Assembly (NCBI GenBank): GCA_020055645.1
Contig: CM034549.1
Span: 19,117,930 to 19,181,929 of the forward strand
Direction: 5' to 3'
DNA length: 64,000 bases
Source of the DNA: Tomocerus qinae
Lineage: Eukaryota > Arthropoda > Collembola > Entomobryomorpha > Tomoceridae
Position numbers and translations under genes: made by a program. The notes under the pieces are model-generated. The model had not been told where the DNA came from, made no database searches, and was given only the letters and a program-made list of their open reading frames with translations. Each line of letters opens with the position of its first letter. The stretch's first letter is position 1. Below are positions 1 through 64,000 of this stretch, piece by piece.

Positions 1-3000
1 ATTAGAGTTTGCATGCTTCCTAATGCTAGCAACTATTGGAACGCAATAGTAATACGAATAGGTATTCACATCAAGAAATTATTTCAATGAATATAATACA
101 GATAAAACTTGTTCCTATACCATATGACCATAGCTAAGCTGTGTCCTTGTATAAACAAAATAAACATTTCTTAAAATTCTCTCCTCTGTCAAGAAAAGAG
201 GATTTTAATGGATTCAATAGAAACATTTCGAATTTACTTAAAGATTGTAGGAGGGAAACTTTGCATATAATCTGATGAAGACGCTTTTCACCAGTCATGT
301 GCGCTCGACAGTTTCTTTTATCAGATTAGCAAAAATATTTCATGGTGTTTGCTTTAGACGCTTTACCAGTATTGGCTTGGCACTTTAAATCTGGGTACTA
401 ACACCAACAGATATATGTAAGATGGAAGATAAAGATGAATCGCACTAGATTGATTTTTCTGTTTTCTTAATGTCTGTATAAAATTTGTATTGCGCAAATT
501 GCTTGATTATTATTTTTTTGTACTTTATATGAATGGAAAAAAGTATTACCCCTTTTTTGGTACAATTAGATAAACGTTTTTCACCAGAGTGGGAGAAAAC
601 TGAATTAACCACTTTCTTGCTGTCCTGAAAAATAAAGCTAACAAAATCACGAACTATATTGGACTTTTCACATATAGATAAAAATCGATGTTGCATTTCA
701 TTTTCGATTCTATTTTCACATAATCTTTTGCTACAGGAGTATAACGAAAAGTGGTTGTAAAACCTCTGAAGTTGTTTCAGGGTTTGCAATTTGTAATAAA
801 AGAAAGTTAAATGAGTTCGCCATTCTTGAATACTAATCTCAGTGTTCTATATCTTAAATTTTGCTTTGCCATTTACAAAGTGTAGAATCTTATCGATCGC
901 GATTATCTGTGGCAAGGAACTAAACATAACAGTGCCTACTTAAATAACAACAGGGAATATTTCATATAGCTTGGAAAGCGAGAGGAAATCTTAAACGTCT
1001 TCGCTTATCGCGAACTTACATTATCACAGGGGAGTTAAAAATTCCACGGAGGAACACCATCTCAGAATAACTTAAGTGTTAGTACAGACGACATAACTGA
1101 ATGAGTAATTCCGCGAATATGCGTCTCTAATGAAGAAAGTAAGTACCTACTCATATTAGAAGGCTTATACATTTCTATTTTTGTCCCCAACGGATTAATA
1201 TCGTGTCTTCTAGTGTGAAATTTTTCTTCCTACGTGTTTCAGACAAGAAATGTTAGGCCGAATTGTACGTAGTAGAATAAGATTTGCAATTTGTGCTGCG
1301 TAATTGCGAAATTACGATCTTGTTTAATCTTCCACATCACCCCCTTTACATAGTTGTATGACTTTTTAAAAATTACAGAATCTTTATTATTCTGACTTGA
1401 CACAGTTTTTTTGTCCGCTTCCCATTACAAATGCATTTGGGGAAAGTACTGCACGTGTTAACAAGATGTAGACACTAATTGTCTGGTTTGTTCACTAATT
1501 CGGGACAAAATATGGTTACTATTGTACTATATGTTATCTGAAAATATTCCTTTGTGAGCAGTTTTAGCCAATGTAACATTCTAGTACAATGTTACAGTAA
1601 CAGAATTGCACACGCTAATGAAATGTAGCTCATAGATTGCAAATAATATTCCGCACCATGCACCAAGAGAATTATCCAGAGGCAAATCAACTGTGCTGTG
1701 GTAGTTACACAACCGGGACTGTGGGTACGGAAACTCAATTTCAAATAGATGACTTTGATACTGTTGCTAATGTAAATGGATAAAATGATTCGAAGAAATA
1801 GAGAAGTGCTAGTAATATAGTTAACCATATAATTTACTTACCTCGTGTCGTTTGGGTACTAAGAAGAGTTACATTTGAACTGCAATTTCTAAATGAGTCG
1901 TCGTTGCTCATGCATCACTAGCATTTTCTATGTGCACAAGTCACAGCTTTTGCAACTGCGAAAATTCTGGACTGTTTGAATGTAGTGTGTCTAGTAAGTA
2001 ATGTTCTGGCAAAATCTAATGTGGGATGATGAACCGTAGATCTTTCACTCGTGCACTGAGATGTACAGTAGATTTGACATCCAGAGGCTTGCTTAGTAAC
2101 TTTGATATAAACTTGTCGTTTTCATCATAAAACCGAAGCCTGGGGGCTAAAGCGTGCAAATTAGTCCATGCAAGACTTAATTTTCAATGTATTACGTAAT
2201 TAAACAGACACGAGCTTGCGTTAAATACTTCGCGGCGAAAATCACTGTCAATACCACAGATGCTAGATGCACTCAATCCAAGAAAATCTCTGCCTGTTTC
2301 TCGTTTTCAACACAACTGGCGTTTCGTATTTGTGTTCACAGTTGAGAATCTGATGTGATGTTTGAATCGTGTGATAACATATTTCCAGATTTCCAGGAAA
2401 TTATTTATTAACAATTTAGTCAAAGAGATATCACATTTTCTCAACCATTGAAAAGCTAGGAAAACCACTGATGATAATAATATACGTTAATTATTCAAAA
2501 TTCAAACAACTATATCAGATATCATAGTTCACTACATATTTTCACTTTCCAAAAGCACTTGTGAAAATGAAAGTAAGAATTCTCCCGTCGGCGGTTGGTG
2601 CGTTCCCTGAAGCAATTTTCCTAAATTTTCCACTTTATTATAATATAGCACCTGTACATTAGACAAAGGAATTTTCTCCTCTCTCACAAGTGCGTTCGCT
2701 GGTCACTTTTACGGCAGATCTAAGAATAAAAGTGAAAAGTAAGTTTTACAACTGTTCAATTCTGCGAAAAATTTGCAAGTGTGCAAAAATGGAAAAACAT
2801 TTGTCTCACTTCTCACTTGGTGGTTGATTTGGTTGTGTATATGATAAATCTGTGGAGAAGACGAGAAGAGAAGCACATGGTGGTGATTTAGATGAACAGG
2901 AGGCCCGGTAAGGTTGATGACGTACTGAAGACTAAAGTACGAAGCTTGTCTAGTAAGAACCCACTGACTCAGCCCCTGAGAACGAAGCAAACCGAATTCG

Positions 3001-3900
3001 GGACTTGCATTACAGTTCCGTTGCTTTTCGGTTTGGTTGGTGTCTTTACTTTTGGTTCTATGTGTACGTGTACATAGTGAATGTGAACTGAACAACGAGC
3101 AAAGGAGGATTGGATTACTTACTTGAGAATACCTATATATGTGTACATTATACGATGATGTACGTAAGTAGTTACCTACTTACTCAACCTAGCTATTATG
3201 TACGCACAGTCTAATTCAATTTGCACGTATTTACTGACCATATTGTATTACCAGACTACGACTTAGTCTAAAAATTTCTTTCACGCAGAATTATTGAAGA
3301 TGTGTTAGTCAACTGTACTTATTCTTTACATATATGTCCTTATCCTTTATAGCTCTGAGACCCAGACCTATTACATTGAATATGCAAATGAATAATTCCA
3401 ATCATAGTATTATTTACTGAATTGAATCTAACATTGACAATTACTCTGTTTTGAAAATTAAAAAACTAATTCTGTATAAATTCTTATTTCCTTCATGACC
3501 ATTGGTGGATGATGTAATTTCAATATAATAAACTATGCTAACTGATATGCAGTTCCTGTTTGTGTTCTGTCATTTATGTGTCTAATGTATCCTTGTGCAA
3601 TAAATCATAAACAAATCAGAATTTGGTTCGTACGGTCGGTAAAGCAGCGTAACTCAAGAAATGGTATGTATATAGACTGTGCAGAACAATATATGACAAT
3701 TCGTAAGCTTCATGTGTGGATTGTAGTTGCTACAATTTTTTACCTTCGACAGCTTACCTTATGGTTAGAAGTATTCCTTGTGGACTATCCTTGTGCTTTT
3801 TCATTTAGTAGGGCTTGTATACATAGTAGTCAAATTCTACACATTAACGTTGACTGTAGTATGAACGTAACTTTGTGCAAAGTATTAAAACTATGAACTA
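1..3900. other. non-coding stretch, nothing recognised
   Basis: No exon with family resemblance and proper splice sites was found on either strand. The only slightly GC-richer patch is near 2,830-3,080. There a short reading frame opens at 2,892 (Met-Asn-Arg-Arg-Pro) and meets a donor-like GTAAGG after 16 bases. That could be a tiny first exon but has no other support. The stretch may be intergenic or may lie in a long intron of the kinase gene whose last exons start at 11,754. Confidence 0.5.
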
Positions 3901-3908
3901 GCAGATGC
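3901..3908. repeat. 8-bp target-site duplication, left copy
   Basis: GCAGATGC directly precedes the left end of the hAT-like element and is repeated exactly at 4,655-4,662 after its right end. An 8-bp duplication is the insertion signature of the hAT superfamily. Confidence 0.85.
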
Positions 3909-4654
3909 CAGGGTTGTGGGTCGGGTTTTTATGGATTGTGGCTTTTTGACAAAAAACCCACCCCGCTTCACTTAAAAAACCCTGGGTTTATTGGGTTTTA
4001 CAAAACATACAATAATGTGCACTAAAGCTCCATCAAGATAAGCAAAACATACTAATTTTCTCACATTTCTATTAAATATTTAAACAAATATTATACAATC
4101 AAATGGAAACAAATTGTAACTTCAACACTTTTACATGCAGTAAATGTATCATATCAAGATGACTAGATGACTATTAGTTTTATGCAAATTTTAATCGTTG
4201 TGAAGATTATGTTTGTTGAATAATAATAATATGCTCAATTTTAATTAACTACTTACATTTTTAATATTTGCTTTACTGCTTTACAATTAAAGCTCCAAAT
4301 TAATGAAGGAATTTCATACAGTAAATTTAATCAGTAAAATATGATAATACGTAGTTATTCACTAGTTGTTATCAAACAGTAATATTAGTATAGGGCTCAA
4401 AAATATACTGCGTGTTTGCTGTGTTAAAATATGTTAGTAATAAAACTTTTCGTGCTTAATTTCTGTTTTTATAGAATTGAATAATTCTAGTTTTAGGAAT
4501 ATAATATGGTTGTTGTTATTGTCAGTTGTAGTTTTCCTAAACGGTATAGTGTAGGCTTGCATTTTTGCCTATAGTTATATAAAAAAACCCTTAAACCCAA
4601 AAAACCATGGGTCGTGGGTGCTTTCCTAAAAAACCCGGGTTTTTCGATACCTTG
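3909..4654. mobile_element. non-autonomous hAT-like DNA element (746 bp)
   Basis: The element begins CAGGGTTGTGGG and ends ...CGATACCTTG, whose reverse complement begins CAAGGTATCG. The short imperfect inverted ends of CA(G/A)GGT type and the exact 8-bp duplication GCAGATGC on both sides fit a hAT transposon. Both ends carry runs of AAAACCC/GGGTTTT-like sequence, giving subterminal GC-containing blocks around an AT-rich core at about 4,020-4,550. There is no transposase reading frame, so it would depend on an autonomous relative elsewhere. The exact duplication suggests a fairly recent insertion. Confidence 0.85.
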
Positions 4655-4662
4655 GCAGATGC
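4655..4662. repeat. 8-bp target-site duplication, right copy
   Basis: Exact second copy of GCAGATGC, directly after the right end of the hAT-like element. Confidence 0.85.
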
Positions 4663-7600
4663 ACACCTATAACATTTCAATATTTCCATACTACCTTCCC
4701 AATTTTCCTATGCATTGAATTGGATGACGCTTTCGTGTTGGTTTGAAAAATGTATTTACTCTTGTGGTATAGCATGTCGTGGCTCTATATCAGCCCGTAA
4801 GGTTCTCCTGTTCTAAATCCTTATCAAGACCTAATTACAATGACTCGAATAAATAATCCAACATTATTGTCATCATTTTACTCCATATTATGAAGTGTGC
4901 TTGCTCGTGCACTTCACATTAGAATTCGTCGAGGACCTATTCAGACGTTTTGATTACATTTTAGGTTCTGCCTGTGATACATACCACTATAATTCCATGT
5001 CAGGCATAGTACGGCTCAGCTTACTATAACTCAAGGGCTGAATGTAATTATATACTCCTACTCTTTCAGTCGTGAAATTTGTACGCATAAATTAATGCAA
5101 ATATTCTCATGAGCGATTTGCAAAAACAATATTGGAGCAAATCACAACATATTCTTGCTCACATTGAATTAGTTTCCATTTGAGCGAAAATTATTTAGCA
5201 GCAACTGGAGTTGTTATTTTGTAAGCTGAGAATATTATTTTCAAACTTAACAACATCAATTATACGTAGAATGAGACTTACACTGCGTAATTACAAAATT
5301 GCACGCCCAAAGCCTCACTCTTCCGTGCTAGTCCTAAATATTCCTCTCAAATAACATTATCCCAAAGTATAGCTACTTTGTTTTAATGTCATAAAACCGG
5401 GCTAGCCATTTACCATTAGTAAAATGCAGGATATAAATACGAAATTTATTTATGGCAGCTGCTAGTGCAAAGTGCAAGTGCAAATATCAATGGTGATCAT
5501 ATGTCGTAAAAACAATTGTTTGGCATATTTAAGTCGAAGAATCCCTTTCGTAAGTGCACCATTATCAGGAAGAGGAATAAGAACCGTGCAAAATTGAGAA
5601 ATGTTCTATTGGAAAGTTTTAATCCTAGTACATTACGAAAGATGAGTTCTCATGTTTGTAGGTTGGCTAACTTGTTCTAGTTCAGTAAGATGAAGCAAGT
5701 ATCTGAATTATGTATATCGTATGTGAATGTTTGCAATGTCGCTATTACTCCCCAGCTCATCATTTTGCGTGTTAGCATATGGTAATTGGCAGTGTTCGCT
5801 CGCGTTGCATTACTTTTCTAGTTTGCTACCGTATGGATAACTAACATACCTAACTTAACCCCATGCAATGCCAACCCAGGCAACCCAAGTAAGTAAGTGA
5901 ATGCGCAGCTGGCAAAAATTTAACCAGCCCAAGAGAATTACACTCACTCTCTGCATTCAGCAATGAGATCACTATGTCGTGTTTCTTTGCTTTTCTCGTC
6001 ATTTCAAATGAAAGCTAACGAAAGCTCCTACAATAACGTAGTTACCATACAACTCCTGCTCGTATATTATATTTTGGATTTTGTATACAAGGTAATAGGG
6101 ACTTTGGGTATTGTTGCTGCGCTTTTACTTTTATTTATACTTAGCCATGCCAAAACGGTCATTTCCCGACATCCACACGACCTTTTTGGCCCAAACAAAT
6201 CTGTGCATGTTACTTAACTATTTATGGTGATTGTCACTAGCAGTCGGAAAATTGCAGACAATGCATTTCTAAATTAATGCACTTTGTATTGCACGCTTTG
6301 TTTTCTTTGGTGCATGTGAAGTGAGTATACTAAATAGGTATGTGCGACTGTATTTACTTATGCGTATTTGCATTTCTTAGTTCTTTCGCTGGTCATAGTT
6401 GAAAGTGTTAAAGCAAGATCATAGAGATTTCTAGGGGTAACTTGGATTTTTGTTTCTTGTGCATGAAAACCGGTTTGGTTTACAATATATATAGTTATTT
6501 TGAAGGTATTAACAAAGGAGAAAGTTGAATTTCTTCTCATACGACCTTTCGCCTCACAATTAAGTCACTAATTGAGTAGGTACAAGACATATTTTCCAAT
6601 CAGGTGACATACTGAGTAAAACATTTTACTAGTGATAAGAGTATGTTCATGCTGTTACTCGCTAGGCTCAGTTTAATTCTTTCATTGTCTGATTACTTAT
6701 CGGTTTTGCTGACTGGACTTTACAAATATTACGCAATCAACATCATTAAGTATTTTACGCTATGCTAATCAATAACTGTAGGTAGCTGTTGATATTTTTG
6801 AAATTGGGCTGTGGCTAAGATTGAGTTGAAATTGTATATTTGGGCGTATATGTATAGTAGAAAATATGCCGTGATATCTAAATGATATCTAAACAAGTCG
6901 GCGTTTTGAAGACAGAGTCAACAATGTGGAAAGAGCATAATGGAGGAGTCTCGAGATGAAAGGCACCACAAAGAATTCTATACAAGATGCTAATCAACTC
7001 TTGAGTATGCATACTGCAGCAGCTAACCATTGCTACAGTAGACAGACTCCTCTCTGACACTGCCTCTCATCCATGACATCGCATCCTAAACAACTTGGAA
7101 GTTAGGATGACGTTGACGTAATAGTGAGTACAAAAGAAAGAAGGCTGCTGCAAGCAAAATCCCTTCTTGTACTTGTACTGTTTATAATACCTATGAATAA
7201 TACGCTTGGTATCGATCATGTTTTATGGCAAGATGTGATCTGATACCAGAAAGATAATATGATGTAAATGTCAAAAGTCTCCACTCAACCGACTGCACTA
7301 AATCTTGCATCCATGAAAATAATAGGCAAATTTTGGAAGCCATTATTATGTTCTATGCGCTCAATAATGTTATCGCATAGCAAAAAATTGTCACTTCAGA
7401 TCACTATAGTATAGGTACCTCTACCAACAAAGTAACATCATAAATCATTTTATATACTCTCATTTAGGAATTTTCCCATTTTCTGTAAAAAATGTGAAAG
7501 GCTGCGCCAAATAAAACACAAAATGCTATCAAGTGGCTTTTCTTATTATTTTTAATCGTTTAATTTCTGATATTGCAAATTACCTACTCTGGCTTAATGT

Positions 7601-10600
7601 CATAAGGCACTTTTACATCAGTCGTGTGTCTTTGTTTCCCCCATTGGTTAGTTTAGTAATTACATATGGAATACCTAACATAAATTCCTTGTGAATTGAG
7701 CACATTGACAATATGCTAATTTATTACTTCATTGCAAATGAGTTAGAAAATGCCAATATATTTGAGTATAGAAATGCAGAATAGTTAGGTCATTAGAATG
7801 GAAGGAAGAAAGGAGAAAGAAAGGACGCTGGTGGACAAAATTTGTACGTTACAGTAAATCAATCCATCTGATACTAATAGGCAAGCATAAAGGTGGACCC
7901 GTTTGATCTACATAATAAGCTTCGGAGATGCCTATGGTGCACAACCATTTATAAGGAAATTATTTCATATTGGGGAAAGTGCAGAAATTGATTAACATTC
8001 TCAGAATATTATTTAATTAAACCTGACAATCCTAATGCATATGCTTTAATTCAAATCAAGTCATGTTTGGGTTTTTTAGCAAGAATTAAAATATGTAAGT
8101 AATTCATAACTCCAAACATGCTGATAATTAAAATTAGTATATCTGATTACTGTGGTATAGTTTGTTAGATAGGTATTTTATATTTGAGCTGTTGTTTATA
8201 TCAAAATGGTCAATTTTACAAACCTTTAATCAAATGGATACCCTTTGAACAATCCTTAGTATACTATGACTTATTGCCTGAAGCCCCTCAAACTATTTAC
8301 CTTCTTGTCTGTTTACCTTACGGAGGTAGATAGTAAGGGAATCGTCAAAGTTTACTTAAGCGCTGTAATAGATAATTCCTTATATCCGGAATCAGATACT
8401 CGTTTGTTGAAGCAAAGCAAGGTACAGATAGAAAAGGAGAGCATGTTATGTCACAAATTCATTACGAACGTGTTATACACGGCTCATTCCACTCAGGTAA
8501 TTCAAATAGATACTATTGTGTCAAAATGAGAACTTTTGAAGATGTCATGCATCAGTTACTTAGCCTTCCTTCCAGATTGATTTGATATACTTTGTTCTTT
8601 CAGTTCTGAGCAGATACCAAAGCATCTGCTATACATTACTTAAGAGGTAACGGAGCGAAATTTTTTTAATTAAAGTAATGAAAAAATATCTACTAATTAG
8701 CAGATGCTATTTTGGAAGTCTGTCATTCAATTACTGGTTTCATTCGTTTGGAAATGTAAGCTATTACGCCCACATTTAAAACAATAGGACGTTCTCCTCT
8801 ACTTAGTCACCTGTGTTTCTATTGTGTAGAGAAAGGACGTGGATTATTAGCATGATCAAAGATTCTCACATCTGTTTCATTAACGTGTCCTCATTGTATC
8901 ATGATGCACTTCAATGACAGCACATCTAATGGAAACCCTTTGAGCATTCTTCGTCATAAATATGCTCTAATTTACTTTACTTTACGAACTTTACAATGTA
9001 CCAATATTTACCACGTCCTAACAAAACAGGGATTGTAGCAGCATTTATTACTAGGCCTACTTATTTTTCAATAACTATAAAAAATTCTCCATCTTCTGCC
9101 TAAGCTACTATGCTCCTTATAGTAAATACATGTAATTACTTCTCGTAAAAATACCATATAAGATCTAGCAAAAGCATATGATTAGTACAATATAAATATT
9201 TTGCAAACTCGCAATGCACTGAAATATACTTGCAAGAAAATAGCTGCAAGCGCAAGACTGAAGTAATTAATTTTTTCATGGAGAAAACTGAAGTCTTAGG
9301 CTTACAGAGGCCGTCCAGCTTAAAATTTGAACTGTTTTATCTTTCTCGGTTCAACTAATCATAAGTAGGTTTTTTACGTCTCATTTGCCCTAGTCCAAAA
9401 CTGCCTAACAACCCAACAATAGTGTACAAGTGTTTCAGCCAAGTTTTTCCTTAGTTCTGCAAAGCCAACAAAAGTTGCCGTTGAAAAAATGTTATTGGAG
9501 AAAGTTAACTTTCCCTAGCAAGTCGCTACATTACTTTTCTCTCGATACCTATACCAACACATTGGTCACTATGTAATTTATGCAACTATATAAATACACA
9601 ATTTTGCATGCTGTGTATTCTGCCAATTCTTGCCAAGTTGCACTTCTTTGCTGACAAATATCTAATGCACGTTGATCCAATGGAATTTAAATATTTGTTG
9701 CTGAATCTCGTGTCTTTAATAGCATAACTTATTTACATGAATTTGCATATTTTCTCCCGTAGATAATGACAGATCATTATTTTATGCTGATACGTTATTA
9801 TTCCAATACACGGATGGAGTTGTAGAGTAAAAGTGTATCGTGTGTTTGAAATGACACGTTTACTATGACATTGTGTATAAATAGAGGGGATATAAAATAC
9901 TTTCATTGTGCAAAGTCACAATAGTGAAAAAATTACACATTTGTGTCATAAGGATACTTGCGATAAAAGTGAAAATGGAAGAAATTGAAATCACTTTAAT
10001 GGAAGCATGTTTATTAATTTAATCATGCCGACACACACAACCAATTACCAAGTTTAGATGGTAAATAATTTTGTTTTGCTATGTCAGCCTTGATCCTTGA
10101 CGCCTCATTAACTTTTGCCGTGCTATTTTCTCTGTCACAAATAGCATCCATTGAAAAAGTTAACTTTTCTTACTTTCATTGAAAGGAGTTTCCCTGTTCA
10201 TTTCACCCGATGATTACAGATGGTAAATAAATAATAATTTCCGTCTTCTACATCCTTTGACCTTAGTGAATGTATATACCAAAAGCATTAAAAGACAGCT
10301 TTTTGTAAAATTAATTCAACTTCACTGCACAATTTATATTTAGTTCTATTTGTGTAAACTTTAGCTATGCTGTTGTATCTAAATTTATTGTAAATGAAAT
10401 TGAGTAACAACATTCCCTTGTCTAGTGCAGAATGGTAATAGTGTTTATTAACAAGAGCAGTAATTAGAAAGAGTAATGAAGAGTACCTAATAATTAATTT
10501 ACTATGCATAAGATTTGTCATTTGTGAAAGCAAGGCTTTTGTCATATAACATGCAGCAAATGCAGGAAGAACAATACGAAGGATATAAATATAATTACAT

Positions 10601-11753
10601 TTTGAAATTTATGGCTTGCTCGATGTAGTAATCCCAAGAGTTTTTCCTAGTGCAGAAGTACATATAGTAGGTACACAAAATAAAATGATAAGTTTTCATG
10701 GCAGACATAAGGTAAGTATGGGAAAGTATGTTACGACAGCTTTGCAATACCTTTTGGACAGTGTACATAAAGCTTGTAAATAAAGATAATAATGGTAAAT
10801 ATATACTTGTGTCTAAATATAAGACATGAAAGCAGATACTAAGCAATAATCTCTTTATGGATGTTTTATATGTATATGTTTGGGAGAAAGGAAATCTGTT
10901 TGTATTATTCAGCAAGAAAATCCATCTTCTTTGTTCATCCATTCAATTCCATTTCAGTCTCTGTTCTATCTACCTTGACTTTGCTCCCAATCTTTATTTA
11001 TCAAATAACAGCATCCTCCGAACTCACCGAAAATAGTCAATAATAGTAAAGGCGACTGAGCAACAAATAAGACCCGGATCCAATTTAATTCAGTATCCTG
11101 CTCCTCCTCTTCTTTACCTTCCAATTGCTTTCAATTATACATTAATGCAATCCCGAAATCCGAAGTAGTTAATCTATCCAGTGGTATTAAAGCAATAATA
11201 GAAAATGACAGTCTCGGTCCTTACACTCTTATCTAATAGTATTGCTCATGGAATTTCTTATTGGTGACCAACAACTTTGATCTTATGAGATTCGATTGAT
11301 ATTTGACTTCACATTCAATCCTTGAAATGTTTTATACCTGGCATCCCAGATCTTTTACCAAAAGACCTTTTTGACCTATTTGGTATTTACAGAGTAATGA
11401 ATAATTATTTCTTCGCCGGACTACTAAATTCGGGTATCTACTAATTTTTGGTAATTCTTAGTACGGAGTAGGTGTAAAACACTCCTGTGTCAGTATCAAC
11501 AATAAGTAATAAAATTCATATGAAAAAAAGAATACTTTTATTGCAATTTCAATAATATAATACCGTGTAGACTTGTACCCTGTAAATGTAGTAGTCTTAG
11601 TCTTAGTCTATAAAATGTTCTTGCAGTTGGTAGTAGAGTAAACTTGAGTAAATGGAGTAAAGCAAGTGTATTAAGATGTCGTCCGTTGTGGATTGAAGAT
11701 TTTCTCGGTTGAGTTTGACATTAATTTGACGGGTTTGATACTAATTGTTTCAG
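4663..11753. other. non-coding stretch, nothing recognised
   Basis: Only short random reading frames are present (for example at 5,963-6,217 and 8,266-8,529). None has recognisable family motifs or convincing splice sites. In particular I looked for the missing N-terminal part of the PfkB kinase and for pseudouridine-phosphate glycosidase motifs and did not see them. The stretch may be intronic to the kinase gene or intergenic. Confidence 0.45.
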
Positions 11754-14700
11754 ACTGACGGGAGAACGCTTAGTGCAAAAATAGAAACAACTCCAGGAGG
11801 CGTTGGAAGGAATATGGCAGAGGCCTTGGGCAAGTTGGGTCACAATCCAATACTCATTTCGGCTGTAGGGGATGACCTTTTCGGGAGAGAGATCTTGAGA
11901 CAGTTACAGCTTTCAGGTTTGGTGAGTACAATTCTCTCGATTCCTATTCTAAAAGTAGATACAAAATGCGACCACATAAATATTATTGCACTGCTGCACT
12001 TTTGCTGGAGAAGAGTGGGTGAGGTGGAATGGAGAATGAGCTCTTCATAATTCAAAGCAAGACACATTAATCATTCTTTCCGCCAGCAAAATGAATACAA
12101 GAGAAAAATATTTGTCACAATGGCCAGAGAAACTTTATAACACTTTCTCAGTTCTCTGACCCATTTTCCTTACAGTGCACATCGTTTTAAAACCATTCCC
12201 TGTTGAAAATAAAATATACGTGACAAAACAAATTGCTTCTGTGCAGTTGTTGAAAGGTTAAGTTTGGAAGGAATGAAAAGGTGAACGTGTATACAACTAA
12301 CTAACATTAATAACTATACTTGGGAAGATGTAATCAGGGAATCAAGAATTCACAAGTCTTGAATATTTATAATTTGATGGTACTAAACCCTAATAAGACC
12401 TGGATTTTTTTGTTTCCCAACTATATTCGATGCTCAATTGAATTATTCGTTCCTTAATCAAAATCATGACTGAAATTGCCAAAGATGACTTCAGAGATGA
12501 TTAAGTTTACAGAATATCTTTAGCCTTATTCATTCAATGCACATTGGTCATGACAAAAATAATATAAACCTAAACCTGATTACCATTGTAGAAATATCGA
12601 AAACGAAATTATTAAAGTTAATCAGAACTATTAGGTTTGAATGACAAGAGTAGTTGCAAATTGCAGACGTACGTTCTAGGTTGGCATTATCTATAGGAAG
12701 CTAGTTTTACATGATGGAAATAACATTGTAGTTTCTACACATAAAAACCAGTAGTTTAGTTTTGATGCTGCAACGTCAATTAGGAAATGCAGTATTTTAC
12801 AGTCCGAGAGAGGTTAAGTGAGAGGAAGAAGGTAACTAGTCCAAAAGCTGCAAATATTTATTGCTCATCATGTTTTGACGATAAAAGCAAAGTTCATTGA
12901 TATATTATTTGTGTGGTTTAGCAGTATTGGATGTAGGAGAGACAACAGGATGAGCTGGAGGCGTTAGTAAGCAGTAACGAAATAAAGAGCCATAATAATA
13001 AAAATAAAATGGTACAATGGTAGCTGGCTAAAAATAAATGTTTTAATCGATTGCTCTGCCCTTTCCTCGTGCTACCTTCCTTTTGGTCATTATTTCCCTT
13101 GAGTTCAGCTTGAACTGTATTTTATGCAGTGAGGAGCTTATCGTGTCGTGTCGTAATGTTAGATGCTTCGTCTGATCGTATGTTGGTCTTTAGTCAAAGG
13201 TTGTACACGGTTTCCTTCTTATCCTTCCTCTTCCTACTACAAATCTCCTCTCTAATGCATATAATGTGTACACTCATAAGATAATAATGTCTACCTGGCT
13301 TGTAGGCGACTTTCTCAAGGGAGAAAGGTATATCACACAAATCCTTGATGTAGCGTTGATGTTTATTTATCTGATAACCATACAGTCATTTTCAGCTGGT
13401 ATCTTTTTTAACCTTTAAAATGAAGTTCCCTCAACCAAAAATTCCATGTTTATTTGTCACCGAAATTTTTTCAAGACAATAATAAATAACAATAGTATAA
13501 GGTAGATACAGGTTTAAAATAGTAAAGAAACTTTTACCTAATATTAATTACAATTACTAATTGTACAAAAAACTAATTAGCTTAGGTAAATTCTCAAAGG
13601 GACATTTTGATCAGGGAAAGTAAAATGGAGTTGATTTACCCTTTTTGGGAGCAAACATAATGTTGTTACTGGATTTCTTAAATTCCCTGTAACAACTGGA
13701 AGAGGGAAAGTGGATTCAAAGGTAGTAAAAGCTAAGAAGAGCAGAAAGCTGAAAGCTAATAGATAAGCTGGAAATGACTGAATGAGTTGCTGTGATGTAA
13801 GTTGAGTTGTTGGGAATAAAATAGGATTCCAGCGGAGTTTTCACATCGACTAGCAACCCTACAGCTATTTACTCTGCAGTGTTGGACCACAAAGGGGAAT
13901 GTGTGTTTGGTCTTGGTGACATGACGGTGCACTCTGAGCTCACGCCTAGCACAATCCTTCAGAAACAGCATCATCATTACCATCACATTCGTTCTGCTCC
14001 CATTGTTGTGCTGGATGGAAATGTTCCAGTTGAGACGATGGCCAAAGTCTTGGAAATATGCATGCAGAATAAAGTACCAGGTCAATTCACTTTATCCAAC
14101 TCATTTACTAGCTAATGCATGTGAATTATAATATAATTAATAATTATAATTATGTCTTCCTCTCTCTCTGCTTAATGCGTAAGCTTTGTCATTTATTAGT
14201 TATGTAGCGGAACAGAACAGAAGTAGAATTTCTAGCTTCGAAGAAGATGAAAATTAGGTATCTCTCGGATTCAAATCTCTTTTACTAGTGTAAAATATAT
14301 GAACCAAGTGTCTTCTTCATGAGGTTTGAACTCAGCAGGCTTTATTACTCACTAGTAATATGCCAGTTCGAAAATTTATTATTGTCCTGATACAAATCTG
14401 CATGAAAGGATCTTTGCACACTATATATGAATCCTATAAACTTCTCGATTTTAATCATATTATTTCAATAAAGTTAATTAGAACAGCCACAAAGCATAAG
14501 ACTAGTGTCAAATAATATCATCCTATTCATTATGACTGGAAAGAAAGGGATTTCAAGTACAGAGATAAAAGCAAGAGTAGCAGACGAAAATTATGACGTT
14601 TCTCTTCCTTCATAATACAAACACATAAAATTATACTGACATTATTTCCTAGAATTGTTAAGTTCACTGAACTAGATCTCATTATTCCCATCCTCTCTTC

Positions 14701-16266
14701 TCCACTAGATAAATAAACACAAAAGACATTCAACATTCAACGCATACGATGTTCATTAGTTCTACTGAATATGTCCATATGATGAGATTTTCAGTTAACA
14801 ACAGGGCTTATCTTCGCCAAAAAAGTATAAAAGGTACCAAATGCCAAAATATTAAACCCTCTGAATCTATAATAGAACAGATTACGAAAAAAAACAAGTA
14901 GGAATGTTTGCAATTTTCTCGATGTGGAATAAAACGAATGGCAACAAAGTGTGCATAAATTTAGATAAAATACGATTAGGCAACTGATACAACGAAATTA
15001 GGAGAGGTTATGTATCTAATAGGATTGTACAAATATTTTGAATACAAGTGTGTGAGAGTAGAGAAAATAGTAGAAATTGTTAAGTTTGTTGTTAAATTGG
15101 TTATGTACCTTATCCTTTGCAGTGTGGTTTGAGCCTACAGAAGTTCGGAAAGCAAAGAAAATTCTAGAAGTCCCTCGAGAATTGTGGGGCGGTCTGAGTT
15201 ATCTGTCTCCGAATTTCGTGGAGTTGAAGAGCATGATGGACGAAATCAGTAGTGGAAGAGCTAGAGACATTAGTAGTGGTGACACTCTTGCTCGTTCCGA
15301 GGACAATCTCCTGTCAGTCGACATTCGACTGCACTCAATGGTGTCACATTGCTTTGCCATGTTCACCGGTCTTCGCTCTATTTTGTTCACGAAAGGAAAA
15401 GATGGGTTCATGGTAAGCTAATAATAATAACGCTCTCTCTCTCTCGCTTTCTAAGTACATAAACTAACTTGAATTTACTCTTAGCACTCTTACATCTTCA
15501 AAGCAGTAAGATACGAACGACAGAGCCAGGCTACAGATAAGATCTGGACTAATAAAACTGACTTTCTTTTGTACAATTGGATAGTCTTACATCTTTAGCT
15601 CACATTTCTATGCATTATTGACCTAGAAATATCCCAAGGCTCCTTTGACACTAGACACTGCTCTATAAACAGTAAATTCTGTAATTCTGAAGACCGACCT
15701 TATTTCTCCATGCTTTAATGCCAAGACAAGTGTCAAAGGATAGTAATGTACTAAAGTATAATTCGAATATTTTGAAAGCGTAGTTAATGTTGTTGATTCT
15801 GATATGCGTAAGTAGAACAATAGATTATAGAGTTTTAGATCCGTTCATTTAGTCGTGTTTTGTGTCCTTGTTTAATTTGAACAGACTGATCTGCTTTTCT
15901 CCCTATCACTTTCCCTCTTCTTTTCACTTTGTATTCTTTTCAAGTTTTCTCCCGAACTTATCTTCAATAAAAGTTAGAAATTAAATAATTGAGAGTGAAA
16001 ATCTTTTCTTCTTTTCTGAAAAGGTTATGTCTAGAAAAAATGGGAGTGAAGAGAACTACCAAGTTTCAACTTTTCCACCTCCTGCAGTGACACAAGATAA
16101 AATTGTCAGTGTGTCGGGTGCTGGAGATTGTCTCAACGCCGGATTTATTTCCGGACTACTACAAGGTCTCTCTGTTACGGAGTCTGCCTTCAGAGGAACT
16201 CTATGCGCTCAAGAATCACTTCAATGCTCTCGAAATGTTCCTCATGCTTTTCAGTTTTTGATATGA
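11754..16266 (+). CDS. PfkB-family kinase, pseudouridine kinase type, C-terminal exons (5' part not visible)
   Basis: Four exons are supported: 11,754-11,921, 13,825-14,080, 15,123-15,412 and 16,024-16,266 (TGA). Their phases join (0, 1, 0) into 318 residues. The first exon has the PfkB substrate-binding stretch PGGVGRNMAEALGKLG followed by ISAVGDDLFG. The second has SGVFTSTSNPTAIYSAVLD and VVLDGN. The third has VWFEPTEVRKAK and LSPNFVELK. The last has the ATP/anion-hole signature SGAGDCLNAGF, whose Asp is the catalytic base. These motifs match the kinase half of the pseudouridine-metabolizing bifunctional proteins of fungi and animals, in which a PsuG-type glycosidase precedes the kinase. 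Such kinases phosphorylate pseudouridine to pseudouridine 5'-phosphate for salvage. About 30 kinase residues and any glycosidase domain must lie upstream and were not found, so the gene is partial here. A related ribokinase-like substrate cannot be excluded. Confidence 0.85.
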
Positions 16267-16468
16267 TTTTTTGTCTATACCTCACACAGACACAGACTCT
16301 CTAAGTTTTTTTGTTCGAAATACTCCATTGTGTAACTAGCGCTAAGCCCTATTTGTCCACTGTGACCAAATGAGTCACCATAATAGGATTTCAACGTTAA
16401 ACCTAGAATGACATTTATAAATCATATTTTATGTTGTTCATCATTTATGTTTAAAGGATGCATTTTGT

Positions 16469-16474
16469 AATAAA
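16469..16474 (+). terminator. poly(A) signal AATAAA
   Basis: First canonical AATAAA-rich cluster downstream of the kinase stop codon, about 200 bases after it, with a second AATAAA at about 16,482. It is the likely 3' end signal of that gene. Confidence 0.45.
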
Positions 16475-17218
16475 AATAACCAATAAATTTGATGCTTGTA
16501 TACAAGATTATGGCTTTCTATCGATTTTATTAGGCCTTCAGATTTATAAGAGTAATACAGTTGCAAACAATTCATAATAGGTACTTATGATTGTTGCTTA
16601 AAACTAGTACATCTAAAGTCTAAAGGTAATTGTATTGAAATTGAGTATAATCACCGTCACCATTTCATGAAGATTCTGCAGAGTAAACTTCCTAAAACAT
16701 ATTTGATTTGATACAAAGAAGAATAAAGTAAAGCATTACAAACATTTGCTTAGGCCTTTTATCACTTTCTTTGTATTTACTTATGATAATGCAGATCGAT
16801 GGGCGAATTACAACAATAGCAGTCCAATTTCCTTACATTATAAGTAGTAATTCGTGGTCAACAAGTAAACACACAACGAAATACTTGGTTACAACAGTTT
16901 CTTAAATATTTATTATGTACGATATATCAACAACTGAAATTATTTGTAGCGTACATTTGATTTAAAAATGTTTAAGTAGTACCTATACGTATATTTATCT
17001 ATAAAGGAAGTGATCACAGGCTTAATGACGTTTCCCCAATATCCATTTTTGATTTCTGAACATTGATTATCTCCTCATTCCCTTTTTTATTCGTGGCAAT
17101 GTCACGCATTGGCTTGTAATATATTAGACTGTTAATTGGTTACTAAAAATTGTGTAAGGTTAAGTGGGTTAGTATTCAGTGTTAGTAGATAAACTGCATT
17201 CTCAAATAAATCTGCTTG

Positions 17219-17239
17219 AAGGCCTAATCCTTAGGCCTT
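17219..17239. repeat. short palindrome (9-bp arms)
   Basis: AAGGCCTAA, a 3-base spacer and TTAGGCCTT form a perfect inverted repeat. No function is implied by position. It could be a chance hairpin or a remnant of a mobile element end. Confidence 0.4.
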
Positions 17240-18488
17240 GTCGTAGGCGATATGGCTCTTAATATTGTGCACAGAATAGCGGTTGTACATACCCCAGATA
17301 GAATTCATCAGCTTCCCGTTGTACTTAGCTGGAGGGTTATCCTGCAAATCTGCCAACAACCAGAAAAGTCACGTTAAGATTTATTGCCAATTCCCTCGTT
17401 GCTCTTTTGAAAGCAGTAGGCACATAGTCATCTCCTACTAATCCCCCAGATTAGCTGCCCTTTCCATACAATAAATTAAATTGCTTGGCAAATTACTTTC
17501 TTCCATGCAGTCAAGGTTCCTTACTATTATTGCAACAGATTTCCGATCTCAACTATTGCAAACCACACGGAAACTAAATGACAAAACTTTCTAACTACAT
17601 ATCCAACACTCTCATTACATATATCTTATACAACCGGTATAAAAATAGTTTACTACAGATATTCCTTTATTTATACCAAATAAACCAATACTAAATATCA
17701 TAAAATAATTTGCTCTGTAGATTGTGGGCAGTTGACTTTTCCTAACCCATGCCCTACATACTATTTTGTCACTTTCCTCCATTTGTAAGTTCAACTCGGT
17801 ACTACACTTGAGAAAAAGTTGCCGGAAGAAACCAAATGCGCTAAGTGTGCGTGCTATGCAGTTGGAAAACAAAGTTTCTGGATGTGTAATAAAGCAAGAG
17901 GGGAAACCATCCTCTTATCATGTGCATGTTGGAAGGACAAGTGTAAATCTCGTATAATCATAACAGAATATTATTATTTCTAGGGTAAATATGTCTACTA
18001 CTTATATAATATAGCTACTATATACTCTATGTCTATGTCATAGGATCTTTAATTGGTTTATCTTGTGTACATGAAAGATTATTTCACAAGTGCGTGAATT
18101 AAGCTAGTAGTTCCAAAAGTTGAGGTCGTACACCGTATTCGTCAACATTTACTGCTACAAGTATATGTCCTCTAATAGCCTTGTACTGATGATAAGGTGA
18201 GGATACATATTTTGGTTTCAAATAAGATAGGTGTGACTCACTCATCACTAAGTTTAAAAGGCAATCTTGTGAAATACTTTTAATCATGACCCCTTCGCAA
18301 ATCCATGGCCTACTACCCACTATACGCTATAAATGAGACTACTATGTGCTAAAGCTTAAAAATTCTGAATATCAAAAATGTAGAGATAGTAAATAGTAAT
18401 TACTGTGATTAGCAGGTGTCGCGTTGTTGTTAAACGGAGCAGAATTCTGCTGCTCATTTTTGTCGCCACCGTTAAGACGATCCCTTAC

Positions 18489-18550
18489 TTTATAGGCTGC
18501 AAAAGCTCCCATTGGAATGGACGACATATCGTCTTCTTCTTTGCCACAGC
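18489..18550 (-). other. candidate orphan coding exon, family not recognised
   Basis: On the minus strand a pyrimidine/T-rich run ending in a good acceptor (GCGCAG) precedes about 62 bases encoding CGKEEDDMSSIPMGAFAAYK, followed at once by a strong donor-like GTAAGG. The peptide is less AT-biased than the surroundings. Reading on without splicing continues RDRLNGGDKNEQQ. I do not recognise the family, and no neighbouring exon was found. It may be an internal or last exon of a small protein, or chance. Confidence 0.25.
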
Positions 18551-21500
18551 CTGCGCGTATTAATAATTTGTAAAACAACATTAGTCCAAAATTCAATCAT
18601 AAATGATTTTTTCACATTTTTTTACATAAAATGGTTACTAATTTTGAGTTGATAATTAGAGTTGTAATTACTGAGGCAAACTCATCTTATAATATAGCTG
18701 AGTTAGGGTAGTTTCTATTTTCTATAATAATATATTATATTACATGCAAGCAAATAAGATGCATCATTTATATTACATAGATATAGTACAAATATAATGT
18801 GACTTATAAACATTAAGGAATGGCTAAGGATTTGGCAAAATGGGATAAGTTTTCCTCAAGGTTTATAGTTCAACCTAAAGGAGTAAATTACGTAAGACTG
18901 GGTGAGGTAATAATCAGAAAGTCGTTCCAGTCGAAAGAACTCAAGGAAATAAAAATAATTTAACTGAATTGATAGTAAATAAGTGCGATTTAAGATGATG
19001 CGATTGCCTCAGCGAAGGAAACTCAGAATCAACTCTAATGTGAGATATAGCTGTGAGAGATGTGAGTGATGTTAAGCATGTGGATGGGTTAGGTATATGC
19101 ATTGGCATTATTAGGATGGCAAAGAAAGCAATGATGATGAATAGTTAGCAATAGCATGCACTTTGACTCCGAAGATTCCATACCATCGTAGTGTTATACT
19201 GCTGATGAAAGTTCTACGTCTAAGCGTAAGTGCACTTGTGCATCAGAAGTAGTATGACTCTGTAGGTGGATACTTTTGTATTTCCTATTGTTACGTATCT
19301 GAATGTCATAGTTAAATCCGAACTTACGTGGACAAGTATAAAACGAAGTGGAACTCAGTTTAACTTTTTGACTAGAAACGGCGCTCCGCTGCAAACGTTC
19401 GGCTTTGACTCTCATAAAAATCTCTATGGAAGTCTCCACGCAAGATTCGGAGACTATTGTGGAAAAAATGATGAATTTGATTTTAACTTGCACTAAGAAA
19501 ACCTTCCCTAAACAAGCGAATTGCGTATCGGTACAAAAATTAATACTCTTAATAGGCAGTAATGATATCGTTCTTATAAATGAGCTTAGTTGAGCTTTGA
19601 GCTTAAAATCCTCGAAATGAAAGAATCAATCTCTAAGATGAAAAAAATGATCTGGTCAGCAAATGAACTTTGCTTTCGGTTCAGATTTTAGATTGGAGTT
19701 AACAAAATCTCAAAATAAATGCGAGCACTGTATGTAAAGGCACTAGAGGACGAACACTCGTGATGAGGACGAAGTAGACAGCAAACTATTTCATTTCAGA
19801 ATTGGTGCATTCGCTTTATACTTAACTCGTACAGATTATCATCCTCCCCTTATCAATAACAACCTTTTCTCCTCCATACGCCAAGCCAAACCTTCTTAAT
19901 AGGAAACATACATATAACTGTAATTGCTTCTTATTATTTTTCAACACTTGCACGAACCCTCTTCAAATAAATCAATTCTGTTAGCTCTAAATCTTAATGT
20001 AAGTAGTAGAGCTATATATATTTTACAATCCTTCATATCTACAACAATATTTCCAACTGGATAAACTGGTTTGCATTTCACGTGATACCAGCCTGCCCTG
20101 TCATTACGTGACGTGAATTGACATGACATAAGTAAAGCTCCATTTTCTCATTTATTCTTTTATTTGAAGATGACAAACTTCAATCTGGTGGATAAGGACA
20201 GATTCAAATTGCCCTGACTATATTACTATTCAAATCAATATCTATTATAGGTATAACAAATATATTCAAAGAGTATACAAACATACTTTAATATATCTGG
20301 AGCTCGGTAAATATAAAAGATGTACATTGGAATCTCCATTTATATTATAATGCCTACTTATCAATCAGCCATTAATAGGGTGCTTATCAAAATAGGTACT
20401 CCTTCTCATGTATGACAAACATATTTGTTCAGCATGGAATAAGATAGGCCTGTCCTAACCAAACCTTCCGAAATCTTCTTCTCGACCAACAGACGTCCTC
20501 AGAATTTTATTACGTAGCAGACAACTGAAATTTGTTTACTGCTTATTGCGTATGTAACGAATGCAAATCCATATAAATAACATAAAATCAACATTTTTAT
20601 TGTGCCTTAATACACGCTAAATCTTACATTCATTCTCCACAATATCTATTACTAAATTCAAATAACATACAAAGCAGTAGCCATTTGTAATGTTTATATG
20701 GATTTGGATGTAGGGAAGTAGGAAATATTTAGCTGCAAGCAAATATATTTTTCTTCCAATCAAATTACAGCATCACTCATCAATGCCTTTTATGGTAAAA
20801 AGAAAAACACATTTTTAATTAACATTACTAATTATTCTAATCTCCGTCTCGTGACTTAAAATTGCAATAACAAAGACTTATCGTTTTCATTTCAAATTTC
20901 GTTAGCTTAGAGTATAAAGCAGGAAACATGAATTAAAGCCAATTTTTTATAGCGTTTAGCTAAATAGGCTTTCAGATCATAAAGAGGAGAGTTCACAACG
21001 TATTCCGCATTTAATATTATCGGTCCATTGTAAGTATGACCTGTGACTACTGATGTTGCAGGGGGCAAACTAACTATCTTAAGCTGCCGAGACCAATTTT
21101 TACATGACAGACTACATAGGAAAATTACTTATAAAGAATTAGATTGAATTTCAATTCGTCTTTCTATTTTTTACATGGCATTTGTCGTTCGTTTACACAA
21201 TTCTTGTTTATTCTGTTACTCTACTTGAATGAAATGCGTCGAGTCACGTATGCCATAAATTCTTACAATAACTGTACCCTGGTACACTGATTTGATTTCT
21301 GTCCACGCCAAGTTTGGAACTGTAACTAAATTTAGCGGTGAGAGCGTCCATTTGTACCGGCTATGTAAATAGTATTAAGGAGGAAGAATGATACGTAGAT
21401 CTATATGTAATCAAAACTTCTATGGAACTACTATAAAGCTTTAAATGACAAGAACATGATTTTAATGCGCTTATTTTTCTATACTCAACTGAACTTTTAC

Positions 21501-24500
21501 CCTATCTATTCAAACCTTTCTTAGCAACAGTTACATATCTTTTCCGTAGTACACTGCATTACAGATTACTCACATTTAGACATAATATTAGTAGACATAA
21601 GTACTTTACTGGTAAGCATATTTGCAAAAACACGATGATGTAGAGATATATACCTCTATTTATATCATATAAGTTACACATTGAAAGAGCTTTTTTTCAT
21701 TCGTAGAATCCTCTAATACGTAGCACCACTATTCAATAGAAAAAAATTAATCACGCAGATAATGCATTCATATTTGCGAGGTCAGAGTGCGACCGTTTCA
21801 AACTGTAGCTACCGCCTAATTTACATATTATGTAGTTTTACTTGTGTAGTAATTAACTATTAAATTAAAAACTTTTCTGTTTTTTACTATATTCCAATGC
21901 GAAAACTTATGTCCAGGAATTTCATGTACCTAAACCAATTTTGAACGATTTATTCGATGATCCCAAGTTCTAACAGTGCCTCCGTCCATAGATACAGATG
22001 AATATGAATGCTTAAAAAATTGGGCAAAAGGTCGCGAACAAGTTGTGAGCAATATTTTCTGCACTATTATATAGAAACAAGAACACTAATCTATAAACAT
22101 GTTTACGATATTCTATTGCTTCCATTCAAAGTAAATTCTCGTATGCAGCATTGCTAGATAAATAAAACTATCCTATAAATCAGTGGGATTTTCCACGAAT
22201 TCATCTTGACAGCAGAAGATGCAAATTGCAAACTGTACAGATTCTGGAATTGGCAAATACGAATATAAATTATAATGCATTTTAGTACAAGTCACTTCTT
22301 TACAAATATACGTATTGCAGGATTTGCATTATCCAATGGATAAGCAGTTGAAACCTATTTACCAGATCCATAGGCAAATAATAAATCTAGATTATTACAC
22401 CTGACGGTGGTATACATGTCATTATGTTATATTTCCGATATCTTGTAAATTTAAATGAAAAAAATTTAATTGTATAAAGGGAAAAGAAATTTTTTGAACA
22501 AGACACACGAGAGAGAAAAATGACATAACAATTATCTTCATGCAACGATCACTCCTTCCCCAGTAGCCCTAAATCATACGATAAGCGATAACCCACCTCC
22601 GTCCTACCTCCCATTTTTATGCAGTGTGTATGTATTTGAACGTAGCTGACACGCATAAGCATGCTGATATATGATAAACTAGTTCAATGAACCACTTTAC
22701 TAGTAATGAACTATATGTTTAACTGATGCTTCACATCCTCCTTGATTTTATCAATTTTGGCTTCCAATTAAGAAACACTATGAATTCAAAATCCCAAATA
22801 AATGCACAAGTTGATAATTTGTATTTTTCTTGACTCTCAATCTGTTCTTGAACTGTTAACCCCAGTAGTAATTGTAAAAATGAAACAAAATCCTTCTAAA
22901 TAATCTCATGTAATCACATGATTTGAGTCAGAAAAAAATGAAGTAAACAGTAACTAGTTTTGAATGGTTTTATTAAATATGTAACTCGGTACTACCTATA
23001 TGTATAGTAACAACGGTAAATTACAATTAGATTCTTTACACATTATAGGAATCAGGTTCGCAAATTTTGTAACATTATTGTATGATTTACAGGAGGATAA
23101 CTCTAGCTACATAGATAATAAATAACGCATAGCATACCATTTGAGGTAGGCAACACAGTGTACTTATTAGGATAGACAGAGATAACTAAACTATAAAACT
23201 ATAGTTAATGTAAGTCAGTAAGCGCATGTAGAATTCGCTAAACTTGCGATGACTTTTGTAGATCAGAGTTCGTCATGTCACGTTCACGTTGTATGGTCGT
23301 GCATTTTCAAGAGGACTAACTTAAGTTTCTTTGTGGTTTCCTTGGCTTATATTTAATGTTGTATCTGCTCGTAATTGTATACTTTAATGGAAGAATCGTT
23401 TAAATTATTACCTATTATAGAAGTATATTACTGTGCTTATTGTTGCGAATTATTGTTATTTTGTAATTTAATTATGCCTAACCGTAAGTATTGAACTTTC
23501 ACATTGTTGTTGTTTTTCTTGTCTAAAACTTTTTATAGATTACACTACTAAGTAAGAAGCAATTTGAATGCTTCTCAGAAGCAGTATAAAGAATTTACGT
23601 AATTCTTACTACGTCAAATGCTAAAATGGATAACAATTTCTTAAAACAGGAGCAACAGAAATATTTAAACTACTTAAAAGGTACTAAACACGATGTCACT
23701 ACTTTGCTGAATGCACATTGTGGTAATTTTTCAATTCATTATAAAATGTAGCGAATTAAGATATGAATAATTATTGCAAACTACTGTTATAGAAGACAAT
23801 TTCTTGAATACTTATCATCTAGTGTCACATAATATTTAGTATAGGTACTAGTACATGTGTATAGGCCAACATAAGGCAATACAGAGTATTATTATGCCTT
23901 TTTTTGCAAACTATTTATAGTATAAATATTGTGAGTTATAGTTTTTAGTTCTTGAACATGATACATAGTAGGAGATTTGTTGGCATCTCATATTTATTTC
24001 TAACATTTTGTTAAGTGCAGATGAATTACAATATAACCAGACATGTATTATAATTTAATTGACTATGTACATTTGTATTGCATAGGCATATTAGGCTTAT
24101 GTATCTGTATTATTCATATACTAGCAAAACAAATAGCTAACGATAATATTGTGCTATCATTATGGTATGTTACAGCATTTAATAATGTATCATAACATAG
24201 TCGATTCTTTTAGTACGTATATATTGGAGATATTATTATATGACCCATTATAGTCTGGGTACAATAATATTACGGTTAACACAGACTGCAATTATGCATG
24301 GAGTAAATAATATTTTTATAAATAGAAGCTTCTTGCTAAATGAAACAAGAAATGTTTTCTTAACTACTTAGCTACTTATTACTACTATAATAAATTAAGG
24401 CATACTATATTTATTTAACTAACATTAGGGAAGTGGAGGTAGGTGCTGCATTGTAGGTTTCACTTGTCACTAATGCAGTAATACTAAATAAATGAACATG

Positions 24501-25551
24501 GAATTGTGTTATTTATATTTTACATGACAGAGTCGTATTTAGTAGTAGGAACAGCTTTACTCGTTTGCTCTTGCTTCAACAACTCACTTGAAGGGAGACC
24601 TAAATGGAATTTGATTATTCTTTATGATACTTCTTAAATATGTAACTGCAGCACTCGTCATTTAACAATGCGATATCAAGTGGGCAGGTTAAAGCTTGGC
24701 AGCTTACAATTACTAGCGAATAATATTTTACTATAAAGCAAATAGGAGATATTTGCATTTGACATTTACTATACCTCTTACACATAAATAATACTCAGGC
24801 CTGCTTTATTTACATTGTCGTAATTCACATTTCTCTCTCTCCCTTCTCTGTATATTTACAATCAACTCACATATATTTACTTTTCCGTAATTCTGATGAT
24901 ATCTTGATAAATCCAATCTCGTTTTGCATGCTCAATAGGAATAATGATTAGTACGCAGAAAACTAACACCCTTTTGCTGAAAAGTTTTCCAACTATTTTG
25001 CATTCGCAAGGCATATATCTATACCTACTTTAACCAGAATTGATCTCCAGGTAAATTCATAATACTCTCTGTCAATAAATCAAAACAGGAAATGTGCTTT
25101 GTGAAATAAACAATACAAAGTTTAGAGTTTATAAAAGTAAATTGTACACAAAGCATTAAATTAGGTAGGGTATATAATCAGGTTCTTTGAATTATGTTAT
25201 TAATGTAAGGATTGATTTGACAATTATAACTTTTACTACTACAGGGAATGGTTGATTATTCTTTACTAACAAAATGTACTTTGTTAACTATATACTGGTT
25301 GTCTTTGGTAGTAGTCGTGTACGTTCTTTACTATTTGGAACTAGAATCATTAGAGCCTCAATCGCAAACTACCAAAATACACATTCTAGTGTATAGTATA
25401 CAAATCCAGACATTTTTTTGCAAACGAAATTGCTAAGGTTTAGCCTATTCCAAATACAAATTAAATTATTACCCTTGAACTTTATTATACTAAAATGTGG
25501 TAACTAAACGTTTTGGATGAGCTTATAAATACTTAAAAACTTATTGATAGT

Positions 25552-25800
25552 ACAACAGAGTTAATCTAATTGTTTACAGAGCTTATATAAAAATGTAGTA
25601 GGACATTACAAAATGTGATTAATACTAGTTAGTAGCGAATTAAAGACGAATCTTATAAGTTAATGAACTATGGTGTACAACTGAGTAAATCTAATTGTAT
25701 AAAGAGTTGTAAGTAGTAGGATAATACAAAATGTTATTATGACCATCAGCGAATTAAAGATAGGTCTTCTAAGTTAAAGGACTCGGGTTAAACGATAGTG
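25552..25800. repeat. degenerate tandem duplication, about 125-bp unit
   Basis: Two consecutive copies, 25,552-25,676 and 25,677-25,800, share blocks such as TCTAATTGT, GTAGTAGGA, TACAAAATGT and AGCGAATTAAAGA in the same order, with scattered substitutions and small indels. It looks like an old local duplication just downstream of the ASAP gene end. Confidence 0.6.
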
Positions 25801-26379
25801 ATGTGCTATTGCTGTGAGTTATTAGTGCAAGTATTTTGAAACGTTAATTTTCAAAATTGATTGAATATTTGTATCTGAACCGTTTGGTCTGCATACCTAA
25901 TATTTATAAACTCTTTCTGGACAATGAAGAATTCTAGTTAATTTGTCCACACTAAATGGAAGCATTGTTGATTGACATTTGGTTGACTACAGATTATAAG
26001 GATTCTAGAACTGTTAAATTAATTCATAATTTATGTGCCTTCAGAATTTGGCAGATTGAAGTTAAGTTGAACTTGTCAGACTTTAGGGAGTAAAATCAGT
26101 ACAGTACTTAACAAAGCTTCTATTTAAATAATTTAAGTTTTATAAACCTCTATGTAGCATTGTTACTTTTTCAGCATGATTAGGTTGATTTAGTCGTAGC
26201 TGTATAAAACAAGAAGATAAATAACATTCATAAAGATAACACTAAATTATAATTGTAACAGATTAATTTACCCATTACTATGACTGAACTAATAATAGCG
26301 TGGAATCTGGATTAATTATTACTTTGTCTACAGCTCATGTCACATGGGCTTTTGAAATTGCTACACGCTTCATTAAATG

Positions 26380-29300
26380 TTATCCAAGAAATTCTACAAA
26401 TGAAATAGGAAACATTCCTCTTCTACTTCCTACATCATCCAACACTAATCCTTCCATCCAATTGTCATCTTCCGTTCGTTCATTCACGATTAAAATAATG
26501 TCTCCTTGCCGGAAGGAGATTTCGTCAGAATTGTCCGCTTCACAATCATACAATGCCCGGCATTTCTATGTCAATTAAAATACACAGATTAGCATGACAA
26601 TCTTTTAAATGACTTATAGAACGTAGTGATAAATATCATGTAGTGGTATTAATAATTGTGGCTGAAGAATTCTTACCTTGTAATTCTCTGGATCAATTGA
26701 CAATGCTTTTGTTCCATTTGGCAATATCGGTGCTGTTGTAATAACTGGACTTGGAAGGGAAGTTGGAGTATGTACAGTACTATTGATTACATTACTAATT
26801 ATATTGAAGGGACCACTCAAAGGAGTATTTTGTTGAGTATGAGATGGTAAAGACACTGGAGAAGAAGTTGGAATGCTCGTCTTTCTTAATGTTGGAGGCT
26901 CCCCTGGAGGAATAACCAGGCGGCCTAGACCTAGTCTTCCAATAAGGGAATCTGAGGGACTTCGAGTATGATTAGAGGGTGAAGGAGGCGGCGGTGCTAC
27001 TCTCTTTAGACGAGAATTCTTTATAGATAACGTACTACTTCCAGGGGTACTCACACCACTACTTCGCAGATCATCTACAATAAAACGAGGTTAATGTATT
27101 CATTTGTAAAACATCTTTACGAATAAATTAATTAGTGATAAAAATATTTATTTTGGAAATAGAAACCTACAATTTTCCTGAACCAAAAACGCAGAGTAAA
27201 TCTTACTTGTAGATTTGTAAGGACTTTCTATAAGGAAGGAACTGGGTCTTCGTTTCTTCTCAGGGGTAACTGTTGGATCGTCTAGTACAGTTGCTTCATC
27301 ATCTGAGAAATCTGTAGAATCTTCAGCTCCCAGATTCCAGTCAAAGTCAACACTTTCAAATAAAGTTTTCTTTCCTTCCATTGCATGATGAAGCTATAAC
27401 AGCAAAACAAATATTTATTGACTTTATTAAATAAAAAAAATCAAACATAGTAATCTATGTTTGAAAAGTATTGCCAAACATACCAAATCTTCCACAGCTT
27501 TATTTCCTCTTTGTTTGGCTACATCTAAAGCTGTTTGCTTATCGTTATCTTGTACTTGTAAATCGACTCCGGCCCTGAGAAGAAGTTTTGCCGGCTCAGT
27601 TCGGCCAAATAAAGCGCAAAAATGCAGGGGTGTACTTCCAGATTTTGTCTTTTTGTCCGTTGCTCCTGAATTATGAATGAGAAAGTCTACTACAGGTAAG
27701 TAGCCTCTGATTATTGCCATGTGTAAAGGCGTCTCTCCGTTTTCCTAAAGGTAACAATTAAACAATTAATAATTTTCTAAATATATATTTTGACACATTA
27801 TACATTGATTTAAATATATAATATTATATATTAGTATATAAACAGTCTGTTTTTTTCTATTTTAATTGTAATATGCCTTTGTAATTTCGATAAATACAAT
27901 TAAAAAAAAAAGATTACCCTTGCTGGAATTTGTTGACCCAACATTGCACCCTGTGCCCAAGTTCTGACTAGTAGAAGTAAATCATCGGATTCAATGGCTA
28001 ACTCAACACGTCGAAGCAAAGAATCTTGATCAACGGGCCCTCCGACGTATTTTTTGTCCACATATTTGTTCCGAATGAACTCTGTTCTTACATCCCTGTA
28101 AATAACAAGATTTGAAATTTACAGTGGTGAATACAATTTTGATACAAGTACAGAGTAATGAATACAGATAAACATTGTATTTTAATACATTGTGTCTGAT
28201 TGAATGGGTTTGTGACCAGGTCTGAGATTTTCTTCCAAAATATCATTGATCACAGAATTTCCCAGAGATACAGAGAGTATGAGTAAGGAAGGTGGTATAC
28301 GATCTAATGAAATAGATTGAATTCTTGATATTCCGACTCCTAAGGTCCGATGGATGCCAGAACACTCAATACAGACAATTACTCCAAGGTTTACAGACAG
28401 CCAAGTCACCTCTGAAAACACAAAATTATAATAACAGGAATCTCGGGAAAATCATGAATCTACATATAAGAGTATAATAAAATGCTTATACAATCAAAAA
28501 GAATATAAAACGCTGTCATTGGAAAATAAAACGAATAAAATCAATCATTGAGTTTTGTGAAAAGTCCAACCAACCAACCTTTTTCGGAGTCGCAATCTGC
28601 ACACCGGTCGTTTCCTGGAAGACGATGAACATGCCCCAGAATTGCCTGGGTTAATTCTACTAGGCCATCATTATCTACCTTCTGGTCAAACGCTTTAGCC
28701 ATTGCAGCTTCCTATCAAATACAAACATTGCAATTAGAATAATATCCGTAATTTGACACTAATTTCACTTGTCATACTTTGCTATTGAGTAATATGGAGA
28801 TCCATTCATCAGCCTCGTCTTCACTTTGTAAATGGTATGTTCGATTGTAAGACACAAGATCAAAGAATTTTTTGTCATCAGATACAACTTTTAATTGACA
28901 AGTCAGTAAATTAACACGAGTTGGTTGTTTTGTCTCATCTCCATGAAAAATCTGCAGAAATCTGAAAAATCAAACCATTAATTAAAGACATGTCTTAAAC
29001 CCTTTAAAAGAATGGAAAAATGACAATTCATGTTTCGGACGGGCGGCTATATTAAAGTATGGTATACATCTAGTAATAAAAATTACTAATTACCCATCTT
29101 GAACTGCACATTTTCGTTTCTGCCAAACTCTCCGCATTTTTCCTTCAGATTTTTTATTTAAATATCCAATTTTAGTAACACCTAAACTTTTATTTCCTTG
29201 CATTTGGTGTATAGAGTAACTAGCCGGCCCAGATTGAACAGGGACAGTATTAGCGAGCTGAAAGCAACAATTTGATAAATATTATTATGCCATAAATCAC

Positions 29301-32300
29301 CAATAAAAAACAAAATCACAATGCAACAAACCAAAATAAAAAAAATGAAATAAAAAAATAAAAAAAAACCACAGTACATTCAAAAGCGAACCGGACACGG
29401 AAATACACGCAAGATTATGTACCTCCTTCTCTAAAACAGGAGTAGTCCTGAGAAGGTTACGCATTTCTGTTAATCTCCGTTTCTCGTCGTCTTGTTTTTG
29501 TCGTATTTTAGTTAAATTAGTAGATAAAATGGAAACATACGACCCGAAATGCTCCATGGTCTTCAAACCATCTTGAAAATAACTGAAATATTATCAAAGA
29601 ATAAATGTAGAACAATCCTCAATGTACGTGCATGTTTCAATTTCCTGTTCTGTCAGAAACAGTTGTATGTGAACGAATTAGATGATGTTACAGAATGTAC
29701 TGGCAGAGGCAACTCCCACGTTCCCGTAAACGAAAATAATGAAAAATCTATACATATCCCTTCCACCGTGTTACGTTATAATAATTTAAGTATTGTATGC
29801 TGTTTTGTCTCACGAAAAATAAGCAGGCCTAGTTTAATGTAGCATGTACCACATATAAAACTCTACAAAATATTATCCATCTATATATATACAGTCTTCA
29901 AATAATTGTGTCTACCCAGTTTGTGTCACAAATATAAATTGTACCTATTGAGAGCGTGATAGTATTCAACCAAATGCTTTAAAAGTTCCACGCCCTTCTT
30001 TGTTCGGATTTCATTCACTTTGAGCATGTAGTCGCAAAGATTTAATTGCAAAATACGACGTTCTCTCTCTGTCTCATCAGCAATTTCAGCCGGAGTCACT
30101 TCTTTTCTAAACATTCCTGCATCCCGAGCTTGAGCCTTCTTTTCCTGAGAATAAATAAGAGATATTCAAGACACATAATTCTTTTATCCCTGACATGACG
30201 CATGATAGACAGTTCCGTTTCATAGAGACTTACAACATATAAGGAATGTATAAGGACCTAGAAAGCATTTTAGTTATGTTGTTTGTAATTTAAATTGCAA
30301 ATACCTTTTCTAATTTGGAATGTCTTGTTTCATAGTCTTTTAAAGACTTGTCAAAAGGTCTCTTCAGTTCTCCCTTCACATTTCTTATATCACCTTTTAA
30401 TACGGAATCCAACGGGAACAAAATCATGTTCTGCAAGCTTTGCATCTAGTACACAGGAGAATAAAAGGTTTGATTACTGACCTATTTTAACAGTGTTTTA
30501 TTTCAGGAAAAGATACTTTTATTTGGAAAACTTACTAGAGTTTTTTTCAGGTTTGAAAGTTCTTTAGTGACCACAGCAAATTTCAGAAAGGCTGCCCCCA
30601 ATTCCGGCTCTTGACTAAGAGCACCGTTGCCCAACCTTTCCAGCGCTCTTGAAAGCAACAATTCACTCTCAACATGAGTTGTACCACTTTGGTGAATTTG
30701 TTTCAGAGATTTTTTCATTTTCATTAAACCTTCCCGATCAGCATCCAGTGTCTGAAAAAATTAGAAAATTTAAGAAAACTCAACCAAACAATCCGACAAG
30801 CTGCTACTGCTATAAATCATAGACTAGTGTGAGTAGTGTGGCTTATGTTAGACTCATCAGCTCATCACAGCTCAATTCTTTGTACCCCAAAAAAATCTGC
30901 TAGACAGTATATGACAGTTGTGCAACAGAAGAATGAGTCATGCGTTTGACTCACCATATCATACCTAACAACTTAAAACTTTAAATGAAATTTGAGAAGT
31001 AGGTGCAAGGAAATGATTAAATAGCATATGCGGCAGACATACGTTTAAAAATAGTATTTTCAAATACATAGAATAACTACTTTATGTAGATAGGGTTCGG
31101 TTGGTTGTCGGTCTGGAAGAATAATTCGATAGTGCCCAAATAGATTAATTGTTTACACAAGAGTAAACTAGGCCGGTTGTCGATATGTCTGTACTTTTAA
31201 TAGAAAATGACAACAAAGCCATTTGTATGTTAAAGCATTAGCACAGCCGTAGCTTTGCGTTTCAATAGAGCAAATAGAGTATGAATAGATTTAGGTAAGG
31301 CCCTTTGGTATAGTTATCGTTAGCCATAGTAATTGTAAGCATAAGTATCAATTTTGTCAGTGGAAATGCTCAATGACTGGAAAAAATAGAGTTTATATGT
31401 GATAGAAAGCGTTACGCTAAGGCTAAAATAAACTCTAGTAAGGATAGCTTTAAATGTCAAGAAGCTATTACTAACGTAGGTAAGTGTATTTTAAGCACAT
31501 TATAGTAAAGTAATCCTACTTTCTGCCGGATACGATAGATTGAATTCATGAAGAACTGGAAATAACACAATAGCATCTTCTTGTGGGCTGTACAACAGTA
31601 TTATTATAGAGTCTATACAGTATGTGTATACAGTCCATGATACGTCCGACCCTTACCAATCTGAAGATAGCTGACCATATTTACTTAGTATTATGTTTGC
31701 AATCACATTATGCTTGGAGAGTAATATCGATTTCAAAAACAAATAATTCGTCCCTTACTTCAAGAAAGTACAGTAACTATCCAATAAAATTCATGAACAC
31801 AAAAGATAGCCTACACTAAACATAACCATTATGCTAATAAATACCAAATTAGGAAAATTTCTTCGATTCCATGAAATGATGATTTGAAAACGGACTTGGT
31901 GAAGTATTTGTACCTAACTAACAAGTAAGTGCACTAAAAAGTGGTAATGATTGGGTACAAAAAGTAATAGTAGGTATAAAGTCTCTGAGAAAACACTTTT
32001 CGTGTTATCAAGGTGTTATTATACTGTATATACTAAAGAAACTCTGTGTCTCACATGCATCCTTCTTACTAAGACTAAAATAGTAGGCAGTAGGTATAAT
32101 CGGTAGTAATTTACTTGTTACTTCATAATAAAAGAAATCAAACCATGCTTTGTTCTTCCCTTCTTTCTAAAGAAGGCAACTTCCTTTTGAATGTTTACAC
32201 TAGACCGATAGAGCTCTATGTGTAGTTACATTTTTGGCTATTATTAAGAATTGCACATCTTATATTAATATACACACGAGCATTGTGCTTTTACTGTGTT

Positions 32301-33295
32301 CATGAATGTGTAGAAGAAAGGAAGCCAGGACAGCATGACATATGCAGACAAACGAACGAAGGCGAAACATCTGCTGTGGATGCAACTTAACTAGCCCAGC
32401 CAAAGCCTGACTTTACTACCCAGCCCACCCATTATTCTACTACTAATAAGACTGCATATAACAGGTGGACATAATTTGAGTCGCAGTCGGTAAATAGATA
32501 AAAAGTACTTAAACAGAGGCAGGACAGAACAGGACAAGCTCATTTCCCCTTCCGGCTTGATACAGAGCAGAATGAAAACCAAGTTGCTCTTTGTGGAACA
32601 TTGCAATGTGTTAAATGTAGTTTCGTTTGTTAATGAAATAAACAAAGGACAAACTAATAAACAACTCTTCTTGCATGCATACACATGCAATACTTGAAAG
32701 CACACAATGCAGAATCAACTGCAGCTGTGTGTGATAAATAACATTATGAGGTATCTTGTACGTGTAAAATACACCAATTCCCACAACCAAACGAAATGAC
32801 CAAGTTTTGTGAGCATTCAAGTACATATCGTGCAACATTTTTCTATTTGCTTTTACATACAAAACTACTATTAGTATAGGTCATAGATTGCTTTCTTTAA
32901 CTACTGCACCCACACACTCGGATTTGAAGTAGCGGTTGACATTAAAAAATTTGATATAGTAAACAATGAGTTTTCTACTCTCCATTCAACTAGACCTGTT
33001 GTTGTGATAGAATTTTAAACCCAAAATTGTGTCAAACTATACAATGCATTTATACTAACTGTACATTTAAATTACATTTTACTAGCCTCACCTGTTTATA
33101 TGCACTTTGTATAAAATAAAATATTTTCTCAGTATAATTATCATGCACGACTGAATGAATCTTTCTTACCTCTTCAATGCTTTGAACTGCATTGCGACAG
33201 TGAGGGATTCTCCCGACGAAGGTGGATGTTGTCGGAGAATGAAAATCATCTCTAGTTTCTTCAATAAATTCACCGACACTAATCACTTCTGGCAT
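26380..33295 (-). CDS. ASAP-family Arf GTPase-activating protein (BAR-PH-ArfGAP-ANK-SH3), complete
   Basis: Fourteen exons on the minus strand join in phase into 918 residues: 33,295-33,170; 30,751-30,536; 30,445-30,305; 30,144-29,945; 29,582-29,423; 29,257-29,094; 28,961-28,778; 28,711-28,579; 28,411-28,189; 28,095-27,918; 27,744-27,484; 27,393-27,207; 27,074-26,677; 26,565-26,380. The start MPEVISVGEF matches vertebrate ASAP1 (MPDQISVSEF). Residues 1-281 form the BAR coiled coil. The PH domain is at about 308-397. The ArfGAP zinc finger has Cys434, 437, 455 and 458, with the arginine finger at Arg463 in CSGIHR. Ankyrin repeats fall at 576-662. A Pro/Ser-rich linker follows (RVAPPPPSPS), and an SH3 domain occupies about 858-918 (ALYDCEADNSDE...). 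Such proteins sense membrane curvature and phosphoinositides and stimulate GTP hydrolysis on Arf1/5/6 at focal adhesions and traffic sites. It is somewhat shorter than human ASAP1 because the proline-rich linker is short. Intron 1 (2.4 kb) is the largest. Confidence 0.95.
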
Positions 33296-36200
33296 TTTGG
33301 CTTCTTTAAATCAACGCGTCGTTTCTCAAAACTTTCCACAACGTGAACAAACACCAAAAAACTTAACTACAACTGGCTTTAGACAGCTTCACTCCAAATT
33401 ATTTTCAATTTAACTGAAGAAGTGACGATTTGCATATCCAAAAGCTGAATGCGATCCACTGTGACAAAAACGACAAGACATTTCCTTTTATATTCTTGAT
33501 AGCGATCAGTTCGGATGATAACAATTTTCCAAAGATTTTCCCAAATGCTCCTTTTCCACTCGAATAAATCTCCTATAGGCGAAAATGCATGTACGAAACT
33601 TAAGTGACACGATTTTCCATCTGTAAACTTCACAGCACTCCAGACACACAATTCACTGACATCCCAGACTTGAACTTTTGTTTAAATGTCATTGTAGAGT
33701 AGATTTTTATGATTCTGCCGAGCCTTTTAGTGATATCCGCTGTCCACCCCTTGCATTTCACTCTGTTGATCAATAATAATATTACAGTAATTACTACTAC
33801 AATGAAAATGATATGTTATATATATTTTAGGCATGTTATACACATGCGAAACTAGGAAAAAGAGATTACTTACTATAGTTTTGTGGTTTGTGTTTAGTAG
33901 AGAAAAGTTTGTTTTGCATATAACGTCACACTGCACTGCAACAGTTGAATTTCTATCTTTAGCGCATAATAGAGTGGTTAGATGTTTTCCATGTTTTCGC
34001 AAGAGTGACCAGGACCACGGCAGTCTTAGTCAGTCCAGTCCAACTACTTCAGTCTTCAGTATTATAGATTCTCTGAATTCAGTCCGGCTGGCTATACTAT
34101 AGTCTCCAATGCCAATGCTACATGTCCATTTCTCCAGACATCAACCTTGACGTTAGCGTGCTGTTATAGCGCTAGTACGTAGAAGTTTCCTTGTCGGTAA
34201 TAAAACTGCAATGCGATTTTCAGATTATATAGTCGTAGTGTCCAAGTAGCTTTGTAGATCAATAATTGTTGTACTTCTGTCCTTCTTCAACTGCTATGCA
34301 AGAAAATTTACATAATAGCTCATTAGACTTTCATACGGTTACATAATAACTATTTTAACTACTACTAAAATGAGGAACTTCTTTCAGATATTCTATACCA
34401 CACATTCTCACAAGTTTAGGTTATAGGATATCTACAGAGATTAATTTTATTCGTGTTAATGCTTTCGATTCTATGTATATACTGAATATGCATGCAAACA
34501 CATATGGAATCTTTTTCAAGTTAATTGAAATGTATGTTTACTTAAGCTAAAAATTCTACGCTGGAAATGCTCTCTAGATCAACAACTAATTACCTACTTA
34601 GGTATCCATTGTTTATTGCTGATATCTGATCTTCGCAATAAAATTGGCACAATTACATCAATCAAGCTTGTAAGAATGTTATCTTGGCATCTTAATGACC
34701 AATAAAACCAATTCTTTTCTGGTAACTATCAACTCACCATACTTTTTTATACTATGCAAATAATGCAAACCATTTTAGCTTTGATCAATACCAAAATTGG
34801 TACATAAATTTCATGGAAGCATTCAATTTTTAAGTAGGTTTTGGTGACCAAAACAAAAGCCGTGGCAGATTTCGGTGTAAATTGGTTTGCAATAACACTA
34901 TATGTCAGCTTTGTTTTAGTAATTGGTACTTCCTGTTCGATTAACGGAATCTGAATTATGATTTTTTGGAATACTAATCTATATTTCCCTATTAGCTTTT
35001 CCTATAAATAATTTTATATTGTACTAGACTAACTAGACATTAGTTAAAACAGACTGAAGTTATTAAAATGGCAAACTTTGTTTACTATACTTAGTTGATA
35101 GTTGATTCTTTTGTCACTCTTACTACTCATGCTGACAATAATTTATTCCCATTATTTTATTGCCTCGCTTAATTCACACAGGAGGTATAGCTGTCAACAA
35201 GTCAACTGTAGCAATGTGCTGAGCTGACAACAGAAAGATTCACAGTAGTAAAAATAATCTTGAATTGGAGCAATGAACATTTGCTAATAAATGCACTCTT
35301 ACTGCTTACTTATTTACAAACTTAACTATATTTAATGTAATTGAGTTAAAGTTGCTGAACACTTAAAAATTAGTGTATTTGTTGGATATGTGCAAATGTC
35401 AGTACTTTTCTATTTATTGAACGGAAAACTCTTACTCGTTAAACCGCTTTTAAGTTAAATTTGTCAGTATGCTCTAATCTTGAAGTGTGACATTTCCAAA
35501 TTGTATAAACTAATTAATATTCTTTCCTAAAGCGTATGTACCCAAAATCTATCTAAGTAACTGTGAAAGTATTAAAACTAACATGGTAAAATAACTGTAT
35601 GGAATATTGACACAAAGTGAACTAATTTCGCCGTAATATTTAAAAACTTGTGCTTAACAGAATTAATATTTTAAATGTGATGATCTTGTGTATTTACGTA
35701 CAACATAAACACAAGGTAACACTATTGTCAAATTGTCAACTGCAGATGCACGTTCTGAAACTTTTCACTTGAAGCTACGTAAGTGTCATTTTGATATTTC
35801 TTTGTAAAATGGTTAGTTAACTATGTGCTGCTGGATTGTGTTTACTACTAAAAAATGCAACTGAGATGTAGATATTGTTAAAAAGGTTGTCGTTATAAAT
35901 GAAGCTTACCATAATAATGTCTGTTAAGTATTTGAATGTGGAAGAATTTGACAGGAGAACACAGTAGGATTTTACACAGATCGTGAAGGCTGTAAATTGC
36001 GAGTAAAACTAATTATAAATGGTAAACAATAAAGGGAGGCTCTTTGCGTAGCTTTTACTTGCAGAATTTCCTACTTATCGTTTTAGATATTTACGTGTAC
36101 ATTCTTATGTATTGTATATATGATTAGTCAGGCAGGTTCAGTTAGTAGTTTAGTGCTAAATACATTTCAGTTAAGAGATTGCTATGTACTTGTGTAGATT

Positions 36201-39200
36201 TATGTATGCTATTCAGTTATTGGTATCACCCTTTCCCTTGTAACTCTTATGGTGAACTGCATACGGCACAACTATTATTATTATGTCTGTATTTCATCAA
36301 CGCGAATAGGATAGGTATTTTGAGAACATACTTATACAAATGAATGTATTGTTGCATTCTTCGACCTATACCGCTATAGCTACCTACGTATTTACGTGCT
36401 TATGAAGTGTGTGTATCCTGTCTCTGTATCTCTATCCAATGTGTGTATTATACCCTATAACCAAATACTTTGCGGCATATCATACGCAAAGGAAAGGCTC
36501 ATCGTCAGTTCAACTTTGATAGAACTGAATTACTGTCAGGTTGTCCGTTTATATACTGCACAAAACAATATAGACTAACTTCTTCTTTGTGCATAGTCAA
36601 GCTATAATTTCATTCATTCATACTCTACTTACTTTTATTGGACCTCTAATTTGGCTTTGCTTCACAAATACTTACTGAACTGAATTGCTAACTTTAAAAT
36701 TGTAGAAAATTATCTGAGGATGGTTTGACTTTGACTTATCGTATCACAAAGATGCTAACAAAAGAAATTGAACCTTGGTCGATACGATATAGTAGCTGCA
36801 TGCATATTACTAAAAAGGTTTCTTCTTGGTTCATATGCAGCATTGGTTTCATCTCTTAATCCAGGAAGTGGCTTAATAGCAATACCCTTCCTTTAGAAAC
36901 GTCTACTTATTTATAGGTTTGGCATTTCACAAGCGATCGAAGGTTACATTCTGCATAACAATAGCAATTGCCAAATTTCAGTCTTGTTTATTAGGTGTTA
37001 GGCGTTATGTACACAGCCTACTGCTTTTTCTCCATTTTATCTGGCGAGAAACTATTTATTACATTTCATCATTGCAATAACTAGTATTTTGGCTTCCTAA
37101 TTAAAGATATGCTCCACATCTACGTACATTGATCATCATCATGTTTTTCTCACTTTTATAGGTATACGCATCTACAGAATCTACTATTTTTCATCTATTA
37201 TTGAAATCATAATTAGGTCATATGCAATCATACAACCACGGATACAGATCTAGATACACTTTTACCAAAGAAAAGTAATTTTATGTAGACCAAATGTAAA
37301 GCGTCATTTCTTAGGTGCGAAATTTTTAACGAATCTCTTACGTTTAGCCAGTATTTAGAAATCCCGGTAAACTTAACTTTTGATGTTATTTAAAGTACGG
37401 AATTTCAGGAACAAAGGATTACAACCGGCAACTTCTAATCTATATTATTATGAAATATGTAAATCTAGTTTCATGAATCTCATGAATTATTTGTAAGATG
37501 AATGCCAAATCAATAAAGTATACATAAGTTCAACGTCTACATTTGTTTGAGCTTCATGAAAAAGTTCTGGCACTTTGTATACTGAAAGATATTGCGTAGA
37601 CCATCTTAAATATCCTAACGAGATATTTTTTAACTGCAACTATGCACTTAACTGGTTATGTATTTCAATAAAACTATTCTACTCTTTAATAGAGTAATTT
37701 AGAATGATCCTGAAATAAGTAGTGAATTTTAGCTGACAGTTACATCTTCCTTCAGCAATGATGAAACATGATACAACTTGTACATATTTAATTACAAACG
37801 TAAACGTAAGTGGTTAGACAAGTGCATGAGATTCTTTTCTTACTAATTATAATGTACTTTTAAATACGTGATAAAAGTTCTCAGTCTATATGTTACAAAC
37901 ATTTTCCACAATTGTACATTCTGCGTTATCTGTATTGTGAATGAATCATAAACCAGTTAGGCATGTAAGTATGTAACTATTATTCCAATGGAAATTTTAC
38001 TTACAGGCTTTTATTGTTATTGTTTTCATCAGTTTGGTATGCTAGCATTTAACTAATTCCTTCTTAGGTTATGAATTCTTCTTCTGGGTATAATGTTTTA
38101 AGAGTAAATTGCAGTAGGGACAGATTCTTATCTGCTGTCTACAGTGTCGTCAAAAAGGTATAGTGTTAAGCAGATATACATAAAACCATGAAAGGTATTC
38201 TTGTGAATTATTATGAATCATAATCATAAGATGAACTCACAGCACAGGTAGTACAAACATCTACTATTTACTGCTACACAACGTAAATACACGGACATAT
38301 GGGCTTTGGATTGTACGTAGTCATACTCATGACATAAGTAGACCATAAGTAGTAAGAGTAAGTCTTTAACGCGCATTATCCCATAGTAGTCTTCGTTTGC
38401 TCTATAAACTTACCTGCCCTGCCTCTGTAAAAATACGTCAGTAAAGGTATTTACATTTTATTCAATCAAACATTACATGACATCACGAAGTATATCAAGT
38501 TAAATTAAGCCCAATTGCATTCACTGACAGTAAGTTATTTCGTTAATAGTACAATTGAAAAAAGGACTGTTGTTTTGGTTCAAAAATTAAGGATGCATAA
38601 AAGAACATCAGGTTTTAGGATTACCTGCGTACTAATCTGTCCTGTGTATTTATTGAATCATTTTCCATTATTTGAAGTATAATCCTTCACTTTACTGTGT
38701 AAATGTAAAGGTCAATAATCTGGGGTATTTATACGATTTGTTGTAGACGGTCGATTTAGAAATTGCTGATGTTACAAGGAGCCACTCGCACGTAGTACCA
38801 ACACCAACCTACCGACTGTCAATAAATGAGTCACAGCACAACAGCAGCCGTCTTTACTTGAATATTTGCTGACTTTAGTAAACCAGCTGTAAAATGCATA
38901 CATACAAGATTTAAAAAAACTTTAAAGACAAACATTTCTGGTAATGGCAGACGGGCTTGTTAAAGGTGAATACTGAAATCAACTAAATTTTGTATAGCCA
39001 CTGCATGACTATTATTTTCTGATGGTACACGGATAAAGAATATTATATCGTTTTTGATTGAGTAATATAATATACTACTAATTTATGATTGTATTCGAAT
39101 CGTTTATCTTTTCTGATATTCTTTACAGATAAATAGATTTTAAAAATTGAGTATATACTTATCTGTACATCGTAAGAGAATTTACTTCTCGTATTTTACA

Positions 39201-39500
39201 CATCAATTGATTCCAAAGCAAAAAAATTAGATAATGATAAAATTCTAGTCTAAATAGTATAAAACTTGACTGTTTTTACTGTCCAATTGGTAAATCAATT
39301 ACCTAATCCAACTCAAATTTTAGAATTTAACTTCTGTTAAGATTGTGTCAATAACTAATTGCAAATTTGTTCATATGCATATGCATAACATAACCTTAAA
39401 ATACTCTTACATACGGCTCACTTGATGACATGAGAATGAGAAATCTCAATTTTGATTTTTAATTCCCAATAATATCATACTAAATCCATCAAGGTAAAAA
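33296..39500. other. non-coding stretch between ASAP and BLOC1S5
   Basis: The first part should hold the 5' UTR and promoter of the minus-strand ASAP gene, but I cannot place the transcription start. The rest, to 39,500, contains only short AT-rich reading frames without motifs. I see no RNA gene or recognisable mobile element. Confidence 0.45.
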
Positions 39501-40324
39501 ATGGACAATCCTATTCAAAAAGATGAGCTCCTTATAGAAGGAAGTAAATATGCATAATATTAACTTAACCGTAAGAAATGTCCGTAATTTAGGCGGATTA
39601 ACAAGTTAAACCCTAACTAATAGCCCTTTTGGGTTTTCACATCTCTTCAATCTCTTGGGCAAAAATATCAAAGAATCGTGTATTAAGAAGTTAATGATAA
39701 AAAATATTTGATAACAATAAACTCTTATTATGACTTTACAGATATCAGAGAAATTTATTCATCAATATTTGATCATAAACCGGCTTTAAGAAGAGAAATC
39801 GACTTTTTTGTTAAAGAATTTGAGGTAAGAGGTCAAAAAATCAACTTATCAACATTTTTGTCTTCAATTGGTTAGTATCTTCAATTTGGTTGGGATTTCA
39901 AATGATTGAACTTCTTGTTTCAACACAGGAGAGTAGAAGAGACAGGGAAATAGACAATTTGTTTCGAATTTTGGAGAGAGTCACGGAGCTGAAGGATACC
40001 GAGATTCCTAAAACAACATCTTTAGCCGATATTCATTTACCTAAACTCTCCGCGGAATTGCAAGTTGCTGAATCCATTTCGGACAAACTATTACAGAAAC
40101 GTTCTACATCTGATCAGTTGATTAGTGCTAAATTGGAACAAAAAAGAGGAGAAAGAGCAGCAGAGTGGGATGCTTTTGTTCATGAAATGACAAATAGGTG
40201 CATTCGAATTGACAATACGTACAAAGACAAGGAGGACGAAATTGAGGAACTTTATCGTGTAGCAGAAACGAAACTGCTTCTTAATCAAGCTGCTGCAGCT
40301 GCTCAGCCACAACCATCAAAATAA
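39501..40324 (+). CDS. BLOC-1 complex subunit 5 (muted homologue)
   Basis: Three exons, 39,501-39,543, 39,742-39,824 and 39,929-40,324 (TAA), join in phase into 173 residues; the human protein is slightly longer. The N-terminal part encoded across exons 1-2 reads NIREIYSSIFDHKP and then REIDFFVKEFE, matching human EIHSRLLDHRP and RYFVKEFEEKR. The rest is predicted coiled coil, with ESRRDREIDNLFRILE and EWDAFVHEM matching the conserved family positions, and ends in a short Ala/Gln tail. BLOC-1 is a cytosolic hetero-octamer that sorts cargo from early endosomes to lysosome-related organelles such as pigment granules. The first exon is short and its donor (GTAAAT) is weak, so the exact start is the least sure part. 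The next gene begins 52 bases after the stop. Confidence 0.88.
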
Positions 40325-40376
40325 TTTACTCTATTCCACTTCCTAAAATTCTTCGTGCCTTTAATAGTAATTAACA

Positions 40377-41177
40377 ATGGAAGCCAATAGTTCGTCAAGT
40401 AGTCAACCAGGTTCAGATCGGTCGAATTTGGGAGTAATAATAGATCCCAACATCAAAATTAAATTAGGGAAGCAGTTTAATGCTCAGAGTTCACAACTCT
40501 TTGATAAGGATACTGGGGCATTTTACCAAGAGGATAATAAAATACTCTCCATAGGCGAAGTAAAAGAATTGTGGAAGAAAGTACAAAATACCGAAAATCA
40601 TTCCAATGGAAGAAAAGTGTATCTCCACGAACTTTTATGTGATTCTGAAGTCTTGATACCTGAACTGGAAATCCCCAAGAGAAATCCAGAACTGGAGAAA
40701 AGATTGACTCATCTGAGAAATTTGGTGGCTGAGAAGGAGTATCAACGAATGACTAAAAATGTCAATTGTTCTAGTCACTACAAACCAGAAGATTCTATCG
40801 GGTTTCAATGTGTGTATTTTTTATTATATTATTTCAGATTCTATAAATTATGCATTCTGAAAACACTTTTGTAATGCGACATTAATTATTTTGATTTTTT
40901 AGTGAAACAAATGAACTCAGGACTTATAGGGGTCATCCAGCTTGTGATATCCTTAGCCGCAGCGTTTCTATTTGGTTACATGGGGTTAGAACTTTTTGTG
41001 GGATTTACCTTTGACCTTGCTGTGAAACTTCTTCTTGGTATCATGTGTGCACTTATTGTTGGAGCTGCTGAATTATATTTTCTTGTTATCAACATGGACG
41101 TTGCTGAAAGTACTAGTAATAGTGGCACAGGCACTAATCGAAACAGTATTAGTTACGCTTCGAAGAAAATAAATTAA
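40377..41177 (+). CDS. TMEM199 / Vma12-type V-ATPase assembly factor
   Basis: Two exons, 40,377-40,809 and 40,903-41,177 (TAA), joined across a 93-base intron, give 235 residues. The conserved Vma12 core is clear: VYLHELL at residues 81-87, PKRNPEL at about 100-106, then AEKEYQRMTKNV. Two hydrophobic membrane segments follow at about 152-175 and 183-207, the second ending GAAELYFLVINM as in human TMEM199. The protein is expected in the ER/Golgi membrane, where it chaperones assembly of the V-ATPase membrane sector. The N-terminal 20 residues are Ser-rich and the C-terminal tail is Ser/Asn/Thr-rich. It lies immediately behind BLOC1S5 on the same strand with no AATAAA in the gap. A pyrimidine tract and TTTAATAG just before the ATG could act as a splice acceptor. 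Confidence 0.92.
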
Positions 41178-41243
41178 GCAAATAATTGTCAGCTTGTAGT
41201 TACCCATTTATCATCATTTACATAATATACAGAATATCCAGTA

Positions 41244-41249
41244 AATAAA
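41244..41249 (+). terminator. poly(A) signal AATAAA
   Basis: Canonical signal 66 bases after the TMEM199 stop. It is the likely end of that transcript and possibly of a joint BLOC1S5-TMEM199 transcript. Confidence 0.5.
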
Positions 41250-42456
41250 ATTACTACCGTACCGTGTAATTCAAAACATTCAAAATAACCAAATTGTATT
41301 GAACTTAATTTAATCAGTGTTGCACTTTGCAGTGCATTATAAGCATACCATTGGAGAGTGGCCTTATGGGACCATTACCAACGAATGAGAGATATTAGTC
41401 ATGTCATGTATGTAATTATTGTACTGGAAGTGGAAATAATCATAGTACATAAAATAGCTGTAATGTAACACTATGATACAATGATCCAAACTATCTTTTC
41501 TCTGAGCGATAAAAATTAATTCCTTCATTTTAGTGATGCTGCTCCCAATTTTCATAAGCAATCATAAAACTATTATATTCTAAATCCTAATCACACAGCC
41601 ACCACTCACAATCTCAACCTTCAATTACGATGTTATTGTTTTAAATTGCCTCTTTCTTAAATAAGCAATATTAAGAATAATATTATCTAATAAAAGGTAA
41701 ACGTTTATATAACTTTATGAAAATCCCATAATCCTATAAATCGATTGTGTAGTACTATGCTGTAAAATATAAAGTGTGTTTCTTATCATTTTGAGATATT
41801 TTTAATTTCATTTTAGCAGTCTTTTTCATGCCTAGATGCCTAGTCAACATTACATGTCTATGTCTCTGTATCACATAAATATTGTTACCCAATGTAGATC
41901 ATGGATGTAATTGTTTTACGTAAATGGGTAATATTATGCCATCCGTCATTCCATAACATGAATTCTCTTGAAACAATAAATAAATATATAGCAATTATAT
42001 ATTGCATTGTGCACAACAATTTGTATATTCTTGTTTGTAAAATTATGTCACAGCGGCTTCCTTCTTTTGATCCTTTTATAATATCCTTCATAAAATAGGT
42101 AAATTATTTATTGTTTAAATGAGGTAAGTGACTTCATTTAACAGAAGTGTCAATGTCAAATTATATCAATAAGGCAGAGACTGTTATTGACTGCCTTAAA
42201 GCCATAATGTATCATTGAAAATAGTATAACAAAACGATGTAATGAAATGCTATTTTGGTTTTAATTTACCATTGTTAATGAAAGTAATGGCATAAAATTG
42301 AGAATATGGAAAATGAAAGTGTAGTACCTATTCAGTAAGTGTTAAAAATTCTTGCATTTCAAGGCTTAGTTCTTTCTATCATGCAGTTGAAATTTTTCTT
42401 TGATTTTTGATAGTAGATAACTTATTTTTTTCTCAAAAATTTCGCTTTCCTTAAGA
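41250..42456. other. non-coding interval before the chitin-binding locus
   Basis: About 1.2 kb of AT-rich sequence with no supported exon. It should include the 5' region of the following secreted-protein gene, but no promoter element can be assigned. Confidence 0.4.
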
Positions 42457-44061
42457 ATGGGCCTAAATAATTGGCTTGTGTGGTATCCCGGCATCTTTGC
42501 TTTCATACTGTTATCTGCAGTGATCGTGGTAATTTTATAACAAATTCTTATTATTAAGGAATTTTAAGAAAATATTTATAAATGCAAATAATTACACAAC
42601 ACAGAAAAGACATAGGACATAGGTTTTGTGGTATACTTTGTGTATAGATAGGTAAACTTTATGTAGTATTTTTTTCCATTTGTCCTACCCTACCTTTCTA
42701 CATTTGTCCATCATATTAGTATGATGATGATACTTAGCTTGACAATTTTAGCTATCCGATATTTAGTCTTTCCCTATAACCTCGATCAGTAATCGATACG
42801 ATTAAAAGAAAAACAAAAGAAATCGTCTCTGTAGGAAAACCAGAAGACAGTCTTTAGTAATTCATAATCCAGAGGAATCCAGTGTACTGCATGGAAACCT
42901 TTTTGGTGCAACATGAGAAGGGAATTAATTATGTATAATTAATTATTATTATGCATCTGCATGGCATGATGCATGATTTAAAAAGTTGATGATTAATCTT
43001 TATTGCAAATTTATTTTATTTTTAGAGCACAAACGGAGGCAACAGCAAAGCAGATCTGGTTGATATCGAAGTGGACAGTCCTGTTAACAGAGTTAATGGT
43101 GTAATCGATGAAGAGGAAGAGTAAGTGGTAAAATAAATGCAATTTAAATGGGTTCCACGATAATGTTCATTTTCAATTGTTGAGGATTTGGTTTACATAT
43201 TATCATAGTATTGTAATACTGGTAAATGTATAGTAAAATGCAATATTGTGTAAGCCCTATATTGTCGATACTCAGGGAAATGGCTTCAAAATGAACGTCA
43301 AATAGTTTTTTTAAAAGGACCTGAAATCTGAAAGGATTGTGGTTATGTCATGAGTCATGACTTAACGTGATCAAGTGTAAGTGTGAATACTGCATTTCTA
43401 AAGCCCACTAAAATGAAGTGGCCCACTAAAGAAGTCGATCTCGAATTTTGGCTGTTAAGGGGTCTGACATTGGCAAAATCTTTTCAGAACTTCCTAGCAC
43501 CACCCACCTGATGGTTTTTATTAGCCTTCATTTTTTGTCGGTTTATGTGGAAATAATCTTACTTTTAATTACACGTTAGTGCAGAAATTGTTTTATAGAC
43601 ATATTTCTTTCTTTGTCCTTCTGTCCAAAGCCTTGGGGCATTTGCAGATGAATGTATGTATAAACTATTGTTTGTAGTTATTGTACTTGGGTATTTTATC
43701 TTTTTCTAGGGACTTCAAGAGAAATACAAGAAACGCACAAGATGTAAGCCATAACCGTAACCCGCATCGGCCTTCTCACAATTTTCCTGAACAAGAAAAT
43801 GTTATTTCAATCTCTATTCCAGCCTGTACAGAGGAAGGAATTTCTTTGGTTCAGGGCAGAAATGAGCACTATTTGAAATGTATCCGTGATGTTAATACAG
43901 GGGGATTTTTTCAAGTTGTTTACATTTGTCAACATGGACCATCAAACAGTTTTGGTGACCCGAATAAGTGCATCCCTCCCATTGATTGTAATGGATGTAG
44001 TCAACATAATAAGCATCCCGGTATGCCTGGAGCTGGAAGGGAGGCAAGCGGGTTCGATTAG
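42457..44061 (+). CDS. short secreted protein with one CBM14-like domain (predicted short isoform)
   Basis: Exons 42,457-42,528, 43,026-43,120 and 43,710-44,061 (TAG) join in phase into 172 residues. Exon 1 encodes a hydrophobic signal segment (residues 1-24, GLNNWLVWYPGIFAFILLSA...). Exon 2 encodes a linker ending in an acidic run (DEEEE). Exon 3 encodes cysteines at 95, 113, 129, 143, 149 and 152 in the order CTEEG, YLKC, YICQHG, NKC, IDC, CNGC. This resembles a peritrophin-A/CBM14 chitin-binding fold with its second cysteine missing. The product is probably extracellular and chitin-associated. An AATAAA follows the stop. Exons 1-2 are also in phase with the giant exon downstream, so this may be the short form of a two-product locus. 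It could instead be a separate gene. Confidence 0.7.
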
Positions 44062-47000
44062 ATTTTCTTAAAATAATAATAAACCATGTACAAATGGGTG
44101 TAAGAAAGTGGTGTGAAATCGCATCGATAAATAAATAAATTGTCCATTACACAACGGTAGCAAAATTCAACCTTATGTAGCGTTATAACATGACACAGTA
44201 TGTGACCTTTCGAACGAACGAAAGTCATGTTACAATACAACACGCCTTTTTGCGAAGAGTCGAACCGAAGTTACATGAATATTTAGTCAGTTTTAGTTTT
44301 TCACCCGCTTCCCCAATGAGGAGGTTACTGAGATTTACTTTTTAATATCCCTAAACCTTTTTGCTGTCAAACGACCTAATACACAACTTTGTAGGATGAA
44401 TCGAAATGAACTTACACCGATTTTCAGTTATTTTTATGTTGTTCATCCACTTCCCCTGTCAAGGGATGACTATAAACATTTAATAGTGTCTATTGACATG
44501 TCAGCTTTCAATCGAGCCATTCACGACTTTGTAGGACGAATAGAACTGAAGTTACATTAATTTTCAGTTATTTTTATGTTTTTCACCACTTCCCCTGTCA
44601 GGGGATGATTATAAACATTTAATAGTGTCTTTTGACATGTCAGCTTTCAATTGAGCCATTCACGACTTTGCACGATGAATATAACCGAAATTACAACGAT
44701 TTTTAGTTATTATTAAATTTCAAACCCCTCCCCTGGACAGGGAGTGTGACCGATTTTGCCCATTTACGAACTTGATGTTACTTTTGTTCTCTAGTTAGCG
44801 TACAAAAAATTTTAACTGATTTTCTCATTCCATTCGAAAGTTATCGTGGTTACATGCAGACAGACGGACAGATAGACAGATAGATTGGGCATTCCTATAA
44901 AGGGGTGTTTCACACAACGTAATGATAATGCACAATATTTCACACTATGTGTAGTGTAGGGTATTACAAATATCTCATGATGACTTCATAGTTGGTTTTA
45001 TTTTTAATATTATATTGTTTTAATCTACAATGGTGGAAGATCGCCTTGACATTGAGTCATTTAACACTTTTCTGATTGAAATATCTTTTAGGGCAGAAAG
45101 AGTACCCAATTCAGAGATGCCTTCGATGAACAATCAAGAAGCCAAAATGCAATTAAGAGAGGACAATAAAATAAAATACCAGGAATTAACAAGCAAACTG
45201 ACATCGGTGATGCAAAGAAATCTGATTTCCCGTGTAGAACAACAAAATCAATCGTTGTCACATACCAACTCTCATCTCGTCAAAACTAAAAATGACAATT
45301 CCCATAATAATCAACTTCAAATGACTTCAATGGCCACTCATCAATCAGCAAGTCAGCAACACTCGGCAAATCAAATAGAAGGCCACCAATCATCAATGGC
45401 CGCAAAACAGATAGCAACTCAACAATTGTCAATGACGGTACAACAAAAAGCAAGTCAACAAAAATCAACGATTTCTCAACAAATGGCAAGTCAACAAGCA
45501 TCGATGAATAACCAGCAAATGGCTAGTCAACAAGCATCGATGAATAACCAGCAAATGGCTAGTCAACAAGCATCGATGAATAACCAGCAAATGGCTAGTC
45601 AACAAGCATCGATGAATAACCAGCAAATGGCTAGTCAACAAGCATCGATGAATAACCAGCAAATGGCTAGTCAACAAGCATCGATGAATAACCAGCAAAT
45701 GGCTGGTCAACAAGCATCGATGAATAACCAGCAAATTGCTAGTCAACAAGCATCGATAAATGCCCAACAAATGGCTAGCCAACAAGCATCGATGAATGCC
45801 CAACAAATGGCTAGCCAACAAGCATCGATGAATGCCCAACAAATGGCTAGCCAACAAGCATCGATGAATGCCCAACAAATGGCTAGCCAACAAGCATCGA
45901 TGAATGCCCAAAAAATGGCTAGTCAACAAGCATCGATGAGTTCACAACAAATGGCAAGTCAACAAGCATCGATGAGTTCACAACAAATGGCTAGTCAACA
46001 AGCATCGATGAGTTCACAACAAATGGCAAGTCAACAAGCATCGATGAGTTCACAACAAATGGCAAGTCAACAAGCATCGATGAATGCCCAACAAACAAAG
46101 GTTCAACAAACATCGCTGAATGCCCAACAAATGGCAAGTCAACAAGCATCGATGAATATCCAACAAATGGCAAATCAGCAAGCAATGTCTGCACAACAAA
46201 TGACTAGACAACAGTCATCAATAGCCGCCAATCTAATGAGAGCTAAACAATCGTCAATGGCCGTCAATGAAATTTCTGGTCAACAATCTGCAATAGCCGC
46301 TCATCAGATTGCTGGTCAAAAATCTTACAAAGTCGATCATCAGATGGTTAGTCAGCAGTTATCGATTGCCGCGCACCAAATGGCTGGTGAGGAAACGTCA
46401 ATGGTCGCTCATCAAATGGCCACTCAAAAATCTTCCGTAGCCGCCCAGCAAATAGCCGGTCATAATATGGCCGGTCAACAATCGTCAATAGCTGCCAATG
46501 AAATGGCTAATCAACAATCTGCAATGGCGGCCTACCAAATATCGGGACAACAATCTGCAAGGTCTGCCCAACAAATCGCGGGTCAACAATCTGCAATGGC
46601 TGCACATCAAATGGCGGGTCAACAATCACTGGCTACCCACCATATGGGAAGACAACTATCAGCAATTGCTACACATCAAGTGGTTAATCAACAAGCTTCA
46701 GTGACTGCACATCAAATGGCGGGTCAACAATCGACAATGGCTACACATCAAATGGTTGGTAAACAATCTGCAATTTCGGCCCATCAAATGGCTGGTCAAC
46801 AATCTGCAAGGTCTGCCCAACAAATCGCGGGTCAACAATCTGCAATGGCTGCACATCAAATGGCGGGTCAACAAACACTGGCTACCCACCATATGGGAAG
46901 ACAACTATCAGCAATTGCTACACATCAAGTGGTTAATCAACAAGCTTCAGTGACTGCACATCAAATGGCGGGTCAACAATCGACAATGGCTACACATCAA

Positions 47001-50000
47001 ATGGTTGGTAAACAATCTGCAATTTCGGCCCATCAAATGGCTGGTCAACAATCTGCAATGTCAGCCCATCAAATGGCTGGTCAACAATCTGCAATGTCTG
47101 CCCATCAAATGGCTGGTCAACAATCTGCAATGTCTGCCCATCAAATAGCTGGTCAACAATCTGCAATGTCTGCCCATCAAATGGTTGCTCAACAATCTGC
47201 AATGTCTGCCCATCAAATGGCTGGTCAACAATCTGCAATGTCTGCCCATCAAATGGTTGGTCAACAATCTGCAATGTCTGCCCATCAAATGGTTGGTCAA
47301 CAATCTGCACTGTCTGCCCATCAAATGGCTGGTCAACAATCTGCAATGTCTGCCCATCAAATGGATAGTCAACAATCTGCAATGTCTGCCCATCAAATAA
47401 CTAGTCAACAATCTGCAATGTCTGCACATCTAATGGCTGGTCAACAATCTGCAATGTCTGCCCATCAAATGGCTGGTCAACAATCTGCAATGGCTGCAAA
47501 TCAAATTGCAGGGGAACAATCTACACTGGCTACCCACCAAATGGGAAGACAACTATCATCAATTGCTGCGCATCAAGTGGTTAATCAACAAGCTTCAGTG
47601 ACTGCACATCAAATGTCGGGTCAACAATCTGCACTGTCTGCCCATCAAATGGCTGGTCAGCAATCTGCACTGTCTGCCCATCAAATGGCTGGTCAACAAT
47701 CTGCAATGTCTGCCCGTCAAATGGTTGGTCAACAATCTGCAATAGCTGCACATCAAATGGCTGGTCAACAATCTGCAATGTCTGCCTATCAAATGGCTGG
47801 TCAACAATCTGCAATGTCAGCCCACCAAATGGCTGGTCAGCAATCTGCAATGTCTGCCCATCAAATGGCTGGAAATCATATTGCAGGGCAACAATCTGCG
47901 ATAGCATCCCATCAAATAACTAGTCAACAATCTGCAATGTCTGCCTATCAAATGGCTGGTCAACAACCTGCAATTACTGCCCATCAAATGGCAGGCCAAC
48001 AATCTGCAATCTCTGCCAATCAAATGGCTGGTCAACAATCTGCAATCTCTGCCAATCAAATGGCTGGTCAACATTCTGCAATGGCTGCAAATCAAATTGC
48101 AGGACAGCAATCTGCAATGTCAGCCCACCAAATGGCTGGTCAGCAATCTGCAATGTCTGCCCATCAAATGGCTGGAAATCATATTGCAGGGCAACAATCT
48201 GCGATAGCATCCCATCAAATAACTAGTCAACAATCTGCAATGTCTGCCTATCAAATGGCTGGTCAACAACCTGCAATGTCTGCCCATCAAATGGCTAGTC
48301 AACAATCTGCAATGTCTGCCCATCAAATGGCTGGTCAACAATCTGGAATGTCTGCCCATCAAATAACTAGTCAACAATCTGCAATGTCTGCACATCAAAT
48401 GGCTGGTCAACAATCTGCAATGGCTGCAAATCAAATTGCAGGGGAACAATCTACACTGGCTACCCACCAAATGGGAAGACAACTATCATCAATTGCTGCG
48501 CATCAAGTGGTTAATCAACAAGCTTCAGTGACTGCACATCAAATGTCGGGTCAACAATCTGCACTGTCTGCCCATCAAATAGCTGGTCAACAATCTGCAC
48601 TGTCTGCCCATCAAATGGCTGGTCAACAATCTGCAATGTCTGCCCGTCAAATGGTTGGTCAACAATCTGCAATAGCTGCACATCAAATGGCTGGTCAACA
48701 ATCTGCAATAGCTGCACATCAAATGGCTGGTCAGCAATCTGCAATGTCTGCCCATCAAATGGCTGGAAATCATATTGCAGGGCAACAATCTGCGATAGCA
48801 TCCCATCAAATAACTAGTCAACAATCTGCAATGTCTGCCTATCAAATGGCTGGTCAACAACCTGCAATGACTGCCCATCAAATGGCAGGCCAACAATCTG
48901 CAATCTCTGCCAATCAAATGGCTGGTCAACATTCTGCAATGGCTGCAAATCAAATTGCAGGACAGCAATCAGCGATGGCTTCCCATCAAATAACTAGTCA
49001 AAAATCTGCAATGTCTGACCATCAAATGGCTGGTCAACAATCTGCAATGGCTGCACATCAAATGGCCGGTAAACAATCTGCAATGTATGCCCATCAAACG
49101 GCTAATCAACAATCTGCAATGTCTGCTAATCAAATGGCTGGTAAACAATCTGCAATGTATGCCCATCAAATGGCTGGTCAACATATTGCAATAGCTGCTA
49201 ATCAAATGGCTGGTCAACAATCTGCAATAGCTGCTAATCAGATGTCGGGTCAACAATCTGCGCTAGCTGGCTATCAAATGGCAAGTCAACAATCTGCAAT
49301 GGCTTCCCATCAAATAGCTGGTAAACAATCTGCAACGGCTACTCATCAAATGGGAAGACAACTATCGTCAATTGCTGCCCATCAAGTGGTTAATCAACAA
49401 TCTGCAATTTCAGCCCATCAAATGGCTGGACAACAATCTGCAATGTCAGCGCTTCAAATGGCTGGACAACAATCTGTAATGTCTGCCCCTCAAATGGCTG
49501 GTCAACAATCTGCAATGGCTGCAAATCAAATTGCAGGGCAACAATCTGCGATGGCTTCCCATCAAATAACTGGTAAGCAATCCACTATGGCTACGCATCA
49601 AATGGCCGGTAAACAATCTGCAATGTATGCCCATCAAACGGCTAATAGACAATCTGCAATTTATGCCCATCAAATGGCTGGTCAACAATCTGCGATAGCT
49701 GCTAATCAAATAGCGGGTCAACAATCTTCCTTAGCTGCGCATCAAATGGCCGGTCAACATATTGCAATAGCTGCTAATCAAATGGCTGGTCAACAATCTG
49801 CAATAGCTGCTAATCAGATAGCGGGTCAACAATCTGCACTAGCTGGATATCAAATGGCGGGTCAACAATCCGCAATGGCTTCACATCAAACTGCGGGTGA
49901 AATATCTGCAATGGCTTCCCATCAAATAGCTGGTCAACAATCTGCAACGGCTACTCATCAAATGGGAAGACAACTATCATCAATTTCTGCCCATCAAGTG

Positions 50001-53000
50001 GTTAATCAACAATCTGCAATGTTAGCCCATCAAATGGCTGGACAACAATCTGCAATGACTGGCCATCAAATGGCTGGTCAGCATTCTGCAATGTCAGCCC
50101 ATCAAATGGCAGGTCAACAATCTGCAATGTCTGCCCATCAAATGGCTGGTCGACAATCTGCAATGTATGCCCATCAAATGGCTGGTAAACAATCTGCAAT
50201 GTCTGCCCATCAAATGGTTGGTCAACAATCTGCAATGTCTGCTCATCAAATGGCTGGTCAACAATCCACAGTGGCTACACATCAAATGGCTGGTCAACAA
50301 TCTGCAATGGCCGCACACCAATTGGCGGGTCAACAATCTGCTTTGGGTTCACACCAATTGGTGGGTCAACAATCTGCTATGGGTGCACATCAAATGGCTG
50401 GTCAACAATCGACAATGGCTACACATCAAATGGCTGGTCAACAATCTGCAATATCTGCCCATCAAATGGCTGGTCAACAATCCACAATGGCTACACATCA
50501 AATGGCTGGACAGCAATCTGCAATGTCTGCCCATCAAATGGCTGGTCAACAATCTGCAATGTCTGCCCATCAAATGGCTGGTCAACAATCTGCAATGTCT
50601 GCCCATCAAATGGCTGGTCAGCAATCTGCAATGTCTGCCCATCAAATGGCTGGTCAACAATTTGCATTGTCTGCCCATCAAATGGCCGGTAAACAATCTG
50701 CAATGTATGCCCATCAAATGGCTGGTAAACAATCTGCAATGTCCGCCTATCAAATGGCCGGTCAACAATCTGCAATGGCTGCAAACCAAATGGGAAGTCA
50801 ACAAGCTTCAATGGCCACCCATCAAATGGCAGGTCAACAAGCTTCAATGGCAACGCATCAAATGGCAGGTCAACAAGCTTCAATTGCAACGCATCAAATG
50901 GCAGGTCAGCAAACTTCAATGGCTGCAAACCAAATGGCAAGTCAACAAGCTTCCATGGCCACCCATCAAATGGCAGGTCAACAAGCTTCAATTGCAACGC
51001 ATCAAATGGCAGGTCAGCAAACTTCAATGGCAACGCATCAAATGGCAGGTCAACAAGCTTCAATTGCAACGCATCAAATGGCCGGTCAACAAGCTTCAAT
51101 TGCAACGCATCAAATGGCAGGTCAACAAGTTTCAATGGCACTATCTGAAATGGCACATCATCAGTCTGATATAGCGTCCACCCAGATGGCTAGTCAACAA
51201 TCTGCTATGGTGTCCTCCCAAATGGCACATCTTCAATCTGCAGCTGTACAATCTCAAATAGTACATCAATCTAAAGCAGCACAATCTCAAATAGAACATC
51301 AACAGTCCAATTCGGCCTCATCCCGGATGGCTGAACATCTATCTACCGCAGCACAATCGCAAATGGCTCAACAGCAATCTCATATGGCTAACCAACAGTC
51401 AGCTATGGCGTCATCCCGCATGGCTACTGCTGTATCCCAAAATCAAATGGCTCAACATCAATCTGCCGCAGCACAAAACATACAGCAACATTCAGCAGTG
51501 GCATCATTTCAAATGGCACAACAACAATTAGCAGGTGCATCATCACAAACGGTAAAACAACAATCAGCAGCTGCATTAACTCAAATGGGACAACAACAAT
51601 CAGCAGCTGCATCAACTCAAATGCGACAACAACAATTAGCAGCTGTATCATCTCAAATGGCACATCAACAATTAGCAGCTGCATCATCACAAATGTCACA
51701 ACAGCATTCAGCGTCAGGACAATCTCAAATAGCGCTCCACCACACAACTTCAGCACAACCACAAATGGCACAACAACACACAGCTTCAGCCCAACTGAAA
51801 ATGGCACAACAATCGGGTTTAGCACAAACACAAATGGTACAGCAATCAGGTTCATCACAATATCAATTAGCACAACAAACAGCTTCAGCACAATCTCAAG
51901 CGGTTCAACAACAGTCTTTAGTAACGCAATCCCAAATGGCCCAACAACAGTCATTATTAACCCAATCCCAAATGGCTAAGCAACAGTCTTCGTTAGCACA
52001 ATCCCAAATGGCTCAACAACAATCTTCATTAGCCCAATCACAAGCGGCTCAACAGCAGTCTTCCATGGCACAATCCCAAATGGCTCAACAGCAGTCTTCT
52101 ATAGCACAATCCCAAATAGCTCAACAACAGTCTTCTATAACTCAATCCCAAATGGCTCAACAACAGTCTTTGTTAGCACAATCCCATATGGCTCAACAAC
52201 AGTCTTCTATAGCTCAATCCCGAATGGCTCAAAAACAGTCTTCTTTAGCACAATCACAAATGGCTCAACAGCGGTCTTCTATAGCTCAATCCCAAGTGGC
52301 TAAACAACAGTCTTCCTTAGGACAATCTCAAATAGCTCAACAACAGTCTTCCTTAGCACAATCCAAAATGGCTCAAAAAAAGTCTTCTATAGCTCAATCC
52401 CAAATGGCTAAACTACAGTCTTCTATAACTCAATCCCAAATGGCTCAACAACAGTCTTCTTTAGCTCAATCCCAAATGGCTCAACAACAGTCTTCTTTAG
52501 CTCAATCCCAAATGGCTAAACAACAGTCTTCTATAGCTCAATCCCAAATGGCTCAACAACAGTCTTCCTTAGCGCAATCTCAAATGCAAAAATCTTCTTT
52601 AGCTCAATCCCAAATGGCTCAACAACAGTCTTCTATAGCTCAATCCCAAATGGCTCAACAACAATCTTCATTAGCCCAATCACAAGCGTCTCAACACCAG
52701 TCTTCTATGGCTCAATCCCGAATGGTTCAACAGCAGTCTTCCATGGCACAATCCCAAATGACCCAACAACAGTCTTCTATAGCACAATCCCAAATGGCTC
52801 AACAACAGTCTTCTTTAGCACAATCACAAATGGCTCAACAACAATCTTCCTTGACGCAATCAAACATGGCTCAACAGCAGTCTTCATTAGCACAATCCCA
52901 AATGGCTCAACAGCAGTCTTCTATAGCACAATCCCAAATGGCTCAACAACAGTCTTCATTAGCACAATCCCAAATGGCTCAACAACAGTCTTTTATAGCA

Positions 53001-56000
53001 CAATCCCAAATGGCTCACCAACAATCTTCATTAGCTCAATCTCAAACGGCTCAAAAGCAGTTATCATTAGCCCAATCTCAAACGGCTCAACAGCAGTCTT
53101 CATTAGCACAATCCCAAATGGCTCAACAGCAGTCTTCATTAGCACAATCCCAAATGGCTCAACAGCAGTCTTCTATAGCACAATCCCAAATGGCTCAACA
53201 ACAGTCTTCATTAGCACAATCCCAAATGGCTCAACAACAGTCTTCTTTGGCACAATCCCAAATGGCTCAACAACAGTCTTCTTTGGCACAATCCCAAATG
53301 GCTCAACAACAGTCTTCTCAATCCCAAATGGCTAAACAACATTCTTCTTTAGCTCAATCCCAAATGGCTAAACAACATTCTTCTTTAGCTCAATCCCAAA
53401 TGGCTCAACAACAGTCTTCTATAGCTCAATCCCAAATGGCTCAACAACAGTCTTCTATAGCACAATCCCAAATGGCTGAACAACAATCTTCATTATCTCA
53501 AACGGCTCAACAGCAGTTATCATTAGCCCAATCTCAAACGGCACAACAGCAGTCTTCCATGGCACAATCCCAAATGGCTCAACAACAATCTTCGTTAGCC
53601 CAATCTCAAACGGCTCAACAGCAGTCTTCATTAACACAATCCCAAATGGCTCAACAGCAGTCTTCCTTATCACAATCCCAAATGGCTCAACAGAAGTCTT
53701 CCTTAGCACAATCCCAAATGACTCAACAACAGTCTTCTTTAGCACAATCCCAAACGGCTCAACAACAGTCTTCTATAGCTCAATCACAAATGTCTCAACA
53801 ACTATCTGCACTGGAGTCTTCTAAATCCCAATCGTCGGCATTAAATTCACAGCAAGCATCTGTAAGTTTATCTTCCAGTTTGTCAACATTATCTGATGTT
53901 AGTCAGTCTGTAATTACGGATGTTAAATCGTCTCAAACTTCCAATTCTCAAAGCCAATCTTCTAGTTCCTCTTCCTACGAATCAATGGAAATAACGTCAT
54001 CATCATTTTTCAGTAGTTTGACTACATATCTTGAAACAATTTCATTCGATATAATTACCACAATCACCACAATAATAGTTGACTTTTCGATGGACACCTT
54101 TTTTGAACAATACCTGCGTTCTGGTAGCGTATCTTTAAGCCAAATATTAATACCAGGATACGTCGTTCCTTCCCTGGATCTGGTACCCAATCCAATGTGT
54201 TCGTTTGTTGGGACTGCTCCTACAGAGGATATCACAATCTATACAGAATGTAATGAAACTAACGGAAAGCTAATTCCAATTGTAAAGAAATGCGATGAAA
54301 ATTACATTTTTAGTGCGTTCATTGGAACATGCATACATGGTTCAGCAGGGGACATTTTGAAAGATGATCTTGGTCTTCACCTTGGCCTTGGACAAAGTGA
54401 TTCACAAATTGCCGTTGGAGAATTGAGTGTACTTGATGTGGGTGAATTCTCTAATGGTGTTCTGACATGTAGTTTCCAGGGATTAACACCATTTGGTAGT
54501 GATGACAGGTTGTATATTTTGTGCTCTTCGTTGAATTCTCAGGGTAAGGTTATTTTCAAAACTTAATAATAATAAATGAAAATAATTAACGTAGCTCTAC
54601 ATTTTGAGTCTATATTTTGCAAATGTTTTCTAATAGAAATACTTTATTAATTATGTCCTGATATTTGCATTTGTGTAAGTGTTTACTCTTTTTCTAGGGG
54701 TGCTGTATTCTTGTCCATATGGATATTATTTCAGCGTGGAAGAACGGAAATGTGTATCTGGGTACTTCATTCAAAAAAGGAAAGACCAATACCCCATCAA
54801 ACCTGTACCTGGAAAACAAATCAGCAGAGCATCTCCAATGTTCATACTTTCTGAGTGTGTTTCTCCAGGTACATTTTCGTACCCAGACTACAGATTTTAT
54901 TTCACTTGTGAAGAACGGCCGGGATCCCCATTGCAATACACTCAGTCTTTGTTCGAATGTCCCGTTGGGTTGTTTTACAACGAAATATATCGTACTTGCA
55001 CTAAAGCATCTGCTTTCTCGGGTCGACAGGTAATTTATAAATCCTCTCCCCTGGGCCACCAACAATAGCATTATAGCAATGCACTGCTAAGAATTTTAAT
55101 TCAAATGTAGTTTAAAGTGCATTAAGTCAAAGAAATACTTTCAAATTCAAAGCGAGAATTCGGAAATATCTTGAGGAGGAACATACCGTTATCTCGATTT
55201 TTGTCTTGATTGTCTGTATATAACCTTTTTACGTGTGTACGTTTTACATTCTTTTTAAGAATATATTGTAGTGTATATAGCATTTGTGATTACTACATTG
55301 TATTATGTGCATTCTCTCGAATCGAATTCCGAGAACAAAGTAGAGATAAACAATGAACATAGTGTTATTGAACCGCGGAATGTGATCTCAACAATTTATA
55401 ATATCTCCGATAGCGCATAGATAAAGTAGAAACTAGACTTGGAAAGTCTAATATAAAAAATAACAACGCTTTGTCCGTATAGATATTATGGTACCAAATG
55501 ATAATGATAATGATAATGATATAATTGTTATGAAATATAGTGATCTTTTGTTGTTCATTACTGTATATAGTACACCTACTCTTGGAATGGAGTGCGTACT
55601 CATTGGACTATTTCAAGAAAAATGGATCTCCGCACGGGTGTTGCCGTTCATGCCAGTTGTGTCCCTCATCAGATAACATCCATTAAGAAAGAAGGAAAAT
55701 ATCCACTAAGGGATATTAGATATTATTACATAATCAGCAGAAAACCAAATGGTATTTTTGGCAGTAAATTGTACATTTGTCACTCCGGGTTCTACTTCAG
55801 CCCTCGCGTGAGTTATTGTGTACCTTCATTTCAACATGAGTACATAATTGCTGGATCAAGCTACAAACTAGGATTCAATTTGGGAAGGGAAGCTAACGTC
55901 AAATTAGCAAGATCAGAGTTGATTACGGGCAGGGGAATTGGGTCTCATGATCATCGATTAAGCAAAATATCTGCAGGAAGTCCGACAGCGCTTACTGAAC

Positions 56001-57133
56001 CGAGATTAGTATTTGGAAATGTTGTGATAACTGATGCAATTGCCTTCGAAATTGCTCCATGTACCCAAGCAGGTTACTACTCCACACCAGATTATAGATT
56101 CTATTTCACGTGTATGTCAAAATCCCCCTTGGGAATAGATCCTGGAGATAATTCCAACGAAAATTCAGTGGAAGACTCTAATAATCCGAATGAAGCTGAT
56201 GATGGCGACGATGAAGAATATATACAGACACTTTTCCAATGCCCAGCTGGACTTTATTTCAGTACCTACTACGGGTTTTGTGTTGCACCTTACCTGCATC
56301 ATTTTGTTGGTTTTGAGAGAAAAGAGAGGTATCTTTGGGGTGGCCATAGCATACGGCTTACATCTCCCATACCTGATATTGGGAAAGTGTGTAGCGAGGA
56401 TTCAATTCCTTGGCAATTGGCTCAATGTCAACAGGATGGTAAATATGGACTTAGAGACCCCCGATATTACAGTTTGTGTAGTGGTGGCTCTAGAAGTTTG
56501 TATGTTTGTCCAACAAATATGTACTTCAATGAGCAGACTGGTGTTTGTTCACCGATATATACATGCAATTGTTGGCACCAAGTGGGATACATTTACGAAC
56601 CAACCGCTAGTACAGGTGTTTCGGGAGGCTTTGATATACAAATTATATTGGATCGTACATACCTACAGTTACTTCGGAAAGTTGTCGGTATTATAGCAAG
56701 AAGGAGCAGCATAGCTATTCGTGGATCTCTAGGTACTGCTAAAGATGCTACTTTGATCACACGCATTATTTGCTTTTGGCGAGAAATGGAGAAACAAAGA
56801 ACATTAGAGTATCCTAGAACCCAACCCCAATCGGGAACATCTCTCCTTCCCCCACAAAATAATTTACCCAGCGGTAAATCATATAACGGACCTAATTTGC
56901 CGGTCCCATATACTCATTCCTCGGGTGGTGGTGGCAATGGCCGATTTCTAAACGGTGGGTCAAGAGATCATCCCCAGCAAAATCCTTCCTCACAAAATCA
57001 CCCACAACAAAATCATCCTTCTGTACAAAATCACCCGCAACAAGTTCCTACTCATCAATATAATAATCCCCTTCATAATAATAATGGTGGATACCACCAA
57101 CCAATGAAAAGCATCCAAAATCAACACGGATAA
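42457..57133 (+). CDS. giant Gln/Ser/Ala/Met-repeat secreted protein with CBM14-like chitin-binding modules
   Basis: Predicted exons 42,457-42,528, 43,026-43,120, 45,092-54,543, 54,698-55,029 and 55,571-57,133 (TAA) join in phase into about 3,837 residues. Residues 1-24 form a signal segment, followed by an acidic linker. One 9.45-kb exon, open throughout, encodes about 230 copies of a 12-residue repeat in three dialects, then a Ser-rich stretch. CBM14-like modules follow at about 3092-3136, 3182-3226, 3260-3307, 3347-3400, 3481-3560 and 3603-3645. They carry the pattern C..G....DYRFYFTC....CP.GLYF.....C. The tail is rich in Gly, Pro, Gln, Asn and His. The repeats have almost no charged or aromatic residues and no Cys. 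The protein is probably an extracellular chitin-anchored structural or mucin-like component of cuticle, gut lining or a secretion; I do not recognise it as a named protein. An in-frame ATG at 45,030 would give a start without signal peptide, so the upstream splice is preferred. The segment after the last module (about 3,646-3,725) has no clear fold. Confidence 0.78.
44078..44083 (+). terminator. poly(A) signal of the short isoform
   Basis: AATAAA lies 17 bases after the stop of the short CBM14-like protein, with further AATAAA-like copies near 44,129-44,140. This marks 43,710-44,061 as a terminal exon. Confidence 0.5.
44247..44920. repeat. tandem repeat, about 140-bp unit, with GACA/GATA tail
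   Basis: At least three units, with matching points at 44,391, 44,531 and 44,670, carry the landmarks GTAGGAYGAA, GATTTTCAGTTATTTT, CACTTCCCCTGTCA and GACATGTCAGC. A more diverged unit precedes them from about 44,247. The block ends in a degenerate CAGACAGACGGACAGATAGA run at about 44,856-44,886. Such unit-plus-tail structure is common in mobile-element-derived repeats, but I cannot assign a family. It lies in the intron between the short terminal exon and the giant exon. Confidence 0.65.
45484..46194 (+). repeat. coding tandem repeat zone 1, unit MASQQASMNNQQ
   Basis: About 20 copies of a 36-bp unit encode MASQQASMNNQQ, then variants with NAQQ and SSQQ endings. The first six copies are almost identical at DNA level (core ATGGCTAGTCAACAAGC), which points to recent amplification or gene conversion. 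The zone contains no histidine. Confidence 0.95.
46198..51144 (+). repeat. coding tandem repeat zone 2, unit MAGQQSAMSAHQ
   Basis: About 137 units of 36 bp encode MAGQQSAMSAHQ and variants (MVGQQ, ITSQQ, AAHQ, ANQ, SYQ). A His at position 11 is followed by Gln and the Met of the next unit, giving a recurrent H-Q-M motif. Truncated units such as MAGNH insert phase slips. Larger duplicated blocks are superimposed: 249 bp at 46,561/46,810, and 930 bp at 47,511/48,441. Confidence 0.95.
51145..53812 (+). repeat. coding tandem repeat zone 3, unit MAQQQSSLAQSQ
   Basis: About 74 units of 36 bp encode MAQQQSSLAQSQ or MAQQQSSIAQSQ. The first 800 bases are more irregular (for example AAASSQMAHQQ types) and the later part is nearly uniform. 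Occasional Lys replaces Gln (MAKQQ). Truncated units occur (for example near 52,585 and 53,320). Histidine is rare, in contrast to zone 2. Confidence 0.95.
54571..54576 (+). terminator. intronic AATAAA just after the giant exon
   Basis: If the donor at 54,544 is not used, translation stops at 54,564-54,566 after a few extra residues and this AATAAA follows directly. It could support an intronically polyadenylated form lacking most chitin-binding modules, or it could be a chance A/T match. Confidence 0.3.
55493..55522. repeat. microsatellite, AATGAT units
   Basis: A short run of AATGAT-type repeats in the last intron of the giant chitin-binding gene. It is in the intron by the splice model, with the acceptor TATATAG at 55,570. 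Confidence 0.6.
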
Positions 57134-57185
57134 ATTCTAATTTTAGCGATGTAAATTGACCTGCAGTTTAGTACATAGGCCAACA

Positions 57186-57191
57186 AATAAA
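57186..57191 (+). terminator. poly(A) signal AATAAA
   Basis: Canonical signal 53 bases after the stop of the giant chitin-binding protein. Confidence 0.5.
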
Positions 57192-58844
57192 TTATGTGTA
57201 CACATGTGCACAATCTATCAAATTAACTGACTTTTTGTTTTGTTCACTACTGTCTATACACAAAATAATAAATAGAATCCTTTTCAACCTTTTTTGGCAT
57301 TTCGTCTGGTATACCCCATGTTGATTTTACATAAAACTTTTCCAACTTTCGCTACAACAAAAACAATTTCGCACAATGGTAAAAAACTTGGTGAAAGTGC
57401 TGCATTGATCACATAAATAAATCCCACTATTAGGGCAAAAGTGTGTCAAATGAGAATAGTGAGAATACGCACAGATTAATTATAAACACTTTAGGCCATT
57501 CTATAACTTTTCATATAATATTCCTTGCTGAGGGTTTAGAAGGACAAAACAGAGCAAAAATCTTGGAAACGAATGAAATAAATAAATTTCCACCAGTTGG
57601 GTGGGATGCTATATAAGTAGTTATTTATAGCTTTTGTCTTCATACCGCATTCTCATCTCCAATTCCAAGAAATTTTAAGAGAAAAAGACATAATTCTTGA
57701 CAAATATAATAACCTTCGTTTAAAAACGTAGTTTCTTACTGTTCTCCATTCCCCACACGACACGGTTATTATTACCAAAATTTTGAGCCTCATCCAGAAT
57801 CCAGATTGAGATTGAGGTAGTCGGTGAAGAGATTTTAATTATGCATTGTTGTGAAAGCTGGGAAAGCAAAGAGGTGAAAGGGTAGTATACATAATTACAG
57901 GGGAAGGGCAGATGGGCATACAAGACAAGCTGCCTGGGGAAAATTGAACACTTGCCAAAAAGCAGAATAGCATTTTTGTCGGCAGCTCCCTCTGCCTAAT
58001 ACGGCAAATTGGACGAAGACGAAACACTTTCGTTCTCATACGCGTTCGATCTTGAATAGTAGGTATAGTAATTGTATGTATAGTGCGTATAACAGTAGCT
58101 TGCATGTGACTGTGTGCTATGGTCTATAATTGGCTATGGCTATTGCCCGAGCTGCATTATTGCACTACAGGCTGAAGCGCTGTTCATGGCGCTCAACATT
58201 TAAAGATTAACTTTTCTCCTATGAAGCTGTTTGCCCGTATCAGTTGCATTTATTATTACACTGCATCCAATCATCTAATCATACTAAATTTGAACTTTAC
58301 TGTAACTTCTATTGTGTTTGTGTTATACGCTTTTTTAGTTAATGAAGTTGAAATTTACTGTCATAATTTTGTTTTTTATTATTGACAATACAAACAAGTC
58401 AAAGCTGTCTTCTGAACGAATCTAGACTGGAAGCTGTATTATTATAATTTATGAAGTCTGTCTGTCTGGTTCTGTTTCTGTCTCTGATGTCAGAATCGAA
58501 AATCTGAATATACAAGTCATTCATCTCTTTTATCATTTGTTGCAGTTGAATGGTGAGTTCAAACAAATATTTTTCAATTTTAATAATATTTCGTTATAAT
58601 TCAATGTTTTTTTACCAATGTCAGTCAGCTGGTGGTTGAACTATGTTATTGTTTATTTGTTATTATTTTTGTTAGGAAGCTCGAACTTCAAACTCTAGTT
58701 ACCTCTTTCTATACTTTGGTTTTGGTAATGTAATGTGCTGAAACATTTCATAAAATATTAACAATAAAATTATTGGAAATTGCATTAAGATAAAATCAAA
58801 AGCTGAAAGCTACTAGCAAATGTCAAGTCAGTACAGACTACAGA
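57192..58844. other. non-coding stretch, nothing recognised
   Basis: No supported exon on either strand. Short minus-strand frames near 57,720-58,105 lack motifs. Together with 59,782-60,132 it should contain the upstream region and a non-coding first exon of Myt1. Confidence 0.4.
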
Positions 58845-59781
58845 CAGTGGGAGACTTATAGGCCAATCTGGCTATAAAATAGTCAGAAATAACTATACGC
58901 AAATATAGACAGCTCTGACTATATATATAGACATTTCTGACTGCAGATTGTACTGGGCCTATGTATTGAAACTGTGCATATAGTTACTTTTGATTATACT
59001 TTTAGTTTTTCGCCTGTGCACACTAGTAAATATCGGTTGATTTACATGTAAAGTATACCATAAAAAAGAGAAAAAAATTTCGGTCAGAATATCCGTTGGG
59101 TTTGTTTATATTATGCCTAGGCACCGTACAACAGGGAAAAGAATGAATCGGCAGTCACTCCTGTGTTAAATAAACGCGATTAAAAGATAATGGTAGTCTG
59201 TATCTATATGTGTCATTAATAAATGCACGTAAATGCATTACATAATAAATATATCTAATTTTAAGATTTTATAATACGTTTTCTCATACAGAATACAGAT
59301 GCAAACTGCAATATCATGAAAGATGTAGCTGTTTAAATTTTCAGCTCGTCTTCGGTAAAATCCTTTGTAAAAATAATAAAATTAATTTTATCAACCAAAA
59401 TTTTGAATTGAAAAAATGGTTTTGGTATAGTATTAGTAAACTTAGAGCAGTTTCGCCCTTATTGGGCGAAAATTTTTAAAGTTTATACATTTTTTTTCTT
59501 TTAGGATGAGAATTTTTAAAGTCAATACAATTTTCCCTAGTTATTTTTTAAAAATTTAATTTTAAATTTTTTTTCTATTTACTTATTAATATGGGCATCT
59601 TCAATAGTTACATAATAATTTTCTTGCATGCTGGCAGTTGACAGACAGACAGCAGCGTCGTAAGTATAGTATTTTGATCATATAGTCAGAAATGTCTATG
59701 TGTACAGTCAGAGCTGACTATATTTTGGTATAGTTAATTCTGACTATTTTATAGCCAGATTGGCCTATAAGTCTCCCACTG
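58845..59781. mobile_element. fold-back DNA element with about 100-bp terminal inverted repeats
   Basis: The left end starts CAGTGGGAGACTTATAGG, and the right end is its reverse complement. The inverted arms stay alignable for about 100 bases (58,845-58,945 and about 59,680-59,781), with shared blocks such as ATAGACATTTCTGACT. The sequence ACAGA occurs immediately outside both ends as a possible 5-bp duplication; a full 8-bp one does not match. There is no transposase frame, so it is non-autonomous. It lies in the region upstream of Myt1. Confidence 0.85.
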
Positions 59782-60139
59782 ACAGACAATAGAGATATTG
59801 TGATGAGTTCCAACCCAAAACCGGTTTAAAAGAATTTTAAAGAAAGACTAGAGGTATTTTTTTTGCTTTTCAACATTACATTTGAGTGTAGTAAATGACA
59901 GTCAGACAAGCAAACCAAATATTTCGAGCCTGTTATACAGTTGACAGTAGGCATGTAGCTGAAATGGTGAATGAAGGTGGTATTAATATAGTCAATAGTC
60001 ATAGTGGTTGATGATTAAGCCATTAATGAATAATATACTAAACTATTATATTTAATTTATATTTCTAATTAAAATGATTATAACTATACAGTAATAACAC
60101 TGACACCACCTAATAATTTTTTTCTTTTGTAGGAAAATC

Positions 60140-63100
60140 ATGTCTTCACGAGACAAACTGGCGTCCAACATTTCATCTGAAGATGACAGTGAAGTTATAA
60201 ATCGTACTGGCACCGGAGTTCTTTTGCGGATATTTCAAGAACCACAGGCTTTATCTTCCAAAAAAGTAAGGTTATTAGTCATTAGTTATTAGCCGATTAA
60301 AACAGTAACTGTCAATTGTTTTACCCATTTTCCAAATTCGCTCAAACCTCATTTCATTCTTTATAATTTTGGAATATGTGCTCAGGACCGAGAGGCAAAA
60401 AATGCAAGGTATGTGCCACCAGCTCCTCGTCCTCACCATCTTCGCTCTGCGCCTTCACAAACACGTCTGATACACTCAAGATCCAACGATTCACATGATT
60501 TAGATAGTTCCTTTAATATGCTTATTCAAAGCACGGGTCAGGGATCTTCAAAAACTTTTTTTAGACAGTTTTTTGAAATTCAAGAACGACTTGGCTTTGG
60601 TTCTTTTGGCGATGTATTTCGCGTTAAAAGCCATCAAGACGGTAAGGAATATGCTGTAAAGAAATCTCGTAACACCTTTTCTGGAGAAGGAGACAGGTAA
60701 AAAATAATTTTAATGTTTTTTGGATGTTTAAATGTCAATGTCTCTGGATCATGTAATGTACTAGTTATATTCAACAGAAATGTAACAGTGCCAGTGCAAT
60801 AATGCACATGCATGAATTTACACTTTCCAACCTGACGGCATAATTTAGTTCCAAGTTCAACAATAATAATTATTGCCGTTTGTTATAATATTATTGTTTT
60901 GTAAATAGATCGCGTCAACTTAAAGAAGTTCAAAGAGTGGTAAACATCCCCTCTCATTGTCATCTTGTATCTCTTGAGCAGGCTTGGGAAGAGGAGGGTC
61001 ATCTCTATCTTCAAATGGAGCTTTGCTCAAAATCCTTAAATCAATTGATTGAAGAAGGTGATGGTCTGGATGAACATCAGGTGCGTGTGTCAACGACGTT
61101 GATCCAACGTCATGGCTATTTATTGATTTTATGACACATAATATAATATAATGTAAAATTGAAGATGGAATATGGCCTAGTCACTATAAATAGAGTTAGT
61201 TAGCTTGCACAAATCGTAGACGTTTGTTACGTATTTAATACGCATGAGGTTGATTTGAACGCATCGTCTAATTTGCATATTACAAAAATAGAAATTCACC
61301 TTGCTGTCTGTTCTGGGTTAACATTACAATATTTTGAAATAATCGGAGTTGCTGGGGGCCTAGTCATGTAAATATTTTTAGGAAAACGATTTCAGAAATT
61401 TTCGATTTAGCTATATTGAATTATAATTAAATGAACGTTATATCAGACCAAAATTGGTGTCCCGTATACGGTTTTTATGAATGTCAACGCAGCAATATTA
61501 GATAAAATTTAATTGTTGAATTTAATTTAATGATAATTATTTTGGCTGTTAATTTATAATTATTTGTTTACCTATAATCTCAGCTACATATCCTTAAAAG
61601 TCTCTATACTTACGATTGAGGTGCAGAGTGTCAAAAATATCTTTGCATTTGATTTCAGTCTTGGGGAGTTCTTATCGACATGCTGTTCGCTTTGCAGCAT
61701 CTACATAAATATCATCTAGTCCACATGGATGTCAAGCCTGATAATATATTTCTCAGTTTGAATAGTCCAACCATATATAAACTCGGAGATTTCGGAATTG
61801 TTGTCAGTCTGGAGGAAACAGTAATATTATTTTCTTTAAAAATACTGAAATACCTGTGTACTACATTATATTCATTTATTTATTTCATATACCTTATTTT
61901 ATGTTATCATTAGAAAGTTATCTTTATAATCAGATTGAAGATCAGTATTTTATGTTATTATTATTTAGAGAGACATCACGGAGTATACCGATGGAGATTC
62001 TAGATATTTGGCTCCCGAACTAATGCAAGGAAATGTTACTACAAAAGCCGATGTCTTTAGTCTTGGACTTACTATATTGGAAATTTCATGCCATGTAGAT
62101 TTGCCTAAAGGAGGAGATTTGTGGCACTCATTGAGGTCGGGGGACGAATTTCCTCCTCCGTGTGATAAACGTAAGTACATTATATCAAGTTCAATTTTTG
62201 ATTTTTAAAGTCAGATACAATGTGTGGACAAGTGTTAGTGACAATTAGATAAGCGATAGAGATTATATTAGTTCTATGTGTTAAAAGTTAATCTACATTA
62301 CGCAACGTATATTTCATGGAGAAATAATATATTTGATTTAAAATCATCAACAAATGACATATTATTATAAATACAGTGAAAACTTATAATAGAGCAGTAA
62401 CTTATTTAGAATCTATTTTTATTTTTTAAGTGACAATTAAAATATACTAAATTACTAACTATAATTTGGTAAAATTTAGTTATTCCAAATTCGCTGAGGG
62501 ATATATTACGGTTAATGCTGACTCCTGATGTATCAAAGCGACCGGAAATTGAAGATTTACTGAAACACCGGGACGTTAAAGCTCAAATTCAAAGCCGATA
62601 TTGGTCATTGACGAGAGCTAATATAAGAAGACGAATGGGAGTGCTAACGGGCTTTCTTCAAAATTTGATAAGCTTCTTTGCTTCTTTAAATATCTTTTTC
62701 GGCTACAGACACCAAGATCTGCCCATTGACCAAGCGAGAAGTACTCCTGAGCCATGTCCTCCCGAAGTGCCAAATATTTTGTTAAATGATGTATCTTTCT
62801 CTGATGGTAATAATATAATTATATAATATAATATGTATCATTGTAGCCAATTGTTGTTAATTTATAATAATTGAACCTATCGGTAGAATTTCGTTTTATA
62901 GATGATTTAAATCAGCATTTGATTTCATTGAATCTAAGGTCAAAAGATATAATAATATAATGTAATATAGTAGGTCAGTGGCAATAAAGGTCTGTATAAT
63001 ATATATAATTAGTATTTAGTGTTGATTTTACTTTGTTCTTTAATTACAGACGATAACGATGTTCATCACAAGCGGGCTGAGACACCTGTTTATGCTTCGA

Positions 63101-63366
63101 CCCCAATATCTCATTCGAAGGGAAAATCTTCCGCGTGAGTCTTCGGCTTTATATAATATTATATAATAGATAAATAGATATTAACTTCATGTGTATTTCA
63201 AGTCAAAGTATTGTTTCTATCAACAATTTCCTTAAATAATGTCAATTTATTTTCTAGTCGTTTACGTAGTGGACGTTTTGCGCGTGGTGCCAATGGTGAA
63301 AATAAGTTAATGGGAAGTCCCACATCCAGGAATTTGCTCAAAGAGTTCGAGGCTGTTTCTGACTGA
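60140..63366 (+). CDS. Myt1 membrane-associated inhibitory CDK1 kinase, complete
   Basis: Eight coding exons (60,140-60,265; 60,386-60,696; 60,909-61,080; 61,659-61,820; 61,969-62,170; 62,480-62,806; 63,050-63,134; 63,258-63,366) join in phase into 497 residues; human PKMYT1 is about 499. The glycine loop [10 protein letters not shown] spans 111-120, with ATP-binding Lys134 in AVKK. The catalytic loop HMDVKPDN (225-232) has the Wee1/Myt1-type Asp-Val in place of Arg-Asp-Leu. DFG is at 247-249, and SRYLAPE and [12 protein letters not shown] follow. Unlike Wee1, a hydrophobic segment at about 378-399 ([19 protein letters not shown]) follows the kinase domain and should anchor it in ER/Golgi membranes. 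The C-terminus ends with SRNLLKEFE, like human RNLLSMFED, the cyclin-B docking region. The enzyme phosphorylates CDK1 on Thr14/Tyr15 to hold cells in G2. An acceptor at 60,131-60,132 just before the ATG implies a non-coding first exon upstream. Confidence 0.95.
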
Positions 63367-64000
63367 AGCATTATTCCATCTACATTCTGTCCATTGTTGG
63401 TTAAAACTATTTTCTTACAAGTATCGCGTGACTGTACTGGCTTGTTTGTTGTTTGACATATTCTTATAATTTAATGTAAAGAAAAAATGACATGAGTTTA
63501 TACTTAACTCTTTTAAGGTTACAATTGATTTAGCCTACAGTTTTTTTTAAAAATTAGGACTACATGACGTTATTATCGTGACCATTGTCAGCGTATTTCA
63601 GAAGTGTATATTCACGATAATCACAACAAGCTGTAGTAGGTAATCATTCGTGACTTGTTTTTTATTTTTGTTTGTTTTTGAAAGTTATAAAGTTAACTAA
63701 TTGTACTTTTGTTTGTACAACTATTGAAGGAATACTTCACTGCCCTTATCAATGCGCTTATACCGTTTGTACAGGTACCTACTAATGTATTATATTATTA
63801 TATTAGCAATGATAATGCAAATATTGCTCAATAATTGCAAATGTGCAAGTACAATAATAGATGAAAGTCAGTTCACCGCCTCAAGAACATTTCTAATTAT
63901 ATATCAATTGACTACTTAACAATCAAACGAGGTGAAAATAGACAGAATTGAAGTCAGTGCGTAAACGAGTGAAAATATCATCTGAATGTATATGTAACGG
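63367..64000. other. Myt1 3' UTR and downstream sequence
   Basis: AT-rich sequence with no reading frame or repeat that I can support. No canonical AATAAA was identified close to the Myt1 stop. Confidence 0.4.

Follow-up and report, generated by a model that had tools for sequence, protein, structure and literature searches.

A 64,000-nucleotide stretch of the Tomocerus qinae genome (contig CM034549.1), which we refer to as the window, carries on its + strand an open gene that couples a giant array of 12-residue repeats, evolving in frame, to CBM14-type modules and a conserved C-terminal family represented once in this genome; these features are established computationally. From them we infer transcription, secretion, chitin binding, self-association and a tissue of action. 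The product is probably a secreted, chitin-anchored extracellular-matrix protein of ~3,940 residues in which the 12-residue repeat would serve as a long cohesive spacer.

The gene model consists of six exons with GT-AG introns spanning 42457-57133, which join in phase without an internal stop and encode 3,939 residues. Exon 1 (42457..42528) supplies the ATG and a hydrophobic leader, judged by eye to be a putative signal peptide. It is followed in phase by exon 2 (43026..43120, flanked as ttttag/AGCACA and GGAAGA/gtaagt) and by exon 3 (43710..44020), which encodes six Cys residues that are not recognised as CBM14; Pfam, scanned with the first 234 residues (E up to 1), returned no CBM14 match. 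A preliminary description of this DNA had joined the repeat exon in phase to a signal peptide upstream. The in-phase putative leader stands, with exons 2 and 3 in between. Exon 4 (45097..54543) comprises a non-repeat lead-in, the repeat array and ~240 codons 3' of it, which cover a post-repeat segment, the first CBM14-like module and the start of the second. A single reading frame stays open between 45024 and 54566 (3,180 codons), and within 45097-54543 this coding frame contains no stop, compared with 153, 104, 103, 165 and 358 stops in the five other frames, in agreement with the earlier claim of a single long open exon. The start of this exon had been placed at 45092 and is moved here to an acceptor at 45097, picked by splice phase, which makes an in-phase join with the donor at 44021 (gtatgc, phase 1). 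Acceptor 45092 would have to pair with a phase-2 donor, and inspection by eye found none; a GC donor at 44044 paired with 45092 was rejected for phase mismatch. Exon 5 (54698..55029) completes module 2 and contains all of module 3, and exon 6 (55571..57133) encodes modules 4-6, a conserved motif, a variable tail and the stop codon TAA. A possible polyadenylation signal, AATAAA, was read from the sequence at 57186..57191.

The regular array occupies 45471-53819, which corresponds to 2,783 codons or 231.9 unit lengths (~232 units), while a consensus-fitted alignment resolves 237 units with 18 phase breaks. Either count fits the about 230 twelve-residue units reported initially; the 3,150 repeat codons reported alongside them are indeed open but exceed the length of the regular array. 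The unit consensus is Q-[MI]-A-x-Q-Q-S-[AS]-[MIL]-[AS]-x-[HSQN]. Three block types can be distinguished: block A (45471..46187), with about 20 units of the QQASMNNQQMAS type; block B (46188..51116), of the HQMAGQQSAMSA type with segmental duplications; and, beyond an irregular transition (51117..51863), block C (51864..53819), of the SQMAQQQSSLAQ type. A post-repeat segment follows at 53889..54194. Among 2,787 array residues there are no Cys, 5 Pro, 19 Tyr plus Phe and 70 K, R, D or E, with the 131 His left out of the charged count. The near-absence of charge, aromatics, Cys and Pro given in the preliminary description is therefore confirmed. Its Gln content of about one third applies only in parts, as Gln amounts to 27.2% over residues 232-3090 and to 33%, 23% and 38% in blocks A, B and C.

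Several CBM14 modules adjoining a low-complexity region are a known layout of gut proteins. The present gene matches that layout, and the protein could be a gut peritrophic-matrix component in which the repeat replaces a mucin domain. Mucin repeats are rich in Pro, Thr and Ser, however, and this one contains 0.2% Pro, 3.1% Thr and 17.1% Ser, so that we consider the gut assignment improbable.

Do the units evolve as protein or merely as DNA? Comparison of neighbouring units (190 of 230 pairs) yielded 374, 183 and 478 differences at codon positions 1, 2 and 3, a third-position excess with P 7.6e-18 against one third, a binomial value that overstates the evidence since array copies share descent. 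The dN/dS ratio was 0.43 over 202 unit pairs, which were selected by amino-acid identity, a choice that lowers dN; lower ratios of 0.08 and 0.14 came from units picked by amino-acid pattern and were set aside as choice-biased. Among the 25 longest exact internal repeats listed, every offset is a multiple of 3, and 12 offsets are not multiples of 36. The array has thus evolved in frame as coding sequence, and the third-position excess, the dN/dS ratio and the frame-keeping repeats together uphold the original proposal of selection on the protein. The gene appears to encode a genuine structural protein that is being maintained.

It could instead be that the linker of a conserved CBM14 protein expanded by unequal exchange, its frame held only by the conserved C-terminus downstream and its length and order immaterial. 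Such tolerated growth would be consistent with segmental copies that are almost identical over 240 bp (99.6% at an offset of 249, 99.2% at 930), with the three block types and with a search using the end of P0001, in which none of 1,627 candidates proved to be a long relative (E up to 0.001). Frame-keeping alone does not account for the scarcity of changes at the second codon position (183 of 1,035 differences), and it leaves unexplained the fixed unit positions in the consensus-fitted alignment (Q1 in 213 of 237, Q5 in 201 of 231), although consensus fitting and recent copying weaken both arguments. We regard tolerated expansion as unlikely, if worth keeping in mind.

Because the search for long relatives found none, the repeat may be lineage-specific. 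Block C gave 35 matches in the genome, 20 of them in the exon-4 frame and 15 elsewhere at no more than 33% identity, with stops in 12 of the 15; no copy above 33% identity was found outside the locus among the 150 of 210 candidates scored. As for the genome itself, contig C105 opens with a TTAGG-type array and five contigs exceed 20 Mb, features compatible with an insect; mitochondrial oxidase motifs were absent from the first 8 kb of 20 contigs. The exon-4 frame produced one sub-threshold Pfam match (E 2.4) in a scan with E up to 10, block C matched no PDB sequence at E up to 1, and the repeat had accordingly been rightly called unrecognised. Foldseek returned no match for a structure model of the repeat, viral and genome contig collections gave pattern matches only and no relative, and an open-licence literature search named no such protein.

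The repeat had also been suggested to be amyloid-like or helical. In all three blocks the mean propensity for helix is higher than that for strand, and the AlphaFold2 repeat model is helical at low confidence (pLDDT 61.6, pTM 0.24), which lends weak support to the helical option. The hydrophobic moment at 160-180 degrees lies below that of shuffles, whereas over 36 residues it exceeds shuffles at 120 and 150 degrees (0.533 versus 0.371 at 150 degrees, an angle that is also a harmonic of the 12-residue period). A functional amyloid or prion-like matrix would be in keeping with the 150-degree moment and with the Gln plus Asn content of about 29%; set against the helix propensity, the low 160-180 degree moment and the helical model, it is very improbable, and the amyloid-like description is not sustained. 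A coiled coil is not favoured either, as the 36-residue moment at 100 degrees (0.171 versus 0.397 in shuffles) indicates no lasting amphipathic stripe. Somewhat speculatively, and with odds against it, the array might form a low-charge helical rod. Each 12-residue unit would make 3 1/3 helical turns and carry a Met/Leu pair, seven residues apart and turned 120 degrees from the previous one, leaving three sides able to associate with neighbours. This would be a new lineage-specific fibre architecture in an undescribed conserved arthropod family, anchored to chitin and with a C-terminal domain outside Pfam.

The claim of CBM14-like modules downstream of the repeat is borne out by two lines of evidence. 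The Pfam profile CBM_14 (PF01607) scored 51.3 bits against a curated cut-off of 22.1, with four stretches at E up to 1, and the three-dimensional fold of a predicted model also places the region in CBM14. Foldseek with the exon-6 model, whose mean pLDDT of 53 makes it good locally only, matched 8in3 and 8in6 (Aplysia EHEP, which we take to be peritrophin-type) at E 1e-5 and 3e-5 with rmsd 16-18, and further matched Blo t 12, CHIT1, Der p 23, tachycitin and Avr4 (E 0.04-0.75, probability 0.72-1.00). By sequence the best PDB match to exon 6 had E 0.16, and a profile search did no better than E 0.27, its matches including unrelated proteins. Reading of the Cys pattern gives six modules, the first of which lies with the first half of the second at 54195..54543. 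The CBM14 pattern has six Cys, whereas modules 1, 2, 3 and 5 have four; module 4 retains two conserved Cys, and module 6 has four, with extra Cys nearby. Since four of the six modules carry four Cys rather than six, chitin binding may be altered, and anchoring to chitin is suggested by the domain type. The protein thus shares the Pfam domain and predicted fold of CBM14/peritrophin-A and differs in these four-Cys modules, the giant repeat and an additional C-terminal motif. CPAP and insect peritrophic-matrix proteins likewise bear CBM14 and reside in chitin layers. CPAP1 and CPAP3 have one or three modules, in contrast to the four Pfam stretches or six Cys-pattern modules here, and the Pro/Thr mucin linker of peritrophic-matrix proteins is absent.

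Sequence similarity places the part downstream of the repeat in a conserved family. Eleven database proteins share 39-53% identity with exon 6, and within the genome this locus is the sole match. P0006 (750 residues) aligns with 308 identities over 735 columns that reach into the later part of the post-repeat segment, without gaps across the exon 4/5 and 5/6 junctions; its upstream part used as query retrieved P0006 alone. Pfam detected CBM14 in the three relatives scanned (P0006 50.9, P0002 30.7 and P0012 27.4 bits). Alignment A2 revealed a conserved motif in exon 6, LDR.YL..LLR ... CFWR[ED]MEK.RTL, which has no significant Pfam match and is predicted at low confidence to form two helices. 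Both the family and this motif went unnoticed in the first reading.

Two further comparisons concern the Gln-rich repeat itself. The products of Drosophila dec-1 also carry Gln/Met-rich tandem repeats, and the present protein might act similarly in the eggshell matrix, its repeat forming a cohesive layer. In the sections consulted, a review places chitin-binding proteins among chorion proteins and treats dec-1 as a structural component (PMC13409908). The present protein differs in having CBM14, and no DEC-1 Pfam match was obtained from its two ends (E up to 1) or the exon-4 frame (E up to 10), where HMMER composition correction may mask a match to the repeat. Kinship with DEC-1 was rejected for lack of a Pfam match, and an eggshell role is quite improbable. 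Comparably doubtful is a silk-like or adhesive cement, by analogy with spider pyriform silk. Portions of a study of Araneus ventricosus PySp1 (PMC6627382) describe a gene with one huge exon, as here, and an N-linker of 12-residue Gln/Ala/Ser type (QQQYEXSQASIA, QQQYXXSQQQASIX; Gln 41.2%, Ala 16.7%, Ser 15.8%), in which its authors suggested that Gln-rich regions aid self-assembly. In a comparison with the first PySp1 motif only, the three unit types were each shuffled 20,000 times, and 4,770, 14,669 and 12,240 shuffles reached the observed identity; no spidroin domain, terminal domains included, was found by Pfam in the two ends (E up to 1) or the exon-4 frame (E up to 10). Pyriform-silk kinship was rejected, as the order of residues resembles that of PySp1 no more than composition alone would produce.

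Returning to the chitin-anchored matrix protein, we propose that its C-terminal region, with six CBM14-like modules and the conserved motif, would fasten it to chitin, while the repeat would extend as a long low-charge spacer. Side-chain packing of Met/Leu/Ile and Gln may hold neighbouring repeat copies together and would thereby give the chitin layer a cohesive protein phase. The gene is a very large, evidently maintained addition to chitin-associated matrix proteins, and its Met-bearing, Pro-poor repeat is a possible material. The C-terminal motif, kept in 11 other sequences, marks an uncharacterised family that could be traced and targeted by knockdown in laboratory insects. Should relatives prove to conserve the repeat, how repeats that are neither mucin nor silk cohere with chitin would become testable.

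The forward strand of the window holds a reading frame free of stops from 45024 to 54566 (3,180 codons), and six exons on this strand, delimited by GT-AG borders and splice phase (42457-42528, 43026-43120, 43710-44020, 45097-54543, 54698-55029 and 55571-57133), join in phase into a protein of 3,939 residues with no internal stops. Across exon 4 the coding frame has 0 stops, compared with 153, 104, 103, 165 and 358 in the five other frames. The preliminary description began exon 4 at 45092, a start that requires a phase-2 donor, and none was found by eye; instead, the phase-1 donor at 44021 is matched by a CAG directly 5' of 45097. The intron 5' of this exon contains a 139-bp tandem repeat of 2.4 copies (44382-44715). 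Neighboring genes at 39824-41177 and ∼60150-63370 include a Muted-like (BLOC-1) frame (E 2e-20) and a Vma12-like frame (E 3e-7), together with a kinase-like exon (E 1.4e-4, under the Pfam cut-off) and more kinase exons recognized by eye.

The repeat array proper in exon 4 spans 45471-53819 (8,349 bp, 2,783 codons, 231.9 unit lengths). Aligned by fit to the 12-residue consensus Q-M-A-G/Q/S-Q-Q-S-A/S-M/I/L-A/S-A/Q-H/S, it resolves into 237 units with 18 register breaks, having Q1 in 213/237 units, M2 in 175/235, Q5 in 201/231 and Q6 in 204/229, a fit that is biased towards the very residues it counts. Autocorrelation, which is independent of the fit, gave an identity of 0.654 at lag 12 versus 0.061-0.233 at lags 1-11. 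Residues 232-3090 consist of 27.2% Q, 20.1% A, 17.1% S, 9.9% M, 4.7% H and 4.5% G. Successive blocks differ, with 9.6% Asn in block A (45471-46187), Gly and His as distinguishing residues in block B (46188-51116) and 38% Gln in block C (51864-53819).

Adjacent 36-mers differ 374, 183 and 478 times at codon positions 1, 2 and 3 (190 of 230 pairs, counted only with at least 24/36 bases in common), although selection tests of this kind overstate independence because the repeat copies are related. Among 202 unit pairs pS was 0.286, pN 0.140 and dN/dS 0.43, with pN lowered because the pairs were picked by amino-acid identity of at least 5/12; over rough thirds of the array dN/dS ranged from 0.33 to 0.51. 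Among exact internal repeats, the 25 longest listed have offsets that are without exception divisible by 3, and 12 of these offsets are not multiples of 36. Such a pattern fits growth of the array by putative unequal exchange filtered for frame.

The C-terminal 829 residues match Pfam CBM_14 (51.3 bits versus a cut-off of 22.1; E 1.2e-13), with four stretches at E up to 1, and Cys spacing allowed us to count six modules. The canonical CBM14 module has six Cys, a feature that most modules here lack: four have four Cys as C-x16/17-C-x9..16-C-x12-C, and the middle gap is 42 in module 5. For exon 6, AlphaFold2 gave a model of low overall quality that is good in places (pLDDT 53, pTM 0.40). Foldseek returned only two matches to it at E ≤0.001, both Aplysia EHEP with high rmsd, followed by nine at E 0.04-0.75 that comprise Blo t 12, CHIT1 and its CBM14, Der p 23, tachycitin and fungal Avr4. 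By Pfam score and predicted fold, the gene can be filed under CBM14.

Eleven protein-database entries are related to exon 6 (39-53% identity). Their alignment with exon 6 revealed a conserved C-terminal motif common to all of them and the repeat-gene protein, LDR.YL..LLR ... CFWR[ED]MEK.RTL, located after the last CBM14 module (within 55571-57133), where Pfam scans of the repeat-gene protein and three relatives gave nothing significant. P0006, a relative with a 750-residue frame, shares 308 identities over 735 aligned columns. Its alignment is ungapped at the junctions of exons 4, 5 and 6 and extends into the post-repeat segment, thereby supporting the gene model 3' of the array as well as the connection between repeat and modules; the listed frame begins at that segment and so is silent on a repeat in its own gene. 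A search aimed at long relatives yielded none, and the upstream half of P0006 used as query matched P0006 alone.

Within the 334-Mb genome (115 contigs), exon 6 matched only itself. A 240-residue piece of block C gave 35 matches (150 of 210 candidates scored), 20 in the repeat-gene frame and 15 elsewhere, the latter all at ≤33% identity and in 12 cases interrupted by stops. CBM14 places scoring above cut-off number at least 150. Open frames of 987, 1,298 and 1,714 residues, each with many CBM14 modules, lie at C4:4937581-4940436, C5:4754317-4756746 and C1:123558825-123562964 (contig:position); several modules of the first have identical scores and are perhaps recent tandem copies. Elsewhere, C100:1-8000 holds a 2,144-codon frame without stops, a long TTAGG-type telomere-like array opens contig C105 (1-8000), and shorter TTAGG runs are scattered inside large contigs. 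The number of CBM14 places and the TTAGG-type array at a contig start suggest that the genome is that of an arthropod, perhaps an insect.

Excerpts of two reports describe a Gln-rich 12-residue repeat in the N-linker of PySp1 pyriform silk (PMC6627382) and a related motif (PMC8546084). Kinship with PySp1 was rejected, as the residue order of our repeat is no nearer to the PySp1 repeat than are shuffles. Pfam scans of the repeat-gene protein found no DEC-1. The DEC-1 eggshell proteins have Gln/Met repeats.

When a 240-residue block was folded with an alignment built from nine further segments of the array, two long helices resulted, at confidence too low to rely on (pLDDT 61.6, pTM 0.24). Chou-Fasman means are 1.09-1.11 for helix versus 0.96-0.99 for strand. 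At 100 degrees, the 36-residue moment is 0.171 versus 0.397 in shuffles; there is therefore no lasting helical stripe, which disfavors a coiled coil. The moment is also low at 160-180 degrees and exceeds shuffles at 120 (0.441 versus 0.381) and 150 degrees (0.533 versus 0.371), both harmonics of the 12-residue period. Beta structure is less likely. Hydrophobic spacings are chiefly 5 (n = 190) and 7 (n = 160). Were the repeat helical, hydrophobics seven residues apart would share one face of the helix, and the following pair would be rotated by 120 degrees.

The gene is real and maintained; it belongs to a conserved family of CBM14-bearing proteins and carries an unusual repeat domain. As to function, we infer from the architecture that the repeat would act as a long cohesive spacer, with the CBM14 modules as its attachment to chitin.
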